Source: Halomonas sp. 1513 (GTDB lineage Bacteria > Pseudomonadota > Gammaproteobacteria > Pseudomonadales > Halomonadaceae). Taken from it: a stretch of 64,000 nt of DNA. A program made the position numbers and the translations under genes. Numbering within the stretch: the stretch's first letter is position 1; every line of letters begins with the position of its first letter. The stretch is taken from assembly GCA_001971685.1 (NCBI GenBank), contig CP019326.1, positions 1,984,001-2,048,000 of the forward strand, written 5' to 3'. The notes beneath the pieces are model-generated. The model searched no databases, had not been told where the DNA came from, and was given only the letters and a program-made list of their open reading frames with translations. This document shows positions 1-64,000 of this stretch, one piece after another.

Positions 1-24
1 AGGGCTATCACTAAGGCAGCGGCG

Positions 25-1692
25 ATGCAGCAAGACGATACGCCGCTGACACCGCGGCTGTGGCTGCAGCGCCTGGCAAGGCCGCAGCGACGGCTGACGG
101 GGCTCGCCATCGCCGCGGGACTGTTCGCGGGGCTGGCCACCATCGCCCAGATGGCGCTACTGGCATGGTGGGTCAGTGCGCTGCTGGTCGGCGGTGCCAG
201 CGTGGCGGATCTGACCGCGGTGGCCGCGGCGCTGATTGCCGTGCTGCTGCTGCGCGCTGGCGCCCAGTGGGGGCAGGACGTGGCCGGCCAGGAAGCCAGC
301 CTGCGGATTCGACAGGCGGCGCGGCGGGAGCTGCTGGCACACGTCGAGGCGCTGGGGCCTATACGCCTCGGCGGACGCCACAGCGCTGCCCTGGGGAGCC
401 AGCTGGTCGAGCAGGTCGAGGCGCTGGACGGCTACTTTGCGCGCTTCCTGCCGCAGCTGCGCCTGGCCGTGGCGATCCCCGCGCTGATTGCCGTGCTGGT
501 GCTGTGGCTCGACTGGCTGGCGGCGCTGTTCCTGCTGCTGGCGGCGCCCATGATCCCGCTGTTCATGGCGCTGGTGGGGATCGGCGCCGAACGCCTCAAT
601 CGACGCCAGTTCGCCGCCGTCAGCCGGCTCTCCGGCCACTTCCTCGACCGCGTACGCGGCATCACCACCCTGCAGCTCTTCAACCGTGCCGACCAGGCCA
701 CCGCCGAGGTGCATGCCGCGGCAGATGACTATCGTCGCCTGAGCATGCGTACGCTGCGGCTGGCGTTTCTCTCCTCGGCGGTACTCGAGTTCTTCGCCGC
801 GGTGGCCATTGCGGTGCTGGCGATCTATATCGGCTTCGGTCTGCTCGGCTATATCGACTACGGCCCCTCGCCGCAGCTGACGCTGTTCAGTGGCCTGCTG
901 ATCCTGCTGCTGGCGCCGGAGTTCTTCCAGCCGCTGCGCACTCTGTCCCAGCACTACCACGACCGAGCCGCGGCGCTGGGTGCCGCCGATGCGCTGGTGG
1001 CGCTGCTCAATCTGCCTTCGCCGAAAGGCGACGCCCGGCGCCAGCCAAGCGACGACCAGTCGGGGGTGTCGCTGGATGGGGCGAGCGTCAGCTTTGCCGG
1101 TCGCGGGCGGGTGCTGGGGCCGTTGGCTCTCACCATCGCGCCCGGCGAGTGCGTGGCGCTGGTGGGTCCCTCTGGCGCCGGCAAGTCGACGCTGCTGCAG
1201 CTGATCGCCGGCTTCGTGGATAGCGATGGCGGTCGGGTGAAGGCGCCCTGCGGCGAGATCGCCTGGATGGATCAGCGCCCGCTGCTGATCCACGGCAGCC
1301 TGGCCGACAACCTGCGCCTGGCGTCGCCGCAGGCAAGCGACGCGGATATCGAGCGCGCGCTCGAGCAGGCCGGGCTCGGCGAGTTGCTGGCGGCCCTGCC
1401 GGAGGGCATCGATACGCGATTGGGCGAGCGTGGTGCCGGCCTCTCCGGCGGCCAGGCCCAGCGCCTGGCGCTGGCGCGGGTGTTTCTGTCGCCTGCCTCG
1501 CTGGTGCTGCTCGACGAGCCCACCGCGAGTCTCGACGACGACACCGAGGCGGCGGTGATCCTGGCCCTGCAAACCCTCAGGCGGGAGGGGAGGACGCTGG
1601 TCCTGGCCACCCACCATCCGGCGCTGATGGCGATGGCCGATCGGGTAGTCCGCCTGGTGGATGGCCGGCTCGATGAGGAGGTGCGCCCATGA
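25..1692 (+). CDS. cydD: CydD, thiol reductant ABC exporter subunit
   Basis: One half of the heterodimeric CydDC ABC exporter of the inner membrane. The family exports cysteine and glutathione to the periplasm and is needed for cytochrome bd assembly and periplasmic redox balance. The first 320 or so residues hold the hydrophobic membrane segments. The C-terminal ATPase domain has Walker A at 381-388 (GPSGAGKS), the signature LSGGQ at 473-477, and Walker B LVLLDEP with D497/E498. At 555 aa the length is usual for CydD. The ATG at 25 lies near the window edge behind a short AGG-type ribosome site, so the promoter is not visible. The stop overlaps the cydC start by four bases (ATGA), which implies translational coupling. 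A generic ABC exporter is possible, but two adjacent half-transporters in this order fit CydDC best. Confidence 0.93.
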   Translation: MQQDDTPLTPRLWLQRLARPQRRLTGLAIAAGLFAGLATIAQMALLAWWVSALLVGGASVADLTAVAAALIAVLLLRAGAQWGQDVAGQEASLRIRQAARRELLAHVEALGPIRLGGRHSAALGSQLVEQVEALDGYFARFLPQLRLAVAIPALIAVLVLWLDWLAALFLLLAAPMIPLFMALVGIGAERLNRRQFAAVSRLSGHFLDRVRGITTLQLFNRADQATAEVHAAADDYRRLSMRTLRLAFLSSAVLEFFAAVAIAVLAIYIGFGLLGYIDYGPSPQLTLFSGLLILLLAPEFFQPLRTLSQHYHDRAAALGAADALVALLNLPSPKGDARRQPSDDQSGVSLDGASVSFAGRGRVLGPLALTIAPGECVALVGPSGAGKSTLLQLIAGFVDSDGGRVKAPCGEIAWMDQRPLLIHGSLADNLRLASPQASDADIERALEQAGLGELLAALPEGIDTRLGERGAGLSGGQAQRLALARVFLSPASLVLLDEPTASLDDDTEAAVILALQTLRREGRTLVLATHHPALMAMADRVVRLVDGRLDEEVRP

Positions 1693-3407
1693 GCCTCTAC
1701 CGCGAACTGCGCCCCTGGCTCAAGCTGCTGGGCCGGCGGCGCGGACGACTGGCGATGGGCGCGCTGCTGATGGCGATCACCGCCTTCGCCGGCATCGGCC
1801 TGCTGGCCCTGTCGGGGTGGTTCATCACCGCCACCGCCTTGACCGGCATGCTGCTGGCGGCCGGGGTGGCGGCGAGTCTCGATGTCTATGTCCCCGGCGG
1901 CGGGATACGCTTCTTTGCGGTGACCCGCACCGTGGCCCGCTATCTCGAACGGCTCTATAACCACGATACGGTGCTGCGTCTGCTGGCCGACCTGCGCGGC
2001 GGCATGTTCCAGGTGCTGGTGCGGCTCGACGGCCAGGCGCTGTCGAGGCGTCGCGCCAGCGAGTGGTTGAACCGTCTGACCGCCGATATCGATACCCTCG
2101 ACAGCCTCTATCTGCGACTGCTGGCCCCGCCGCTGGTGGCGCTGCTGGCGATCCTGGGGCTGACGCTGCTGATCGGGGTGTTCCTGCCGCTGGCCGGTAT
2201 GGTCGCCGGGGGCATGCTATTGCTGCTGTGGGCGCTGCTGACGCTGGGACAGGCGCGCCTGGGCATGGCCGCCAGTCAGCGCCGCGTGGCGGCGCTGGAC
2301 CGGCTGCGCAGCCGTGGTATTGAGCATGTGCAGGGCCTGGCGGAGCTCAGCGCCTATGCCAGCCTGGCAGCCCATCGCAGCGAGCTGGCGCGGCAGGAGC
2401 AGCGGCTGTACGACGACCAGCGCCTGCTGGGACGGCGTGCCGCCCTCGGCAATGCGCTGGTGGGGCTGGGGATCGGCGTGACGCTGCTGGCGGTGCTGTG
2501 GTTGGCCAGCCTGGCCTATGCCCGAGGTGCCTTGAGTGGGCCGCTGATGGTGATGATGCCGCTGGCGGTGCTGGCGCTGGCCGAGACCCTGGGCCTGTTG
2601 CCGACCGCCTTCACCCAGCTGGGCGCGACCCGCGCCGCGGCCCGGCGCCTCAATGCCATGGGCGCCGCGCAAGCGGCGATTGCCGACCCCCAGCAGCCGT
2701 CTAACCTGGGCTCGGCGACCCCGTGCCTCGCGTTCCACGCTGTGTCGCTGCACTACCCCGGGGCGCTGCAGCCGGCGCTCGATGGGGTCTCGCTGCGCCT
2801 GGCTGGCGGTCAGCGGTTGGCGCTACTCGGTGCGTCGGGGTCAGGCAAGTCGAGCCTGGCCCAGCTGGCCACCCGGCTGATCGATCCCCAGGCGGGGCGG
2901 GTGACTCTAGACGGCCAGCCGCTGGCGGAACTGCGACTGCGCGAGGTGCGAGGGTGCGTCGGGCTGCTGACCCAGCAGGGTGAGCTGTTCGATGACAGCC
3001 TGGCCGCCAACCTGCGGCTGGGCGCTGCCCAGGCCAGCGACCAGCAGCTGTGGCAGGCGCTGGCGACGGTCGAGCTGGATGCCTGGGCGGAGCAGGCGCA
3101 GGGCCTGGCAACGCGGGTCGGCGAGGGCGGCCGTCAGCTCTCGGGTGGCCAGGCACGTCGCCTGTGCCTGGCGCGGCTGCTGCTGGCCGAGCCGCGCATC
3201 GTGATCCTCGACGAGCCCTTCGCCGGGCTCGATGCGGCCCTCGCCGAGCGCATCGCCGCGCGCCTCGACCACTGGCTTGCCGGACGCAGCCTGCTGCTGC
3301 TCTGCCACCAGCGCGACGGCCAGCCGCTGGCGACGCTAGGCGTGAGCGACTGGACGCAGTTAGCGGCGGGGCGGGTGGTGGCCTCGAATCACGCTTGGCC
3401 TCGATAA
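1689..3407 (+). CDS. cydC: CydC, thiol reductant ABC exporter subunit
   Basis: Second half of the CydDC exporter (572 aa), the partner of the gene it overlaps by four bases. An N-terminal membrane domain of about 320 residues begins with a hydrophobic stretch containing ALSGWFITATAL, typical of CydC. The ATPase domain carries Walker A GASGSGKS from about residue 381, LSGGQ from 484, and Walker B IVILDEPFAG. Both subunits keep intact ATPase motifs. No separate promoter is visible between the two genes, so they form one transcription unit. About 150 bases without a clear terminator separate its end from the adenine deaminase gene. Confidence 0.93.
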   Translation: MSLYRELRPWLKLLGRRRGRLAMGALLMAITAFAGIGLLALSGWFITATALTGMLLAAGVAASLDVYVPGGGIRFFAVTRTVARYLERLYNHDTVLRLLADLRGGMFQVLVRLDGQALSRRRASEWLNRLTADIDTLDSLYLRLLAPPLVALLAILGLTLLIGVFLPLAGMVAGGMLLLLWALLTLGQARLGMAASQRRVAALDRLRSRGIEHVQGLAELSAYASLAAHRSELARQEQRLYDDQRLLGRRAALGNALVGLGIGVTLLAVLWLASLAYARGALSGPLMVMMPLAVLALAETLGLLPTAFTQLGATRAAARRLNAMGAAQAAIADPQQPSNLGSATPCLAFHAVSLHYPGALQPALDGVSLRLAGGQRLALLGASGSGKSSLAQLATRLIDPQAGRVTLDGQPLAELRLREVRGCVGLLTQQGELFDDSLAANLRLGAAQASDQQLWQALATVELDAWAEQAQGLATRVGEGGRQLSGGQARRLCLARLLLAEPRIVILDEPFAGLDAALAERIAARLDHWLAGRSLLLLCHQRDGQPLATLGVSDWTQLAAGRVVASNHAWPR

Positions 3408-3554
3408 CGCCCTGTGAGGCTTGCTGACCGAATCGTCCCGAACGGTGCTTCGATCGCTAACGTTGGCATACGTCGCACAGGCTGATTTTGCGCAAACGGT
3501 CAAAGTGTCGCAGGATGGAATAAATCCGCGCCGATGCCTGATCAGGAACTCATC

Positions 3555-4553
3555 ATGCAAGACTTCATCACCCGCCTACCCAAGGCCGAACTGCACCTGC
3601 ATATCGAGGGCTCATTGGAGCCCGAGCTGATGTTTGCCCTCGCCGAGCGCAACGGCATCACGCTGCCCTACGCAAGCGTCGAGGAGGTGCGTGCGGCCTA
3701 CCAGTTCGATGACCTGCAGTCGTTCCTGGATCTCTACTATCAGGGCATGAGCGTGTTGCGCACCGCCGAGGATTTCTTCGACCTGGCCATGGACTACTTC
3801 CGCCGCGCCAGCGCCGAAGGCGTGGTCCACGTTGAGCTGCACTTCGACCCTCAGGCGCACCTGGCGCGGGGCATCCAGCTGGGGGTGGTAATCGAGGGGC
3901 TGGCCCGGGCCTGCCGGCTGGCGATGCGCGAGCTCGATCTCAGCACTGCCCTGATCATGGCATTCCTGCGCGACCGCCCGGCCGACGAGGCGATGCAGGT
4001 ACTCGAGCGCGCCGCCCCTTACTGGGAGATGCTCGACGCGATAGGCCTGGACAGCGCCGAACACGGCCATCCACCGGAGAAGTTCGTCGAGGTCTTCGAG
4101 CGCGCCCGGGCGCTGGGTATCGCACGGGTGGCCCACGCCGGCGAGGAGGGGCCGCCGGCCTATATCACTCAGGCGCTGGACCTGCTCGACGTGTGCCGCA
4201 TCGATCACGGCGTGCGCTGCCTGGAGGACCCGGCGCTGGTGGAGCGGCTGCGTGAGCTAAAGATGCCGCTCACCGTCTGCCCGCTCTCCAACGTCAAACT
4301 CAAGGTGGTCGAGCGCATCGACGACCACCCGCTGCCGCAGCTGCTCGACGCGGGCCTGCTGCTGACCATCAACTCCGATGACCCGGCCTATTTCGGCGGC
4401 GGCATGCATGACAACTTCAGCGCCTGCCAGCGCGCCTTCGGCTGGTCCGAGGCGACCCTGCTGGGGCTGGCGCGCAATGCCATCGAGGTGGCCTTCATGG
4501 ACGACGCGCGACGCGCCGAGCTGCTGGCGCGCCTCGACGCCCTCGCTGAGTAA
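3555..4553 (+). CDS. Adenine deaminase (adenosine deaminase family)
   Basis: Zinc hydrolase of the adenosine/adenine deaminase family, predicted to turn adenine into hypoxanthine plus ammonia in the cytosol. The metal site is visible: HLH at 14-16 (LHLHIEGSL), HAGEEG with H194 and E197, an HG at the next strand, and tandem aspartates D275/D276 in INSDDP. At 332 aa it has the size of the bacterial adenine deaminases studied in Pseudomonas. The start at 3555 is preferred over the in-frame ATG at 3534 because AGGA lies 7-8 bases before it and the protein then begins just ahead of the LPKAELHLH motif. Hypoxanthine is the substrate of the xanthine dehydrogenase encoded nearby, so adenine rather than adenosine is the likelier substrate. 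That choice is inferred from family and context. Confidence 0.85.
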   Translation: MQDFITRLPKAELHLHIEGSLEPELMFALAERNGITLPYASVEEVRAAYQFDDLQSFLDLYYQGMSVLRTAEDFFDLAMDYFRRASAEGVVHVELHFDPQAHLARGIQLGVVIEGLARACRLAMRELDLSTALIMAFLRDRPADEAMQVLERAAPYWEMLDAIGLDSAEHGHPPEKFVEVFERARALGIARVAHAGEEGPPAYITQALDLLDVCRIDHGVRCLEDPALVERLRELKMPLTVCPLSNVKLKVVERIDDHPLPQLLDAGLLLTINSDDPAYFGGGMHDNFSACQRAFGWSEATLLGLARNAIEVAFMDDARRAELLARLDALAE

Positions 4554-4564
4554 GTCACCAGGCG

Positions 4565-5185
4565 CTACTCGAGATTGCGCATCCACTGCTTGACCAGGCG
4601 CCGGTCGCGGCGCCGGGTCAGGCGCTGGGTGTCGAGCTGGGCCGGGGTGATCGAGCAGGCATCGCCATCATTGTCGAGAATGAAGCGGCGTCGTGCGCCC
4701 ACCGGCTGGTCCTCAGAACCGTAGATGGCGATGACGCGCAGCTCGATGACCTTGAAGGTCAACTCGCCGCTGGGGCGATGACCGTCGAGCTCGATATCGT
4801 GGTCCTCGGCAACCCGCTGTATCAGCTCCTTGAAGCTGCCGATATGCAGGTAGCCGCCGGATGACAAGGGCCCCTGGTGGCTGCGATATTCGGTTTGACC
4901 GTCGTCGTTGGACTGCTGGTAGTCGCTGACATCGAGCAGCAGCGGCTCTTGCGAGGTCTCGATACGTACCACGATATGCTGGATGAAGATCGCCTCGGCG
5001 CTCATGTTGCTGATCAGGCAGAGTGAGTCGATGTCCTTGCCCTGGCCGCGGTTGATGATCAACCGCGCACGGCGCTGGCGAACATAGCCGTTGTAGAGCA
5101 GCTGGGCGTAGAACACCCAGACGAAGAGGGTGAGGACACCGGCGATCGCATTGATCGCCGGGGCGTGATCGCTGATCCATTGCAT
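4565..5185 (-). CDS. Membrane-anchored protein of unknown function
   Basis: I do not recognise this 206-aa protein. One hydrophobic segment near residues 10-32 (INAIAGVLTLFVWVFYAQLLY) is followed by a basic stretch (RQRRAR). The remaining 170 residues are soluble and beta-rich in appearance, with no catalytic motif I can name. The order of hydrophobic and basic residues suggests that the C-terminal domain faces the cytoplasm. The gene converges on the adenine deaminase gene, with only 11 bases between the stops, and lies 29 bases downstream of the GNAT gene on the same strand, so it may share that transcript. It could be a membrane-tethered accessory protein, but nothing in the sequence gives a function. 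Confidence 0.7.
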   Translation of the reverse strand: MQWISDHAPAINAIAGVLTLFVWVFYAQLLYNGYVRQRRARLIINRGQGKDIDSLCLISNMSAEAIFIQHIVVRIETSQEPLLLDVSDYQQSNDDGQTEYRSHQGPLSSGGYLHIGSFKELIQRVAEDHDIELDGHRPSGELTFKVIELRVIAIYGSEDQPVGARRRFILDNDGDACSITPAQLDTQRLTRRRDRRLVKQWMRNLE

Positions 5186-5214
5186 GCGGTGAACGTCCTG
5201 TTCGCGTTGCTGGT

Positions 5215-5664
5215 TTACTGGGTGTCGAGCTGATAGGTCTGCCAGTCGCTGTGCGTGGCGTGGCGGTCGTATACGGCGCGACCGCGATAGTTCTGCTCGC
5301 GGGTGATCCAGCGCACGAACGGCCAGCCGTGGCCGCGCGCCTCCTCACGTAGCGTCTCGAGCATGGTGTCGACCGCGCCGCTGCCGCGATGGGCCGGGTC
5401 GACATAGAGGTCGTCAAGGAAGCCGATATGCGTGCCGCGCAGCGGCGACGGCATGGCGCGGTAGTGCATCAGGCCGATGGCCTGTCCGTCCTCGCTCTTC
5501 GCCAGCCGGCAGAAGAAGGCCATGTCCGGCTGCTGAATCCAGTCCCAGACGGTGTCCAGCGTCTGCTCGGTCATCGGCACGCCGTAGTAGTCGGCGTAGC
5601 CGCGGTAGAGGCGCGTCCATTCGGGGCGGTCGGCGGCCTGGGGGGATACCAGGGTGACGGTCAT
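5215..5664 (-). CDS. GNAT family N-acetyltransferase
   Basis: A 149-aa protein with a single GNAT fold, predicted to transfer an acetyl group from acetyl-CoA to an unknown amine. The acetyl-CoA loop is visible as DLYVDPAHRGSGAVDTML around residues 88-105, after a beta strand containing GTHIGFLDDLYV, and the C-terminal part has the usual NYRGRAVYDRHA strand. A good ribosome site (GGAG, 7 bases before the ATG) supports the start. It probably shares a transcript with the downstream unknown membrane protein. The substrate cannot be read from the sequence. Its place beside purine genes is not enough to propose one. Confidence 0.85.
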   Translation of the reverse strand: MTVTLVSPQAADRPEWTRLYRGYADYYGVPMTEQTLDTVWDWIQQPDMAFFCRLAKSEDGQAIGLMHYRAMPSPLRGTHIGFLDDLYVDPAHRGSGAVDTMLETLREEARGHGWPFVRWITREQNYRGRAVYDRHATHSDWQTYQLDTQ

Positions 5665-6009
5665 GGCGATACTCCGCTGGGTAAAGGCATTGGCACAGCG
5701 ACCAGACTACCATCGGTCGCCGAGATCGCCAGCGTATCGCTTGCCCGGAACGACACCGGCCGCAGCCGGTGCCGTCATGCGGGTTGCTGCGAGGGTCGCT
5801 GTTACGGCAGCGCCGGCACCTCGAACTTACGGCCGAGTATTTCACTGCCCAAGATGGCGACGGTGTCCTCGCGGGGCGCGATGGCGTCACTCTTCATGTG
5901 GGGGAGGTCACAAGCATATAACGCAGGCAAAAAAGGGGCGACCATCAGAGATGGTCGCCCAATCAGCGCAACGCTTACGTACCTGATGCACGGAGCCCCG
6001 TGCGCGGAT
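5665..6009. other. Intergenic region between GNAT gene and guaD
   Basis: A stretch of 345 bases without a convincing gene. The right end holds the strong intrinsic terminator of the guaD transcript, listed separately. The left end is the promoter and ribosome-site region of the GNAT gene. A minus-strand reading frame of 31 codons at 5802-5897 is open but lacks a ribosome site, because its upstream bases are C-rich. I see no other structure. Confidence 0.5.
5929..5960 (-). terminator. Intrinsic terminator of the xdhABC-guaD operon
   Basis: On the minus strand an 11-bp perfect stem (GGGCGACCATC / GATGGTCGCCC) with a 3-base loop is followed by CTTTTTT. This is a canonical Rho-independent terminator. 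It lies 50 bases beyond the guaD stop and faces the correct way to end the xdhA-xdhB-xdhC-guaD transcript. Confidence 0.93.
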
Positions 6010-7350
6010 TCAGGGCGTAGAGGCGGCGTCGCGCTGGTGCACACATTCACCGTTGGCCCAGGTGGCATAGACGCTGCGGTCGTCGCCGAGCATCATCAGC
6101 GCGAACAGCTGCTCGGCGAGGTTGCGGGTCCTGGCGCTGCGGCGGGCCAGCAGCGGGGTGGCGGCGGGGTCGAGGACCACGATGTCGGCCTCCTTGCCCT
6201 GGCGCAGGCTACCGATGTGGGTGTCGAGGTGCAGCGCCCGGGCGTTGCCCAGGGTCAGGCGGTAGAAGCCCTGCCAGGCGGTCAGCGGCTGGCCGAGCAG
6301 CTGGCCGACCTGGTAGGCCGCCTTGAGGGTGGCCAGGCCCGACAGGTCGGTGCCGCCGCCGACGTCGCTGGCCAGGGTGGTGTTGAGACCGGCGTCGCGG
6401 CACGCCAGGCGGTCGAACAGCCCGCTGCCCAGGAACAGGTTGGAGGTCGGGCAGAAGGCGATATTGGCGCCGGCGGCGGCCAGCCGGTTGCGCATCGGCT
6501 GGTCTAGGTGGATGCCGTGGGCGAAGGTGCTGCGCGGCCCCACCAGGCCGTAGCGCTCGTAGACGCCGAGATAGTCGCGGCAGTCGGGAAACAGCTCGGC
6601 GACCCAGTCGATCTCGCCCTTGTTCTCCGATAGATGCGTCTGCAGGTGCAGATCCGGCGCGGTGCGCAGGATGCCGCCCACGGTATCCAGCTGCGCCGCA
6701 CTGGAGGTCGGCGCGAAACGCGGCGTCAGCGTATAGCCGAGGCGGTCCTTGCCGTGCCAGTCGCCGATCAGCCGCTCGCTGTCGCGTACGCCGCTCTCGA
6801 CGCTGTCGGTCAGCGCCTCGGGGGCGTGGCGGTCCATCAGCACCTTGCCGGCCAGCATGCGCAGGCCGCGGCGCCGGGCGGCGGCGAAGAAGGTGTCCAC
6901 CGACACCGGGTGCGAGGTGCAGAACACCTGGGCGGTGGTGGTGCCGACTCGCAGCTGCTCGTCGAGGAATGCCTCGGCGACATTCTCGGCGTGGGCGCGC
7001 TCGGCAAAGCGGCACTCCTCTGGGAAGGTGTACTCGTTGAGCCAGTCGAGCAGCTGGCGGCCGTAGGAGGCCATGATATCGAGCTGCACGTAGTGCACGT
7101 GGCTGTCGATGAAGCCGGGCATCATCAGCTTGCCGGCATAGTCGACCTGCTCGATGCCGGCGGGCAGCTGCGGGGCCAGCTCGGCATAGTCGCCGATCGC
7201 CTGGATGCGGCCATCGACCAGCCAGATGGCGCCGTCTTCCAGGTGCAGCAGGCTGCCGGGTTCGGGCGTGTCGCCTTCACCGGGGTCGTTTAGAAAGCTC
7301 ACCACGGGTCCACGCAGCAGGCGTCCCGCTGAAGGGTCAGCGTTGGTCAT
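6010..7350 (-). CDS. guaD: Guanine deaminase
   Basis: Zinc-dependent amidohydrolase that converts guanine to xanthine, feeding the xanthine dehydrogenase encoded just upstream in the same operon. Visible metal and active-site motifs are DSHVHYVQ (HxH), HLSENKGEIDWV, FAHGIHLDQ, FCPTSNLFLGSGLFD and ASDVGGGTD, in the order expected for GuaD. The 446-aa length is typical. I place the start at 7350 (MTNADPS) because GGAG lies six bases ahead of it. An in-frame ATG twelve bases further upstream overlaps that ribosome site and is less likely. It is the last gene of the operon and is followed by a strong terminator. The order xdhA-xdhB-xdhC-guaD matches that of Pseudomonas aeruginosa as I remember it. 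Confidence 0.94.
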   Translation of the reverse strand: MTNADPSAGRLLRGPVVSFLNDPGEGDTPEPGSLLHLEDGAIWLVDGRIQAIGDYAELAPQLPAGIEQVDYAGKLMMPGFIDSHVHYVQLDIMASYGRQLLDWLNEYTFPEECRFAERAHAENVAEAFLDEQLRVGTTTAQVFCTSHPVSVDTFFAAARRRGLRMLAGKVLMDRHAPEALTDSVESGVRDSERLIGDWHGKDRLGYTLTPRFAPTSSAAQLDTVGGILRTAPDLHLQTHLSENKGEIDWVAELFPDCRDYLGVYERYGLVGPRSTFAHGIHLDQPMRNRLAAAGANIAFCPTSNLFLGSGLFDRLACRDAGLNTTLASDVGGGTDLSGLATLKAAYQVGQLLGQPLTAWQGFYRLTLGNARALHLDTHIGSLRQGKEADIVVLDPAATPLLARRSARTRNLAEQLFALMMLGDDRSVYATWANGECVHQRDAASTP

Positions 7351-7386
7351 GTTTTTCTCCATTTGGGCGGGGGCTCGGCCCCGCCG

Positions 7387-8265
7387 TCATTCGTCCGTCG
7401 GTGGCGCAAATGCCTTGCGCAGGGTGTCCGGGGCAACGCCGCGGCGATCGTCGTGTTCTACGCCAGGCTTGAGCGTCAGCAGCTCGGTCACTACCGATAG
7501 CGCGATCTCGTAGGGCAGCTTGCCCTTGGCGCCGGTCACCCCGATCGGGCAGCGTACCTCGCGTTCCAGGCGCGCCTGTGCATGGCCGGCGTCGCGCAGG
7601 CGGCGCTGGAAGCTGGCCCACTTGCTGTGCGAGCCGATCAGGCCGATGGAGGCGCAGTCGCCACGGGCCAGCAGGGCATCGACCAGCGCACAGTCCTCGC
7701 CGTGGTCGTGGGTCATCACCAGCGCATGGCAGCCGCGGGGCAGCGTGGCCACCGCCGCCGCCGGGTCCGGCGCGTGGTGCTTTGCCAGGCGCGGCTGCTG
7801 CTGTGCGGGGAAGACGTCGTCGCGGCTGTCGAACCAGTCCACGCGCCACGCCAGCGGGGCGAGCAGGCCGACCAGTGCCTGGCCGACGTGGCCGGCACCG
7901 AACACCGCGACCTGCATCTCGGCGCTGGCGAACAGCTCGATCAGCACGTGCACATAGCCGCCGCAGCACTGGCCGCTGCGCCCGCCGAGGGGAAAGGCCT
8001 CGAGGCGGGTGCCCGATTCGCCGCGGGCCAGCGCCTCGCGGGCGCAGGCGATGACCTGGAACTCGAAGGTGCCGCCACCCAGGGTGTCGTGCACGGCGTC
8101 CTCGGTGATCACCATCTTGGCGCCGGGCTCGCGGGGCGTGGAGCCCGCCGCGCCGACCACGCTGGCCAGGGCGTGGGGCTGCGCCTCGCGCTGCAGCGCG
8201 TGCAGCGCGGCGTGCCAGGGCAGGGCGCTGCCTTGCTGCTGCAGCGATGCCTCAGGCCGGTCCAC
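7387..8265 (-). CDS. xdhC: XdhC, xanthine dehydrogenase accessory protein
   Basis: Molybdenum cofactor-binding chaperone (292 aa) that delivers sulfurated cofactor to the XdhAB enzyme in the cytosol. An N-terminal XdhC/CoxI domain contains GSTPREPGAKMVI and DTLGGGTFE. The C-terminal half is a Rossmann-like domain with VFGAGHVGQALVGLL and a later FGLIGS-like turn (SIGLIGSHSKW). Both halves of the family are present. Its start overlaps the end of xdhB by 14 bases, as expected for translational coupling in an operon. The protein is probably needed for enzyme activity and is not a subunit. Confidence 0.93.
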   Translation of the reverse strand: MDRPEASLQQQGSALPWHAALHALQREAQPHALASVVGAAGSTPREPGAKMVITEDAVHDTLGGGTFEFQVIACAREALARGESGTRLEAFPLGGRSGQCCGGYVHVLIELFASAEMQVAVFGAGHVGQALVGLLAPLAWRVDWFDSRDDVFPAQQQPRLAKHHAPDPAAAVATLPRGCHALVMTHDHGEDCALVDALLARGDCASIGLIGSHSKWASFQRRLRDAGHAQARLEREVRCPIGVTGAKGKLPYEIALSVVTELLTLKPGVEHDDRRGVAPDTLRKAFAPPTDE

Positions 8266-10712
8266 GATCGGCCTCTTGCGCCTTGGCGGCGTGACGCAGC
8301 GCCTCGGCGGCCATCAAGACCCGCTCCGGCGTGGCCGGGGTGTCCAGCCGCGGGCACTGGCGATAGTCGGCAAGGCTCGACAGCGCGTCGCGCAGCGCCG
8401 ACCACACCGCAATGCCGAGCATGAACGGCGGCTCGCCGACCGCCTTGGAGCGGTAGATGCTGGCCTGGGAGTTGGGGTGACCCTGCATCAGCTCGACGTT
8501 GAACAGCGGCGGCAGATCGCCGAAGGCGGGGATCTTGTAGGTCGCGGGGCCGTCGCTGACCAGCCGGCCGGCGTCGTTCCACTTTAGCTCCTCGCTGGTC
8601 AGCCAGCCCATGCCCTGGATGAAGCCACCCTCAACCTGGCCAATATCGATGGCCGGGTTCAGCGAGTCGCCGACGTCGTGGAGGATATCGACCCGGTCGA
8701 CCTGGTACTCGCCGCTCAGGGTATCGACGCTGACTTCGGCCACCGCGGCGCCAAACGCGTAGTAGTAGAACGGCCGGCCCTTGGCAGTCTCGCGGTCGTA
8801 GTGGATCAGCGGCGTGGAGTAAAAGCCCTTCTCCGACAGCGAGATGCGCGATAGATAGGCGGCCTGCACCAGCTCGCCCCAGGGGATACGGCACTCGGCC
8901 TCGCCGCTGCCGGCGATCAGCTCGCCGCCCTCCAGGCGCATGCCCTCGCGGTCGAGGCCGCCGCGGTCGGTGCCGAAATGCTCGGCGGCGAAGTCGAACA
9001 GCCGCTCCTTGAGCCTGAGGCTGGCATCACGGGCGGCCTGGCCGTTGAGGTCGGCGCCGCTGGAGGCTGCGGTGGGCGATGTGTTGGGCACCTTGTCAGT
9101 GCGCGTGGCGGTGATGCGCACCTGCTCCAGGTCGAGGCCCAGCTCGCGGGCCACCACCTGGCACACCTTGGTGTGCAGGCCCTGGCCCATCTCGGTGCCG
9201 CCGTGGTTGATCATCACGCTGCCGTCGGTATAGACGTGGAGCAGGGCACCGGCCTGGTTGAGGTGCTTGGCGGTAAACGAGATGCCGAACTTCACCGGCG
9301 TCAGCGCCAGGCCCTTCTTGATGATCGGGTTGCCGGCGTTGTGGGCAGTGATGGCCTCACGGCGCGCCCAGTAGTCGCTGCTCTGCTCAAGCTGGGCGAT
9401 CAGGTCGTGCAGCAGGCCGAGCTGCTCCACCGGCTGGCCATAGTGGGTCACGTCGCGCTTGATGCCGTGCTCCTCGGCGGCGCGATAGAGGTTGCGCTTG
9501 CGAATCGTCAGCGGGTCCTCGCCGAGGCGCCGGGCAATATCGTCCATGGCCGCCTCGATGATCATCATGCCCTGGGGGCCGCCGAAGCCGCGGAAGGCGG
9601 TGTTGGAGGCGGTATGGGTCTTGGCCCGCTGGCCGGTGACCCGCGCGCGGCCCAATGAGTAGGCGTTGTCGGCGTGGAACATGGCGCGGTCGACGATCGC
9701 CTCGGAAAGATCCGGCGAGTAGCCGCAGTCGCCGATGACGCTGATGTCGCCGCCCTGCAGCACGCCCTGGGCATCGAAGCCGAGCGTGTAGCGGTTATGG
9801 AAGGGGTGGCGCTTGCCGGTGGCGCGCATGTCCTCGGCACGCGGCAGGCGTACGCGCGTGGTGCGCCCGGTGCGCCGCGCGATGATCGCGGCGATGCAGG
9901 CCCACGGCGATGCCTGGGTCTCCTTGCCGCCGAAGCCGCCGCCCATGCGGCGCATCTCCACGGTAACGGCGTGGAAGGGAATGTCGAGCACCTCGGCGAC
10001 CAGCTTCTGGGTCTCGCTGGGGTGCTGGTTGGAGGTGTGCACGATCACCCCCTCGTCCTCGGTGGGCTGTACCAGGCAGGCCTGGCCCTCGAGGTAGAAG
10101 TGCTCCTGGCCGCCGACGAACTGCTCGCTGTCGATCACGTGGGCCGCGCCGTCCAGCGCCGCCTGCCAGTCGCCGCTCTGCTGCACGTGGGTGGGGCGCA
10201 CGAACTCTTCACGCTGGGCGGCGGCCACCGGGTCGAGGCTGGCCGGCTGCTCGTCGATCTCGATCTCGGCCAGGGTCACGGCGCGGCGCGCCGCCTGGTG
10301 GCTGTCGGCAGCCACCGCGAACAGGCACTGGCCTACGTAGCTGATCTCGTCGTCGGCGAAGATCGGGTCGCCGGGAAACACCGGGCCGATATCGGTATGG
10401 CCGGGCACGTCGACGATGGTGATCACATCGACCACGCCGGGGGCGGCCTTGACCTTTTCCAGGTCGAGGCGGGTCAGGCGGCCGTGGGCCACCGGTGATA
10501 GCCCCAGCGCCACGTGCAGGGTATCCGCCGGGGCCTGGAGGTCGTCGATATAGGCGGCGCGGCCGGTGACGTGCTTGATGGCACTTTCGTGGGCGCGGCT
10601 CGCGCCCGCCGCTCCCTGGCGGCTGACGTCGCTGATATCACGGGCCAGCGGGCCATCGCCCTTGTTGCGGCCCTGCTGGTCGGCGCGTGCCTTGACGGAA
10701 GCGGGCGAAATA

Positions 10713-10729
<17 letters not shown>
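8252..10729 (-). CDS. xdhB: XdhB, xanthine dehydrogenase molybdenum subunit
   Basis: Large catalytic subunit (825 aa) of bacterial xanthine dehydrogenase. It oxidises hypoxanthine to xanthine and then to urate at a molybdenum-pterin centre. Family landmarks in order are the early AHESAIKHVTGRAAYIDD segment, the molybdenum-binding GGGFGGKE loop, AFRGFGGPQG with the substrate-binding arginine, the GTEMGQG motif and the C-terminal KAVGEPPFMLG with the catalytic glutamate. All are intact. It overlaps xdhA by 17 bases and xdhC by 14, so the three genes are tightly coupled. Together with guaD and the adenine deaminase it completes the route from adenine and guanine to urate. Confidence 0.95.
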
Positions 10730-12173
<1,444 letters not shown>

Positions 12174-12721
12174 CGCAGGATCCGCTCGTTGTTGTGCTCT
12201 CCAGGCCGCGCTGGCCTGGCAAGGTGACGCAAGGGGATGTTGCCCAGTTCTGACCAAATGGTCAACTTGAGATAAGCGTGGCCCATTCCCGTCACGAGCG
12301 CAAGGTACTGGCGCAGAAAATTCACGAGAGGGTGAGGCCTAGAGGGACTAGCGCCAGGGACAGGCCAAGCGGGGGGTATTGCTGACGGGGCAGTTACCAG
12401 GACGCAGCGAGGGACGCCGGGGGCAAGCCGAAGAGGAGGTTCGATGCCATGGGTGAGGAGCATGTCTCCGAACGGGCTGGCCATGGATGGCCAGCACCGG
12501 TCCTGCAAGCGGAGCAGGATGCGAGAGCGCAGCAGGGCATCGGTAGCGCTCAGGGACGATTTACAGCGCCTCCTCGTAGGCTTGCCCCCGGATCAGTCTC
12601 GAGCGGTGATGCTACAGAGGAGGGTGATGCTACCGTAGAGCTTATCGTTATCGGGGCCAGCCGTTGCAGGGCGCAGGCGCCTGCGGCAAGCTTGTGGGCT
12701 CCATTCGCAAGAGCTTGAGCC
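12174..12721. other. Long divergent regulatory region xdhA / RutR-like regulator
   Basis: These 548 bases hold no convincing gene. Near the left end lies the RutR-type operator, listed separately, overlapping a possible minus-strand promoter (TTGACC at 12260-12265 and a weak CAACAT at 12237-12242, 17 bases apart). Near the right end an 11-base direct repeat, GGTGATGCTAC, occurs at 12605-12615 and 12623-12633, an 18-base period. The rest shows no structure that I can name. Short open frames here have no ribosome sites or recognisable products. Confidence 0.55.
12250..12265. promoter_or_regulatory. RutR-type operator upstream of xdhA
   Basis: The bases CTGACCAAATGGTCAA match 15 of 16 positions of the RutR consensus known from E. 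coli (TTGACCA-N2-TGGTCAA), with a perfect TGACCA/TGGTCA inverted repeat. The site overlaps a possible -35 element of xdhA, which suggests repression. The adjacent divergent gene encodes a RutR-like protein, so regulator and site support each other. Binding and the direction of control are inferred. Confidence 0.75.
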
Positions 12722-13369
12722 ATGACCGCGACCTCTTCTGTGGCCGAATCCACCGTTACCCGCCTGCGCAACGAGAAGGCGATCCTCGAGGCCGCCGAGC
12801 AGGTCTTCGCCCAGCACGGCTACCGCGGCGCCAGCGTCCAGGCCATCGCCGAGGCCGCCGGGCTGCCCAAGTCCAACGTGCTCTACTACGTCGGCAGCAA
12901 GCAGAAGCTCTACGTGACCCTGCTCGAACGCATGATGGCGCGCTGGAATGCCATGCTCGATGATATCAGCGTCGACGACGACCCCGCCGAGGTGCTCGAG
13001 GCCTTTATTCGCAGCAAGATGCAGCTGACCCGTGATCATCCCCGCGGCTCGCGGCTGTTCGCCGCCGAGATCCTCGGCGGGGCGCCCTTCCTGCAGGAGT
13101 ACCTGCGCGGCGAGCTGCGCGACTGGGTCGAGGCGCGGGCGCGGGTCTTCGAGCAGTGGGCCGAACGCGGCCTGATGGACCGCATCGATCCGGTGTGGCT
13201 GATCTTCCTGATCTGGTCGTCGACCCAGCACTACGCCGACTTCGAGGCCCAGGTGCTGGGCATCACCGACCGCAACGAGTTGAGCGACGAGGACTACCAG
13301 CGCATCACCGAATTCCTGTGCACGGTGATTCTCAAGGGCTGCGGGGTGAGCGGGCGTCGCCAGGGCTGA
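12722..13369 (+). CDS. RutR-like TetR family transcriptional regulator
   Basis: A 215-aa DNA-binding repressor. The N-terminal helix-turn-helix (about 20-65: KAILEAAEQVFAQHGYRGASVQAIAEAAG, then LPKSNVLYYV) is a TetR domain. The C-terminal domain strongly resembles E. coli RutR, including SRLFAAEILGGAPFLQEYL and WLIFLIWSSTQHYADFEAQV. RutR in E. coli binds uracil and thymine and also acts on purine genes. This protein is divergent from xdhA across 548 bases that contain a near-consensus RutR operator, so control of xanthine dehydrogenase is the natural reading. Which ligand it senses here, a pyrimidine or a purine breakdown product, cannot be read from the sequence. Confidence 0.88.
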   Translation: MTATSSVAESTVTRLRNEKAILEAAEQVFAQHGYRGASVQAIAEAAGLPKSNVLYYVGSKQKLYVTLLERMMARWNAMLDDISVDDDPAEVLEAFIRSKMQLTRDHPRGSRLFAAEILGGAPFLQEYLRGELRDWVEARARVFEQWAERGLMDRIDPVWLIFLIWSSTQHYADFEAQVLGITDRNELSDEDYQRITEFLCTVILKGCGVSGRRQG

Positions 13370-13370
13370 C

Positions 13371-13382
13371 TTTGTATACAAA
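13371..13382. promoter_or_regulatory. Palindromic operator candidate for the GntR regulator
   Basis: TTTGTATACAAA is a perfect 12-base palindrome in the 108 bases between the RutR-like gene and the GntR gene. Its core GTATAC is typical of operators bound by GntR/FCD regulators. It lies about 95 bases before the GntR start, which suggests autoregulation. Confidence 0.55.
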
Positions 13383-13477
13383 TTGATGATGTAATGGTGG
13401 GCAGGCGTGTTGCATCATGTGCGAGCGACACTTTCACCCCCGCGTAGCGCGTGCCCACGCGTCGAGGACAGTAGATC

Positions 13478-14200
13478 ATGAGTAGCCGCTGGCAGGATGA
13501 GGTACTCGCCGACGTCGCATCCGGCGTCCGCATCAACGATCAGCATATCGTCGAGCGTATTCGTCAGGCGGTGCTGATGCAGCGCCTGCCGCCCAACACC
13601 CGGCTGCCGGAAGTGGCGCTGGGGGAGATCTTTGGCGTTAGCCGCTCGGTGGTGCGCAAGGCGTTGACGCGTCTCGCCTCCGACCACGTGATCACCCAGC
13701 AGCCCAACCAGGTGGCGCGGGTCAGCGCGCCCAGCGTCGAGGAGACCCGCGAAATCTTCGCCGCGCGGCGCCTGGTCGAGGGCGAGGTGGTGGCGTTGCT
13801 GGCGACCGATCCGGCGCCCAGCTGGACCACCCGACTCGCCGAGTTATGCGATGCCGAGGCAGACGCCCATGCCCGCGGCGACGAGCCGCAGCGGATCGAG
13901 CACTCGCTGGCGCTGCACCATAGCCTGGCCGAGCATTCGCCCAACCGCATCCTCGGCGTCATGCTCACCGACCTGATCCTGCGCACCTCGATCGTGATCG
14001 CCCTCTACAAGCATGCCGGACTCGCCTCCTGCTACCTGGAAGGCGACCATCCACGGCTGCGGGATGCCTTGGCGGCGGGCGACAGCGCTGCCGCCCGCGC
14101 GGCGATCCACCATCACCTCGATAGCCTCGAGGCGCTGCTCGATCTGCGCCCCAAGGCGTCTCAGATCGATCTTGCTGCGATTTTCGGACAGTCTGCCTGA
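13478..14200 (+). CDS. GntR family regulator with FCD ligand-binding domain
   Basis: A 240-aa transcription factor of the FadR-type GntR group. Residues about 22-90 form the winged helix (IVERIRQAVLMQRLPPNTRLPEVALGEIFGVSRSVVRKALTRLASD). Residues about 95-230 form the all-helical FCD domain that usually binds a carboxylate and a metal. Histidines in HSLALHHSLAEHSPN and AIHHHLDSLEA would provide the metal site. A regulator of this type also neighbours guaD-xdh genes in pseudomonads, as far as I recall, so a role in purine breakdown is plausible. A palindrome (TTTGTATACAAA) upstream may be its own operator. The downstream hrpB start is only four bases after its stop, so they may be cotranscribed. 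Confidence 0.88.
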   Translation: MSSRWQDEVLADVASGVRINDQHIVERIRQAVLMQRLPPNTRLPEVALGEIFGVSRSVVRKALTRLASDHVITQQPNQVARVSAPSVEETREIFAARRLVEGEVVALLATDPAPSWTTRLAELCDAEADAHARGDEPQRIEHSLALHHSLAEHSPNRILGVMLTDLILRTSIVIALYKHAGLASCYLEGDHPRLRDALAAGDSAAARAAIHHHLDSLEALLDLRPKASQIDLAAIFGQSA

Positions 14201-14204
14201 TCCC

Positions 14205-16658
14205 GTGACGACACTCCCCATCGATGAACATCTGGCCTCCATCGCCGCGGCGCTGCAAGGCGCGACGACGGCGCTACTGGTCGCTGAACCCGGCGCCGGC
14301 AAGACCACCCGCGTACCCCTGGCGCTGCTCGAGGCGGACTGGTGCCAACATGGCAAGCTGCTGCTGCTCGAGCCGCGGCGGGTGGCAGCCAGGTTGGCGG
14401 CCCAGCACATGGCCGAGCAGCTCGGCGAAACGGTCGGGGAGACGGTGGGCTATCGCATGCGCGGCGAGAGCCGGGTCGGGCCGCGCACGCGCCTCGAGGT
14501 AGTCACCCAGGGCGTACTGACCCGCCTGCTGCAGGACGATCCACTGCTAGAGGGCGTGGCCGGGATCCTGTTCGATGAGTTCCATGAACGCAGTCTCGAG
14601 GCCGACCTCGGCCTGGCGTTGACGCTCGATGTACAGCAGGGCTTGCGGGAGGATCTGCGGCTGCTGGTGATGTCGGCGACCCTCGACGTGCAAGCGCTTC
14701 AGGGGCTGCTTGGCCAGGATACGCCGCTTATCCAATGTGCCGGGCGCAGCTATCCGGTGACCACGCGCTATCGACCGCTACGGGCAGCAAGGCACGCCCA
14801 TGACACGGCCCGCCAGCAGGCCGCGGTGGTGCATGAGGCGCTGGCCGCCGCCGACGGCGACGTGCTGGTGATCCTGCCCGGGGTAGCCGAGATCCGTCGC
14901 CTGGCCACCGCGCTGACCGAGCGGGAGTCGCGCCTTGCCGTGGTCGAACTCCACGGCCGGCTGCCGCTCGAGGCGCAGCGTCGCGCGCTGCGTCCAGACC
15001 CCGACGGACGCAGGCGGGTGGTGCTGGCCACGGCGATTGCCGAATCGAGCGTCACCGTGGACGGCGTGCGGGCGGTGGTCGATGCCGGGCGCGAGCGGGT
15101 GCCGCTGTTTCAGCCGCGCACTGGCCTGACGCGCCTGGTCACGCGGCAGGTCAACCGCGCCAGCGCCGATCAGCGCTGCGGTCGCGCCGGCCGGCAAGGG
15201 CCGGGGCTGTGCTATCGACTGTGGGCCGAGGAGCAGCCGCTGGTGCCGCACGGCGAGCCGGAAATGCGTCAGGCCGACCTGGCGCCGCTGGCCTTCGAGC
15301 TGGCGCGCTGGGGTATCCGCGACGCTGACGCGCTTAGCTGGGTCACGCCGCCGCCCGATGCGGCGCTGGCCGCGGCCCGGGCGCTGCTGCAGCGGCTGGG
15401 GGTACTCGATGACCACCATCACCTCACCGCGCTGGGACGCCGATCTGCGCGCTGGCCGACCCACCCGCGCCTGGCGGTGATGCTCGAGCACGCCGAGGAG
15501 CGCGGCTGCGTTGCGCTGGCCTGCGCCCTGATCGCACTGTTGGAGAGCCGCGACGGTGAGCGCGAGGTGGATCTGCAGCGTGCCCTCGAGCGGCGACTGG
15601 CGCATCCCGATGACTACCGCGCCTGGCAGCGAGATGCCAGCCGGCTGTGCCGCAGCGCCGGCGTTCGGCTGTCGGTCGAGCGGCTGGACATGCTCGGGGA
15701 ACTGCTGGCGCTGGCCTTTCCCGAGCGCATCGCTCAGCAACTGGACGTGGGGCGCTTTCGCCTGGCGGGAGGTGGCCAGGCGACGCTGCCCGAGAGCCAG
15801 CCGCTGGCCCACGCCGAGCTGCTGGTGGCCGCCGAGCTCGACGGTGACGCCACCGCGGCGCGTATCTATCGTGCGGCATCTATCAGCCAGGCGCGCCTGG
15901 CTGCCTGCTTTCCCTGCCTGCAGGAGTGGCAGGCGAGGGCGTATTGGTCGGAGCGTGAAGGGCGGCTGATCGGCGAGCAGGTCCGAGCGTTGGACGCGCT
16001 GGTGCTGGCAAGGCGCCCGCTGGCCTCGCTGCCCCCCGACGCGGTCCGTCAGGCACTGCTCGAGGCCCTGCAGCGCGCCGAGGCGCTGCCCTTCGATGAG
16101 TCGGCCGATCAGCTGCGCGGCCGGGTGGCACTGCTGCGACGCGAGTTCGGCGAGCCGTGGCCCGACTGGTCCCAGGCAGCACTGCTGGCGTGTCTGGATA
16201 CGTGGCTGGGCCCCTACCTGGACGGCATCACGCGGCTCGAGGCGATCGGACGGCTGCCGCTGGGGCGCTACCTGCTGGACGCACTAGACAGGCTCGACTG
16301 GACGCTGCGCGAGCGGCTGGCGGCGCTGGCGCCGGAGCGCATGACGCTGCCCAGCGGCAATAGCGTGCGGCTCGACTACCGACCCTGTCTCGACGGCGAC
16401 GACCCGCTGCTGGCCGCCAAGCTGCAGGAGCTGTTCGGCTGGCAGTCGACCCCGCGGCTTGCCGACGGCCGGGTCACCCCGCTGGTGCATCTGCTGTCAC
16501 CGGCGCGCCGGCCGCTACAGGTGACGCGGGACCTGGCCAGCTTCTGGGCCAGCGGTTACGCCGAGGTGCGCAAGGACATGCGTGGGCGCTATCCCAAGCA
16601 CCCCTGGCCCGAGGATCCCCTCACCGCCGAGGCCACAGGGCGTACCAAGCGCCGCTGA
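14205..16658 (+). CDS. hrpB: HrpB, ATP-dependent RNA helicase
   Basis: A DEAH/RHA-type helicase of 817 aa, the usual HrpB size, acting in the cytoplasm on RNA. Its cellular role is not firmly known. Walker A is AEPGAGKTTRVP near residue 30, the DExH box is LFDEFHERS near 125, motif III is VMSATLD and motif VI is QRCGRAGRQGPG. The C-terminal third carries the HrpB-specific region ending in KDMRGRYPKHPWPEDP, diagnostic for this family. Homology begins at ALLVAEPGAG, so I choose the in-frame GTG at 14205. The open frame extends upstream to 14013, but that part overlaps the GntR gene and has no homology. The GTG lacks a strong ribosome site, so translation may depend on coupling to the gene before it. 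Confidence 0.92.
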   Translation: MTTLPIDEHLASIAAALQGATTALLVAEPGAGKTTRVPLALLEADWCQHGKLLLLEPRRVAARLAAQHMAEQLGETVGETVGYRMRGESRVGPRTRLEVVTQGVLTRLLQDDPLLEGVAGILFDEFHERSLEADLGLALTLDVQQGLREDLRLLVMSATLDVQALQGLLGQDTPLIQCAGRSYPVTTRYRPLRAARHAHDTARQQAAVVHEALAAADGDVLVILPGVAEIRRLATALTERESRLAVVELHGRLPLEAQRRALRPDPDGRRRVVLATAIAESSVTVDGVRAVVDAGRERVPLFQPRTGLTRLVTRQVNRASADQRCGRAGRQGPGLCYRLWAEEQPLVPHGEPEMRQADLAPLAFELARWGIRDADALSWVTPPPDAALAAARALLQRLGVLDDHHHLTALGRRSARWPTHPRLAVMLEHAEERGCVALACALIALLESRDGEREVDLQRALERRLAHPDDYRAWQRDASRLCRSAGVRLSVERLDMLGELLALAFPERIAQQLDVGRFRLAGGGQATLPESQPLAHAELLVAAELDGDATAARIYRAASISQARLAACFPCLQEWQARAYWSEREGRLIGEQVRALDALVLARRPLASLPPDAVRQALLEALQRAEALPFDESADQLRGRVALLRREFGEPWPDWSQAALLACLDTWLGPYLDGITRLEAIGRLPLGRYLLDALDRLDWTLRERLAALAPERMTLPSGNSVRLDYRPCLDGDDPLLAAKLQELFGWQSTPRLADGRVTPLVHLLSPARRPLQVTRDLASFWASGYAEVRKDMRGRYPKHPWPEDPLTAEATGRTKRR

Positions 16659-16794
16659 GCGGCAAGCGTTCAATGCGGGTGGAACTCGGCATAGGCATTG
16701 CTGTTCAAAGCGTTAACCGAAAGTCTTGCACCGACACACGCGAGACGGCATCCTTGGTCCACGCAAGATCTACAATTTCAGGGAGCATTGATCG

Positions 16795-17463
16795 ATGGCT
16801 TACCAAGAGTCGCATGTGACACAGCGCCAGGCGAGCGCTGTCAGTACCAACAAGGTGCTGCGCAATACCTACGCCCTGCTGGCCATGACCCTGCTGTTCT
16901 CCGCAGTGACCGCCGGGGCCGCCATGGCCATGGGCATCGAGCGGATGAACATCTTCGTGTTCTTCATTGGCGCCTACGGCCTGATGTTCCTGGTCCACAA
17001 GACGGCCAACTCGGCTGCCGGCCTGCTGGCGACCTTCGCCTTCACCGGTTTCATGGGCTTTACCCTGGGGCCGATTCTCAGCGCCTATCTGGCCATGCCC
17101 AATGGTGCCGCACTGATCATGAACGCCCTGGCGATGACCGGCGCAACCTTCATCGGCCTGTCGGCGGTGGCGCTGATCACCAAGAAGGACTTCAGCTTCC
17201 TCGGCAACTTCCTGCTGGCCGGCGCCATCGTGCTGATCCTGGCCATGGTCGCGGCGCTGATCTTCAACATTCCCACGCTGTCGCTGGCGGTATCGGCCGG
17301 GTTCGTACTGTTCGCTTCTGCCGCGATCCTGTTCCAGACCAGCGAAATCGTGCACCGTGCCGGCGAGACCAACTACATCCTCGCCACCATCACGCTGTAC
17401 GTGTCGATCTACAACCTGTTCGTCAGCCTGCTGTCGATCCTTGGGATCATGAACAGCGACTGA
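16795..17463 (+). CDS. Bax inhibitor-1 / YccA family membrane protein
   Basis: A 222-aa integral membrane protein with seven hydrophobic segments, a member of the BI-1 (TMBIM) family. Bacterial relatives such as E. coli YccA modulate the FtsH protease or act as calcium-leak or stress proteins. Recognisable features are the N-terminal NKVLRNTYALLAMTLLFSAV, the FTGFMGFTLGPIL segment, and the C-terminal FQTSEIVHRAGETNYILATITLYVSIYNLFVSLLSILG region with the acidic residues typical of the family. The start has a good GGAG ribosome site. The gene is monocistronic as far as can be seen and is followed by a hairpin terminator. Confidence 0.93.
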   Translation: MAYQESHVTQRQASAVSTNKVLRNTYALLAMTLLFSAVTAGAAMAMGIERMNIFVFFIGAYGLMFLVHKTANSAAGLLATFAFTGFMGFTLGPILSAYLAMPNGAALIMNALAMTGATFIGLSAVALITKKDFSFLGNFLLAGAIVLILAMVAALIFNIPTLSLAVSAGFVLFASAAILFQTSEIVHRAGETNYILATITLYVSIYNLFVSLLSILGIMNSD

Positions 17464-17483
17464 CCTAACGGGTACTCGCTAGT

Positions 17484-17515
17484 GCAGGCCCCGCCTATCG
17501 GTGGGGCCTGCCTGT
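17484..17515 (+). terminator. Terminator after the BI-1 family gene
   Basis: GCAGGCCCCGCC and GGTGGGGCCTGC form a 12-bp stem with one G-T wobble around the loop TATC, followed by TGTTT. It lies 20 bases after the stop codon and faces the right way. The T tract is short, so strength is uncertain. Confidence 0.75.
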
Positions 17516-17565
17516 TTCAGCGCGATAGTTTTTGAGACATTGCGGCGGTGAGAGGAGTAAGCAGC

Positions 17566-17958
17566 ATGCGCTACGCCTTGCTGGTTCAGGGTGGGCCTTA
17601 CAGCCGTCAGGCGGCGCACTCGGCGCTGCGCTTCGGCGAGGCCGCGATTGCCCGTGGACATCGTCTTGAGACGGTATTCTTCTATCATGATGGGGTCTAT
17701 AACGCCGCCCGACTGGCTGCGCCGCCCCAGGATGAGCCGCACCTGGTCGACCGCTTCCGTGCCCTGCACGACACCCACGGCACCCAGCTTAAGGTGTGTA
17801 TCGCCGCCGGCCTGCGTCGCGGCCTGCTCGATGAGCGCGAGGCGGCGCGCCACGGCAAACAGGGGCATAGCCTCGAGGCGCCGTTCGAACTCACCGGCCT
17901 CGGCCAACTGATCGATGCCGGGCTCAGCCACGACCGCCTGATCACCTTTTCCCCTTGA
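17566..17958 (+). CDS. tusD: TusD, sulfurtransferase complex subunit
   Basis: Catalytic subunit of the TusBCD complex, which accepts sulfur from TusA and passes it to TusE and MnmA for 2-thiolation of the wobble uridine of tRNAs for Lys, Glu and Gln. The 130-aa DsrE-fold protein has its active cysteine at C78 (LKVCIAAGLRRGL), the same position as in E. coli TusD. The ATG at 17566 follows a GAGGAG ribosome site and starts with MRYALLVQGGPY. An in-frame ATG 18 bases earlier has no such site. It is the first of four consecutive sulfur-relay genes. Confidence 0.95.
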   Translation: MRYALLVQGGPYSRQAAHSALRFGEAAIARGHRLETVFFYHDGVYNAARLAAPPQDEPHLVDRFRALHDTHGTQLKVCIAAGLRRGLLDEREAARHGKQGHSLEAPFELTGLGQLIDAGLSHDRLITFSP

Positions 17959-17965
17959 GGTTGCC

Positions 17966-18340
17966 ATGCACGATGAGAGCCTGAACGGCGAGGTGCTGGT
18001 GATTCTGCGCCATGCCCCCCACGGCAGCAGCTGGCTGCGCGAGGGCCTGGATGCCGCCCTGGTGGCAGCCGCCTTCGGCCGCCGGGTGACGCTGCTGTTC
18101 GTTGGTGAGGGCGTCACCGCGCTGGTTGCCGGCCAGGCAGCCGGGGCGCTGGGGCAGAAGGGTACCCAGCCGACGCTGGAGATGCTGGCGATGTATGATA
18201 TCGATACGCTGCTGGTCGACCAGCAGGCCCTCGACGAGCGCGGGCTTACCACGAATGATCTGCTGCTGCCGGTAACGCCGCTGGCGCCTGGCAAGCTCGC
18301 AGCGGCACTGGCGGCCCATCCGCTGGTCCTGAATTTCTGA
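17966..18340 (+). CDS. tusC: TusC, sulfurtransferase complex subunit
   Basis: Second subunit (124 aa) of the TusBCD complex for tRNA 2-thiolation. It has the DsrF-like fold (LREGLDAALVAAAFGRRVTLLFVGEGV) and lacks a conserved catalytic cysteine, as TusC proteins do. In fact no cysteine is visible at all. It starts eight bases after tusD and is followed fifteen bases later by tusB, so it lies in the same operon. Confidence 0.93.
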   Translation: MHDESLNGEVLVILRHAPHGSSWLREGLDAALVAAAFGRRVTLLFVGEGVTALVAGQAAGALGQKGTQPTLEMLAMYDIDTLLVDQQALDERGLTTNDLLLPVTPLAPGKLAAALAAHPLVLNF

Positions 18341-18355
18341 GGCGGGGAGACTACC

Positions 18356-18646
18356 ATGATCCTGCACACCTTGAACCGCTCGCCCACCGAGAGCCGTGTC
18401 TATCGCCAGGCGCTGGCGGCAATGGGGCCCGACGACCGGCTGCTGCTGATCGAAGACGGCGTGCAGGGCGCGCTGCCGTCGCTGGTACGCCATTTCGGCG
18501 AGCTCGACGGGCGGCTGTTTGCGCTGCGCGAGGACCTCGAGTCGCGTGGCCTGGCCGGCCGCTGTGCCGCCGAGGTGCTGGTGGTGGACGCCGACGGCTT
18601 CGTCACCCTGACCGAAGAAGCCGACAAGACGGTGAGCTGGTTCTGA
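18356..18646 (+). CDS. tusB: TusB, sulfurtransferase complex subunit
   Basis: Smallest subunit (96 aa) of the TusBCD hexamer, a DsrH-fold protein beginning MILHTLNRSP, which is characteristic of TusB. A cysteine is present in AGRCAAEVLVV. The stop codon shares its last base with the first base of the tusE start codon, so the two genes are translationally coupled. The operon order D-C-B followed by E is found in several gammaproteobacteria. Confidence 0.93.
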   Translation: MILHTLNRSPTESRVYRQALAAMGPDDRLLLIEDGVQGALPSLVRHFGELDGRLFALREDLESRGLAGRCAAEVLVVDADGFVTLTEEADKTVSWF

Positions 18647-18999
18647 TGGCCTCCTCGGAAATATACCGTTATCTTAAGGTGGGCTCTCGACAGGTGCCGC
18701 TCGATCCCGAAGGCTTCCTGATCCACCTCGATGACTGGTCGCCAGCGGTGGCCGAAGCACTCGCCGCCGAGGAGTCGCGGACGCTGACCGCCGAGCACTG
18801 GGAGGTGATCGAGGTGCTGCGCGACTTTTACGCGCGCTTCGAGGCATCGCCGGCGATGCGGCCGCTGGTCAAGGCGGTGGGGCAGGCGCTGGGGCCTGAG
18901 AAGGGCAAGTCGCTGCATCTGATGCGGCTGTTCCCCGACAGCCCGGCCAAGGTCGGCGCGCGGCTGGCGGGGCTGCCCAAGCCCGCCAACTGCCTCTAG
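18646..18999 (+). CDS. tusE: TusE, sulfur relay protein (DsrC family)
   Basis: Sulfur carrier (117 aa) that takes persulfide sulfur from TusBCD and delivers it to MnmA. DsrC/TusE hallmarks are present: LDPEGFLIHLDDWSPAVAEALA at the N terminus, LTAEHWEVIEVLRDFY in the middle, and a C terminus of LPKPANCL with the catalytic cysteine as the next-to-last residue (C116). The second cysteine that sulfite-reductase-linked DsrC proteins carry about ten residues earlier is absent. This fits a tRNA-thiolation role rather than dissimilatory sulfur metabolism. Confidence 0.94.
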   Translation: MASSEIYRYLKVGSRQVPLDPEGFLIHLDDWSPAVAEALAAEESRTLTAEHWEVIEVLRDFYARFEASPAMRPLVKAVGQALGPEKGKSLHLMRLFPDSPAKVGARLAGLPKPANCL

Positions 19000-19007
19000 G
19001 CCGGCCC

Positions 19008-19586
19008 ATGAACTTTCTCGCCCATGCCTGGCTGGCGCGTCGCGGCAGCGATGACTTCCTCTACGGCAACCTGATTGCCGACGGCGTCAAGGGCAGTGAT
19101 CTCGGTGACTGGCCCGACGCCACGGCGCTGGGCATTCGCCATCACCGCCGCGTCGACGCCTGGGTCGATCGCCATCCCAGCGTACTCGCGGCACGTCATC
19201 GCGCGCCGCGCGCCCAGCGGCGCTATGCGGCGATCGCCCTGGACCTAGTGTGGGATCACTTCCTGTCTCGCGATACCGCGGCGCTGGCCGAGCAGCAGCA
19301 ACTGGTCGAACGCTGCTATCGACTGCTCTCGGCACGTTCGGCGCCGGCGCGCCTGGAGCACATGGTGCCCTCGCTGGTGGCTCACGACTGGCTGCGCGGC
19401 TACGCCGATTTCGATTTCACCTGCCGTGCGGTGGCCGGCATCGGGCGGCGCCTGTCGGGGCCCAACCGGCTCGCCGAGCTGGTGCCGTGGCTATACGACG
19501 ACTATGCGGCGCTGGAGTACGACTTTCAGCAGCTGTGGCCGGCCGTGCATGCGGCGCTGGAGAGCGACGGTCGCAGGCTCGCGTAA
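19008..19586 (+). CDS. acpH: Acyl carrier protein phosphodiesterase
   Basis: A 192-aa HD-like hydrolase of the AcpH family that removes the 4'-phosphopantetheine group from acyl carrier protein. Recognisable family segments are MNFLAHAWLA, FLYGNLIADGVKGSDL, IRHHRRVDAWVDRHP with metal-binding histidines, LDLVWDHFLSRD, and the C-terminal DDYAALEYDFQQLWPAV. The gene begins eight bases after tusE and may ride on the same transcript, though no functional link to tRNA thiolation is known. It converges on moeA, with only four bases between the two stops. Confidence 0.9.
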   Translation: MNFLAHAWLARRGSDDFLYGNLIADGVKGSDLGDWPDATALGIRHHRRVDAWVDRHPSVLAARHRAPRAQRRYAAIALDLVWDHFLSRDTAALAEQQQLVERCYRLLSARSAPARLEHMVPSLVAHDWLRGYADFDFTCRAVAGIGRRLSGPNRLAELVPWLYDDYAALEYDFQQLWPAVHAALESDGRRLA

Positions 19587-19590
19587 ACGC

Positions 19591-20805
19591 TCACTGCAGC
19601 CACAGGCAGTCGATTTCGTCACCCTGACGCACGTCGCTATGGGCCGGGATCACTGCCAGCGCATCGGCTTGAATGCAGGACGATAGAACTCCCGAATTCT
19701 GGTCGCGAAAGGCGCGGGCGGTGATGCCGTCGGCAGTGAAGTCCAGTGCCACGCGCATGTAGTGCTGGCGGGCCTGAGTGGTGGTGGCGAACTCGGCGCG
19801 AGCGCGCAGCCGCGGCAGTGTAGCAAGTGCCGGACAGCCGAGCAGGGCACCAACCAGTGGGCGCAGGAACAGCCAGGCGCCGACGAACCCCGACACCGGG
19901 TTGCCGGGCAGGCCGACGAAGCGCGCCGAGCTGCCGTCGGTGCGCGGCAGGCGGCCAAGTGCCAGCGGTTTGCCGGGACGCATGGCGAGCCGCCACAGGT
20001 CGAGCTCGCCGAGCTGCGTCAGCGCTGCCTTGACGTGATCCTCTTCGCCGACGCTGACGCCGCCGGTGGTCACCACGATGTCGGCCCGGGCGGCGGCCGC
20101 GGCCAGGCAGCGGCAGGTCGCATCGAAGTCATCGGCCACGCGTTCGGCCAGCACCACCTCGGCGCCGAACTGTTCGAGCAGTTGGCGCAGCATGGGACGA
20201 TTGGAGTTGTAGATCTGCCCCGCAGCCAGCGGCTGGCCGGGGTCGATCACCTCATCGCCGGTGGAGAGCAGGGCGACCCTGGGCCTGCGCGTCACGCTGA
20301 CCTCGGTAATCCCTTGGCCGGCCAGATGGCCGAGTGCGGCGGCATTGAGTCGCTGGCCGGCGTCGAGCAGTGTATCGCCGGCGCTGACATCACGGCCGCG
20401 GCGGCGCAGGTTGTCGCCGGCGGGAATCTCCGCCGGCATTAGCGCTTGCTCGCCGTTGATCTCGACGCGCTCCTGCATCACCACACAATCGGCCCCAGGC
20501 GGAATTTCACCGCCGGTGAAGATGCGCGCGCAGCTGCCGGGAGCAAGTGCGGCGGCGGGCTGGCCGGCGGCAATGCGCTGGCTGACCGCTAGCCACTTCC
20601 CGGCATCCCGGTGGTGGAGCGCGTAGCCGTCCATGGCGCTGTTGTCGAAGGGGGGCACGTCGAGGCGTGCGGTGACGCTCTCGGCCAGCACCCGGCCTCC
20701 GCTGGCAGCCAGCGGCAGGGGCTCGGCGGGGAGCCTGGCGACGCCGTCGAGCAGGGCACCCAGTGCGGCCTCTATGGGCTGCAGGCCATCCGCGTGCTCA
20801 GCCAT
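19591..20805 (-). CDS. moeA: MoeA, molybdopterin molybdotransferase
   Basis: Inserts molybdate into adenylylated molybdopterin, the last step of molybdenum cofactor synthesis (404 aa, normal length). Landmarks are [34 protein letters not shown], the catalytic [15 protein letters not shown] loop and [11 protein letters not shown]. The gene overlaps moaB by eight bases and is the last of a DUF1244-moaB-moeA operon. The operon sits directly beside the formate dehydrogenase locus and within 10 kb of xanthine dehydrogenase, both of which need this cofactor. Formate dehydrogenases use the bis-guanine-dinucleotide form, which would need further enzymes encoded elsewhere. Confidence 0.95.
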
Positions 20806-21328
20806 GGGTGCCGCGCTCCGGTATCACCAGATTGGCAAAATTGCACGGCTTGTGGCGGCTATCCAACTGCTCGAGCAGGATGCCGTCCCAGGCCGTGCGG
20901 CAGGCGCCGGTCGACCCGGGCAGGCAGAACACCACGGTGGCGTTGGCCAGGCCCGCCAGGCAGCGGCTCTGGATGGTCGAGCTGCCGACTTCGTGGAAGG
21001 AGAGCTGGCGAAACAGTTCGCCGAAGCCTTCGATGGGCTTGTCGAACAGCACCCGCACCGCTTCGGGCGTCGAGTCGCGCCCGGTGAAGCCTGTCCCGCC
21101 GGTAGTCAACACCACCTGCACGGTAGGGTCGGCGATCCACGCGGCGACCTGGGCGCGGATGCGATAGACGTCGTCGACCACGATGCGCTTGTCGGCCAGC
21201 CGATGGCCGGCGTCGATGAGCCGCTCGACCAGTGTCTGTCCGCTGCGGTCGGTGTCTTCGGTGCGGGTGTCGGAGACCGTCAGCACCGCCACGTTGAGCG
21301 GCACCAGGGTGTTGCGATCGTCGCTCAT
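20798..21328 (-). CDS. moaB: MoaB, molybdenum cofactor biosynthesis protein
   Basis: A 176-aa MogA/MoaB-fold protein thought to adenylylate molybdopterin before molybdate insertion by MoeA. Visible motifs are [37 protein letters not shown] and [17 protein letters not shown]. The last is typical of MoaB rather than MogA. It is translationally coupled to moeA by an eight-base overlap and begins four bases after the DUF1244 gene. Confidence 0.94.
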
Positions 21329-21331
21329 GGT

Positions 21332-21640
21332 TCAGCCCTTGTGGGAGTGGCGGGCCTCAAGGGCGGCAAGCTGCTCGGGGCTGGCCGGCGTCTGGTGATT
21401 GTCCTTCCACTCTTGGTAGGGCATGCCGTAGACGTATTCGCGGGCGGCGTCGAGGTCGAGTTCGACATCGCGCTCGTCGGCGGCGTTGACCAGCCACTTG
21501 GAGAAGCAGTTGCGGCAGAAGCCGGCGAGCACCATGAGGTCGATGTTCTGCACTTCCTTGTGCTCGTCGAGGTGCTTGAGCAGGCGCCGGAAGGCGGCCG
21601 CTTCGAGCTCGGTACGGGTAGCATCGTCGAGATGTTGCAT
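21332..21640 (-). CDS. DUF1244 family protein
   Basis: A 102-aa all-helical protein of the DUF1244 family, function unknown. The conserved core is LMVLAGFCRNCFSKWLVNAADE around residues 39-60, with a CxxC pair (C47, C50), followed by YVYGMPYQEWKDNHQ. It is the first gene of the moaB-moeA operon. The cysteine pair and small size would suit a redox or metal-binding role, but this is a guess from residues only. It is separated from the upstream formate dehydrogenase operon by a strong terminator. Confidence 0.87.
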   Translation of the reverse strand: MQHLDDATRTELEAAAFRRLLKHLDEHKEVQNIDLMVLAGFCRNCFSKWLVNAADERDVELDLDAAREYVYGMPYQEWKDNHQTPASPEQLAALEARHSHKG

Positions 21641-21702
21641 GGGGTATTCCTTGTGACTAGGCCGGCACGGTTCCGGCAGGGACGTTTGGGGCTTAGCATA
21701 AC

Positions 21703-21728
21703 AAAAGACACCGCCCGTAGGCGGTGTC
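21703..21728 (-). terminator. Intrinsic terminator of the formate dehydrogenase operon
   Basis: Reading the minus strand, GACACCGCC and GGCGGTGTC form a 9-bp perfect stem around a 4-base loop, followed directly by TTTTGTT. It lies 24 bases beyond the stop of the gamma subunit gene and before the DUF1244 gene, so it separates the fdh and moa/moe transcripts. Confidence 0.9.
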
Positions 21729-21751
21729 CACAGGTCAATCAGGCGCCGGGG

Positions 21752-22795
21752 TTAACCGGGCTGACTGGGCGCCGGTTTTTCACCGCCGTCAGCGGTCGAC
21801 TGATCGAGGGTGTCGGCATCTACCGCCTGGTCCTTGACCTCTTCGTACCACAGGTTGTGGTGCTCCTTGGCCCAGGACTCATCGACATAGCCGGTCTTCA
21901 TACCCTCCAGCGAGCCTTCGGTGCCCACCGTGCCGATGTAGATATGACCCATCGCCACTGCGGTCAGGCCGAGGGCCGCCACCGCATGGATGACGTTGGC
22001 CCACATCATGGTGTCGCGGGTCTGGTCGAAGTTGGGGAAGTTGAGGACCAGACCGCTGATGATCACCGCTACACCGGCGGTGGCCAGCAGCCAGAACCAG
22101 ACCTTCTCACCGGCATTGGCGAAGCCGGCGTCGGGATGCCCCTTGCCCACCAGTCCGCCGCCTTTCTTGAACCAAGCCAGGTCGTGCTTCTTTGGCAGGT
22201 TGTGCTTCAAGAACTTGGCGAGGATGATCAGCAGAAGAATCCCGAACAGCGGCCCCAGGTAGTTATGGGAGACTTTGGAGGCTGAGATCATCGCGCCCCA
22301 TACCGCATCCCCGAACAGCGAGCGGAACACATACTTGCCGTAGAGGATGTTGAGGCCCGACAGCGCCAGGATGATGAACAGCGAGGCCACGCTCCAGTGC
22401 AGCGTGCGCTCGACTGCCGACCAGCGGAACAGCTTGCGGCCGGTAGGCCGTTCATCAAGGTTCTTGCGGCCGAAGATCACGTAGAACAGGGCGATCATGA
22501 CGATCATCCCGCCCATGGCAATCAAGCCGAAGGGCGTGACCCAGTTGTTGCGGATTTCCCTCCAGGTCTGACCGGCAGCGTTGATCAGGTTGTAGTTGGA
22601 GTCATGGCGCGTGTCGCGGAAGTTCGCGTCGACTTCACCGCTTCTGACCTGTCGCCAGGTGTCAGAATCGGCGACCCCCACCGAGGTGGAGATCTCGCGG
22701 TTGGGGTCGGCCGACTGCGCCATGGCCTGACTGCCGACGCCAAGCGTCAGCAGGGTCATCAGCAAGACGATGCAGGCATGTCTGAGCAGGGACAT
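21752..22795 (-). CDS. Formate dehydrogenase gamma subunit (cytochrome b)
   Basis: Membrane anchor and di-heme cytochrome b subunit (347 aa) that passes electrons from the periplasmic formate dehydrogenase to the quinone pool. A signal-like N terminus is followed by a periplasmic segment of about 65 residues, then TM segments near 95-115, 145-165 (ERTLHWSVASLFIILALSGLNILYG), 195-215 and 250-290. Heme-ligand histidines appear in HWSV, SHNYLGPLFG and ANVIHAVAALGLTAVAMGHIYIGTVG. The protein is longer at its N terminus than E. coli FdnI. It is the last structural gene of the operon. Confidence 0.92.
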   Translation of the reverse strand: MSLLRHACIVLLMTLLTLGVGSQAMAQSADPNREISTSVGVADSDTWRQVRSGEVDANFRDTRHDSNYNLINAAGQTWREIRNNWVTPFGLIAMGGMIVMIALFYVIFGRKNLDERPTGRKLFRWSAVERTLHWSVASLFIILALSGLNILYGKYVFRSLFGDAVWGAMISASKVSHNYLGPLFGILLLIILAKFLKHNLPKKHDLAWFKKGGGLVGKGHPDAGFANAGEKVWFWLLATAGVAVIISGLVLNFPNFDQTRDTMMWANVIHAVAALGLTAVAMGHIYIGTVGTEGSLEGMKTGYVDESWAKEHHNLWYEEVKDQAVDADTLDQSTADGGEKPAPSQPG

Positions 22796-22806
22796 GGAAG
22801 GCCTCC

Positions 22807-23442
22807 TTACCCTTGGCGGGTGGCGTCGTAGGCCAGGTTATCCATGCGCGCCGCTGCGGTGTCGGGCCCCTGGCGGTTGACCTCTGACCAGGCGCCATCT
22901 TCGTGACCGCGCTGTACCACACGCTGACGGAAGATATCGGCCACCGTCTGGGCGTCACCCGCCAGCAGTGCCTTGGTGGAGCACATCTCGGCGCACAGCG
23001 GCAGCTTGCCCTCGGCAATACGGTTGGCACCGTATTTCTCGTACTCTTCTTCCTTGGAGTCGGCGGGGCCGCCGGCACAGAAGGTGCACTTGTCCATCTT
23101 GCCGCGCTCGCCGAAGGCGTTCTGCTGGGGGAACTGCGGGGCGCCGAACGGGCAGGCGTAGAGGCAGTAACCGCAGCCGATGCACAGGTCCTTGTCGTGC
23201 AGCACGATGCCGTCGTCGGTCTTGTAGAAGCAGTCGGTGGGGCAGACTGCCATGCACGGTGCATCGTCGCAGTGCATGCAGGCCACCGAGATCGATACCT
23301 CGGTGGGTTCGCCGTCGTTGAGGGTCACGACGCGGCGGCGCTGGATGCCCCATTCGACGTCGTTGGCGTTCTTACAGGCGGTGACGCAGCCGTTGCAGTC
23401 GATGCAGCGCTCGGCGTCACACATGAATTTCATCTGGGCCAT
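22807..23442 (-). CDS. fdh3B: Formate dehydrogenase beta subunit (four 4Fe-4S clusters)
   Basis: Electron-transfer subunit (211 aa) between the catalytic and cytochrome subunits. Four ferredoxin-type cysteine clusters are visible: CIDCNGCVTAC, CMHCDDAPCMAVCP, CIGCGYCLYACPFGA, and CTFC paired with a later CAEMC. This matches the FDH3-type beta subunit. I place the start at 23442 (MAQMKFMC), where AGGAG precedes the ATG. The longer frame has no ribosome site. There is no C-terminal membrane helix, so anchoring depends on the cytochrome subunit alone, unlike E. coli FdnH. It presumably travels to the periplasm with the alpha subunit through the TAT pathway. Confidence 0.92.
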   Translation of the reverse strand: MAQMKFMCDAERCIDCNGCVTACKNANDVEWGIQRRRVVTLNDGEPTEVSISVACMHCDDAPCMAVCPTDCFYKTDDGIVLHDKDLCIGCGYCLYACPFGAPQFPQQNAFGERGKMDKCTFCAGGPADSKEEEYEKYGANRIAEGKLPLCAEMCSTKALLAGDAQTVADIFRQRVVQRGHEDGAWSEVNRQGPDTAAARMDNLAYDATRQG

Positions 23443-23504
23443 GCTGGTTCTCCTATTCCGGCGCGGCATGTCTGCCGCGCCGTCAAGCGTTCAGGGTCGC
23501 GACG

Positions 23505-26357
23505 TCAGGCGCGTTCGATCCGGCAGATGGTGCACTTGGTTTCCTGCATCAGCGTCACCGGGTCGTAGCCGTAGGTGGTGGCGGTATTGGCCGCTTCGCC
23601 GAGGACGTAAGGGTCCGAGCCTTCGGGGTAGCGGTCGCGCAGGTTCTCGCCCTGGAACATGCCGCCGAAGTGGAACGGCATGAAGGCCACGCCACGATCG
23701 ACCCGCCGGGTGACCATCGCCTTGACCTTGACGCGGCCGCCCTCGGCGCCCTCGACCCAGACCTCGTCGCCATCGCTGATACCGATATCGTTGGCGTTGG
23801 CCGGGTTGATCTCGACGAACATCTCCTGCTGCAGCTCGGCGAGCCACGACATCGAGCGGGTCTCCTCGCCACCCCCTTCGTACTCGACCAGGCGGCCGGA
23901 GGTCAGAATGATGGGATATTCGCTGGAGTTGTCGCGATCCTGAATGGTCTTGTAGAGCGTCGGCAGACGCATGATCGAGTCGAAGTCGTCCCAGGTCGGG
24001 AAGCGCTCGACCAGATCGCGGCGCGTGGTGTAGAGCGGCTCGCGGTGCTTGGGCACTTCATCGGGGAAGGTCCAGACCACGGCCCGCGCCTTGGCGTTGC
24101 CGTAGGGCGCACAGCCGTGCTCGATGGCCACGCGCTGGATGCCGCCGGAGAAGTCGGTCTTCCAGTTCTCGCCCTCGGCGGCTTCTTTCTCCTCGTCGGT
24201 GAGGTCGTCCCACCAGCCGAGATCCTTTAGCATCTGGGCGGTGAACTCGGGATAGCCGTCGGTAAGGTCGGACTCCACCGGTGCCGAGCCGTCGGCGAGC
24301 AGGTTGACGCCGTTGCGCTCGATGCCGAAGCGCGCACGGAAGCCCATGCCGCCTTCCTTCACCGGCACGCTGGTGTCGTAGAGGTTGGGCGAGCCGGGGT
24401 GGCGGAATTCCGGCGTCCCCCAGCACGGCCAGGGCAGGCCGTAGTAGTCACCGTCGGCCGGACCACCCTCGGCGCGCAGATCGCTGAAGCTGAAGGTGTG
24501 CCAGTTCTTCTGGTGCTCCTTGAGGCGCTCGGGGCTTTGGCCGGTGTAGCCGACTGTCCACATGCCGCGGTTGATCTCGCGCAGGATATCCTCGACCAGC
24601 GGCTCGTCGCCGTTCATCTCGATATGCTTGACGAACTCGTCGCCGAAACCGAGCTTACGCGCGAAGCGGTACATGATCTCGTGATCGGGCTTGGCCTCGA
24701 ACAGCGGCTCGATGACGCGGTCGCGCCACTGCAGCGAACGGTTGGTGGCGGTCACGCTGCCGGTGGTCTCGAACTGGGTGGCTGCCGGCAGCAGGTAGAC
24801 GCCGTCGCTGCGGTCGTGCATGACCGCGGCCACGGTGGGATAGGGGTCGACGATGACCATCATGTCGAGCTTCTGCATCGCCTGCCGCATTTCCGGACCG
24901 CGGGTCTGGGAGTTGACCGCATGGCCCCAGTAGAACATCGCCTTGAGCGCGGTGCGCTGGGAGATGTTGTCGTCGTCCTCGAGCACGCCGTCGATCCAGC
25001 GCGACACGGTAATGCCGCTGGTGTTCATCGGCTTGCCATCGGCGTATTCGACGTCCTCGAAGCGGCCCTTGAGCCATTCGTAGTCGACGTCCCAGACCTT
25101 GGCCCAGTGCTGCCACGCGCCTTCGGCGAGGCCGTAGTAGCCGGGCAGCGAATCGGAGCCGAGGCCCAGGTCGGTGGCGCCCTGAACGTTGTCGTGGCCG
25201 CGCAGGATGTTGGCACCGCCGCCGGACTTGCCGATATTGCCCAGCGCCAGCTCGAGGATGCAGTAGGCGCGGGTGTTATTGTTGCCGGTGGTGTGCTGGG
25301 TGCCACCCATGCACCACACCACGCAGCCCGGGCGCTGGTCGGCGAGGCGCTTGGCGGTGTCGAACATGGCGCTTTCCGGCACGCCGGTGACGTCTTCGAC
25401 CACGTCGGGCGTGAATTGGGCCACTTCGGCGCGGACGTCATCCATGCCGTAGACGCGCTGGGCGATATATTCGCTATCTTCCCAGCCGTTCTCGAAGATG
25501 TGCCACAGCAGCCCCCAGATGAAGGCTACGTCGGAGCCGGGGCGGATGCGCACGAACTTGTTGGCCTTGGCCGCGGTGCGGGTGAAGCGCGGGTCGGCGA
25601 CGATGATGTCGCAGTTGTTTCTCTCCTTGGCCATCAGGATGTGCTGCATGGCCACCGGGTGCGCTTCGGCGGGGTTGGAGCCGATGAACAGGATCGAACG
25701 ACTGTTTTGCATGTCGTTCAGCGAGTTGGTCATCGCACCGTAGCCCCAGGTGTTGGCTACCCCGGCCACGGTGGTGGAGTGACAGATGCGCGCCTGGTGG
25801 TCGGTGTTGTTGGTGCCCCACATCGAGGCCAGCTTGCGCATGAAGTAGGCCTGCTCGTTGTTGAACTTGGCCGAGCCCAGCCAGTAGACGCTGTCAGGAC
25901 CGTATTCATCGCGCAGTTCGAGCAGCTTGTCGCCGATCTCGTCGATGGCGTCGTCCCAGCTCATGCGCTGCCACTCGCCGTTGACCAGCTTCATCGGGTA
26001 CTTGAGGCGCCGCGTGGAGTGGCCGTGCTGGCGCAGCGAAGCGCCCTTGGCGCAGTGTGCGCCGCGGCTGATCGGGTGGTCGAAAGCCGGCTCCTGCTTG
26101 GTCCAGACGCCTTCCTGCACCTCGGCATAGGTGCCGCAGCCCACCGAGCAGTGGGTACAGATGGTGCGTTTGGTCTCCACCGGTGCATCGGAGACCGGTG
26201 TCTTGCCGCTGGCCTCGGCCGGACGCAGCATGTTGTTGCCCATGAAACCGACAGCGGCGAGGCCGCCGGTGGTCGCGCCGCTACGCTTCAGGAACTGGCG
26301 GCGGGAGATGCCCAGCCCAGGCTTGGCCGGGGTGGAGGCTTTTCTTGTCAAGCGCAT
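23505..26357 (-). CDS. Formate dehydrogenase catalytic alpha subunit (cysteine type)
   Basis: Molybdenum or tungsten bis-guanine-dinucleotide enzyme (950 aa) that oxidises formate to CO2 at the periplasmic face. The N terminus carries a TAT signal, SRRQFLKR at 18-25, followed by a hydrophobic stretch. One 4Fe-4S cluster is bound by C67, C70, C74 and C102. The metal ligand is cysteine 192 (ARICHSTTVAG), where E. coli FdnG uses selenocysteine, so no Sec machinery is needed. The C-terminal cofactor-binding domain is complete, ending TKCTICRIERA. TorD-type chaperone, FdhD and TAT helper genes lie upstream, as expected for maturation and export. Tungsten versus molybdenum cannot be decided from the sequence. 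Confidence 0.95.
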   Translation of the reverse strand: MRLTRKASTPAKPGLGISRRQFLKRSGATTGGLAAVGFMGNNMLRPAEASGKTPVSDAPVETKRTICTHCSVGCGTYAEVQEGVWTKQEPAFDHPISRGAHCAKGASLRQHGHSTRRLKYPMKLVNGEWQRMSWDDAIDEIGDKLLELRDEYGPDSVYWLGSAKFNNEQAYFMRKLASMWGTNNTDHQARICHSTTVAGVANTWGYGAMTNSLNDMQNSRSILFIGSNPAEAHPVAMQHILMAKERNNCDIIVADPRFTRTAAKANKFVRIRPGSDVAFIWGLLWHIFENGWEDSEYIAQRVYGMDDVRAEVAQFTPDVVEDVTGVPESAMFDTAKRLADQRPGCVVWCMGGTQHTTGNNNTRAYCILELALGNIGKSGGGANILRGHDNVQGATDLGLGSDSLPGYYGLAEGAWQHWAKVWDVDYEWLKGRFEDVEYADGKPMNTSGITVSRWIDGVLEDDDNISQRTALKAMFYWGHAVNSQTRGPEMRQAMQKLDMMVIVDPYPTVAAVMHDRSDGVYLLPAATQFETTGSVTATNRSLQWRDRVIEPLFEAKPDHEIMYRFARKLGFGDEFVKHIEMNGDEPLVEDILREINRGMWTVGYTGQSPERLKEHQKNWHTFSFSDLRAEGGPADGDYYGLPWPCWGTPEFRHPGSPNLYDTSVPVKEGGMGFRARFGIERNGVNLLADGSAPVESDLTDGYPEFTAQMLKDLGWWDDLTDEEKEAAEGENWKTDFSGGIQRVAIEHGCAPYGNAKARAVVWTFPDEVPKHREPLYTTRRDLVERFPTWDDFDSIMRLPTLYKTIQDRDNSSEYPIILTSGRLVEYEGGGEETRSMSWLAELQQEMFVEINPANANDIGISDGDEVWVEGAEGGRVKVKAMVTRRVDRGVAFMPFHFGGMFQGENLRDRYPEGSDPYVLGEAANTATTYGYDPVTLMQETKCTICRIERA

Positions 26358-26392
26358 CGAATCATTCCTCTTGACCGTGAATCGCGAAGGCG

Positions 26393-26593
26393 TCAGTCAC
26401 GTAGCGTGGCGTAGAAGGCGCGAATATGATCGGTTTCCCGATAGTTCAGTGAGGTGTCCTGCTGCTCGCTGGCGGGCTTGTCGGCTTGTACCAGCGTCAC
26501 GTTGCCGATCACTGCGGCGGTACCGGCGGCGGCGCCACCGATGCCCATCACGCGCAGGAAACGACGCCGCTGAGGGTTATGTTGGTCAGGCAT
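26393..26593 (-). CDS. Small TAT-signal protein of the formate dehydrogenase region
   Basis: A 66-aa protein made almost entirely of a twin-arginine signal: RRRFLRV at 9-15 followed by a hydrophobic, glycine- and alanine-rich stretch, then about 30 polar residues. It belongs to a small family found only beside formate dehydrogenase genes (formate dehydrogenase region TAT target). It lies 35 bases upstream of the alpha subunit gene, in the same operon. It may be a small periplasmic subunit or assembly factor. Its function is unknown. Confidence 0.85.
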   Translation of the reverse strand: MPDQHNPQRRRFLRVMGIGGAAAGTAAVIGNVTLVQADKPASEQQDTSLNYRETDHIRAFYATLRD

Positions 26594-26661
26594 GCTCTTT
26601 ATCTCCTCGTTGCTTCTTGTTTAGTAAACAGCGTAGCGGTTATGGCGCTTGCCTCCATGCC

Positions 26662-27288
26662 TCAGTTGGGCGCTGGATCAACGATCCGCACCGCGCTCAG
26701 CGCGGCGTCGTGGCGCTTTGCTTCCATGGCCAGGTAGGCCTGGCCGAGTCGGCCGACGCTGGCGTAGAACGGGGTATCGACGCCTGCCAGGTCGTGCATG
26801 CAGCGTTCGCCCCAGCTCGCCAGGTGTGCGTTGAAGAAGTCGGCCTGTTCGAGCGGCGCCTGCTCGATCAGCCAGGCCATGGCGTCGCATAGGGCCGCCA
26901 GGTGGTCCTCGGGCTCCTTGATCGCTGGATCACGCTCGAGGCCGAGTCGCCGCAGTTCGCGACGCAAGGCCACTACCGGCTCGTCCATCAGGGTGCCGTG
27001 CAGGTACCAGGAGGCATAGGGCAGGACATCGCCCTGAATCACGCCGATCAGGTGACGAAAGTGGGCCCGCTCGAGCCCTTCGATGTCGGCGCTGCGCGCC
27101 GCCTCGGCGAGCGCCTGCCAGGCCTGGCTGATCGGGGTGCCGTCAGGCTCGGCTTCGAGGTCGGCGACGAAATCCAGCAGGTCGGCATCCGGCGGCGCGG
27201 CGAGCAGGCGCCCCAGCAGGCGGTAGACGTCGGCACGCAGCGCGTCGCCGTCGTCCTGTGCAATAGGCGGGTCAGTGGCCTGGGTCAT
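26662..27288 (-). CDS. TorD/DmsD family molybdoenzyme chaperone
   Basis: A 208-aa all-helical cytoplasmic chaperone of the TorD family. Such proteins bind the TAT signal of a partner molybdoenzyme and hold it until the cofactor is inserted. Family features include LRADVYRLLGRLLAAPPDADLLDF at the N terminus and the central YASWYLHGTLMDEPVVALRRELRRLGLER motif. The gene starts four bases after the stop of the ferredoxin-like gene and precedes the TAT peptide and alpha subunit genes. Its client is therefore almost certainly this formate dehydrogenase. Confidence 0.9.
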   Translation of the reverse strand: MTQATDPPIAQDDGDALRADVYRLLGRLLAAPPDADLLDFVADLEAEPDGTPISQAWQALAEAARSADIEGLERAHFRHLIGVIQGDVLPYASWYLHGTLMDEPVVALRRELRRLGLERDPAIKEPEDHLAALCDAMAWLIEQAPLEQADFFNAHLASWGERCMHDLAGVDTPFYASVGRLGQAYLAMEAKRHDAALSAVRIVDPAPN

Positions 27289-27292
27289 GGCG

Positions 27293-28993
27293 TCATACCT
27301 TCAGCTGGGCGTTGGGGTCGCGGGCCAGTTCATGCCACACGTCCTTGACGCGGCAGTCCTCGCACATCTCGAGGCGCGCCATGGCGTCGCCGGCAAAATA
27401 GGGGTGGTCGGCCAGTTTGGCCTTGATGCTGGCAACGGTGCTGACGGTCGCAAAGGGCTTGCCGCAGGTGATGCACTCGAATGCCGCTTCCTCCTTGCAG
27501 ATCTCGCGCTCGCTGCGCTGCGGGCTGGCCATGAAGCCTGGCATCAGTTCAATCGCGTTCTCCGGGCAGGCGCTATCGCACAGCCCACACTGCACGCAAT
27601 CCGCTTCGCGGAAGTTGAGCTGCGGCTGGCCATCGCCTCCGGCCAGGGCCGGCGTGGGGCATACCGCCACACAGCTCATGCACAGGGTGCAGGCGGCACT
27701 GTCCACGACCAGGCCGCCAAAGGGAGCGTTGGCCGTAAGCGCATGGCGCTCGCCGCTTGGCTGGCCGTGCTCGGCCAGCCAGTCGAGGTTGGCATTGAGG
27801 CGCTCGCGCTTGCTGCCAGCGGCCGACGGCCCGACCGGCAGCGCTGGGAAGCCGGGCAGGGGGGCGTGGGCCGCTGCATGGTCGGCGTCGAGCTGAACGA
27901 TCCGCTGAGGATCATGACCCAGGGCGGCGAGGATAGCCTGCGCTTGCTGCAGCTGGTCGTCGATCTGTGCGGCCATGCGCGGCAGCAGGGTGGCAGGGCG
28001 CAGCACGCGAACCTCGCAGGCGCCCTGGGCGAGTGCTGCCAACCAGTCGTCGAGGCCCGCGGCACCCAGCTCCTCGAGGGGCACGTCGAGCAGATTGCCA
28101 GGCGCCGATTCGGTAGACGCCTCGAGCGTGGCGCGATCGGCAAAGCGCACCACCGGCAGCTGGCCGCCGGCATCGCGGTAGGCACCGAGCAGGCGCGCCA
28201 CGAAGTCCTGCTGGGCCTGTGGTGCCGGCAATCGATACTGGATGGCCCCGGTGGGGCAGGCGGCCGTGCAGCTGCCGGCGCCGTGGCAGCGGAAGGGGTC
28301 GATCTCGATCCAGGCCTCGATGCGCTTCTGCTGGCTGACGATGGCGTCGGCCGGGCACGCCTCGAGGCAGCGCGTGCAGCCCTGCTGACCTCGGCCGGCG
28401 TGGGCGCACAGGTCGTGGTCAATGTCGAAGTACTTGGGCTTGTCGAACTCGCCGACCATCTCCGGCAGGGAGGCCAGGGTCTCGTGGTAAGCGTCGCTGC
28501 CCGGCGTCACGGCATGATAGCCGGGCGGCGGCAGCTCCAGCGTCAGGCAAGGGCTGTCGCCCAGATCGAGCACCAGGTCGAAATGGGGGCGCGTCAGGCT
28601 CGCCTTGGCGAGGTCGATCGACTCCTCTGCACTCTCCAGCAGCACACTGAAGCGCCCCAGGTATCCGCTGATCGCCAGGGCGTGCTTGCTGAGGTCGGCG
28701 CGCTGGCAGATGACCCCGGCGGGCAGGTCGTTCAGCGCACCGGTGGCCTGTCCTGCGGCGTCGACCATCAGGGTAATGCTGCGCAGGCCGTCATCATGGA
28801 GGTGCTGGCTCAGGGCATCGCAGGCGAGACGACAGGCCTCGGCCGAGCCGATCACCAGCAGGTCCCCCTGGCTCTGGTAGCTGACGCTGGCCGGCGTCAG
28901 GTTGGTCGGCCAGGAGACGCGCGCCAATGCAGCAGATTGCGCCTGCTCATTGTGCTGCGTGTCGAGCTCGGTCAGCGCGATGCGTTGTGTCAT
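27293..28993 (-). CDS. Multi-cluster ferredoxin-like protein of the fdh locus
   Basis: A 566-aa iron-sulfur protein. Two ferredoxin-type cysteine groups lie near 196-246 (CAHAGRGQQGCTRCLEACP and CHGAGSCTAACP) and two more in the last third (CTLCMSCVAVCP and CVQCGLCDSACP). Further CxxC pairs follow near the C terminus (CITCGKPF, CEDC). The N-terminal 180 residues and the central part have no motif I know. There is no signal peptide, so it should act in the cytoplasm. The cluster content suggests electron transfer, possibly to or from the formate dehydrogenase during maturation or to another acceptor. It is the first gene after a good promoter and is tightly coupled to the chaperone gene. Confidence 0.85.
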   Translation of the reverse strand: MTQRIALTELDTQHNEQAQSAALARVSWPTNLTPASVSYQSQGDLLVIGSAEACRLACDALSQHLHDDGLRSITLMVDAAGQATGALNDLPAGVICQRADLSKHALAISGYLGRFSVLLESAEESIDLAKASLTRPHFDLVLDLGDSPCLTLELPPPGYHAVTPGSDAYHETLASLPEMVGEFDKPKYFDIDHDLCAHAGRGQQGCTRCLEACPADAIVSQQKRIEAWIEIDPFRCHGAGSCTAACPTGAIQYRLPAPQAQQDFVARLLGAYRDAGGQLPVVRFADRATLEASTESAPGNLLDVPLEELGAAGLDDWLAALAQGACEVRVLRPATLLPRMAAQIDDQLQQAQAILAALGHDPQRIVQLDADHAAAHAPLPGFPALPVGPSAAGSKRERLNANLDWLAEHGQPSGERHALTANAPFGGLVVDSAACTLCMSCVAVCPTPALAGGDGQPQLNFREADCVQCGLCDSACPENAIELMPGFMASPQRSEREICKEEAAFECITCGKPFATVSTVASIKAKLADHPYFAGDAMARLEMCEDCRVKDVWHELARDPNAQLKV

Positions 28994-29086
28994 GGTCTCT
29001 CATCATCAGGTCGATCGTGAAGCGGCGTCATGGCACCGCTTTCTTGGTAGTGCTTATTGAGCTAAGCCTTTAGCATTAGCCTGCTC

Positions 29087-29115
29087 ATTATGATCATCTG
29101 TCACTATGTTGTCAT
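29087..29115 (-). promoter_or_regulatory. Sigma-70-type promoter ahead of the ferredoxin-chaperone-fdh genes
   Basis: On the minus strand ATGACA (29115-29110) and CATAAT (29092-29087) are separated by 17 bases and match five of six positions of each consensus element. The site lies in the 195-base gap between the DUF3306 gene and the ferredoxin-like gene. It would allow the structural fdh genes to be transcribed without the two DUF genes. Confidence 0.6.
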
Positions 29116-29188
29116 TAGTGTCGACGCCTGTGTGCAGTGCCGCCAATGCCTCATTAGTCTATGCGCAGTTGATCAGGCCGTCCGCGTT

Positions 29189-29797
29189 TCAACGTTCCTT
29201 CTCGGAAGGCTCCTCGGCGGGCGTATCGCGGTGCTCTGAGGCATCGCGGGGCATTTCTCGATGCTCGGGTGCGGCGCGAGCATCGGCGGCGGACTCATGC
29301 TCGGATGTGGCCGAGGTAGTGCTGGCGGTGGGCTCGGGTGCCGTTTCTGCCTCAGGCTCTTCCAGCTTGTCGAACAGCTTCTTGCCCCACTGGCGTACGC
29401 TTTCGCTGGTCTCGGCGGTCATCTTGCGCATCTGCGAATAGTCGAGGTCATAATCGTCGAGTCCGTCGCGCACATGGTAGTTGCCGGTGGTCCATAAGCG
29501 GCGCAGGGCGCGGTTCTTGAGCGCGGCACTCACGCCCGGTACCAGATAGGCCTTGAAGTCGCTGCCAGGCCCCAGGGTGTCGGGGTCTGGCAGGGTATGA
29601 TCGAGGCTGCCTTCCGGCGGTGGGCCGGCCGGGGCGTCTTCGCCGCCCTCGGGATGACGGCCCTGTTCCGCGGCCGCGTCGTCGAGCGTAGCTTGGCTGT
29701 CTGGGGCAGCCTGATCGGCCGGCTCGGCCTCCTCGATGCCGTCCTGCTCGACCGCCAGGCCGCGCTTGCGCCGCGACCAGAGTTCGAAACGATTCAT
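29189..29797 (-). CDS. DUF3306 domain protein
   Basis: A 202-aa protein of the DUF3306 family. The N terminus, MNRFELWSRRKRGLAVEQ, is typical. The middle (about 15-75) and the C-terminal 60 residues are acidic and low in complexity. The conserved core, about 80-140, contains DFKAYLVPGVSAALKNRALRRLWTTGNYHVRDGLDDYDLDYS. It has no signal peptide or membrane segment. The family occurs almost only beside formate dehydrogenase genes together with DUF3305, and its start overlaps the DUF3305 stop by four bases. The function is unknown. A maturation role is inferred from the neighbourhood. Confidence 0.85.
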   Translation of the reverse strand: MNRFELWSRRKRGLAVEQDGIEEAEPADQAAPDSQATLDDAAAEQGRHPEGGEDAPAGPPPEGSLDHTLPDPDTLGPGSDFKAYLVPGVSAALKNRALRRLWTTGNYHVRDGLDDYDLDYSQMRKMTAETSESVRQWGKKLFDKLEEPEAETAPEPTASTTSATSEHESAADARAAPEHREMPRDASEHRDTPAEEPSEKER

Positions 29798-30222
29798 GAC
29801 TGATCCTCCTTTGCGCGCCCGGCACCCTTGCGTTTTTTCTTGCGACCCTCGCTGGGGGCCTCACCGTGGCGTGCCAGGTAGGCCTCCAGCCACACTTGAA
29901 TGGCCATGGGCATGGGCGCCTCCAGCACTTGCTGCTCACCGTCCATCCAGCCCGCGGCGACGTCCTGGCTGGCGGTGATCGCGGTGGGCTGCGGATGTGC
30001 GCCGGAGAATCCGCAGCGCACGAACAGACGCGGCTCGCTCGAGGTGAGGTTGAAGCGATAGGCGGCACGCTCGGTCATGTAGAGCTGCAGGTCGAGCACG
30101 TGGGGACCCTGGTCGCCTGGTGACAGGGCGGCAATGCGCCACTGCATGCGGGTAAACCCTTTGACGGTCTTGTTCTCGCCGGCGAGTGCCAGGCTCAGCT
30201 GGCGTAGGCTGGAAGTGGACAT
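29794..30222 (-). CDS. DUF3305 domain protein
   Basis: A 142-aa cytoplasmic protein of the DUF3305 family, function unknown. The conserved part includes MQWRIAALSP, LDLQLYMTERAAYRFNLTSSEPRLFVRCG and the C-terminal MPMAIQVWLEAYLARHGE. The tail is very basic (GRKKKRKGAGRAK). It is the first gene of the minus-strand formate dehydrogenase locus and is divergent from fdhD across 99 bases. Strict co-occurrence with DUF3306 and formate dehydrogenase suggests a shared assembly role. That is inference. Confidence 0.85.
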   Translation of the reverse strand: MSTSSLRQLSLALAGENKTVKGFTRMQWRIAALSPGDQGPHVLDLQLYMTERAAYRFNLTSSEPRLFVRCGFSGAHPQPTAITASQDVAAGWMDGEQQVLEAPMPMAIQVWLEAYLARHGEAPSEGRKKKRKGAGRAKEDQS

Positions 30223-30321
30223 GATGGCTCCGCGTAACGCTGTCGGTCGGATGACTGAAGACAGTAGGCGCCAGCAGTGCCATCATGGTCAAGCCATTGA
30301 ACCGCTTGGAGAAGCCCACGA

Positions 30322-31167
30322 ATGACAGCCATCAGCCTGAGCCGGGCGCGCTTACCGACCACTCTCGAGATCGATGTCGTCGACGAGTTCGGCGTCTCAC
30401 GGCGCCAGGCCATCGCCGCCGAGCGAGCGCTGACGGTCTATCTCAACAAGCGTGAGATCGTGACCCTGATGACCCTTGGCGCCGAGCCGGAGGCCCTGGT
30501 AGTGGGCTATCTGCGCAACCAGGGGCTGCTCGGCTCGCGTGACGACCTGCTCGCGGTGCAGGTGGATTGGGAGGTCGAGGCGGCTGCGGTGGTGACCCGT
30601 CGGCTGCCGGATGATCTCGAGGAGCGGCTCGGCCAGCGCACGGTGACCACCGGCTGCGGCCAGGGCACGGTGTTCGGCCGGCTGCTGGACGTCACCGGGC
30701 TTGCCGAACTGCCCGACACGCGCCTGGCGCAGTCGACCCTGGGGCGCTTGCTGCGTAACCTCGGCGCCTACAACGAGACCTACAAGAGCGCCGGCGCGGT
30801 ACACGGCTGCGCCCTGTGTCGCCAGGACCAGGTGCTGGATTTCGTCGAGGACGTGGGGCGGCATAACGCGGTGGACACCCTGGCGGGACGCCAGTGGCTC
30901 GAGGACACTGCGGGCGCCGAGGCGGATATCTTCTACACCACCGGACGCCTGACCTCGGAGATGGTCCTCAAGGTGGCGCAGATGGGCATCAGCGTGCTGG
31001 TATCGCGCTCGGGCGTGACCCAGAAGGGCGTCGAGCTGGCCGAGCGCTTCGGTGTGCTGCTGGTGGCGCGGGCCAAGGGGCGTCATTTCCAGGCCATCAA
31101 CGCGGCGGGGCGACTGCTGCTCGATGACATTCCCGCGCGTCGTCCCGGTGATAGCAAGGCCTCGTGA
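30322..31167 (+). CDS. fdhD: FdhD, formate dehydrogenase sulfurtransferase
   Basis: A 281-aa sulfur carrier that sulfurates the molybdenum cofactor of formate dehydrogenase. Without it the enzyme is inactive. The catalytic CxxC pair is seen in VHGCALCRQDQVLDFVEDVGRHNAVDTLAG, around residues 164-193, and other family motifs are TTGCGQGTVF and FYTTGRLTSEMVLKVAQMGI. The start at 30322 directly precedes the conserved N-terminal region. The gene is divergent from the DUF3305 gene, so the 99 bases between them must hold control signals for both directions. It converges on the XRE-cupin regulator gene. Confidence 0.94.
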   Translation: MTAISLSRARLPTTLEIDVVDEFGVSRRQAIAAERALTVYLNKREIVTLMTLGAEPEALVVGYLRNQGLLGSRDDLLAVQVDWEVEAAAVVTRRLPDDLEERLGQRTVTTGCGQGTVFGRLLDVTGLAELPDTRLAQSTLGRLLRNLGAYNETYKSAGAVHGCALCRQDQVLDFVEDVGRHNAVDTLAGRQWLEDTAGAEADIFYTTGRLTSEMVLKVAQMGISVLVSRSGVTQKGVELAERFGVLLVARAKGRHFQAINAAGRLLLDDIPARRPGDSKAS

Positions 31168-31190
31168 GTCGCGGCTAGGGCGAGCGTGGC

Positions 31191-31823
31191 TCAGCTGCTC
31201 TCGGCGCGGGTGCACACCGACAGCACCACGGCATCTTCGTCGCTGACCGAGACCAGCGCATGGCCCATGTCGCTGTCGAAGTAGATGCTGTCGCCGCGGG
31301 TCAGGCGCAGCGGTTCGTAGAACTCGGTATACAGCAGGATGTCGCCGTCGAGCACGATCAGGAACTCCTCGCCGTCGTGGCGCACCCACTCGCTGAATTC
31401 CTCGAAGCCCCGCGCGCGAACGATGGTCTTGAACGGGATCATGCGCTTCTGGGCCAACTGCCACGAGAGTAGCTCATGTTCGTAGGTCGGCGTGGGGTGC
31501 TGCTGGCCCTCGCCGACGCGCGTCAGGTCGCGGCGCCCCAGGGTACGGCTCTGGGGTTTGGGCGGGCTGAGCAGCTGCGGCAGGTCGATGCCCAGGCCGC
31601 CGATCAACTTCTGCACCGCAGTGAAGGTGGGCGAGATCTGATCGTTCTCGATCTTCGACAGCGTCGAGCGGGCAAGCCCGGTGCGCTGGCTGACGTCTTC
31701 CAGCGTCCAGTGGTTGGCCAGGCGGATCTCCTTGAGGCGCTCGCCCAGGCGCAGCGGCTCGACGAACGGCTTGCGCCCTGAGGCGATGCGCAGGGCGGCG
31801 TCTTGATCGGTGGTGGCGCTCAT
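31191..31823 (-). CDS. XRE family regulator with C-terminal cupin domain
   Basis: A 210-aa transcription factor. Residues about 27-80 form the helix-turn-helix (LGERLKEIRLANHWTLEDVSQRTGLARSTLSKIENDQISPTF). Residues about 135-205 form a small cupin barrel (VRHDGEEFLIVLDGDILLYTEFYEPLRLTRGDSIYFDSDMGHALVSV) that would bind a small ligand or metal. Such proteins often control polyamine, amino acid or osmolyte genes, but the target cannot be read here. An inverted repeat in its own promoter (31839-31853) suggests autoregulation. It sits between fdhD, which converges on it, and the deacetylase-family gene upstream on the same strand. Confidence 0.88.
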   Translation of the reverse strand: MSATTDQDAALRIASGRKPFVEPLRLGERLKEIRLANHWTLEDVSQRTGLARSTLSKIENDQISPTFTAVQKLIGGLGIDLPQLLSPPKPQSRTLGRRDLTRVGEGQQHPTPTYEHELLSWQLAQKRMIPFKTIVRARGFEEFSEWVRHDGEEFLIVLDGDILLYTEFYEPLRLTRGDSIYFDSDMGHALVSVSDEDAVVLSVCTRAESS

Positions 31824-31838
31824 CGGCAGTTCACTATT

Positions 31839-31853
31839 GGAAAATTAATTTCC
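31839..31853. promoter_or_regulatory. Inverted repeat upstream of the XRE-cupin gene
   Basis: GGAAA-ATTAA-TTTCC is a perfect 5-5-5 inverted repeat in a locally AT-rich stretch that starts 16 bases before the regulator start codon. The position would block transcription or translation initiation, so it is a likely autorepression site. Confidence 0.5.
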
Positions 31854-31924
31854 TGAAGCATACCACAGCCGGGTCTTGACCGGCTGGCCAGGCGCGCCGC
31901 TGGCCTACCTCATTGCGCCGCGGC

Positions 31925-32863
31925 TCAGGATGACCAGGGCTGGCCGAGCAGGGCCTTGACGTGGGCCTCGGCGCAGCGGCCCAGGGCGTCGGGGTCATAG
32001 CCGCCTTCGAGTACCGAGACCAGGCGCCTGTCGGCATACAGCGCGGCGATCTCCATCGCCAGCTGGGTCACCCAGTGGTAGTCGGCTTCGTCCAAGTTGA
32101 GTTCGGCCATGGGGTCGTCGCGATGCGCGTCGAAACCTGCCGAGAGCAGCACCAGGTCGGGCTTGAAGGCGTGCAGCGCGGGCAGCCAGTCATCCTCGAT
32201 TGCACTCCTGAAGGCGGTGCTGTCACAGCCTGCCTCGAGGGGGGTGTTGACCACGTTGTGGTGGTCGCTGCGCAGGTAGCGCCATGGGTAGAAGGGGTAC
32301 TGGAAGCTGGTGCAGATGAGTATCTCGGGATCGTCCTTGAAGATATCGATGGTGCCGTTGCACTGGTGTACGTCGAAGTCGAGGATGGCGATGCGCCGAG
32401 CGCCGTAGGCTTCCCGCGCGTGGGCCGCGCCCACCGCGACGTTGTTGTAGAAGCAGAAGCCCATGGCGTCGCTGGCCTCGGCGTGGTGGCCGGGCGGGCG
32501 CACGGCGCAGAAGACGTTGTCGGCCTGATGGCGAAACACCTGGTCGATGCCGCGCACCACGGCGCCGGCGGCCACCCGTGCGGCGTCGAGGCTGTGCGGG
32601 TTCATCAGGGTGTCGCCGTCGTCGATGGTGACCAGGCCGTCGCCGGGCACGCACTTGTCGAGCGCGTGGAGGTGGCGCGCCGGATGGACCCGCAGCAGCT
32701 GCTCGTCGGTGGCCGGCTTGGCCTCCGACTGCATGGTCTGCTGCAGCACGCCGGCCAGCGCCAGGCGCGCGCGAATCGCCTCGAGGCGCAGCGGGCTTTC
32801 AGGGTGCTGCGGCCCCATATGGTGATCCATGCAGCGGGGATGAGTAATGTAGGCGGTGATCAT
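31925..32863 (-). CDS. Histone deacetylase family protein
   Basis: A zinc-dependent deacetylase-fold enzyme of 312 aa. The catalytic set is complete: tandem histidines H126/H127 in RPPGHHAEAS, zinc ligands D164 and H166 in DFDVHQCNG, D245 in SAGFDAHRDDP, and the transition-state tyrosine Y289 in EGGYDP. It may remove acetyl groups from protein lysines, as AcuC does in Bacillus, or act on acetylated polyamines. The sequence does not decide. The start at 32863 has GGAG six bases before it. The gene is divergent from a Pat-type protein acetyltransferase gene, 114 bases apart, which makes lysine deacetylation the more attractive reading. Confidence 0.9.
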   Translation of the reverse strand: MITAYITHPRCMDHHMGPQHPESPLRLEAIRARLALAGVLQQTMQSEAKPATDEQLLRVHPARHLHALDKCVPGDGLVTIDDGDTLMNPHSLDAARVAAGAVVRGIDQVFRHQADNVFCAVRPPGHHAEASDAMGFCFYNNVAVGAAHAREAYGARRIAILDFDVHQCNGTIDIFKDDPEILICTSFQYPFYPWRYLRSDHHNVVNTPLEAGCDSTAFRSAIEDDWLPALHAFKPDLVLLSAGFDAHRDDPMAELNLDEADYHWVTQLAMEIAALYADRRLVSVLEGGYDPDALGRCAEAHVKALLGQPWSS

Positions 32864-32977
32864 CGCAGGCTCCGCGAGAGATGCTGCGACCTTAATCGGC
32901 AGCGGGCCTTGCAGGACAGTGTCAATAAGTCGTACACAGGGTGGGGTAAGCGGGTAGAAGGCTTCAGGAGAGAGTTC

Positions 32978-35719
32978 TTGGGTACACGATTTCTGCGGCA
33001 TTTTTTCGAGCCGCGCAGCCTGGCGATCATCGGCGCCTCGGAAAAGGCCCACTCCATGGGCGGGCTGGTGGTGCGCAACCTGCTGGAAGCGGGATTTCCC
33101 GGCGAGCTGTGGGCGGTCAACCCCAAGGGCTATGCCAGCGTGCACGGCGTGGCCTGCGTCAAGCGCGTCGGCGACCTGCCGGCCTGTCCCGATCTGGCGG
33201 TGATTTGCTCGCCGGTGGACAGCGTCCCCAAGCTGATCGAGCGGCTGGGTAGCATCGGCGTCAAGGCGGTGATGGTGCTCTCCGGCGGCGCCTACCTCGA
33301 CGACCGCCGCGGCGACGGCGGTTCGATTCGCGAGCGCATGATCAAGGCGGCCCGGGTCAGCGGCATTCGCGTGCTGGGGCCGGAGTGCCTGGGGCTGATC
33401 GTGCCCGGGCGCAAGCTCAACGCCACCTATGCCAGCCAGCCGGTCAAGTCGGGGCGGGTCGCCTATCTCGGCCAGTCGGGCATGCTCGGCAATGCCATGA
33501 TCGACTGGGCCGCGGGGCGCGGGATTGGCTTCTCGCATCTGGTGACTGTCGGCGACAGCGTCGACGTGATGCTGCCCGACCTGATCGACTACATCAATCA
33601 GCATGCGCCGACCCAGGCGATTCTGCTGCATCTGGAGCGCATCCAGGACGCCCAGCACTTGATGACCGCACTGCGCGAGGCATCGCGCAACCGCCTGGTG
33701 CTGGCCATCAAGAGCGGGCGCACGGCCGAGTCGGACATCTCGGGTCTGCCGCCGACGCCGGGGATTGCCAACCGTGACGTGATCTTCGACGCGGCGCTGG
33801 CCCGCGCCGGGGTGGTGCGCGTCGATGACTCCGACGAGCTGTTCGATGCGCTGGAGACCCTATCGCGGATGAAGCCGCTGCGCGGCGATCGCCTGGCGAT
33901 CGTCTCCAACGGCCTGGGGCCGGCCATGCTCGCCATCGACAAGCTGATCAGCGCCGGCGGGCGGCTGGCCAGCTTCAGCGACGCGACCCGCGATGCTCTG
34001 ACCCGCGGTGACTTCGACATGAGCCTGCCGGGGCGCAACCCGGTGGATCTGGGCGGCAATGCCACGCCGGAGCGCATGGTGGATGCTCTCGAGGTGGTCG
34101 CCGCCGACCCGGATGTGGATGCGGTGCTGGTGGTGCATGCACCGACCCGCATGGCGCCCTCGAAGCTCACCGCCGAGGCGATCGTGGCCAACCGCAAGCG
34201 CTTCAAGCGCAACCTACTGACCAGCTGGATGGGCCTCGAGGAGGCGCTGTCGGCGCGCCACGAGTCCAACCTGGCAGGCATTCCCACCTACATCTCGCCG
34301 GAGAAGGCGGTCAAGGCCTTCATGCACATGGTCGACTACCAGCGCGTCCAGACGCTGCTCCAGGAGACCCCGCCGAGCCTGCCCTTCGCGACGACCGCAG
34401 AGATTCGCCAGCGCTGCCATGCCTTGATCGAGCAGGCCCGGGAGGACGGTCGCGAAAGCCTGACCCACTCCGAGACCGCTCAGGTCCTGGCGGCCTACGG
34501 GATTCCCGTGGCGCCGAGCCGCTACGTGCACGACGCCGAGCAGGCCGCCTCGGCGAGCGTCGACGAGCCGATGGCGCTCAAGGTGGTCCACGACCACAAC
34601 GTGGTGCCATATCGCTATCGCCGCCACCCCCACAAGCTCTCGGCCGGTATGCTGCAGGACCTGACCACCCCCGAGCAGGTGGCCGAAGGGGTCGAACGGC
34701 TCACCGAGAAGGTCAACGAGAAGTTTCCCGGGGTGACCATCCGCGAGTTCTGCCTGCAGCCGATGCAGCGCGGCAAGCACTCCATGCAGCTATGCGCCGG
34801 CATCACTCGCGATCCCATCTTCGGCCCGGTGATCGTGTTCGGCATTGGTGGCTACAAGGTCAACGTGCTGGCCGACCGCCATGTGTCGCTGCCGCCCCTC
34901 AACATGACCCTGGCCGATGACCTGGTCGCGCGCACCCACGCCAGCAAGCTGATCCGCGAGCACTCCCGTGACCCGCAGCGCGACATCGCGCGACTCTGCC
35001 AGCTGCTGGTCAAGCTCTCGCAGATGGCCTCCGACCTGCCGGCACTCAAGGGCCTCGAGCTCAATCCGCTGCTGCTCAATCGCGACGGCGTGGTGGCGGT
35101 GGACTTTGCCATGGATCTTGGCACCCCGGCGCGCCATGCGATCATGCCGTACCCCGAGGAGCTGCGCGAGTGGGTGACGCTGGACGACTGCATGGCGGTA
35201 GAGGTGCGGCCGATCCGCGCCGAGGACGCGCCGCTGATCACCGCGTTCCATACCCAGCTCTCGGAGGAGAGCATCCGCTTCCGCTATTTCCATCACAAGG
35301 CCGACCTGACCAAGCGCGATCTATCGATGCTGGCGCATATCAACTACGACCGCCAGATGGCGTTCATTGCCGAGCATCATCGCGATGACGGCAGCAAGGA
35401 GATGCTCGGGGTGGTGCGGGTGTGGAACGATCCGGACAATATTCGCACCGAATTCTCGGTGATCATCCGCGACGACATGCACGGGCATGGGCTCGGCAGC
35501 CTGCTGATGAACAAGATGATCGGCTATTGCCGTGGGGTGGGCACGCTGGAGATGGTCGGCACGGTGATGGTCGATAACCACCCGATGCGGGCGCTGATGA
35601 AGCACCTCGGCTTCCGCTTGCGCTATGACATGGAGGAGCAGGTCATGCACGCCAGCCTGCGCCTCAACGAGCCGGTCAGCGACTGGCAGAAGCTGCGCCT
35701 CGACAGCGCCATGGAGTGA
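32978..35719 (+). CDS. pat: Pat-type protein lysine acetyltransferase (acyl-CoA synthetase-like plus GNAT)
   Basis: A 913-aa relative of E. coli Pat (YfiQ). It has an N-terminal NDP-forming acyl-CoA synthetase-like part, with a CoA-binding domain (FFEPRSLAIIGASEK), a ligase-like middle and an ATP-grasp module (about 480-720), and a C-terminal GNAT domain from about residue 740 (VRPIRAEDAPLITAFH ... GHGLGSLLMNKMIGYC). Pat proteins acetylate lysines of metabolic enzymes such as acetyl-CoA synthetase. The start is most likely TTG at 32978, because AGGAG stands seven bases before it and homology begins a few residues later. The open frame runs far upstream but crosses the divergent gene. It converges on pdxH. 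Confidence 0.9.
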   Translation: MGTRFLRHFFEPRSLAIIGASEKAHSMGGLVVRNLLEAGFPGELWAVNPKGYASVHGVACVKRVGDLPACPDLAVICSPVDSVPKLIERLGSIGVKAVMVLSGGAYLDDRRGDGGSIRERMIKAARVSGIRVLGPECLGLIVPGRKLNATYASQPVKSGRVAYLGQSGMLGNAMIDWAAGRGIGFSHLVTVGDSVDVMLPDLIDYINQHAPTQAILLHLERIQDAQHLMTALREASRNRLVLAIKSGRTAESDISGLPPTPGIANRDVIFDAALARAGVVRVDDSDELFDALETLSRMKPLRGDRLAIVSNGLGPAMLAIDKLISAGGRLASFSDATRDALTRGDFDMSLPGRNPVDLGGNATPERMVDALEVVAADPDVDAVLVVHAPTRMAPSKLTAEAIVANRKRFKRNLLTSWMGLEEALSARHESNLAGIPTYISPEKAVKAFMHMVDYQRVQTLLQETPPSLPFATTAEIRQRCHALIEQAREDGRESLTHSETAQVLAAYGIPVAPSRYVHDAEQAASASVDEPMALKVVHDHNVVPYRYRRHPHKLSAGMLQDLTTPEQVAEGVERLTEKVNEKFPGVTIREFCLQPMQRGKHSMQLCAGITRDPIFGPVIVFGIGGYKVNVLADRHVSLPPLNMTLADDLVARTHASKLIREHSRDPQRDIARLCQLLVKLSQMASDLPALKGLELNPLLLNRDGVVAVDFAMDLGTPARHAIMPYPEELREWVTLDDCMAVEVRPIRAEDAPLITAFHTQLSEESIRFRYFHHKADLTKRDLSMLAHINYDRQMAFIAEHHRDDGSKEMLGVVRVWNDPDNIRTEFSVIIRDDMHGHGLGSLLMNKMIGYCRGVGTLEMVGTVMVDNHPMRALMKHLGFRLRYDMEEQVMHASLRLNEPVSDWQKLRLDSAME

Positions 35720-35758
35720 ACGACGCCTCTCGACCTGGGCCAAGTGGCGTCATGGGAC

Positions 35759-36400
35759 TCAGGGGGCTAGGCGGTACTTGTGCCATTCGCCGTCGCGCTG
35801 TTCAAAGCGAATGCGATCGTGCAGGCGGCTGGGTTGCCCCTGCCAGAACTCGAGCATTTCCGGGATCAGGCGATAGCCGCCCCAGTGGGCCGGGCGCGCG
35901 ATCTCCTGCTCGGCGTAGAGTTGCTCGTAGCGCGACTGACGCTCCTCGAGCCAGTGCCGGTCGGGGATCTCCACGCTTTGAGTGGCGATCCAGGCGCCCA
36001 GCTGGCTGCCGCGCGGGCGGCTGGCGAAGTAGCGATCGGACTCCTCGGCGCTGACCTGCTCGACGCGGCCCTCGACACGCACCTGGCGCGATAGCGACGG
36101 CCACCAGAACACCAGCGCCGCCTGGGGCACGTTGGCGAGCTCGCTGCCCTTGTGGCTGTGATAGTTGGTGTAGAACACCATGCCACGCTCGTCATAGCCC
36201 TTGAGCAGCACGATCCGCGCATGCGGGAGGCCCTGGGTATCGGCGGTGGCCAGGGTCATCGCGTTGCCGTCATTCCCCTCGGACTCCAGGGCCAGGCGGA
36301 ACCATTCGTCGAACAGCGCGAAGGGGGCTGCCGGGGTGCCGGCTTCGTCGAGTCGGCCACCCTCGTAATCACGCCTGATATCGGCGATGTCTCGTGTCAT
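35759..36400 (-). CDS. pdxH: PdxH, pyridoxamine 5'-phosphate oxidase
   Basis: FMN-dependent oxidase (213 aa) that makes pyridoxal 5'-phosphate from pyridoxine or pyridoxamine phosphate. Typical segments are DPFALFDEWF-like (APFALFDEWFRLALES), NAMTLATADTQGLPHARIVLLKGYDERGMVFYTNYHSHKGSEL with the FMN-binding residues, RQVRVEGRVEQVS, YFASRPRGSQLGAW and the C-terminal PAHWGGYRLIPEMLEFWQGQPSRLHDR. All are intact, and the length is normal. The cofactor product is used by many enzymes, EctB among them, but there is no operon link. Confidence 0.95.
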   Translation of the reverse strand: MTRDIADIRRDYEGGRLDEAGTPAAPFALFDEWFRLALESEGNDGNAMTLATADTQGLPHARIVLLKGYDERGMVFYTNYHSHKGSELANVPQAALVFWWPSLSRQVRVEGRVEQVSAEESDRYFASRPRGSQLGAWIATQSVEIPDRHWLEERQSRYEQLYAEQEIARPAHWGGYRLIPEMLEFWQGQPSRLHDRIRFEQRDGEWHKYRLAP

Positions 36401-36549
36401 GTCGATCTCCCTGAAAGCGTGTAACCATCTTCGCCGCTCTCGGCGCTGGGCTCAACCGAGAATATTGACCGTGCGAGGGGACATTGGTGCATGCTATCCG
36501 AAGCCCCTGCATGCTGCCGGTAACCCAGGTTATGCCTCGCCCCTGCGTG

Positions 36550-37945
<1,396 letters not shown>

Positions 37946-38079
37946 CACGCCTCCTCGGCAGGCGAAAACATGGCGGCCATTGTAGAGTGCCCATCAAGGC
38001 GGTCACAAGCGGGCATCCCGATGGCCAGTTGCTATTTATACCGTTATCTATGGTTAAGACCCCCCGCTAAAAACTCGAG

Positions 38080-38502
38080 CTATTCTGATGACAGGCGGCG
38101 GTAGACCCAGGCGATCTGTCCATCGGCGAGCTCCTTTGGCACTCGCTCATAGCGGATGCCCAGTCGCTCATAGCGGTCGAGCCGCGCCAGCTCATGCTGA
38201 TCCACTTCCAGTAGCAGGCCCTCCACGACATCGCCCTCGGAGGGTTCGAGATCCAAGCCACTGCGGCGGAATCCCTCCAGCCGAGCGGGTTGCGGCGACC
38301 CACTGCGGCCATATACCCACCAGCGCACGAGCGAATAGCGTAGCGTGCCGTAGACAAACACCTGGTGCTCTCCCTCGGCAATCGTCGGTAGATGCTCAGG
38401 GCGATCGTAGGTGAGCGGGCTTAGCATGGTCAGCCACAGATAGCCCACCAGTAGCAGTGGGCTAAGGGCCAGACCTGTGATCACCGCATAGCGTTTGCGC
38501 AT
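38080..38502 (-). CDS. Membrane-anchored gamma-glutamylcyclotransferase-like protein
   Basis: A 140-aa protein with an N-terminal hydrophobic segment (about 6-27) followed by a gamma-glutamylcyclotransferase (AIG2/GGCT) fold. The substrate-binding VFVYGTLR motif is at 48-55, and the acidic catalytic position is probably in EGLLLEVDQHELARLDRYE. Members cleave gamma-glutamyl amides to 5-oxoproline. The membrane anchor is unusual for the fold and would place the domain in the periplasm or at the membrane surface. It is divergent from the Smr gene. The substrate is unknown. Confidence 0.8.
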   Translation of the reverse strand: MRKRYAVITGLALSPLLLVGYLWLTMLSPLTYDRPEHLPTIAEGEHQVFVYGTLRYSLVRWWVYGRSGSPQPARLEGFRRSGLDLEPSEGDVVEGLLLEVDQHELARLDRYERLGIRYERVPKELADGQIAWVYRRLSSE

Positions 38503-38615
38503 GCGTCTTCCTGTACGTTCAGTGACTTCGAATCATGACAATAATACGGACCCGCGCGTCAGCGTGCAGCGCACTTTGCTATGATCGATCCAGAACCGAG
38601 GTGAGGAGAGAGCCC

Positions 38616-39200
38616 ATGCCACAGGATGACGTCAGTTTCAGACAGCTCATGGGTGATGTGCGTCCGTTGGCGCGTGGCCGCGACAAGGCCGATGTTCGCC
38701 CTGCCCGCCGGGCGCCCAGCGATGCCCAGCTGGCACGCCGTGAAAGCGCAGCCCATACCAACGGCGATGACAACTTCCTGTCCGATGACTTCGTCGAGCT
38801 GATCGGCGCCCACGATCCAGTGGAGTATCGGCATGACGGCATCCAGACCGGCGTGCTGGATCGCTTGCGCCAGGGCGGCTATCCCGCCGAGGCGCGCCTG
38901 CACCTGCTCAAGCGGCCACTCGCCGAGTGTCGCCGCGAACTCTTTCAGTTCATTCGCGAGGCGCATCACGCCGAGTTGCGCAGCCTGATGGTCATTCACG
39001 GTCGTGGCCGCGAGATCGACAGCCCGCCGAACGTGCTGCGCTCCTACGTGGTGAAGTGGTTGCAGCAGTTCGATGAGGTCCAGGCCTTCGCCTCAGCGCC
39101 GTCGTCGCAGGGTGGGCTGGGCGCTACCTACGTGATGTTGCGCAAGTCGGAGCGAGCGAGGGCCAACAACCGTGAACGGCAGCAGAAGCGCCGTGGCTGA
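38616..39200 (+). CDS. Smr domain protein (SmrA type)
   Basis: A 194-aa protein with a C-terminal Smr domain, a nuclease-type fold also found at the end of MutS2. Key motifs are ARLHLLKRPLAECRRELFQFI, where the usual LDLHG is replaced by LHLLK, and the conserved VIHGRGRE near residue 127. The N-terminal 80 residues are polar with FRQLMGDVRPL, typical of the SmrA/YdaL group. The ATG at 38616 has a GAGGAGAG ribosome site. Its role may be endonucleolytic. The altered first motif resembles that of other stand-alone Smr proteins. It is followed by a hairpin. Confidence 0.87.
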   Translation: MPQDDVSFRQLMGDVRPLARGRDKADVRPARRAPSDAQLARRESAAHTNGDDNFLSDDFVELIGAHDPVEYRHDGIQTGVLDRLRQGGYPAEARLHLLKRPLAECRRELFQFIREAHHAELRSLMVIHGRGREIDSPPNVLRSYVVKWLQQFDEVQAFASAPSSQGGLGATYVMLRKSERARANNRERQQKRRG

Positions 39201-39229
39201 CGGGAGCGTCGACCGCGCCGCCTGAAACG

Positions 39230-39260
39230 GCGAGGCCCGACGCTGATGGCCGGGCCTCGC
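39230..39260. terminator. Hairpin between the convergent smr and DUF934 genes
   Basis: GCGAGGCCCG and CGGGCCTCGC form a 10-bp perfect stem with an 11-base loop between two convergent genes. No T tract follows on either strand, so termination may need Rho or be partial. Confidence 0.55.
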
Positions 39261-39279
39261 GTACTGCACGCCACTGGCG

Positions 39280-39798
39280 TCAGGCGCCGTTGGCCTCGCG
39301 CAGACGACGTTCGAACAGCGCCTCCTGCCTGTCCACGCCGGGCTGGTAGCTGACGCTGAAGGCACCCAGCGCACGCAGCGCATCGTCGAGATGTTGGTCG
39401 TCGCGCAGGGCCAGGGCGTCGAACCCGCAGCGGCTCATGTAGTAGAGCTGATCGACCAGGACGTCACCAATCGCACGCACTTCCTGCTGATAGCCATAGC
39501 GCTCGCGCAGCAATCGCGCCAGCGAGTAGCCGCGGCCGTCGGTGAAGGCGGGGAAGTCGATGGCCACCAGCGGTGCCTTGGCCAGTTGCTCGGCCAAGGC
39601 GTCGTCGAGCAGGGTGTCGCTGGCAAGCCACGGCGCCAACTGGGGATCGTCGGCATTGGCCTGCCACAGCACGAGTGGCACGATGACCGGGCGGCGCTCG
39701 GGGAGCGCATCATCGATGCGTGAGAGTGCCCACTCATCCTGTTCCGGCTGCCCCAGCTTGATCAGCGTCTGGGCATGTTCGAGTTGAGTATCAGGCAT
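39280..39798 (-). CDS. DUF934 family protein, sulfite reductase partner
   Basis: A 172-aa protein of the DUF934 family. Conserved parts are PLVAIDFPAFTDGRGYSLARLLRERYGYQQEVRAIGDVLVDQLYYMSRCGFDALALR. It has no membrane segment. The family is almost always encoded next to the CysI-type sulfite reductase. Here the two genes overlap by eight bases, with cysI first. It is probably an accessory or electron-supply partner in sulfite reduction. No enzyme activity can be assigned from residues. Confidence 0.88.
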   Translation of the reverse strand: MPDTQLEHAQTLIKLGQPEQDEWALSRIDDALPERRPVIVPLVLWQANADDPQLAPWLASDTLLDDALAEQLAKAPLVAIDFPAFTDGRGYSLARLLRERYGYQQEVRAIGDVLVDQLYYMSRCGFDALALRDDQHLDDALRALGAFSVSYQPGVDRQEALFERRLREANGA

Positions 39799-41443
39799 AG
39801 ACGCGCTCCTTGAACGGCTTGAGGCCGATACGGCGATAGGTGTCGAGGAAGCGCTCGTCGTCGTGGCGCTGCTCGACGTAGACCTTGAGCACCTTGTCGA
39901 TCACTTCGGGGACGTCTTCGCGATAGAAGGAGGGGCCGAGGATCTTGCCCAGCGAGGCGTCGTCGGTGGCATTGCCGCCGACCGAAATCTGATAGTACTC
40001 CTCGCCTTTCTTGTCGACCCCGAGAATCCCGATATGGCCGACGTGGTGATGCCCGCAGGCGTTCATGCAGCCGGAGATATTGAGGTCGATGGGCCCCAGG
40101 TCGTAGAGGAAGTCGAGGTCCTCGAAGCGTTCCTGGAGCGCCTGGGCGATGGGGATCGAGACCGCATTGGCCAGACCGCAATAGTCACCGCCAGGGCAGC
40201 AGATGATGTCGTTGAGGGTACCCACGGTGGGGTTGGCCATGCCCAGGGCGTCGAGTTCTTGCCATAGCGCCTCGAGCTGGTCCACCGGCACGTCGGAGAG
40301 CACCAGGTTCTGCTCGTGGGTGACCCGCAGCTCGCCGAAGCTGTAGCGCTCGGCGAGGTCGGCCACGGCATCCATCTGGTCGGCGGTGACGTCACCGGGG
40401 GCATGCTCGCGGCGCTTCAGCGACAGGGTCACGGCCTTGTAGCCGGCGACCTTGTGGTCGGTGACGTTATTGGTCACGAAGCGGGCGAAGGCGCGGTTCT
40501 CGCCGCGCAGCGCCTCGAACGCGGCAACCGCTTGCTCACTCACCGGCCGCCGCTCGGGCTCGACGAAGTGGGCGCGGGCGGCCTCCACCGCCTCCTGGTT
40601 GAGGGTCTGCGGGCCATCCTTGAGGTGGGCCCATTCGGCGTCGACGCGACGCCGAAATTCTTCGATACCCAGCGCCTTGACCAGGATCTTGATGCGCGCC
40701 TTGAACTTGTTGTCACGGCGGCCGAACTGGTTGTAGACGCGTACGCAGGCTTCGAGATAGGTCAGCAGATGCTGCCAGGGCAGGTCCTCACGGACCACGT
40801 CGCCGATCATCGGCGTTCGGCCGAGGCCGCCACCGGCCAGTACCTTGACCTTCAGGCTGCCGTCGCTGTCATGCCACAGCCGCAGGCCGATGTCGTGGAC
40901 CTGGATCGCGGCACGATCCTCGGCGGCGCCGCTGACGGCGATCTTGAACTTGCGCGGCAGGAAAGCGAACTCGGGGTGCAGCGTCGACCACTGGCGGATC
41001 AGCTCGCACCAGGGGCGTGGATCCTCGACCTCGTCCTTGGCGATCCCGGCGAACTGGTCGCTGGTGGTATTGCGAATGCAGTTGCCGCTGGTCTGGATGG
41101 CGTGCATCTGGACCTTGGCCAGGTCGGCGAGAATCTCGGGCACGTCCTCGAGCGCCGGCCAGTTGAGCTGCAGGTTCTGGCGTGTGGTGAAGTGGCCATA
41201 GCCGCGATCGTAGCGACGCGTGATATCGCCAAGGGCGCGCAGCTGGGTGCTCGACAGCATGCCGTAGGGGATGGCGATGCGCAGCATCGGCGCATGCTTC
41301 TGGATGTACAGACCGTTCTGCAGGCGCAGCGGGCGGAACTCTTCTTCCGGCAGGCGCCCGGCCAGATGGCGAGCCATCTGGTCGCGGAACTGGGCGACGC
41401 GCTCGTCGACGAGCGTCTGGTCGTAGGTGTCGTACCGATACAT
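39791..41443 (-). CDS. cysI: CysI, nitrite/sulfite reductase hemoprotein
   Basis: Siroheme and 4Fe-4S enzyme of 550 aa that reduces sulfite to sulfide for cysteine synthesis. The cluster and siroheme cysteines are in CCPGGDYCGLANA and ISGCMNACGHHHVGHIG (C-x5-C and C-x3-C). The anion site appears as FTTRQNLQLNWP and TSGNCIRNTTSDQ. The short single-chain type, with a DUF934 partner instead of CysJ flavoprotein, is the form used by pseudomonads and relatives. A promoter-like pair and a perfect 19-base inverted repeat lie upstream, as expected for a regulated cys gene. Confidence 0.92.
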   Translation of the reverse strand: MYRYDTYDQTLVDERVAQFRDQMARHLAGRLPEEEFRPLRLQNGLYIQKHAPMLRIAIPYGMLSSTQLRALGDITRRYDRGYGHFTTRQNLQLNWPALEDVPEILADLAKVQMHAIQTSGNCIRNTTSDQFAGIAKDEVEDPRPWCELIRQWSTLHPEFAFLPRKFKIAVSGAAEDRAAIQVHDIGLRLWHDSDGSLKVKVLAGGGLGRTPMIGDVVREDLPWQHLLTYLEACVRVYNQFGRRDNKFKARIKILVKALGIEEFRRRVDAEWAHLKDGPQTLNQEAVEAARAHFVEPERRPVSEQAVAAFEALRGENRAFARFVTNNVTDHKVAGYKAVTLSLKRREHAPGDVTADQMDAVADLAERYSFGELRVTHEQNLVLSDVPVDQLEALWQELDALGMANPTVGTLNDIICCPGGDYCGLANAVSIPIAQALQERFEDLDFLYDLGPIDLNISGCMNACGHHHVGHIGILGVDKKGEEYYQISVGGNATDDASLGKILGPSFYREDVPEVIDKVLKVYVEQRHDDERFLDTYRRIGLKPFKERVYA

Positions 41444-41508
41444 TCAGGGATGTCCTGCTAGTCGGGGCGAATGGGTGTGGCCGATGGGAGGACGATACTC
41501 CCCAAGCG

Positions 41509-41559
41509 TTATTCTTTGAAAGAATAAATGATCATAGATTTTAATTAAAGAGTTATGAA
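41509..41559 (-). promoter_or_regulatory. cysI promoter with 19-base inverted repeat
   Basis: TTATTCTTTGAAAGAATAA (41509-41527) is a perfect 9-1-9 inverted repeat. Just upstream on the minus strand are TTCATA (41559-41554) and TATGAT (41536-41531), 17 bases apart, a reasonable sigma-70 pair. The -35 element lies inside the end of the GGDEF/EAL gene. The repeat sits after the -10 element, where a bound LysR-type or other regulator would affect transcription. Which protein binds is unknown. CysB is an obvious candidate. Confidence 0.6.
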
Positions 41560-43518
41560 ACGTGAAAGCGCCTCCTCCGCCGGCAGCGGCCGGCAGAAGT
41601 AGTAACCTTGCAGGTGGTCGGCCCCGTTGTCGAGACAGCAGCGGGCCTGGTCGGCAAACTCGATGCCCTCCACGGTGACGCTCAGCCCCAGCGCATGGCC
41701 CATTTCGATCATCGCCGCCACCAGTGCCGCCTGGTGTGAGTCGTGATGAATCGCCGTGACGAAGCAGCGGTCGATCTTGACGATATCGAAAGGCAGGTGC
41801 TGAAGGTAGCTCAGCGATGAGAAGCCGGTGCCGAAATCATCGATGGCCAGCCTGCAGCCGAGTTCGCGCAGCGCATCGAAGGTCTCCAGCACCACTTCAT
41901 CGCGCTCGAGCATCAGGTTCTCGGTGACTTCGAGGATGATGCGATGGGCGGCCAGGGCATGTCGCTCTAGCCCTTCGGCGAGGCGCTCGACCAGGCCGCC
42001 GGCGTGTATTTCACGTGCCGAGACGTTGAAGGAGATGGTCTGGGTCTCGAATCCCTGGCGGGTCGCAGCGGCGAGCCAGGCCAGACCCTGTTCCATGACC
42101 CAGGCGCCGAGCGGCAGGATCAGGCCCGAGGCCTCGGCGACTGGAATGAACCTGTCGGGAGCGAGTGCGCCGTGCTCGGGATGTTCGATGCGTACCAGCG
42201 CCTCGACACCGGCCAGCACGACGCGATCGCCAGGAGTGGAGTCGGCGGTGACGATAGGTTGCAGCATCAGGCGCAGCCCGTCTTCATTGAGCGCACGATG
42301 CAGGTCACGCTCCATGGCGATCATCTGGTGCGCCGGCAGGTGCGTGCTGGAGGGCTGGTAAAGGCGATATTCGCCGGGGCTGCGCGCCTTGCCGCGGCGT
42401 AACGCCAGCTCTACCACCTTGAGCAGCCCCTCGGCGGTGGCGGCATGCTGGGGGAACAGCGCGCCGCCCAGGTTCATCGACACGAACACCTGCTGGTCGA
42501 ATATCGTGAACGGCTCCAGCATGCTGCGCTGCAAGCTGCGAGCGTGCCGGGCCAGGCCCGGCGCATCGATATCGGCAAAGGCGGCCACGAATTCGTCACT
42601 GCCGAGCCGTGCCAGGGGCAGCTGCAGCTGCGACGCCAGCTGTTGCTCGAGGCGCGCGGCGATATCGCAGAGCAGCTGGCTGCCGGCATCCTGGCCGAAG
42701 CTCTCGTTGATCCAGCGGAAATGATTGATATCCATGTGCAGCACGCCCAGCGGCCGCTGCGGATGCACTTCCAGCCACTCGCTCAAGTGGGCATAGAAGC
42801 CGTGCCGATTGAGCAGGCCGGTCAGGGCATCGCGCTGCGACTGGGCGGCGATCTCCTGGTGAGCGTGATCGAGCTGCACCGCCAGGCTGTTGTACGCCAG
42901 CAGTGCCGCGCCGACTTCTCCCGGTGCGCGGCTGACCACCGGCACGAAGGGTTGACCGCTGCGCATCGCGCGCAGGGTGTCGAGAATGGCGTTGAGTGGC
43001 GCCACCACGTGCAGTCGATTGAAGCGCATGGTCCAGGCGAGCACCGCCACCACCACCAGCGCGACGGCCAGCAGGGTGAAGAATATCGACCAGCCGATCT
43101 GTTCGCTGAGCCGCTGGCGGGTGAAGGTCAGCTCGAGGTGGCCCAGTTGACGTCGCAGCAGGGCATTCTCGAAGATGATGGCAGCACGGCGCTGTTCCAT
43201 GCCGAGCAGGTCATGACTGGTGTGCCGCGAGAGTATCAGCGTATCGTTATCGTCATAGACGCTGACGCTGGCCACATCGGCATCGGCCAGCAGCGTCTCT
43301 ACCAGTTCACTGAGCGCATGATTATCGAAGTTCCAAAGCGGCGCGGCCATCAGGCTGGCGCCGATGCGCAGCAGTTCGCTCTCCTTGCGCTCCAGCTCGA
43401 CTTCGAAACGCTTGTGCAGATGCCAGGCACTGGCCAGGCTCACCGCCAGTGCCACCAGCAGGGCGAGAGGCACCAGGCGCAGCATGAACAATTGGTTGAG
43501 GCTCAGCCGACGGCTCAT
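41545..43518 (-). CDS. GGDEF/EAL membrane sensor, likely cyclic-di-GMP phosphodiesterase
   Basis: A 657-aa inner-membrane signalling protein. TM segments at about 10-32 and 142-163 enclose a periplasmic sensor of 110 residues. A HAMP-like linker follows (165-220), then a GGDEF domain whose motif is altered to GSDEF (306-310), and an EAL domain (about 405-650) with EAL at 439-441. The EAL metal and catalytic residues are intact (FNVSAREIHAGG, LEVTENL, AIDDFGTGFSSL, KIDRCF, VEGIE). I take the start at 43518, which overlaps the stop of the periplasmic binding protein gene by four bases. The coupled expression suggests that the binding protein feeds a signal to this sensor and sets c-di-GMP breakdown. 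Confidence 0.92.
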   Translation of the reverse strand: MSRRLSLNQLFMLRLVPLALLVALAVSLASAWHLHKRFEVELERKESELLRIGASLMAAPLWNFDNHALSELVETLLADADVASVSVYDDNDTLILSRHTSHDLLGMEQRRAAIIFENALLRRQLGHLELTFTRQRLSEQIGWSIFFTLLAVALVVVAVLAWTMRFNRLHVVAPLNAILDTLRAMRSGQPFVPVVSRAPGEVGAALLAYNSLAVQLDHAHQEIAAQSQRDALTGLLNRHGFYAHLSEWLEVHPQRPLGVLHMDINHFRWINESFGQDAGSQLLCDIAARLEQQLASQLQLPLARLGSDEFVAAFADIDAPGLARHARSLQRSMLEPFTIFDQQVFVSMNLGGALFPQHAATAEGLLKVVELALRRGKARSPGEYRLYQPSSTHLPAHQMIAMERDLHRALNEDGLRLMLQPIVTADSTPGDRVVLAGVEALVRIEHPEHGALAPDRFIPVAEASGLILPLGAWVMEQGLAWLAAATRQGFETQTISFNVSAREIHAGGLVERLAEGLERHALAAHRIILEVTENLMLERDEVVLETFDALRELGCRLAIDDFGTGFSSLSYLQHLPFDIVKIDRCFVTAIHHDSHQAALVAAMIEMGHALGLSVTVEGIEFADQARCCLDNGADHLQGYYFCRPLPAEEALSRFITL

Positions 43519-44603
43519 GGCTGCACCTCCATCAGCATCTCGAGCGCTCGTCGCGGGGAGAAATCGTAGCCGTCGCCCGCGTAGCGGAAGCGCGAGAAAT
43601 CGATATGCGACCACTCCGGCGACACGAGTCGCTCGCCGTAGAGGGCGACGTCGTTGGCGTCGAGGGCAGCCATCGGAAAGCGGATGCTGGCATCCGCCAC
43701 CTCGATGACCGAATCGGCCAGGTCGCGCAGCAGGACCATGGCCCAGGCGCCGGCCAGGAAATGCCCACCGTCGGTGAGCAGCAGTTCACCGCGAGCGACT
43801 CGCTGGATGCCTTCCGGCGACCAGTTGAGACCCACCAGCAACACCTCTTCACCCGGCGCGAAGCCGGCCTCCTGCAACGCCTCGATGGCGCCGATGGCGA
43901 TCGGGTCGTTGGCCGCCCAGATCAGCGCAGGTGTTTCGTTGCGCCGCGCCAGCCAGCGCAGGTAGCCGGCGGTCAGAGTGCGCGCCTCTTCCTGGTTCCA
44001 GTGGGCGGTCAACAGCCGGTCGAGGCGTATGCGCGGCTCCTCGAGCAGCACGTCGAGCATGCCGCCGTTGCGGCCGATCGAGGCCGGGGTGAGGGTGTCA
44101 CCGAGCAGCGCCAGGGTGGGGAGCGGGTAAGACCGCGATGGGGCCGCCTCCAGCAGCGCCTCGGCCATGCGTGCGCCGGCGGCGAAATTATCAGGCTCGA
44201 TGACGCCTACCCAGTGGCGGTAACGCTCGCCGGGGGCGCCGGTGTGCAGGCGCTGTTCGGCGCTCGGACCATTGAGCAGAAAGAGCACGTCAACGCCGTG
44301 CATTTCGGCCTGTTTCAGCAGCTCGACGGCTTGCTGCTCTTCATTGACCAGCACCAGGTAGTCGGGCGCACGCTCTCGCTCGAGCACCTGCGCGGCCAGT
44401 GACTGCATGATATATCGGTCACGCTCGGCGTGCAGGATCTCGAGCTCGATGTCGAGATCCGCAGCAGCGGCCAGCATGGTGGTGCCGACCATGTCCCAGA
44501 AGCGCTCGCCCTGGTAGCCGGGATTGATGAAGGTAACGTTGAGCGAGGCGGCGAATATCGCCGGAGACACCAGGGACAGCAGACAGGTGGCCAGCACACG
44601 CAT
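43515..44603 (-). CDS. LuxP-like periplasmic binding protein
   Basis: A 362-aa secreted protein. A signal peptide of about 19 residues (MRVLATCLLSLVSPAIFAA) precedes a sugar-binding-protein fold of the periplasmic-BP type (LNVTFINPGYQGERFWDMV; PDYLVLVNEEQQAVELLKQAEMHGVDVLFLLN; ALIWAANDPIAIGAIEALQEAGFAPGEEVLLVGLNWSPEGI). No ABC permease or ATPase gene is near. The stop overlaps the start of a GGDEF/EAL sensor gene, so this is more likely a ligand sensor in the style of LuxP-LuxQ or related c-di-GMP systems than a transport component. The ligand is unknown, perhaps a sugar or signalling molecule. Confidence 0.88.
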   Translation of the reverse strand: MRVLATCLLSLVSPAIFAASLNVTFINPGYQGERFWDMVGTTMLAAAADLDIELEILHAERDRYIMQSLAAQVLERERAPDYLVLVNEEQQAVELLKQAEMHGVDVLFLLNGPSAEQRLHTGAPGERYRHWVGVIEPDNFAAGARMAEALLEAAPSRSYPLPTLALLGDTLTPASIGRNGGMLDVLLEEPRIRLDRLLTAHWNQEEARTLTAGYLRWLARRNETPALIWAANDPIAIGAIEALQEAGFAPGEEVLLVGLNWSPEGIQRVARGELLLTDGGHFLAGAWAMVLLRDLADSVIEVADASIRFPMAALDANDVALYGERLVSPEWSHIDFSRFRYAGDGYDFSPRRALEMLMEVQP

Positions 44604-44624
44604 TCACGGTTCTCCTTGTTATGG

Positions 44625-45953
44625 TCAAACCACCAGCTGCTGCCAGCGCCGACGCTGCCAGAGCAGGGCAAAACAGAGCGAGTTGAGGCTGCGATAGCCG
44701 AGCTGCACCCACCAGATCCCGGCTATCCCCTGATCGAACCCCACACCCACCAGCCAGGCCAGCGGCAGGAACAGCAGCCACTGCATCGACAGCGTCAGGG
44801 TCATGACGGTGCGGTTGGCGCCGGCGCCGAGCAGTGCTTGAGCCAGCACCAGGGCGGCGGCGTCGAGGACGATCATCGCGGCCGTCAAGCGCAGCGGCAG
44901 GCGCCCCATCTCGACCAGCGCCTCGCTGTGCAGGAACAGGCCGAGCACCAGTTCCGGCACCAGCAGCATGGGCAGGGCCAGGAGGGCCAGGCAGCCCCAG
45001 GCAATCTTGACCACGTCCCAGCCCCAGCGATGGGCATCGCGATAGGCATCGCGCCCCATCGCTTGCCCCACCAGGCTCATCGCCGCCATGCCCAATCCCA
45101 CCCCCGGCAGGATCAGAAACAGCGACAGGTTCACCAGTATATGGCCTACCGCGACGCTTGCGGTATCCAGCTGCCCGAGAATCCAGAACAGTACTGCATA
45201 GCCGGCCGCGAACCACAGCTGCTGGAAGGAGTGGGGCGTTGCCAGCCGCAGGGTCGTCAGATAGGTGAGACGCTGCGGCCAGCGCGTCAGGAAGCCGCTG
45301 GCGGCAGCGCGGCGAGTGCTCAATGCCAGCCAGATCAGCACGCCGCTGAAGAGCGACAGGCTGGTCCCGGCGCCGGCCCCGGCAGGCCCCATGGCAGGCA
45401 GGCCGGCGTAGCCGAAGATCAGCCCGACACTGGCGACCACATTGATCAGATGCATGATCAGGATGATGCGCAGATAGATACCGGTCTGCTGAATGCCGTT
45501 CCAGTAGCCACGGAAGCAGAAGATCATCGCCACCGGGACCAGCGAGATCACCCGCCAGCGGAAATACTCCACCGCTACGCTGTTGACCTCCGGAGTCTGA
45601 TTGATCAGCGTCAGCAGGCGTGGCGCCTGCCACAGGCAGAGCAGGGTCAACGGACCGGCTACCAGCAGGGCGATCACCAGGCCGGCATTGAGTGGCGCGG
45701 CGCGCCGCGACCAGGCCTCTTCGCCATGCCTCCGGGCGGTTTGTGCCTGGACGCCAGACGACAGACCGAACAGCATGGCGGTGACCAGGAACATGGCATA
45801 GCCCCCGACCCCCACGCCTGCCAGGGCGACTTCGCCGAGCCGCCCGACCAGGGCGGCGTCGATCAGGTTGAGCAGGCTCTGGGAGAGCATCCCGGCGATG
45901 ATCGGCAGCGCCAGCTTGAGGATGGTACGGCGTCGGGATGGCTCGGGGAGCAT
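44625..45953 (-). CDS. MATE family efflux transporter
   Basis: A 442-aa membrane protein with about twelve hydrophobic segments, a multidrug and toxin extrusion transporter of the DinF-like group (ILKLALPIIAGMLSQSLLNLIDAALVGRLG at the N terminus; SVGLIFGYAGLPAMGPAGAGAGTSLS). It would export an unknown compound using a sodium or proton gradient. It ends 21 bases before the binding protein gene and lies 54 bases after metH on the same strand, so it may share a transcript with the signalling pair. Whether it has any part in that pathway is not known. Confidence 0.9.
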   Translation of the reverse strand: MLPEPSRRRTILKLALPIIAGMLSQSLLNLIDAALVGRLGEVALAGVGVGGYAMFLVTAMLFGLSSGVQAQTARRHGEEAWSRRAAPLNAGLVIALLVAGPLTLLCLWQAPRLLTLINQTPEVNSVAVEYFRWRVISLVPVAMIFCFRGYWNGIQQTGIYLRIILIMHLINVVASVGLIFGYAGLPAMGPAGAGAGTSLSLFSGVLIWLALSTRRAAASGFLTRWPQRLTYLTTLRLATPHSFQQLWFAAGYAVLFWILGQLDTASVAVGHILVNLSLFLILPGVGLGMAAMSLVGQAMGRDAYRDAHRWGWDVVKIAWGCLALLALPMLLVPELVLGLFLHSEALVEMGRLPLRLTAAMIVLDAAALVLAQALLGAGANRTVMTLTLSMQWLLFLPLAWLVGVGFDQGIAGIWWVQLGYRSLNSLCFALLWQRRRWQQLVV

Positions 45954-46007
45954 GCCGGCTTCCAGCGGGTGAGTGGCAAGGCCCGCTAGCGCGGGCCCCA
46001 GGCGGGG

Positions 46008-49000
46008 TCAGTCGGCGTCGTAGGAGAGCACCGGGGACAGCCAGCGCTCGAGCTCGGCGCGCGGCATGCCCTTGCGCTCGGCCAGCACTTCGACCTGATC
46101 GCGGGTGATCTTGCCGGTGGCGAAATACTTCGACTGCGGGTGCGCGAAGTACCAGCCGGACACCGCCGCCGCCGGCCACATGGCGAAGCTCTCGGTCAGC
46201 GTCAGGCCGCTATGGCGCTCGGCGTCGAGCAGGCGGAACAGGGTGGCCTTCTCGGTGTGGTCGGGGCAGGCCGGGTAGCCGGGTGCCGGGCGAATGCCCT
46301 GATACTTCTCGGCGATCAGCGCCTCGTTGTCGAGCTGCTCCTGCGGCACGTAGCCCCAGAACTCCTTGCGCACCCGCTCGTGCATGCGCTCGGCGAAGGC
46401 CTCGGCGAGGCGGTCGGTAAGCGCCTGGACCATGATCGCGTTGTAGTCGTCGCCGGCGGCTTCGTAGGCCTTGCTCAGTTCATCGACGCCGTGGCCGGTA
46501 GTGACCGCGAAGCCACCGATCCAGTCGGGCTTGCCGCTCTGCTTGGGTGCGATGAAGTCGGCCAGGCTGTAGCAGATGCCGTCGCGATTCTTGGTCATCT
46601 GCTGACGGATGTGGTGCAGCCGCTCGACCACCTCGCTGCGCGACTCGTCGGCGTAGACCTCGATGACGTCGTCATCGACGCTGTTGGCCGGCCACAGGCC
46701 GATCACGCCGCGCGCCTGGACGCGCTTTTCATCGACCAGCTTGGCGAGCATCTCCTGGGCATCGGCGAACAGGCTGCGCGCCGCCTCGCCAACCACCTTG
46801 TCGTCGAGGATCTTAGGGTACTTGCCGGCCAGCTGCCAGCTCATGAAGAACGGCGTCCAGTCGATGCGCTCGATCAGCTCCTCGAGGTCGTAGTCATCGA
46901 AGACCTTGAGTCCGGTGAACTGGGGAGCGGGCGGGGTAAAGCTGGTCCAGTCGGTGCGGAAGCGCCGCTTGCGGGCCTCGGCGTAGGAGAGGTCCGCCGC
47001 CTTGGGGCGGCGCTTGGCGTTGCGCTCGCGGACTTTCTCATACTCCTCGCGAATCTCCGCCACATAGGTCGGCTTGAGATTCGGCGTCAGCAGGCGGCCG
47101 GCGACGCCGACGGCCCGCGAGGCGTCGGTGACGTAGATCACCGGATGCTGGTACTGCGGCTCGATCTTGACCGCGGTGTGGGCCTTGGAGGTAGTGGCAC
47201 CGCCGATCAGCAGCGGCAGTTCGAAGCCCTGGCGCTGCATCTCCTTGGCAACGTGGACCATTTCATCCAGCGACGGGGTGATCAGCCCGGACAGGCCGAT
47301 GATATCGGCATTGTGCTCGCGGGCGGTCTGCAGGATCTTCTCGGCGGGCACCATCACGCCGAGGTCGATCACCTCGTAGTTGTTGCACTGCAGGACGACG
47401 CCGACGATGTTCTTGCCGATGTCGTGTACATCGCCCTTGACCGTGGCCATGACGATCTTGCCCTTGGCCTTGGTCTCTTCGCTCTTCTCGGCCTCGATAT
47501 AGGGAATCAGGTAGGCCACCGCCTGCTTCATGACACGCGCCGACTTGACCACCTGGGGCAGGAACATCTTGCCGTCGCCGAACAGGTCGCCGACCACGTT
47601 CATGCCGTCCATCAGCGGACCTTCGATGACCTCGATGGGGCGCTCGGCCTGGGCCCGGGCCTGCTCGGTGTCGTCCTCGATATGCGCGGTGATGCCCTTG
47701 ACCAGGGCGTGCTCGATGCGCTTGTTGACCGGCCAGCTGCGCCACTCCAAGTCTTCTTTCTTGGCCACGCCGGAGCCGTCGCCCTTGTACTTGTCGGCGA
47801 TGTCGAGGAGCCGCTCGGTGCCGTCACTGCGCCGGTTGAGCACCACGTCTTCTACCGTTTCGCGCAGTTCGGCGGGCAGGTCGTCGTAGACCGCCAGCTG
47901 GCCGGCGTTGACGATGCCCATGGTCAGGCCGGCGCGGATGGCGTGGTAGAGGAACACCGAGTGGATCGCCTCGCGCACCGGGTTGTTGCCGCGGAACGAG
48001 AAGGAGACGTTGGACACGCCACCGGAGACCATGGCATGAGGCAGGTGCTCGCGGATCCACTGGGTGGCCTGGATGAAGTCGACGGCGTAGTTGTTGTGCT
48101 CCTCGATGCCGGTGGCGATGGCGAAGATATTGGGGTCGAAGATGATGTCTTCCGGCGGGAAGCCGATCTCGTCCACCAGCAGCCGATAGGCGCGCTCGCA
48201 GATCTCGGCCTTGCGCGCGAAGGTGTCGGCCTGGCCGTCTTCGTCGAAGGCCATCACCACGATGGCCGCCCCGTAGCGACGGCAGGCGGTGGCCTGCTCG
48301 CGGAAGGCGTCTTCGCCCTCCTTCATGGAGATCGAGTTGACCACCGCCTTGCCCTGTACGCACTTGAGGCCGGCCTCGATGATCTCCCACTTGGAGGAGT
48401 CGATCATGATCGGCACCCGCGAGATATCCGGCTCGCCGGCGATCAGGTTGAGGAAGCGCACCATCGCTTCCTGGGACTCGAGCATGCCCTCGTCCATGTT
48501 GATGTCGATGATCTGGGCGCCGTTCTCGACCTGCTCCAGGGCCACCTCGAGGGCGGTGGTGTAGTCCTCGTCGACGATCAGCCGCTTGAAGCGCGCCGAC
48601 CCGGTAACGTTGGTGCGTTCACCGACGTTGACGAACAGCGAGTCGTGCTCGATGTTGAACGGCTCGAGGCCCGACAGGCGGCAGGCGCGGGGGCGTTCGG
48701 GCACCTCGCGCGGCGAGGTATTGCGCACCGCCTCGGCGATCGCCTGGATATGCTCAGGGGTCGAGCCGCAGCAGCCGCCGATGATGTTGACCAGTCCGCT
48801 GTCGGCGAATTCGGCGACGATCTCCGCCATCTCCTCAGGGGTTTGATCATACTCGCCGAACTCGTTGGGCAGGCCGGCGTTGGGGTGGGCCGAAACGAAG
48901 GTGTCGGCCTTGGTCGAGAGCTCCTCGAGGTAGGGGCGCAGCTCTTCGGCGCCCAGCGCACAGTTGAGGCCAACCGATAGCGGCTGGGCGTGACGAATCG

Positions 49001-49709
49001 AGTTCCAGAACGCTTCGGTGGTCTGGCCGGAGAGGGTACGGCCCGAGGCGTCGGTGATGGTGCCCGAGATCATCACCGGCAGGCGCTCGCCGCGGTCGTC
49101 GAACAGCTGCTCGAGGGCGAAGATCGCCGCCTTGGCGTTGAGCGTGTCGAAGATGGTCTCGATCAGGATCAGGTCCGAGCCACCCTCGATCAATGCCTCG
49201 GCGGCCTCGTAGTAGTTGTCGCGCAGCTCGTCGAAAGTGACGTTGCGCTTGGCCGGGTCGTTGACGTCCGGCGACAGCGAGGCGGTGCGCGAGGTCGGAC
49301 CCAGCACCCCGGCGACATAGCGCGGCACGCCGGTCTCGGCGGCGACCGCGTCGCACACCTCGCGGGCCAGTCTCGCCGACTCGCGGTTGAGCTCGACCAC
49401 CAGCGACTGCATGCCGTAGTCGGCCTGGGACAGCTGGGTGCTGTTGAAGGTGTTGGTCTCGATGATATCGGCGCCGGCTTCGAGGTAGTCGCGATGAATG
49501 CGCGTCACGACGTCCGGGCAGGTGAGTGCCAGCAGGTCGTTGTTGCCCTTGAGGTCGCTGGGCCACTCCTTGAAGCGCTCGCCGCGAAACTCCGCCTCGC
49601 TGAGGTCGGCATTCTGTAGCATGGTGCCCATGCCGCCATCGAGGATCATGATACGACGGGCGAGTTGCTCGTGAAGTGCGGCGGTAACAGCAGTGGGAAC
49701 GGCGGCCAT
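46008..49709 (-). CDS. metH: MetH, cobalamin-dependent methionine synthase
   Basis: A 1233-aa four-module enzyme that transfers a methyl group from methyltetrahydrofolate through cobalamin to homocysteine. Modules in order: homocysteine domain (1-350, zinc cysteines in GLNCALG and [11 protein letters not shown]), pterin domain (360-640, [17 protein letters not shown]), cobalamin domain (650-900, with the axial-ligand motif [11 protein letters not shown] near residue 760), and the reactivation domain that binds S-adenosylmethionine (920-1233, [17 protein letters not shown]). All are complete. GGAGAAAG precedes the ATG. It is divergent from nfuA. I see no cobalamin riboswitch in the 211-base gap. 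Confidence 0.96.
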
Positions 49710-49820
49710 GGTGGGAAGCTTTCTCCAGCGTCAGGGTCTGCAGCGCAGGGCTAGTCGGTGCCCCGCGCCGTCACGATATCACCGCGCATGGTACCAGAAA
49801 GCGTCTGGCCCGGGGCAGGG

Positions 49821-49859
49821 GGCGACAAAACCGAGTATTTCACTCGGGATTGTGTCGCC
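49821..49859. promoter_or_regulatory. Nested inverted repeat upstream of nfuA, IscR-like site
   Basis: An outer repeat GGCGACA...TGTCGCC encloses an inner perfect repeat CCGAGTATTTCACTCGG (49831-49847). The inner element resembles the type 1 IscR site of gammaproteobacteria (half-site ACTCGGG after an AT core). nfuA is a known IscR target in E. coli. A weak promoter pair for nfuA (TTGTGT at 49850 and TACCAT 17 bases on) directly follows. The outer repeat could also form a stem of RNA on either strand. Confidence 0.55.
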
Positions 49860-49920
49860 GGGGACTTTTCCCTACCATATGGGTATTCATCTGCCCATCG
49901 GTTTCAGGACTGACGACACT

Positions 49921-50511
49921 ATGAGCCAGAGCATCGAGATTACCGATAGCGCCCAGGATTACCTTGCCGAGCTGCTCGAAAAGCAGAACGTCGAGGGCAT
50001 TGCGGTGCGCATCTTCATCACCCAGCCCGGCACGCCCTACGCCGAGACTTGCCTGGCCTACTGCCGTCCGGGAGAGGAAGAGCCCAGCGACGAGCTGCTC
50101 GAACTCGACAAGATTCGCGTCTACCTCGACAAGAACAGCCTGGCGTTCCTCGACGAGGCGGTGGTCGATTTCAACGCCGATCGCATGGGCGGCCAGCTGA
50201 CCATCAAGGCACCCAATGCCAAGATGCCCAAGGTTAATGCCGACAGTCCGCTGGAAGACCGCGTCAACTACGTACTCTACAGTGAGATCAACCCCGGCCT
50301 TGCCGCCCACGGCGGTGAAATCAAGCTGATCCAGCTGACCGAAGAGAACATCGCGGTGTTGGCCTTCGGCGGCGGCTGCCAGGGCTGTGCCGCGGTCGAC
50401 CTGACCCTCAAGGACGGTGTAGAGAAGACACTGCTCGAGCGCATCCCCGAGCTCGGCGGGATTCGCGATGTCACCGATCACACCGACACCAGCCAGGCCT
50501 ACTACCGCTAG
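49921..50511 (+). CDS. nfuA: NfuA, Fe-S cluster carrier protein
   Basis: Carrier (196 aa) that delivers 4Fe-4S clusters to target enzymes under iron or oxidative stress. The N-terminal A-type-like domain lacks the cysteines of true A-type carriers, as in NfuA generally. The C-terminal NifU domain has the cluster ligands C153 and C156 ([20 protein letters not shown]). I place the start at 49921 (MSQSIEITD), where homology starts. The frame is open further upstream but crosses the nested inverted repeat. A strong bidirectional terminator follows. Confidence 0.94.
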
Positions 50512-50542
50512 GTCTACTAGATCCGCCAGGTCATCGCGCTAT

Positions 50543-50571
50543 AGCAGAGCCGCTCATGGAGCGGCTCTGCT
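50543..50571. terminator. Bidirectional terminator between nfuA and the KfrA-like gene
   Basis: AGCAGAGCCGCTC and GAGCGGCTCTGCT form a 13-bp perfect stem with a 3-base loop, followed on the plus strand by GCGTTTG. It sits between convergent genes and can end both transcripts. Confidence 0.85.
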
Positions 50572-50590
50572 GCGTTTGAGCGCGTGGCAA

Positions 50591-51556
50591 TCAGTAGGTG
50601 AAGGGCGGCAGGCTGGCTTGGGCCAGGCGAGCCTCCAGCTCGACCAGCCGCTGGCGGCTCTCTTCCAGCGCCTGCTCGCGAGACGCCAGCCGACTGGCCA
50701 GCTCGTCGCTGCGCTGGCGCTCATCATTGCGGGCGTCCTCGGCCTGCTGTCGCTGCCAGTTTGCCTCGCGCTGGCGGCGCTCCTGCTCGGCGAGGTCGCT
50801 GCGCAGCGCCTGTAGCTGCTGATCCCGCGCTTCGAGACGCGCTTCCAACTGGGCCAGGCGCTCGGCGTGCTGCTTGTCCGCCGCCTGACGCTCCTGACGC
50901 GATGCATCGAGCAGGCTCATCAGGCGCGCTTCGGCGGTCTCATGGCGCTGCTCCTCCTGCTGCAGGGCGTCACGATGCCGCTCCGCCTGAGCCTCGAGCG
51001 CCTGGCGCTGCGCTTCGCCTTGCTGGTCGCGCTGCTTCTGCAGCTGTTGCAGCTGGGCCTCGAGCCGCTGGCAGTGCTGTTCGAGCGCCGACAGGCGCGA
51101 CTGCAGGCTGTCGCGCTCGGCTTCGGCCTTGGCCAGGCCCTGGCTACGCACGTCGAGGCTGGCCTGCACCTGCCCCAGATGGTCGGCGAGGGCGGCTTCA
51201 CGCTGGGCGGCATGTTCGGCCAGCCGCTGGCTCTCGGCGCTGGCCTGTCGGGCCGTCTCGACGCGCTGCTCGGCCTCCGCGCGATAGTGAGCCAGCCCCT
51301 CGCTGGCGGCCTCCTCGGCCTTGTGCCACAGCTCGCCCATCAGCGATTGCAGCGCCTCGGGAATCGCCTGGGGGTGGGGTGTGGCGCGATTCTGCTCGCG
51401 CTGCTGCCGCCATTCGCGCAGATGGTCGCTGATGGTGGTGAAGCTGCCGGTACCCAGCACCTCGCGCACCTTCTGCACGCTGGGCGTCTCACCGCGCTGC
51501 AGCAGGGCATCCACCGCCCGCTGAACGTCCTCGAACTGCACGCCGTTTCTTGCCAT
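50591..51556 (-). CDS. KfrA-like coiled-coil DNA-binding protein
   Basis: A 321-aa protein. Residues 1-60 match the KfrA N-terminal DNA-binding domain (FEDVQRAVDALLQRGETPSVQKVREVLGTGSFTTISDHLREWRQQ). Residues about 90-315 are a long alpha-helical coiled coil rich in Q, E, A, L and R. Plasmid KfrA binds its own promoter region and takes part in segregation and nucleoid-like structure. The gene is divergent from a tyrosine recombinase gene across 291 bases that contain AT-rich direct repeats (ATGTAAT at 51638 and 51652) and a long tandem array. The C terminus ends just before the shared terminator with nfuA. Its chromosomal role is unknown. Confidence 0.87.
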   Translation of the reverse strand: MARNGVQFEDVQRAVDALLQRGETPSVQKVREVLGTGSFTTISDHLREWRQQREQNRATPHPQAIPEALQSLMGELWHKAEEAASEGLAHYRAEAEQRVETARQASAESQRLAEHAAQREAALADHLGQVQASLDVRSQGLAKAEAERDSLQSRLSALEQHCQRLEAQLQQLQKQRDQQGEAQRQALEAQAERHRDALQQEEQRHETAEARLMSLLDASRQERQAADKQHAERLAQLEARLEARDQQLQALRSDLAEQERRQREANWQRQQAEDARNDERQRSDELASRLASREQALEESRQRLVELEARLAQASLPPFTY

Positions 51557-51734
51557 GTCGCGCTCCTTTGCTTAGCCCGCCAGCCGCTGCTGTCTGGGCG
51601 CAGACTAGCGCTGGATGCGGCAAAAAGGAAGCGCTATATGTAATACGTTTTATGTAATCTACACTATGATATGACGGCTTAATTCATGATTACGTGGCTT
51701 ATCTTGATTATGTGCCGGCTATACCGCGATACTG

Positions 51735-51826
51735 AGCGCCAAGCGCCAAGCGCCAAGCGCCAAGCGCCAAGCGCCAAGCGCCAAGCGCCAAGCGCCAAGC
51801 GCCAAGCGCCAAGCGCCAAGCGCCAA
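51735..51826. repeat. Tandem array of a 7-base unit (AGCGCCA), 13 copies
   Basis: Thirteen perfect, uninterrupted head-to-tail copies of AGCGCCA plus one extra base fill 92 bases directly upstream of the ribosome site of the recombinase gene. A 7-base unit is not a multiple of three, so slippage would shift any reading frame that crosses it. A frame is open through the array from an ATG at 51686 into the recombinase gene. With the TTG start at 51848 the array lies in the leader instead, and copy number would alter spacing or RNA structure. Confidence 0.97.
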
Positions 51827-51847
51827 GGGGATAGGGGAGGAGCGACG

Positions 51848-53050
51848 TTGGAACGGCATGAGCAAGGGGCCCCCGGTGGGTTGGCGGTATCGCAAACGCC
51901 GGTGCTGCTTCCCAGCGGCGATGACGTGCATATCGCGGCGCATAGCGATATCGAGGCGGTCAGCCTGTGGCTGGCGGAATACCGCGCCAGCCCCCAGACG
52001 CAGCGTGCCTACCGCAAGGAGGCCGAGCGCCTGCTGCTGTGGCTGGCCGAACGCGGCTTGACCCTCGATGCACTGCGTCGCGAGCAGCTAGCCGACTTCG
52101 AGGCGTTTCTTGCCGACCCGCAGCCGGTGGATCGCTGGATCGGGCCGCCGCGACCCAGGGCCAGCCACCAGTGGCGGCCATTTCGTGGGCCGCTGTCTGC
52201 CTCGAGCCGCCGCCAGAGCCTGGTGATCCTGCAGGGCATGTTCGCCTGGCTAACCGACGCCGGCTGGGTGCGCCACAACCCCTTTCGACTGATGCGCGAC
52301 AAGCGTCGCCGGGTCGACAACCGCAGCGGGCGCATCGAGCGCTACCTGGAGCGGCCGCTGTGGGAGTGGCTGTGGGCATGGCTCAACCGGCCACCGGGAG
52401 AGGGCACCAGCGCGCGGCAGATGCTGGGCTGGCAGCGGCGGCGTTTACTGTTCGGCTTTGCCTATCTGCTGGCACCGCGGATTGCCGAGCTGGCCGCGGC
52501 GCGCATGGAGGATATCTACCGCATCGAGGGCCGCTGGTGGTGGCGGGTCACCGGCAAGGGTGGCAAGCGCGCCGAGATTCCGCTGCCGCCGGAGGCGCTG
52601 ACGCTGGTCGGCGAGTGGCGCCAGGCGCTGGGGCTTGCTCGGGAGCCCGGCCAGCACGATAGCGGACCGCTGCTGCGCGGGCTGGACGGCAAGCGCGGGC
52701 TGGGCGACAACCAGCTCTACCGGCTGATCAAGGCGGCCTTCGGCGAGGCGGCCGATGCGCTCGCGACGGCGGGGCGTCACGGCGAGGCGCCGGCCTCGCT
52801 GGCGGCGATGGCCCCCACGCTGCGCCAGGCCTCGCCGCACTGGCTGCGGCACACGGCACTGACGCACCAGGCTCAGCGCGGCGTCGAGCTACGCTACCTG
52901 GCGATGACCGCCCGCCATGCCCGGCTCGACACCACGGCGCGTTACCTGCACGCCGAAGCGGCGGAGTGGCAGGCGCAGGTGTCACGCCACACGCTGAATG
53001 ATGGCGTTTCCGAGAGCGGGGCGGACAAGGGGGAGGGCTGGCCGGTATAA
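51848..53050 (+). CDS. Tyrosine recombinase / integrase (XerC-like)
   Basis: A site-specific recombinase of 400 aa. The N-terminal SAM-like domain spans about 40-185 (SLWLAEYRASPQTQRAYRKEAERLLLWLAERG). The catalytic domain has R211 (APRIAEL), a lysine in GKGGKRAEI, the HxxR-type box in SPHWLRHTALTH, a second histidine in TARHARLDTTARYLH, and the nucleophile Y366. All catalytic residues are present. I choose the TTG at 51848 because GGGGAGGAG stands just before it. An alternative ATG at 51686 would run through the tandem array and lacks a ribosome site. No excisionase, attachment sites or phage genes are seen nearby. Confidence 0.87.
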   Translation: MERHEQGAPGGLAVSQTPVLLPSGDDVHIAAHSDIEAVSLWLAEYRASPQTQRAYRKEAERLLLWLAERGLTLDALRREQLADFEAFLADPQPVDRWIGPPRPRASHQWRPFRGPLSASSRRQSLVILQGMFAWLTDAGWVRHNPFRLMRDKRRRVDNRSGRIERYLERPLWEWLWAWLNRPPGEGTSARQMLGWQRRRLLFGFAYLLAPRIAELAAARMEDIYRIEGRWWWRVTGKGGKRAEIPLPPEALTLVGEWRQALGLAREPGQHDSGPLLRGLDGKRGLGDNQLYRLIKAAFGEAADALATAGRHGEAPASLAAMAPTLRQASPHWLRHTALTHQAQRGVELRYLAMTARHARLDTTARYLHAEAAEWQAQVSRHTLNDGVSESGADKGEGWPV

Positions 53051-53078
53051 TCGCAGCATTCGAGGAAAAGGAGTCACC

Positions 53079-53507
53079 ATGTCAGCGCAGGAACCAACGC
53101 CACAGGCGGCCCAGCAGGCGCTCATCGACGAGTTCGCGATGTTCGACAACTGGATGGACCGCTACCAGTACATCATCGATATGGGCAAGCAGCTGCCGAC
53201 CTTCCCCGAGGAGTGGAAGACCCCGGATTACAAGATCGAGGGCTGCCAATCCAATGTCTGGATACGCCATGCCCGCGATGGCGAGCGGCTGCACTTCGAT
53301 GCCACCTCGGATGCCGCCATCGTCTCGGGGCTGATTGCGGTGCTGATGCGCATCTACAATGATCGCGAACCCCAGGAGGTGGTCGCCACCGAACCCAGCT
53401 TCCTCGAGGCCCTGGGGCTCGACAAGCACCTTTCGCCGACCCGCAGCAACGGCCTGCATGCGATGCTGGCGCGGATTTACGATGTTGCCCAACGCGAAGC
53501 CGCCTGA
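53079..53507 (+). CDS. sufE: SufE family cysteine desulfuration protein
   Basis: A 142-aa sulfur acceptor that takes persulfide from a SufS or CsdA desulfurase for Fe-S cluster assembly. The active cysteine is C56 in YKIEGCQSNVWI, and other family parts are DRYQYIIDMGKQLP, DAAIVSGLIAVLMRIYN, LGLDKHLSPTRSNGL. The ATG at 53079 follows AAGGAG. No desulfurase or suf operon is adjacent, so its partner lies elsewhere, and it could also be CsdE. It begins 28 bases after the recombinase gene and may be expressed from its transcript. Confidence 0.9.
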   Translation: MSAQEPTPQAAQQALIDEFAMFDNWMDRYQYIIDMGKQLPTFPEEWKTPDYKIEGCQSNVWIRHARDGERLHFDATSDAAIVSGLIAVLMRIYNDREPQEVVATEPSFLEALGLDKHLSPTRSNGLHAMLARIYDVAQREAA

Positions 53508-53528
53508 GTGCTAGCGCCCTTCCATGTA

Positions 53529-53560
53529 ATCATTTTTATGCGCTAGGCTATAAAAATAAT
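53529..53560. promoter_or_regulatory. AT-rich inverted repeat upstream of the fic gene
   Basis: ATCATTTTTAT (53529-53539) and ATAAAAATAAT (53550-53560) form an 11-base inverted repeat with one mismatch and a 10-base spacer, in a strongly AT-rich stretch within GC-rich surroundings. A third partial copy of the left arm (TAATCATTTT) directly precedes the fic start. It is probably the promoter and operator of that gene. Confidence 0.55.
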
Positions 53561-53584
53561 CGCTTTTTAGGTGAGCTAATCATT

Positions 53585-55138
53585 TTGGCAAGGGAAATGG
53601 GCGGCGAAATCGGATACGCATGGCTAGCCTCGACTTATGAACTGGATGTCGTCCAGCCTTTTCCTGTCGAGAGTCGTATCGGTCGTGCTCGCCACACGTT
53701 GGAGCATGATGGTCGCCGCAGCGAGGCCTATCTTGAAAGCATGCGTCCGCCGGCGACACTTCCCGGTCATCTCACCTTCGCCCTTAAGCATGAGGGCGTA
53801 CACCTCGAGTTCCTGGCGCGACTCTTCCGGTGCCTGCCTCCTGAGAGTCTTGCTGCATGGGTTCGTAGCGAGCCCACCGGCCAGTATGCTCGCCGGGCAG
53901 GCTTCCTATATGAATGGCTCACGGGGGAGTTCCTCGATATCACCAAGACCGGGGGTAACTACCGGGATGCGCTGAACCCCGATGACTATGTAACGGCAAC
54001 ACAGCCGAGGCGGAACCGCCGGTGGCGTATCAACGATAACCTCCCTGGCACACCAGATTACTGCCCCATGGTTCGGCGAACCCCACAAGTCGATCGGTCG
54101 CGCGGCTATGATATACGCTACCAGTTAGAAAGCATGGAAGGGGAGTTCGGTGCCGATATCCTCCGCCGAAGCGCCGTCTGGTTGACCATCAAGGAGAGTC
54201 AGGCGAGTTTTGTCATCGAGCATGAGGGCAGCCACCAGGGGCGCATACAGCGCTTCGCCGCCGCCATGGAGGCTTATTGTGGGCAGAAAGAAGAGCCGCT
54301 CTCTGCTCAAACGCTGAGTGAACTACAGAGCGCTATCCTCGGCGTTGCAACCATCCAGCCGGGCTTGCGCCAATCTCCCGTCTTCGTGGGCAGTCGCTCC
54401 GTTGGCCAGGGGCCTGTCGTGCACTACGTCTGCCCCCCTTGGGAATGGCTCTCCGGTCTGCTCGGTGGGCTCAGCCAGTTTCTCGATTCGACAGGGCCTG
54501 AAGATGCCATCACCAGGGCAGCGGTGGCCAGCTTCGGCTTTGTGTTCATACATCCCCTGGCAGACGGCAACGGGCGGATCTCGCGCTTCCTGATCAATGA
54601 TACGCTGCGACGCGACGGCGCCGTACCGGAGCCCTTTATCCTGCCGATCTCGGCGGCCATCACCTCGTCTTCAATGCGGCGTATCGAGTATGACCGGGTG
54701 CTGGAGCGTTATTCACGACCTCTGATGCGGCGTTACGGTGATGCCGTAGACTTTCTGACTCGACGGCAGGCATACCCAGACGGAATCGAGTCTGACTTCA
54801 CCTTTTCTGCCTATGAAGAGGCTGGACCTACCTGGCGATATCCCGACCTGACCGATCAGGTTGAATATCTCGAAGATATTGTGCGCTACACGCTGGAGCA
54901 TGAAATGCACCAGCAGGCAGCCATCCAGCGAGCCTGGCACATGACTCGCGAAACGATCAAGGAGTGGGTGGAGGGGCCTGATGAACATATCGACCGTATC
55001 ATTCGCGCTGTTAGACAGCACGGCAGCGTGAGCGGCAAGCTGCGGCGCGACTTTCCCGTCCTCGATGACCCGCTGCTCACCGAGCGGCTGGAGGCCATCG
55101 TCGGCGAGGGCTTTGCCGGTATCGGCCGGATCGAATAG
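53585..55138 (+). CDS. Fic family protein
   Basis: A 517-aa protein with a complete Fic core, HPLADGNGRISR beginning at H323, which uses ATP to AMPylate a target or reverse that modification. About 110 residues earlier, S208-x3-E212 in SFVIEHEG resembles the inhibitory helix ([ST]xxxE[GN]) that lies N-terminal to the Fic core in self-inhibited members, although the G/N position is H. The C-terminal 150 residues are helical and end in a winged-helix-like region. The TTG at 53585 has AGGTGAG eight bases upstream. An ATG at 53597 is the alternative. Base composition is lower in GC than that of its neighbours, which suggests gene transfer. The target is unknown. Confidence 0.88.
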   Translation: MAREMGGEIGYAWLASTYELDVVQPFPVESRIGRARHTLEHDGRRSEAYLESMRPPATLPGHLTFALKHEGVHLEFLARLFRCLPPESLAAWVRSEPTGQYARRAGFLYEWLTGEFLDITKTGGNYRDALNPDDYVTATQPRRNRRWRINDNLPGTPDYCPMVRRTPQVDRSRGYDIRYQLESMEGEFGADILRRSAVWLTIKESQASFVIEHEGSHQGRIQRFAAAMEAYCGQKEEPLSAQTLSELQSAILGVATIQPGLRQSPVFVGSRSVGQGPVVHYVCPPWEWLSGLLGGLSQFLDSTGPEDAITRAAVASFGFVFIHPLADGNGRISRFLINDTLRRDGAVPEPFILPISAAITSSSMRRIEYDRVLERYSRPLMRRYGDAVDFLTRRQAYPDGIESDFTFSAYEEAGPTWRYPDLTDQVEYLEDIVRYTLEHEMHQQAAIQRAWHMTRETIKEWVEGPDEHIDRIIRAVRQHGSVSGKLRRDFPVLDDPLLTERLEAIVGEGFAGIGRIE

Positions 55139-55141
55139 CCT

Positions 55142-55387
55142 CTAGGCAACTGTCGATGGGGCGGCGACGTCGCGTCGACGCCGCCGCTCACGGGCCAGGA
55201 TCGCCGGCGCGTCAAGGGCGGCGATCGCCACGCCGCGATCGGTGGGAATGTCGCCGGCCAGCTGCAGGGCCTAGTAGCGGGCGCAGCAGACGCGGTACCC
55301 CACGGCCTTGAGGGCCTGGAAGGGCACCATGGTTTCGTAGTCTTCGGCGAAATCGCCGCACAGCATCAGTATGGACTTGGCAGACAT
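55142..55387 (-). pseudogene. Remnant of a DJ-1/PfpI family gene with in-frame stop
   Basis: The frame begins at 55387 with a good ribosome site (AGGAG) and codes [20 protein letters not shown] and [13 protein letters not shown], the typical start of a DJ-1/PfpI-type glutamine amidotransferase-like protein. After 38 codons it meets TAG (55273-55271). The same frame then continues for another 43 codons (ALQLAGDIPTDRGVAIAALD...) to a second stop at 55144-55142. The downstream part does not look like the middle of a PfpI protein, which needs about 150 more residues including a catalytic cysteine. A deletion that fused two genes, followed by decay, is the simplest explanation. Confidence 0.65.
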
Positions 55388-55461
55388 GGCGTGCTCCTCA
55401 TGATGGGTAGGTGCAGCGTCAGTCTGGCATGCCGAAACCGGCAGGCGGTGGTAGCGGGCTA

Positions 55462-55818
55462 CTACGGGCGCTTCGAGGTCTGCCGCCGGGGAGCGACAAA
55501 CTCGGGACAGTCGGGATCGTCCTGGCAGAGCGCTTCGCTGGGGCCCCCGGGGACCGGGTCGATGCCGCCGGGATGACCGGGATGGCACTTGACGATGCGC
55601 TTTATCCCCAGCCAGCCGCCCTTGGCCGGGCCATGCACCTTGACCGCCTCGAGGGTGTAGTGCGAACAGCTCGGCCAGAACCGGCAGCGCGGGCCGAGGA
55701 GGGGACTGATCACCCACTGGTAGAGCTTGATCACCACCACCAGCAGCCCGCCCAGCACCGACCCCAAGCCGATCAGGATGCGTTTCGCGACACCGTTCAG
55801 CAGGGACAAGCCGGCCAT
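55462..55818 (-). CDS. yidD: YidD family membrane protein insertion efficiency factor
   Basis: A 118-aa protein of the YidD family, thought to help insertion of inner-membrane proteins together with YidC. An N-terminal amphipathic or hydrophobic region (about 5-30) precedes the family core [58 protein letters not shown], including three conserved cysteines. The tail of 35 residues is longer than usual. YidD is normally encoded between rnpA and yidC. Here it follows hisI with only two bases between, in the zur operon. It may be a second copy. That needs the whole genome to decide. Confidence 0.88.
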
Positions 55819-55820
55819 GG

Positions 55821-56261
55821 TCAGCGCTTGGCGTAGAGGGTGTCGGGGTCGATCAGCGGGGCGCTGGTGATACGCGCCTGCTCGGCGTCGACGGTCACGT
55901 AAAAGCAGCTGCGGCGTCCGGTGTGACAGGCCGGGCCGGTCTGCTCGACCTGCAGCAGCAGGGTATCGCCGTCGCAGTCCAACGCCGCGCTTATCAGATG
56001 CTGCTGCTGGCCGGACGACTCGCCCTTGCGCCACAGCTTGCCGCGCGAGCGCGACCAGTAGCAGACACGCTGCGTGGTGAGCGTCTCGCGCAGCGCGGTT
56101 TCGTTCATCCACGCCATCATCAGCACTTCGCCGCTGTCGTGCTGCTGCGCGATGGCGGGCACCAGACCATCTGGGTTCCACTCGATCGCCGCCAGCAGGT
56201 CATCGAGCCCGACGCTATCGCCGACCTCAGCGCGTTCTAGCCGCTTGAACAGTTGGCTCAT
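55821..56261 (-). CDS. hisI: HisI, phosphoribosyl-AMP cyclohydrolase
   Basis: Zinc enzyme (146 aa) of histidine synthesis that opens the purine ring of phosphoribosyl-AMP. The metal-binding residues are intact: [27 protein letters not shown] contains the magnesium-binding aspartates and three zinc cysteines. Other motifs are [16 protein letters not shown] and [19 protein letters not shown]. It stands apart from other his genes and overlaps the stop of zur by four bases (ATGA), so I take the start at 56261. HisI copies linked to zur are known as replacement enzymes used under zinc limitation. This may be one. Confidence 0.92.
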
Positions 56262-56695
56262 GTCGCACACCCCTCACAGGTGCCCAGCAGCTCGATGGTC
56301 TGACGCTCGACGTGAAACCCCAAGCTGCGCGCACGGCTGGCCAACTGCGCATTGACGTCGTCGAGATGCAGCTCCTCGACGCGGCCGCAGAGGCGGCAGA
56401 TAAGCAGCTGAAAGCCGTGAGCGTGCTCCGGACAGGGGCAGGCCACATAGGCGTTGAGCGACTCGATACGGTGAACCAGTCCCTGCTCGATGAGGAAGTC
56501 CAGTGCGCGATATACCGTCGGCGGTCGCGCTGAGGCGTGCTCGACGGCCAGCTTGTCGAGCAGGTCATAGGCCTTGAGCCCACCGTCGGCGCTGGCGATC
56601 ATCTCGAGCACACGACGGCGGATCGGCGTGAAACGCACACCGCGCTGCTGGCACTGGTGTTCCGCCTGATGAATCAGTGAGTTGGCATCGGACAT
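56258..56695 (-). CDS. zur: Zur, Fur-family zinc uptake regulator
   Basis: A 145-aa metal-dependent repressor. The N-terminal winged helix (RFTPIRRRVLEMIASADGGLKAYDLLDKLAVEHASARPPTVYRALDFLIEQGLVHRIESLNAYVAC) matches Zur more than Fur. The structural zinc site is formed by C100/C103 (CRLC) and C140/C143 (CEGC), as in E. coli Zur. The start at 56695 (MSDANSLIHQ) is where homology begins. It is the first gene of an operon with hisI and yidD. I could not identify a clear Zur box in the 58-base gap upstream, only a TAGAAT -10-like element. Confidence 0.92.
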   Translation of the reverse strand: MSDANSLIHQAEHQCQQRGVRFTPIRRRVLEMIASADGGLKAYDLLDKLAVEHASARPPTVYRALDFLIEQGLVHRIESLNAYVACPCPEHAHGFQLLICRLCGRVEELHLDDVNAQLASRARSLGFHVERQTIELLGTCEGCAT

Positions 56696-56753
56696 GATGG
56701 GCCTGAAGCTGAATGGGAAATCTATTCTACGTGCCCAGCCCGCCGCTAGCCAC

Positions 56754-57734
56754 TCAGGCCGGGCAGGGCAGGGAGTCGGCTGCCTGCAGCTCACCGCGAC
56801 GCGCAAAGTGACGCTGGGCGAAGGCGACGCGCTCGGCAATGCCGACACCCGACGGCTGTCGCTCGATCAGGTCCAGACGCGGCCGTAGCCCTTCACCGTT
56901 GGCCATCTGAATGGCCAGCCCGGGGCGGGCGTTGAGCTCGAGCAGCATGGGGCCCCGGTCGCGATCCAGCACCATGTCGGTGCCGAGATAGCCGAGCCCG
57001 GTCATTTCAAAGCAGCCGGCGGCGAGCTCGAGCAGCGTCTGCCAGCCGGGGATCTTGAGGCTCGCCAACTCGTGTCCGGTATCCGGGTGGTCGATGCGCG
57101 GTCGGTCGAACTGCACGCCACGCAGCGCGCAGCCGCTGGCGATGTCGAGACCCACGCCGACTGCGCCCTGGTGAAGGTTGGCCTTGCCGTCGGAGGCCGC
57201 CGTGGAGAGCCGCATCATGGCCATCACCGGATAGCCCTGAAAGATGATCACGCGGATATCCGGCACGCCTTCGTAGGTGTACTCGGAGAGGCTGTCATCG
57301 AAGTTGATCAACGCCTCGACCACCGCCACGTCCGGCGAGCCGCCCAGCGAGTAGAGGCCGGAGAGTATGTTGGAGACATGACGTTCGAGAGCGCCGCGCC
57401 CCAGGCTTGCGCCGCTGGGCTTGAGGTAGCTGTCGCCCTGGACATGCTCGATGACCAGGATGCCCTTGCCGCCGCTGCCCTTGGCCGGCTTGATCACGAA
57501 GCCCGGGTGCGCCGCGACCATTGCCGCCACGCCTTTGACTTCAAACTGGCTCTTGATGGTACCGATCAGCGCCGGCGTGGTGATGCCGTACTCCTTGGCC
57601 AGCAGCTTGGTCTGGAGCTTGTCATCCACCAGCGGGTAGAGGCGGCGGTCGTTGTAACGGCCAATATAGCGGATATTGCGCCGGTTCATGCCAACGATGC
57701 CCTTGCTCTTGAGCCGCCCGGGTGTGGTCCACAT
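56754..57734 (-). CDS. RimK-like ATP-grasp ligase (alpha-L-glutamate ligase-like)
   Basis: A 326-aa cytoplasmic ATP-grasp enzyme of the family annotated as alpha-L-glutamate ligase-like. The ATP-binding loop is KPAKGSGGKGI at 82-92, and the metal-binding end of the fold is LGTDMVLDRDRGPMLLELNARPGLAIQ near 270-296. Such enzymes form amide bonds between an amino acid and a carboxylate, and both partners are unknown here. GGAGG stands nine bases before the ATG. The gene begins four bases after the stop of the dead-transglutaminase membrane protein and forms one operon with it and the retropepsin-like lipoprotein. Synthesis of a peptide or modified compound is the likely output. Confidence 0.9.
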   Translation of the reverse strand: MWTTPGRLKSKGIVGMNRRNIRYIGRYNDRRLYPLVDDKLQTKLLAKEYGITTPALIGTIKSQFEVKGVAAMVAAHPGFVIKPAKGSGGKGILVIEHVQGDSYLKPSGASLGRGALERHVSNILSGLYSLGGSPDVAVVEALINFDDSLSEYTYEGVPDIRVIIFQGYPVMAMMRLSTAASDGKANLHQGAVGVGLDIASGCALRGVQFDRPRIDHPDTGHELASLKIPGWQTLLELAAGCFEMTGLGYLGTDMVLDRDRGPMLLELNARPGLAIQMANGEGLRPRLDLIERQPSGVGIAERVAFAQRHFARRGELQAADSLPCPA

Positions 57735-57738
57735 ACCC

Positions 57739-59244
57739 TCAATCCTCCGTGACTGGCTTGAAACGGCGTAGTTCCAGCAGCCGGTAGCCGGTGTAGTTGC
57801 CCAGCAGCAGGATCAACGACATCAGGATCATCTGCACGCCCAGGAAGTTGAAGGTGATGTGCCTCACCCAGGGGTTGTTCATGGCCAGGTAGGCGATGAC
57901 CGCTGTCAGCAGGCTGCCGCCGCCCTGAATCAGCACTTCCTTGGGACCTTCCTCCTCCCACAGGATCGACATCCGCTCGATGGTCCAGGACAGAATGATC
58001 ATTGGGAAGAAGGTGATCGTCAGCCCCGCGTTGAGGCCAAAGCGATAGGAGAGTACCGAGAAGATCGAGATGATGGCGATGACCGTGATGATCACCGCCG
58101 ACACTCGCGCCACCAGCAGTAGATTGAGATGCGACAGGTAGCTGCGGATCACCAGGCCGACCGCCACGATCAGCAGGAAGCCGATCAGGCCGGTCATCAG
58201 CGTGGTCTGGATGAAGGCGAGGGCAATCAGCACCGGCATGAAGGTGCCGGAGGTCTTGATGCCGATCAACACGCGTAGCAGCACCACCACCAGCGCCCCG
58301 ATGGGGATCAGCAGGATGGTCTGAAACAGCGCCTGCTCTTCGAGAGGCAAGCTGTGAATCGAGAAGTTGATCAGGGTGTCGTTGGACAGCTGGTTGCGCA
58401 CCGCCGCCGCGGCAGGCTGGTTGTGCTGGATCATCGAGAAGCTGATGCGCGAGTTGCTGCCGCCCTGGACCTCGAGCACCGCCTGATCGCTGTCCTCCCA
58501 CATCAGCAGGTTGTCGGGGCGTCCCTGTTCACCGGTGACCGGGTTGAACAGAGACCAGCGATCCTCATCGAAGACCTGCACCCAGGTCGAGAGACTCTGG
58601 CGGCGACGACCATCCTCGAGCATCAGGCCGCTGACCGCGCGGGCATGCACGCCGGCCTCGTTCAGCAGGCGAACCAGCAGCGGTGCCCGATCGAACTGAT
58701 TGAGCAGTAGCCGAGCATTCTCGCCCTGGCGATCGTCGTTGAAGTCGCGAATCAGCTCGCGGGCAAAGGTGAAGGGGGTGGCGGAGCGCTGCCAGGCGCG
58801 CTCGATGACCTGATTGGCTGCGGTGTCGTAGGGGCGCTCCCAGACCACGTCGTCCTGCAGCTCGGGACGCCGCGACTGAGGCGGACGGGCATCAGGGGCG
58901 ACCAGCAGCTGTACCGAGTAGTAGAGCTGCTGATTACCGACGGCGTCGCGGATCGACCACTGGGCCCGGCGGCCGCGCTCATCCTCCAGGAACGAGAGCC
59001 CGTAGCCCGGCGAGGCGGTGTTTTCGGTCAATACGCGATAGCCTTGCTGGTGGGAGGGCAGCGCCATGTCGACCATGGCCGGCCCGCCCCGGGCGGTAAA
59101 ATTGACCTGCGCTTCGATTTCCCAGACCTGGCGCTGCTCGCCGGGTGTCCAGGGGACCTCGAATTGGATATGCCGATGCACACTGAGGGCGATGCCGGCG
59201 ATCATCAGAGCGCCGACGATGAGATAGAAGGGCAGACGTGACAT
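57739..59244 (-). CDS. Inactive transglutaminase fused to a multi-pass membrane domain
   Basis: A 501-aa inner-membrane protein. An N-terminal anchor (about 5-22) is followed by a periplasmic part. Residues about 140-260 resemble a transglutaminase core (LLNEAGVHARAVSGLMLEDG, STWVQVFDEDRWSLFNPVTGE). The catalytic cysteine is missing (I see no cysteine in the whole protein), the histidine position is S or T, and the aspartate is N234, so it cannot act as a protease or transglutaminase. From about 305 to 485 it has seven or so membrane segments. The family occurs in operons with an ATP-grasp ligase and a retropepsin-like protein, as here. It may bind peptides or sense envelope state. Confidence 0.9.
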   Translation of the reverse strand: MSRLPFYLIVGALMIAGIALSVHRHIQFEVPWTPGEQRQVWEIEAQVNFTARGGPAMVDMALPSHQQGYRVLTENTASPGYGLSFLEDERGRRAQWSIRDAVGNQQLYYSVQLLVAPDARPPQSRRPELQDDVVWERPYDTAANQVIERAWQRSATPFTFARELIRDFNDDRQGENARLLLNQFDRAPLLVRLLNEAGVHARAVSGLMLEDGRRRQSLSTWVQVFDEDRWSLFNPVTGEQGRPDNLLMWEDSDQAVLEVQGGSNSRISFSMIQHNQPAAAAVRNQLSNDTLINFSIHSLPLEEQALFQTILLIPIGALVVVLLRVLIGIKTSGTFMPVLIALAFIQTTLMTGLIGFLLIVAVGLVIRSYLSHLNLLLVARVSAVIITVIAIISIFSVLSYRFGLNAGLTITFFPMIILSWTIERMSILWEEEGPKEVLIQGGGSLLTAVIAYLAMNNPWVRHITFNFLGVQMILMSLILLLGNYTGYRLLELRRFKPVTED

Positions 59245-59297
59245 GGAAATTCCTTGTGCGACGAAGGGGCCTGTGCGGCCCGGTCAGCGGCAGCGCG

Positions 59298-60170
59298 TCA
59301 GGATTCGCTACCGTTGGCTTCGCTTTCATCGTCATCCGTGGCTTCATCCTCGCCGGCTTCGTCCGCAGGACGGCCGCCCGGAAACTCGGGGCGCGGGTGA
59401 AGATAGGTCTCGGCGACATCGATGATGGCAATATCCATCATGAAACGCCGCCCCAGTAGTACAGGATAGTTGAGGTGGCTGCGGTCATTCAGCGTGAACT
59501 CGACCTGTTCGCGAATCGGCCCCAGGGTCATCAGCATCCTGACCACCGGGCGTGACTCTTCGCCAGCCGCTTGCAGGATACGTACGCGGCGCACCACGGG
59601 GGCCTCGATCCACTCGTCGCGAACCGGCTCGACCACCACGGCGTCATCGTTCAATGCCAGCTTGAAGCGCACCCAGGTGTCGCCGTCGCGTTCGAAGCGA
59701 GTGATATCGGTGGCCGACAGCGACGAGGTGTTGGCGCCGGAGTCGACCCGCGCCTTGAGATAGGTGCCGACATCCGGCAAGCCGATCCACTCGCTGCGCC
59801 CGAGGATCTCCTTGTTATCGAGCGGGCTATCGGCATCCTCTTCGCACTGGGCGGGGATAATCACCGGATCATCGGAGAGTAGCTCGATATCGTCCTGCAG
59901 TTGACGCACCAGGCTGCCCACTTCACGCACATCGGCTGTCAGCCGACGGGTATCATCGCTGTGCTGCGTCAGCCGCTGTTCATGCACATCGCAGCGTTCA
60001 GCCAGTCGCTGCTCGAGCTGCGCCACCCGCGACTCGAACTGCATCTCGGTGAGCAGGGGTTCCGGGGTAGGCTCGGGCTCGGTTTGCAACAGGGCACAGC
60101 CACCCAGCAGGAGTGGCAAGGCCAGGGCGGTGGCAGGAAGTGCGCCTCGAAACCGCATCACAATCGACAT
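59298..60170 (-). CDS. Retropepsin-like lipoprotein (Zn_protease / RimB-like family)
   Basis: A 290-aa lipoprotein. The signal peptide ends in LLGGC with C25 as the lipidated residue. Residues 40-105 are a helical, possibly coiled-coil, linker. The catalytic-type domain (about 120-265) has the aspartyl-protease motif ARVDSGANTSS (D143) and LNYPVLLGRRFMMD. The C-terminal tail is acidic. The family was once named ATP-dependent zinc protease, but the DSGA motif fits a retropepsin fold. The start at 60170 is chosen for the signal peptide. The ATG at 60158 is an alternative, and neither has a strong ribosome site. It is the first gene of a three-gene operon. A perfect 16-base palindrome lies about 105 bases upstream. 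Confidence 0.88.
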   Translation of the reverse strand: MSIVMRFRGALPATALALPLLLGGCALLQTEPEPTPEPLLTEMQFESRVAQLEQRLAERCDVHEQRLTQHSDDTRRLTADVREVGSLVRQLQDDIELLSDDPVIIPAQCEEDADSPLDNKEILGRSEWIGLPDVGTYLKARVDSGANTSSLSATDITRFERDGDTWVRFKLALNDDAVVVEPVRDEWIEAPVVRRVRILQAAGEESRPVVRMLMTLGPIREQVEFTLNDRSHLNYPVLLGRRFMMDIAIIDVAETYLHPRPEFPGGRPADEAGEDEATDDDESEANGSES

Positions 60171-60274
60171 GGGATAGGGAGAATCCTTGAAACTGGTCCG
60201 CTGATGATAAGGAGTGTGATGGAGGGCTGTCCAATGGCTTTCCCGACACTGGCCGGGACAGTCACTCAATTTAA

Positions 60275-60290
60275 CATAATATATATTATG
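60275..60290. promoter_or_regulatory. Perfect 16-base palindrome in a divergent promoter
   Basis: CATAATATATATTATG is a perfect palindrome in the 207-base gap between the retropepsin-lipoprotein operon (minus) and the DUF3833 gene (plus). It is the most AT-rich stretch of the area. A site for a dimeric regulator shared by both directions is the natural reading. Confidence 0.5.
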
Positions 60291-60377
60291 CGAAGCCAAG
60301 TATTGCTACATGATATGGCGAACCCTGTAGCCAGCTGAGGGTCATAGCGCTACAAACATCATGCAAGGGATCAGTCA

Positions 60378-60926
60378 ATGTACAAGAAGCCCCCGCTATT
60401 CCATCGCCATTGGCTGGTGCTGTGGCTAACTCTGCTGCTGGCCGGCTGCGCCGGTGTCGATGTGGAAGACTATGCGGGAAGCGAGCCACGCCTGGACATC
60501 GCCGAGTACTTTACCGGCGAGACCCGCGCCTGGGGCATGGTCCAGGATTTCCGCGGTGAGGTGCAGCGTCGCTTCACGGTGGATATCGATGGCAGCTACG
60601 ACGGCCAGACCCTGGTGCTCGACGAGCACTTCGTGTTTGACGATGGCGAAACCGACCGCCGCGTCTGGACCTTCGAGCGCATCGATGACAACCGCTGGCG
60701 CGGTAGCGCCAATGACGTCGAGGGCTCGGTCGATGCCGAACATCACGGCCACGTCTTCAATATGCGCTATCCGCTGGCGGTCGAGGTCGTCGGTCGCGAG
60801 ATTACCTTCCAGATGGATGACTGGATGTACCTGCAGCCGGATGGCCGCCTTATCAACCGTACCGCGATGCGCAAGTTCGGCATCACCCTCGGCGAGATCA
60901 CCATCGTCTTCGATCAGCGTCCCTGA
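60378..60926 (+). CDS. DUF3833 family lipoprotein
   Basis: A 182-aa lipoprotein of the DUF3833 family, function unknown. The signal peptide ends in LLLAGC, with the lipidated cysteine near residue 24. The rest is predicted beta-rich: YFTGETRAWGMVQDFRGEVQRRFTVDIDGSYDG, then FDDGETDRRVWTFERIDDNRWRGSANDVEG, and a final MDDWMYLQPDGRLINRTAMRKFGITLGEITIVF. The pattern suggests a lipocalin-like barrel. The gene is divergent from the retropepsin-lipoprotein operon, with which it may share regulation, and converges on ectC with a hairpin between. Confidence 0.85.
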   Translation: MYKKPPLFHRHWLVLWLTLLLAGCAGVDVEDYAGSEPRLDIAEYFTGETRAWGMVQDFRGEVQRRFTVDIDGSYDGQTLVLDEHFVFDDGETDRRVWTFERIDDNRWRGSANDVEGSVDAEHHGHVFNMRYPLAVEVVGREITFQMDDWMYLQPDGRLINRTAMRKFGITLGEITIVFDQRP

Positions 60927-60943
60927 TCGAGTCGCCCAGACGC

Positions 60944-60980
60944 CGACGCCCCGGCAGGTAATTAGCCTGCCGAGGCGTCG
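60944..60980. terminator. Hairpin between the convergent DUF3833 and ectC genes
   Basis: CGACGCC-C-CGGCAGG pairs with CCTGCCG-A-GGCGTCG around a 7-base loop, a 14-bp stem with one internal mismatch. It lies between two convergent genes. No T tract follows, so it may act with Rho or protect the 3' ends of both messages. Confidence 0.65.
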
Positions 60981-61005
60981 AAATGGCTGTTTGCGTCAGT
61001 CGAGC

Positions 61006-61398
61006 TCAGTCCTCGGCCGGCGCGTAGGAGCCATCCTCGCGATGCACTTCGGTGCCGGTAATCGGCGGCGTGAACACGCAGGCCAGGTGCATGGTCTTGC
61101 TGGCACGCAGCAGATGCTCGTCGTGTTGATCGAGAATGTAGATGTCACCCGGCTTGATCGGCCAGATCTTGCCATCGGCCAAGGTCTCGACTTCGCCTTC
61201 GCCTTCCATGCAGAACACCGCTTCATAGTGGTGTTTGTAATGGATGTGGGTCTCGGTGCCTTCGTAGATACGCGTGATATGGAAGGAGAAGCCTCCGTTA
61301 TCGCTGGCCAGCAGCAGCCGCGTGCTGTCCCAGTTGCCGTTCTCGGCCTTGACCAGACGCTCTGACTGGCGCGCTTCTTCGAGGTTACGAACGATCAT
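61006..61398 (-). CDS. ectC: EctC, L-ectoine synthase
   Basis: A cupin enzyme of 130 aa that closes N-acetyl-diaminobutyrate to ectoine, the main compatible solute. The start at 61398 ([11 protein letters not shown]) has GGAG eight bases before it and gives the normal family length. Visible cupin parts are [25 protein letters not shown] and [29 protein letters not shown]. It is last in the ect operon, but 168 bases separate it from ectB. The gap has a hairpin that could reduce read-through, so a promoter of its own is possible. I found no convincing sigma-54 site there. Confidence 0.96.
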
Positions 61399-61460
61399 GT
61401 GTGTGATCTCCTGAATGCGGTGAATCGCGGGTGCCGTGACGACAGGCGCGTAACGTAACA

Positions 61461-61482
61461 ACGGCCCACCGCAGCGGGCCGT
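61461..61482 (-). promoter_or_regulatory. Hairpin in the ectB-ectC gap
   Basis: ACGGCCC and GGGCCGT form a 7-bp stem with an 8-base loop, followed on the minus strand by TGTTAC. It lies between ectB and ectC, 63 bases before the ectC start. It may act as a weak terminator or attenuator, or as an mRNA-processing structure. Confidence 0.45.
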
Positions 61483-61566
61483 GTATGTTCAGGGTACCAG
61501 GCATGCCCGTGCCCTGCTCTTCTACTGCCAAGCTCTGCTATCGAACCCTGCTTGGAGCATAGCGCG

Positions 61567-63512
<1,946 letters not shown>

Positions 63513-63520
63513 CATTATAC

Positions 63521-63535
63521 TTCGCAGTTGGCGAA
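63521..63535. promoter_or_regulatory. Inverted repeat immediately upstream of ectA
   Basis: TTCGC-AGTTG-GCGAA is a perfect 5-5-5 inverted repeat starting nine bases before the ectA start codon. A TATAAT-like sequence (minus strand, 63519-63514) overlaps the double ATG, which is too close to serve this start as a usual -10. The repeat could hide the weak ribosome site in a stem or bind a regulator. Confidence 0.4.
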
Positions 63536-63710
63536 TTTGCGTCACATGATAACAAGCACTTATACATAAATCAAAGAGCCCCTTATCATGTGGCGCGTAA
63601 TCCATAACCCTGAATTATGTTCGCGCCCCGGCGCAACCGCCTCGGCCCGGGCCACTCGCTCAGTTTAGCCCAGATCGGGCGCGGTAGTGGATCGCGGTGT
63701 GCCCAGACGA

Positions 63711-63739
63711 CAAGAGGCCGCCCCGAAGGCGGCCTCTTG
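63711..63739 (-). terminator. Hairpin after glutathione reductase gene
   Basis: CAAGAGGCCGCC and GGCGGCCTCTTG form a 12-bp perfect stem with a 5-base loop, 28 bases beyond the stop of gor on the minus strand. The T tract is nearly absent on the minus strand (TCTTGTCG), but the position and strength fit a transcript end. Confidence 0.75.
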
Positions 63740-63767
63740 CGTAGTGACGCGGTGGTACGGCGCCGCG

Positions 63768-64000
63768 TCAGCGCCGCGTCACGCTGCGCATGGTGACGAA
63801 CTCCTCGGCGCCGGTGGGATGGATGCCCACGGTGGCGTCGAAATCCGCCTTGCTGAGGCCGGCACGCACCGCGATGGCGATGCCCTGAATGACCTCGCCG
63901 GCCTCCTCGCCGACCATGTGCGCTCCCACGACCTTGTCACTGCTGTCGTCGACGATCAGCTTCATCAGGCAGCGCTCGTCGCTGCCCGACAGCGTGTGCT
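63768..64000 (-). CDS. gor: Glutathione reductase, C-terminal part (cut by window edge)
   Basis: The last 77 or so residues of a flavoprotein disulfide reductase. The segment contains [50 protein letters not shown], which is the dimerisation domain of glutathione reductase with the active-site HPTGAEE histidine and glutamate. The frame stays open to the window edge, so the gene starts outside. The enzyme reduces oxidised glutathione with NADPH. No link to the ect operon is apparent other than position. Confidence 0.9.

Follow-up and report, generated by a model that had tools for sequence, protein, structure and literature searches.

Three minus-strand genes in the order rloA-rloB-rloC were confirmed at 56754..60170 of the window, the 64,000-nucleotide stretch of Halomonas sp. 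1513 DNA analysed here (Table 1). They are separated by 53 nt (rloA-rloB) and 4 nt (rloB-rloC), in agreement with an earlier sequence-only reading of three genes with almost no gaps; that reading did not give the system name rlo. The same-strand order rloA-rloB-rloC is common to the canonical relatives fetched, with L030 lacking RloA. We are nearly certain, judging from sequence, that the three genes form the rlo operon of a halophilic gammaproteobacterium in its Halomonas-family version. For rloA we took the ATG at 60170 as start; the TTG frame that opens at 60299 only marks the first possible one. A promoter scan returned 1 site against 0.9 expected. Because a divergent DUF3833 gene separates ectCBA from rloA, ect and rlo are neighbours and not one operon.

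Table 1. Features of the rlo locus and adjoining genes, in window positions.
Feature	Positions	Strand	Basis or remark
rloC: ATP-grasp, alpha-L-glutamate-ligase-like, 326 aa	56754..57734	-	TIGR02291 over cut-off; PF14397
rloB: N-terminal TM, periplasmic beta domain, dead transglutaminase domain, 7TM domain, 501 aa	57739..59244	-	PF14400, PF14402
RloB membrane domain, about residues 301-500	57745..58344	-	PF14402; helices in AlphaFold2 model
Transglutaminase fold without catalytic Cys, His, Asp, about residues 139-277 of RloB	58414..58830	-	
rloA: retropepsin-like aspartic protease, lipoprotein type, 290 aa	59298..60170	-	PF05618 131 bits; lipobox Cys25
Arg230 (Arg137 of P. aeruginosa RloA)	59481..59483	-	Kept in 31/32 aligned rows
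Arg207 (Arg114 of P. aeruginosa RloA)	59550..59552	-	Kept in 31/32 aligned rows
Active-site motif D-S-G-A (Asp143)	59733..59744	-	Asp invariant in 32/32 aligned rows
Lipobox cysteine codon (Cys25, L-G-G-C)	60096..60098	-	Lipoprotein reading inferred from motif
DUF3833 gene, divergent, between rlo and ect; neighbour only	60378..60926	+	PF12915 207 bits
ectC, ectB, ectA; neighbours, upstream of rlo	61006..63605	-	PF06339, PF00202, GNAT family; EctA 225 bits

The rloA-rloB-rloC genes were described in Pseudomonas aeruginosa in 2025, where the operon influences low-salt survival, cell shape, biofilm and beta-lactam sensitivity (PMC12239564). P. aeruginosa without all three RloA proteases showed no growth without salt, and deletion of rloB or rloC restored saltless growth of this triple mutant; strains with single rloB or rloC deletions were themselves mildly defective, so the product must do more than harm (PMC12239564). 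The low-salt phenotype and the cleavage of polyglutamate were shown for the P. aeruginosa proteins only (PMC12239564). Both the three-part logic read earlier from the window (cytosolic ligase, dead periplasmic fold, outer protease) and the osmotic and envelope role that it hinted at agree with this published operon. The earlier remark that the product of such gene sets is not established also holds: no detection of a product is reported in the literature covered.

Window RloA reads as an exported lipoprotein that keeps both arginines needed for polyglutamate cleavage. The lipobox and the Asp143 motif match the earlier description of a lipoprotein with a retropepsin DSGA motif. The active-site stretch reads R-V-D-S-G-A, Arg207 follows Asp143 by 64 residues, and Arg207 and Arg230 are 23 residues apart. 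In P. aeruginosa RloA the corresponding residues are Asp48, Arg114 and Arg137; mutants of either arginine gave no rescue, and the protein cuts polyglutamate, cleaving reporters with 8 or 10 Glu (PMC12239564). Related solved structures were 9g59 (E 7e-21), 9g58 and 2pma. The protease domain has no Cys, and the disulphide Cys pair said to be conserved in periplasmic orthologs is missing; this pair was found in 32/45 RloA-type rows outside Halomonadaceae.

RloC scored 447 bits with TIGR02291 (NCBIfam cut-off 314) and 310 bits with PF14397, and its ATP-grasp residues were kept in 49-50 of 50 aligned rows, as would be expected of the cytosolic ATP-grasp amide ligase proposed earlier. PF14403, the first guess for the ligase family, had no match in the genome.

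RloB matched PF14400 (191 bits) and PF14402 (369 bits), and its AlphaFold2 model had a pLDDT of 84.1. The sequence-only reading had described a transglutaminase fold that had lost all three catalytic residues and was free of cysteine, and the alignment bears this out: there is no Cys in 501 residues, and in the triad columns of intact relatives Cys is replaced by a gap, His by Ser and Asp by Asn. The Transglut_core (PF01841) score was below cut-off (17.3 vs 23 bits). Of the conserved periplasmic residues, most belong to the beta domain (Trp96, Arg99, Gln105, Tyr108, Tyr109). No match to PDB chains was found by sequence (E up to 10). RloB reached 354.5 bits with the NCBIfam RloB model (cut-off 900) and RloA 124.6 bits with RloA3 (cut-off 210), the RloA1-3 cut-offs not being reached; the NCBIfam RloB, RloA and RloA2 models are of type 'exception'.

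A kinship of the 7TM domain with CapC/PgsC, suggested by a motif resemblance seen by eye, gained no significant support: hhalign E values were 0.03 and 0.61 (probability 1.65% and 0.09%), the CapC-side profile containing just 4 sequences. As a control, two CapC-type halves compared with each other gave E 4.7e-05. The profile search gave no PF14102 (PgsC/CapC) match for RloB. A sub-cut-off PF14102 match in genome G571 was dropped, as the long frame of that locus (L105) looks like a heme A synthase. An RnfA/NqrD-type fold for the membrane domain gave a weak structural match and was not used.

In a sister branch the transglutaminase still has its Cys-His-Asp triad intact and is accompanied by RloC; one such protein (L049) scored 60.5 bits with Transglut_core, above cut-off. 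RloB and RloC adjoin in 26 of 28 intact-triad loci, and in a single case (L051) they are fused in one 838-aa frame, whose AlphaFold2 model was set aside because residues 546-631 of the linker and ligase part have pLDDT <50. Outside Halomonadaceae, RloA lay directly upstream in 42/46 dead-triad loci and beside none of 26 intact-triad loci, counts that exclude Halomonadaceae loci L004-L015 (n=12) and loci with <700 bases upstream; without these exclusions the figures were 54/59 and 0/28. PF05618 was missing genome-wide in six of nine intact-only genomes and present in three. After RloC, a TPR protein and a barrel-like family each occurred in 17/18 intact loci and 0/38 dead loci. The barrel reading rests on a look at the sequences and on one member's SlipAM match, which was below cut-off; barrel-like protein P0121 had no match to PDB chains by sequence (E up to 1).

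Exceptions to the pattern were the dead-triad loci L030 and L052, which hold no RloA, and L053 and L054, where RloA occurs only in another position and orientation. The association of triad and RloA amounts to one clear split and perhaps a second lineage; it thus rests on one or two evolutionary events, and the locus counts are not independent. Loci dropped before these counts were L001-L003 (own genome), L056, L062, L066, L070, L082 and L084 (repeat records) and L096 (no RloB by profile); L085 and L086, with no transglutaminase domain, were counted apart. The class-level sample fetched 43 of 58 PF14402 matches and the phylum-level sample 17 of 65, the other phylum-level matches being already in the set or left out; in both samples, all matches <310 bits were fetched. 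Loci L056-L079 were found by intact-relative patterns outside the triad, so that the triad was partly a matter of selection and the absence of RloA was not. Split frames in two intact loci (RloB in L078, RloC in L048) were used as the pieces found.

The intact-triad sister form, without RloA and with a TPR protein and a putative outer-membrane barrel following on, is new here. A limited literature search found no earlier account of an intact-triad operon with these partners; some of these gene sets may already be described in Iyer et al. 2009. The comparative data on the dead fold of RloB would fit a disused cutter first. They suggest that the now dead transglutaminase and the secreted RloA may be alternative cutters for what one and the same ligase and membrane protein produce.

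Within Halomonadaceae, RloB, and RloC above its cut-off, occupied the same 69 of 101 sampled genomes, a pairing that is more than chance. At least two PF05618 (RloA/RimB-type) genes were present in 67/69 genomes with RloB; of the 32 without it, 31 had at most one and one had at least two. Elsewhere in the window's own genome, a further PF05618 gene adjoins a RimK-like frame and forms with it a rimBK-like pair (L003).

We consider it somewhat probable that RloC and RloB make a glutamate-type amide product and deliver it to the periplasm for cleavage by RloA or a live transglutaminase domain, RloB's own domain being a retired cutter. At the inner face of the membrane, RloC would link amino acids (most likely glutamate) to one another as an amide chain or else to a carrier. 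The 7TM domain of RloB, as the membrane half of the machine, would deliver or display this product on the periplasmic side. There it would be cut by RloA, which in the window protein has a lipid anchor and a spacer of about 118 residues. The RloB transglutaminase domain would have retired from this task, which it may still perform in the sister lineage, where it is intact and RloA is not a neighbour; there the same ligase-membrane pair would lead on to the TPR protein and putative outer-membrane barrel. Without any cutter, the product would accumulate and harm the envelope, most visibly in low salt. The conserved Asp and Arg pair of window RloA and the ATP-grasp residues of RloC speak for this mechanism, as do the RloB-RloC adjacency and fusion, the distribution of RloA and PF05618 between dead and intact loci, the tracking of RloB by additional PF05618 genes in Halomonadaceae and the restriction of TPR and barrel-like partners to intact loci. 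The published rescue by rloB or rloC deletion, cleavage of Glu8/10 reporters and Arg mutants point the same way (PMC12239564). Against it stand the intact-only genomes with a PF05618 gene, the four exceptional loci, the non-independence of the counts and the mild defects of the single rloB and rloC deletions; against transport by the 7TM domain stand the non-significant CapC comparison and the weak structural match of the membrane part.

Alternatively, RloC may glutamylate a protein (the RloB tails or another envelope protein) and RloA trim it, with no free polymer and RloB as scaffold or target. The cytosolic relatives RimK and RimB do so on RpsF, and the authors of the P. aeruginosa study name this possibility (PMC12239564); RloC and the RimK structures also have ATP-grasp motifs in common, weakly in sequence (E 0.0008-0.003). 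However, RloC is predicted to be cytosolic and RloA lies outside, so the modified protein part would need to cross the membrane, and the partners in the sister operons suit transport better. We judge this account rather unlikely. In a signalling circuit, an envelope ligand would be sensed or bound by the dead transglutaminase, RloA would cut this ligand or RloB itself, and RloC would answer inside. This reading appears improbable: RloC has the make-up of an enzyme, the triad of the sister form is complete and unaccompanied by a protease, and the like suppression by rloB or rloC deletion fits a joint product. It would draw on the proposal that inactive transglutaminase domains bind peptides in other proteins (PMC3482391), and on the conserved beta-domain residues of RloB, which suggest that some binding site is kept.

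The PF14397 name, "sugar-transfer associated", and the beta-lactam and shape phenotypes in P. aeruginosa (PMC12239564) would suit a non-glutamate product, with RloC and RloB modifying a cell-wall or surface sugar component and RloA having another substrate. Since the Glu-binding arginines of RloA were required for rescue in cells (PMC12239564) and the pair is conserved in the window protein, we give this little credence. Least probable of all, and very much so, is a service of the operon to ectoine-based osmoprotection, the reading that its place beside ectABC suggests. Linkage is common in the family, with rloB at most 15.1 kb from ectA in 56 of 69 Halomonadaceae genomes with RloB, and RloB and EctA co-occurred mildly outside it (11 genomes with both of 272, Fisher p 0.028, kinship uncorrected). 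Yet the rlo-ect interval varied from 3.9 to 15.1 kb among linked genomes, 30/101 family genomes have ectA without rloB, and the two were close in 0/11 outside-family genomes carrying both; in ten of these, 12-14 kb around rloB held no ect gene. The conserved Halomonadaceae block around rlo and ect also contains a Fur-like gene, hisI and sufE. The ectoine neighbourhood of rlo is family synteny. As a functional clue, the adjacency to ectABC put forward earlier is not supported.

Returning to the amide product made by RloC and RloB and cut in the periplasm, a wider and more tentative possibility is that the RloB-RloC pair forms the core of an undescribed amide-polymer machine. Its trans-envelope form, consisting of an active transglutaminase-7TM protein, ligase, TPR protein and outer-membrane barrel, would export a polymer; in the Pseudomonas/Halomonas line the transglutaminase would have died, the export parts would be absent, and a RimB-type retropepsin would have been recruited to degrade the product in the periplasm. 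Such a swap of cutters would explain a dead enzyme and a live protease in one operon. The sister systems would offer a way in to the substrate, their intact Cys triad being open to mutation or trapping, and the natural ligase-membrane fusion a purification target. The TPR and barrel-like partners would predict where the product goes.

Among known systems, TgpA-type membrane transglutaminases differ from RloB, with a low Z, and are not known to have an ATP-grasp partner. The PgsBCA/CapBCA polyglutamate synthases combine a ligase, a membrane subunit and an outside hydrolase acting on polyglutamate and in this resemble rlo. PgsB is Mur-ligase-like, with a fold unlike the ATP-grasp of RloC, and the 7TM domain of RloB has no significant profile match to CapC-type sequences. 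RimB-RimK, which glutamylates ribosomal S6, likewise pairs an ATP-grasp glutamate ligase with a retropepsin that shares its Pfam family with RloA, but RimB has no signal peptide and there is no RloB, whereas the window protease has a lipobox and RloB alongside. From P. aeruginosa rloABC the window operon differs in that its RloA is a lipoprotein with the long spacer, has Arg for Lys two residues before Asp and lacks the Cys pair, and in that RloA and RloB fall under the NCBIfam Rlo cut-offs. The two operons share gene order and domains, a dead transglutaminase fused to 7TM, an ATP-grasp partner, and a secreted retropepsin in which the catalytic Asp stands together with the two arginines required to cut polyglutamate.

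The trio of genes in the window, whose genome is a single contig of 4.13 Mb, belongs to the system described in 2025 as the rlo operon (PMC12239564), and its protease is of lipoprotein type; NCBIfam includes Rlo models. The sequence-only reading had described an ATP-grasp ligase, a dead transglutaminase and a retropepsin lipoprotein, and its sequence statements on the trio all hold: RloB contains no cysteine, and alignment to relatives showed that all three catalytic residues are gone from its transglutaminase domain. The RloC residues aligned with RimK ATP-grasp motifs, including those we take to be catalytic, are conserved in 49 or 50 of the 50 rows compared, and by sequence RloC is equipped as a ligase.

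A Fur-like gene keeps its place after RloC in eight of the ten Halomonadaceae loci read. Elsewhere in the window, a tandem repeat with a unit length indivisible by three could turn a recombinase-like reading frame on or off.

Coordinates of features in the window and in loci fetched for comparison (L numbers)
Feature	Coordinates	Strand	Description
rlo trio	60170-56754	-	three genes, gaps of 53 and 4 nt
rloA	first gene of trio	-	lipoprotein, PF05618 retropepsin domain (Pfam)
rloB	second gene of trio	-	501-aa membrane protein, PF14400 and PF14402 (Pfam)
rloC	third gene of trio	-	ATP-grasp protein scoring over TIGR02291 cut-off (NCBIfam)
Fur-family gene	56258-56695		closely after rloC; Zur-like at 140 bits, below the cut-off of 167
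Tandem repeat	51735-51827		13.3 perfect copies of 7-bp unit AGCGCCA
Recombinase-like frame	51686-53050		repeat within its 5' part
Fic-domain protein	53585-55138		517 aa, PF02661 (45 bits), adjoins recombinase-like gene
L002 (own genome)	1444-2082		exported-looking RloA-type gene with Cys pair
L053	1624-8826		PF14402 protein that has lost the catalytic Cys, and divergent PF05618 gene, with two CorA genes on one side and a P-type ATPase gene on the other
L085	6080-7237		PF14402 membrane domain without transglutaminase domain, RloC adjoining; PF05618 gene and RimK-like frame nearby
L086	5900-7021		PF14402 membrane domain without transglutaminase domain, RloC adjoining

According to PMC12239564, P. 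aeruginosa has three secreted RloA proteases that are redundantly required on salt-free medium. Deletion of rloB or rloC in the triple RloA mutant restored growth on this medium and partly rescued its biofilm, beta-lactam and shape defects, and single rloB and rloC deletions had milder defects; the low-salt requirement for RloA held only in the presence of RloB and RloC. In vitro RloA cuts polyglutamate, cleaving reporters of 8 or 10 glutamates and not of 6 or fewer; that study did not find its substrate in cells (PMC12239564). In a Shewanella screen, loss of the inactive transglutaminase led to more vesicle production (PMC12096838).

PF05618 copy numbers in Halomonadaceae agreed with the published suppression by rloB or rloC deletion. 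At least two PF05618 genes were present in 67 of the 69 family genomes with RloB; among the 32 without RloB, 29 had one, two had none and one had two. These numbers are as expected if only genomes with active RloB and RloC require secreted RloA proteases.

A sister form of RloB with an intact Cys-His-Asp triad was seen in ten low-scoring PF14402 proteins, L047-L051 and L080-L084, which came from the samples of the class and the phylum. A pattern search of named genomes returned 24 loci, all intact and six of them repeats; by title these were mostly gammaproteobacterial MAGs, with Mariprofundaceae and Ghiorsea also named and a few bins carrying a Nitrospirota or Campylobacterales label. The different loci totalled 28 intact and 59 dead, that is, lacking a complete triad. 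The literature searched gave no account of the intact form, which makes the question of the system's product testable.

Loci outside Halomonadaceae with at least 700 bases upstream numbered 46 dead and 26 intact. Of the dead ones, 42 had RloA immediately upstream and 44 had it somewhere in the locus; none of the 26 intact ones had it, upstream or elsewhere in the locus. The dead loci departing from the upstream pattern were L030, L052, L053 and L054. RloC adjoined RloB in 26 of the 28 intact loci, and the remaining two end at that point. Canonical and intact loci alike keep the two genes together, and they are fused once, in L051, where one 838-codon frame carries PF01841, PF14402 and PF14397 in that order. 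Nine genomes had an intact protein as their only PF14402 member: PF05618 was present in three and absent from six, two of which are only 88% complete. Downstream regions were compared between 38 dead loci and the 18 intact loci in which RloC is followed by 4 kb or more. A TPR protein after RloC was found in 17 of the 18 intact loci and none of the dead, as was a family of ~395 aa with a signal-peptide-like start, barrel-like strands and, in 13 of 17, a C-terminal aromatic residue. This family is a putative outer-membrane barrel; a Pfam search gave no match for one member (P0121) and a SlipAM match below cut-off for another (P0123).

Proteins of more than 1000 aa with two CapC-like (PF14102) regions each were encoded at L100-L104 and L106-L110; in four of five genomes the open frame spans 1081-1089 codons. 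These genomes belong to one family (f198), elsewhere in which the intact RloB form occurs; to our knowledge such proteins have no description.

In the tree of RloC, built from 79 rows by a quick search without bootstrap, a branch with SH-aLRT 98 separated the dead group from the rest; L051 sat on a long branch of unsure placement, and the root is weak because the RimK outgroup covers only 22% of columns. In the tree of RloB, built from 85 rows, a branch with support of 100 set the intact group off from the rest; L052, L053, L054 and L095 grouped on a separate branch (100), outside the canonical dead group (94). These four have lost Cys and kept Asp, with His kept in two, and no RloC was found adjoining their RloB. 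Because this branch is separate and three of its loci hold a PF05618 gene in opposite orientation, loss of the Cys and a neighbouring RloA may have arisen jointly on two occasions, and in these data hardly on more. The intact triad is probably the older state, judging by the wider transglutaminase family. The authors of PMC12239564 suggest that rlo came from the rim locus by gain of rloB and a signal peptide; our comparative data tentatively suggest a different order of events.

Across these loci the RloB-RloC pair came with a live transglutaminase domain or, in nearly all other cases, with an adjacent RloA; TPR and barrel-like partners accompany the live form. The pair would make a periplasmic amide product and deliver it, with RloA and the live transglutaminase domain acting as alternative cutters.

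The position next to ectABC had been read as a hint of osmotic or envelope stress; in a class-level sample the neighbourhood did not extend beyond the family. Among 101 sampled Halomonadaceae genomes, RloB was present in 69, with RloC above cut-off in the identical 69; EctA exceeded its cut-off in 99, and ectA occurred without rloB in 30. RloB lay at most 15.1 kb from ectA in 56 of the 69, 29-77 kb away in 5 and on a separate contig in 8. Ten family loci were read in detail, seven linked to ect and three not: ect was upstream on the same strand in all seven, hisI was present in six of the ten, and DUF3833 lay between rlo and ect in three. Outside the family, 11 genomes of a class sample of 274 had both rloB and ectA, on different contigs in nine, 157 kb apart in G369 and 2.15 Mb apart in G349. 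No ect gene was found in the 12-14 kb around rloB in ten of these genomes (G369 left out), some of whose rloB contigs end within ~8 kb of the gene. Since rlo and ect were close in none of the 11, their linkage is a synteny of Halomonadaceae.

Two further PF05618 genes are present in the window's own genome. L003 adjoins a RimK-like frame and is therefore taken as RimB. L002, distant from the operon, is likely redundant with rloA, and a single rloA deletion may therefore show little. Of 45 RloA-type rows outside Halomonadaceae, 32 have a pair of Cys with the expected spacing. The window's RloA belongs to a lipoprotein subtype, and the combination of a lipobox, a 100-134-residue spacer and a Cys-free domain recurs in L018, L021, L027, L031, L097, L098 and L099. 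In L039 the RloA carries a lipobox, its spacer is 148 residues long and its two Cys are at other positions; that of L024 has a lipobox and an altered motif. In P. aeruginosa RloA, Arg114 and Arg137 are required for cleavage and rescue (PMC12239564). The window's RloA shares with that protein the catalytic Asp and two arginines at the same 23-residue spacing, but differs in having no Cys in the domain, a Lys-to-Arg difference two positions N-terminal to the active Asp, and a lipobox ~118 residues ahead of that Asp.
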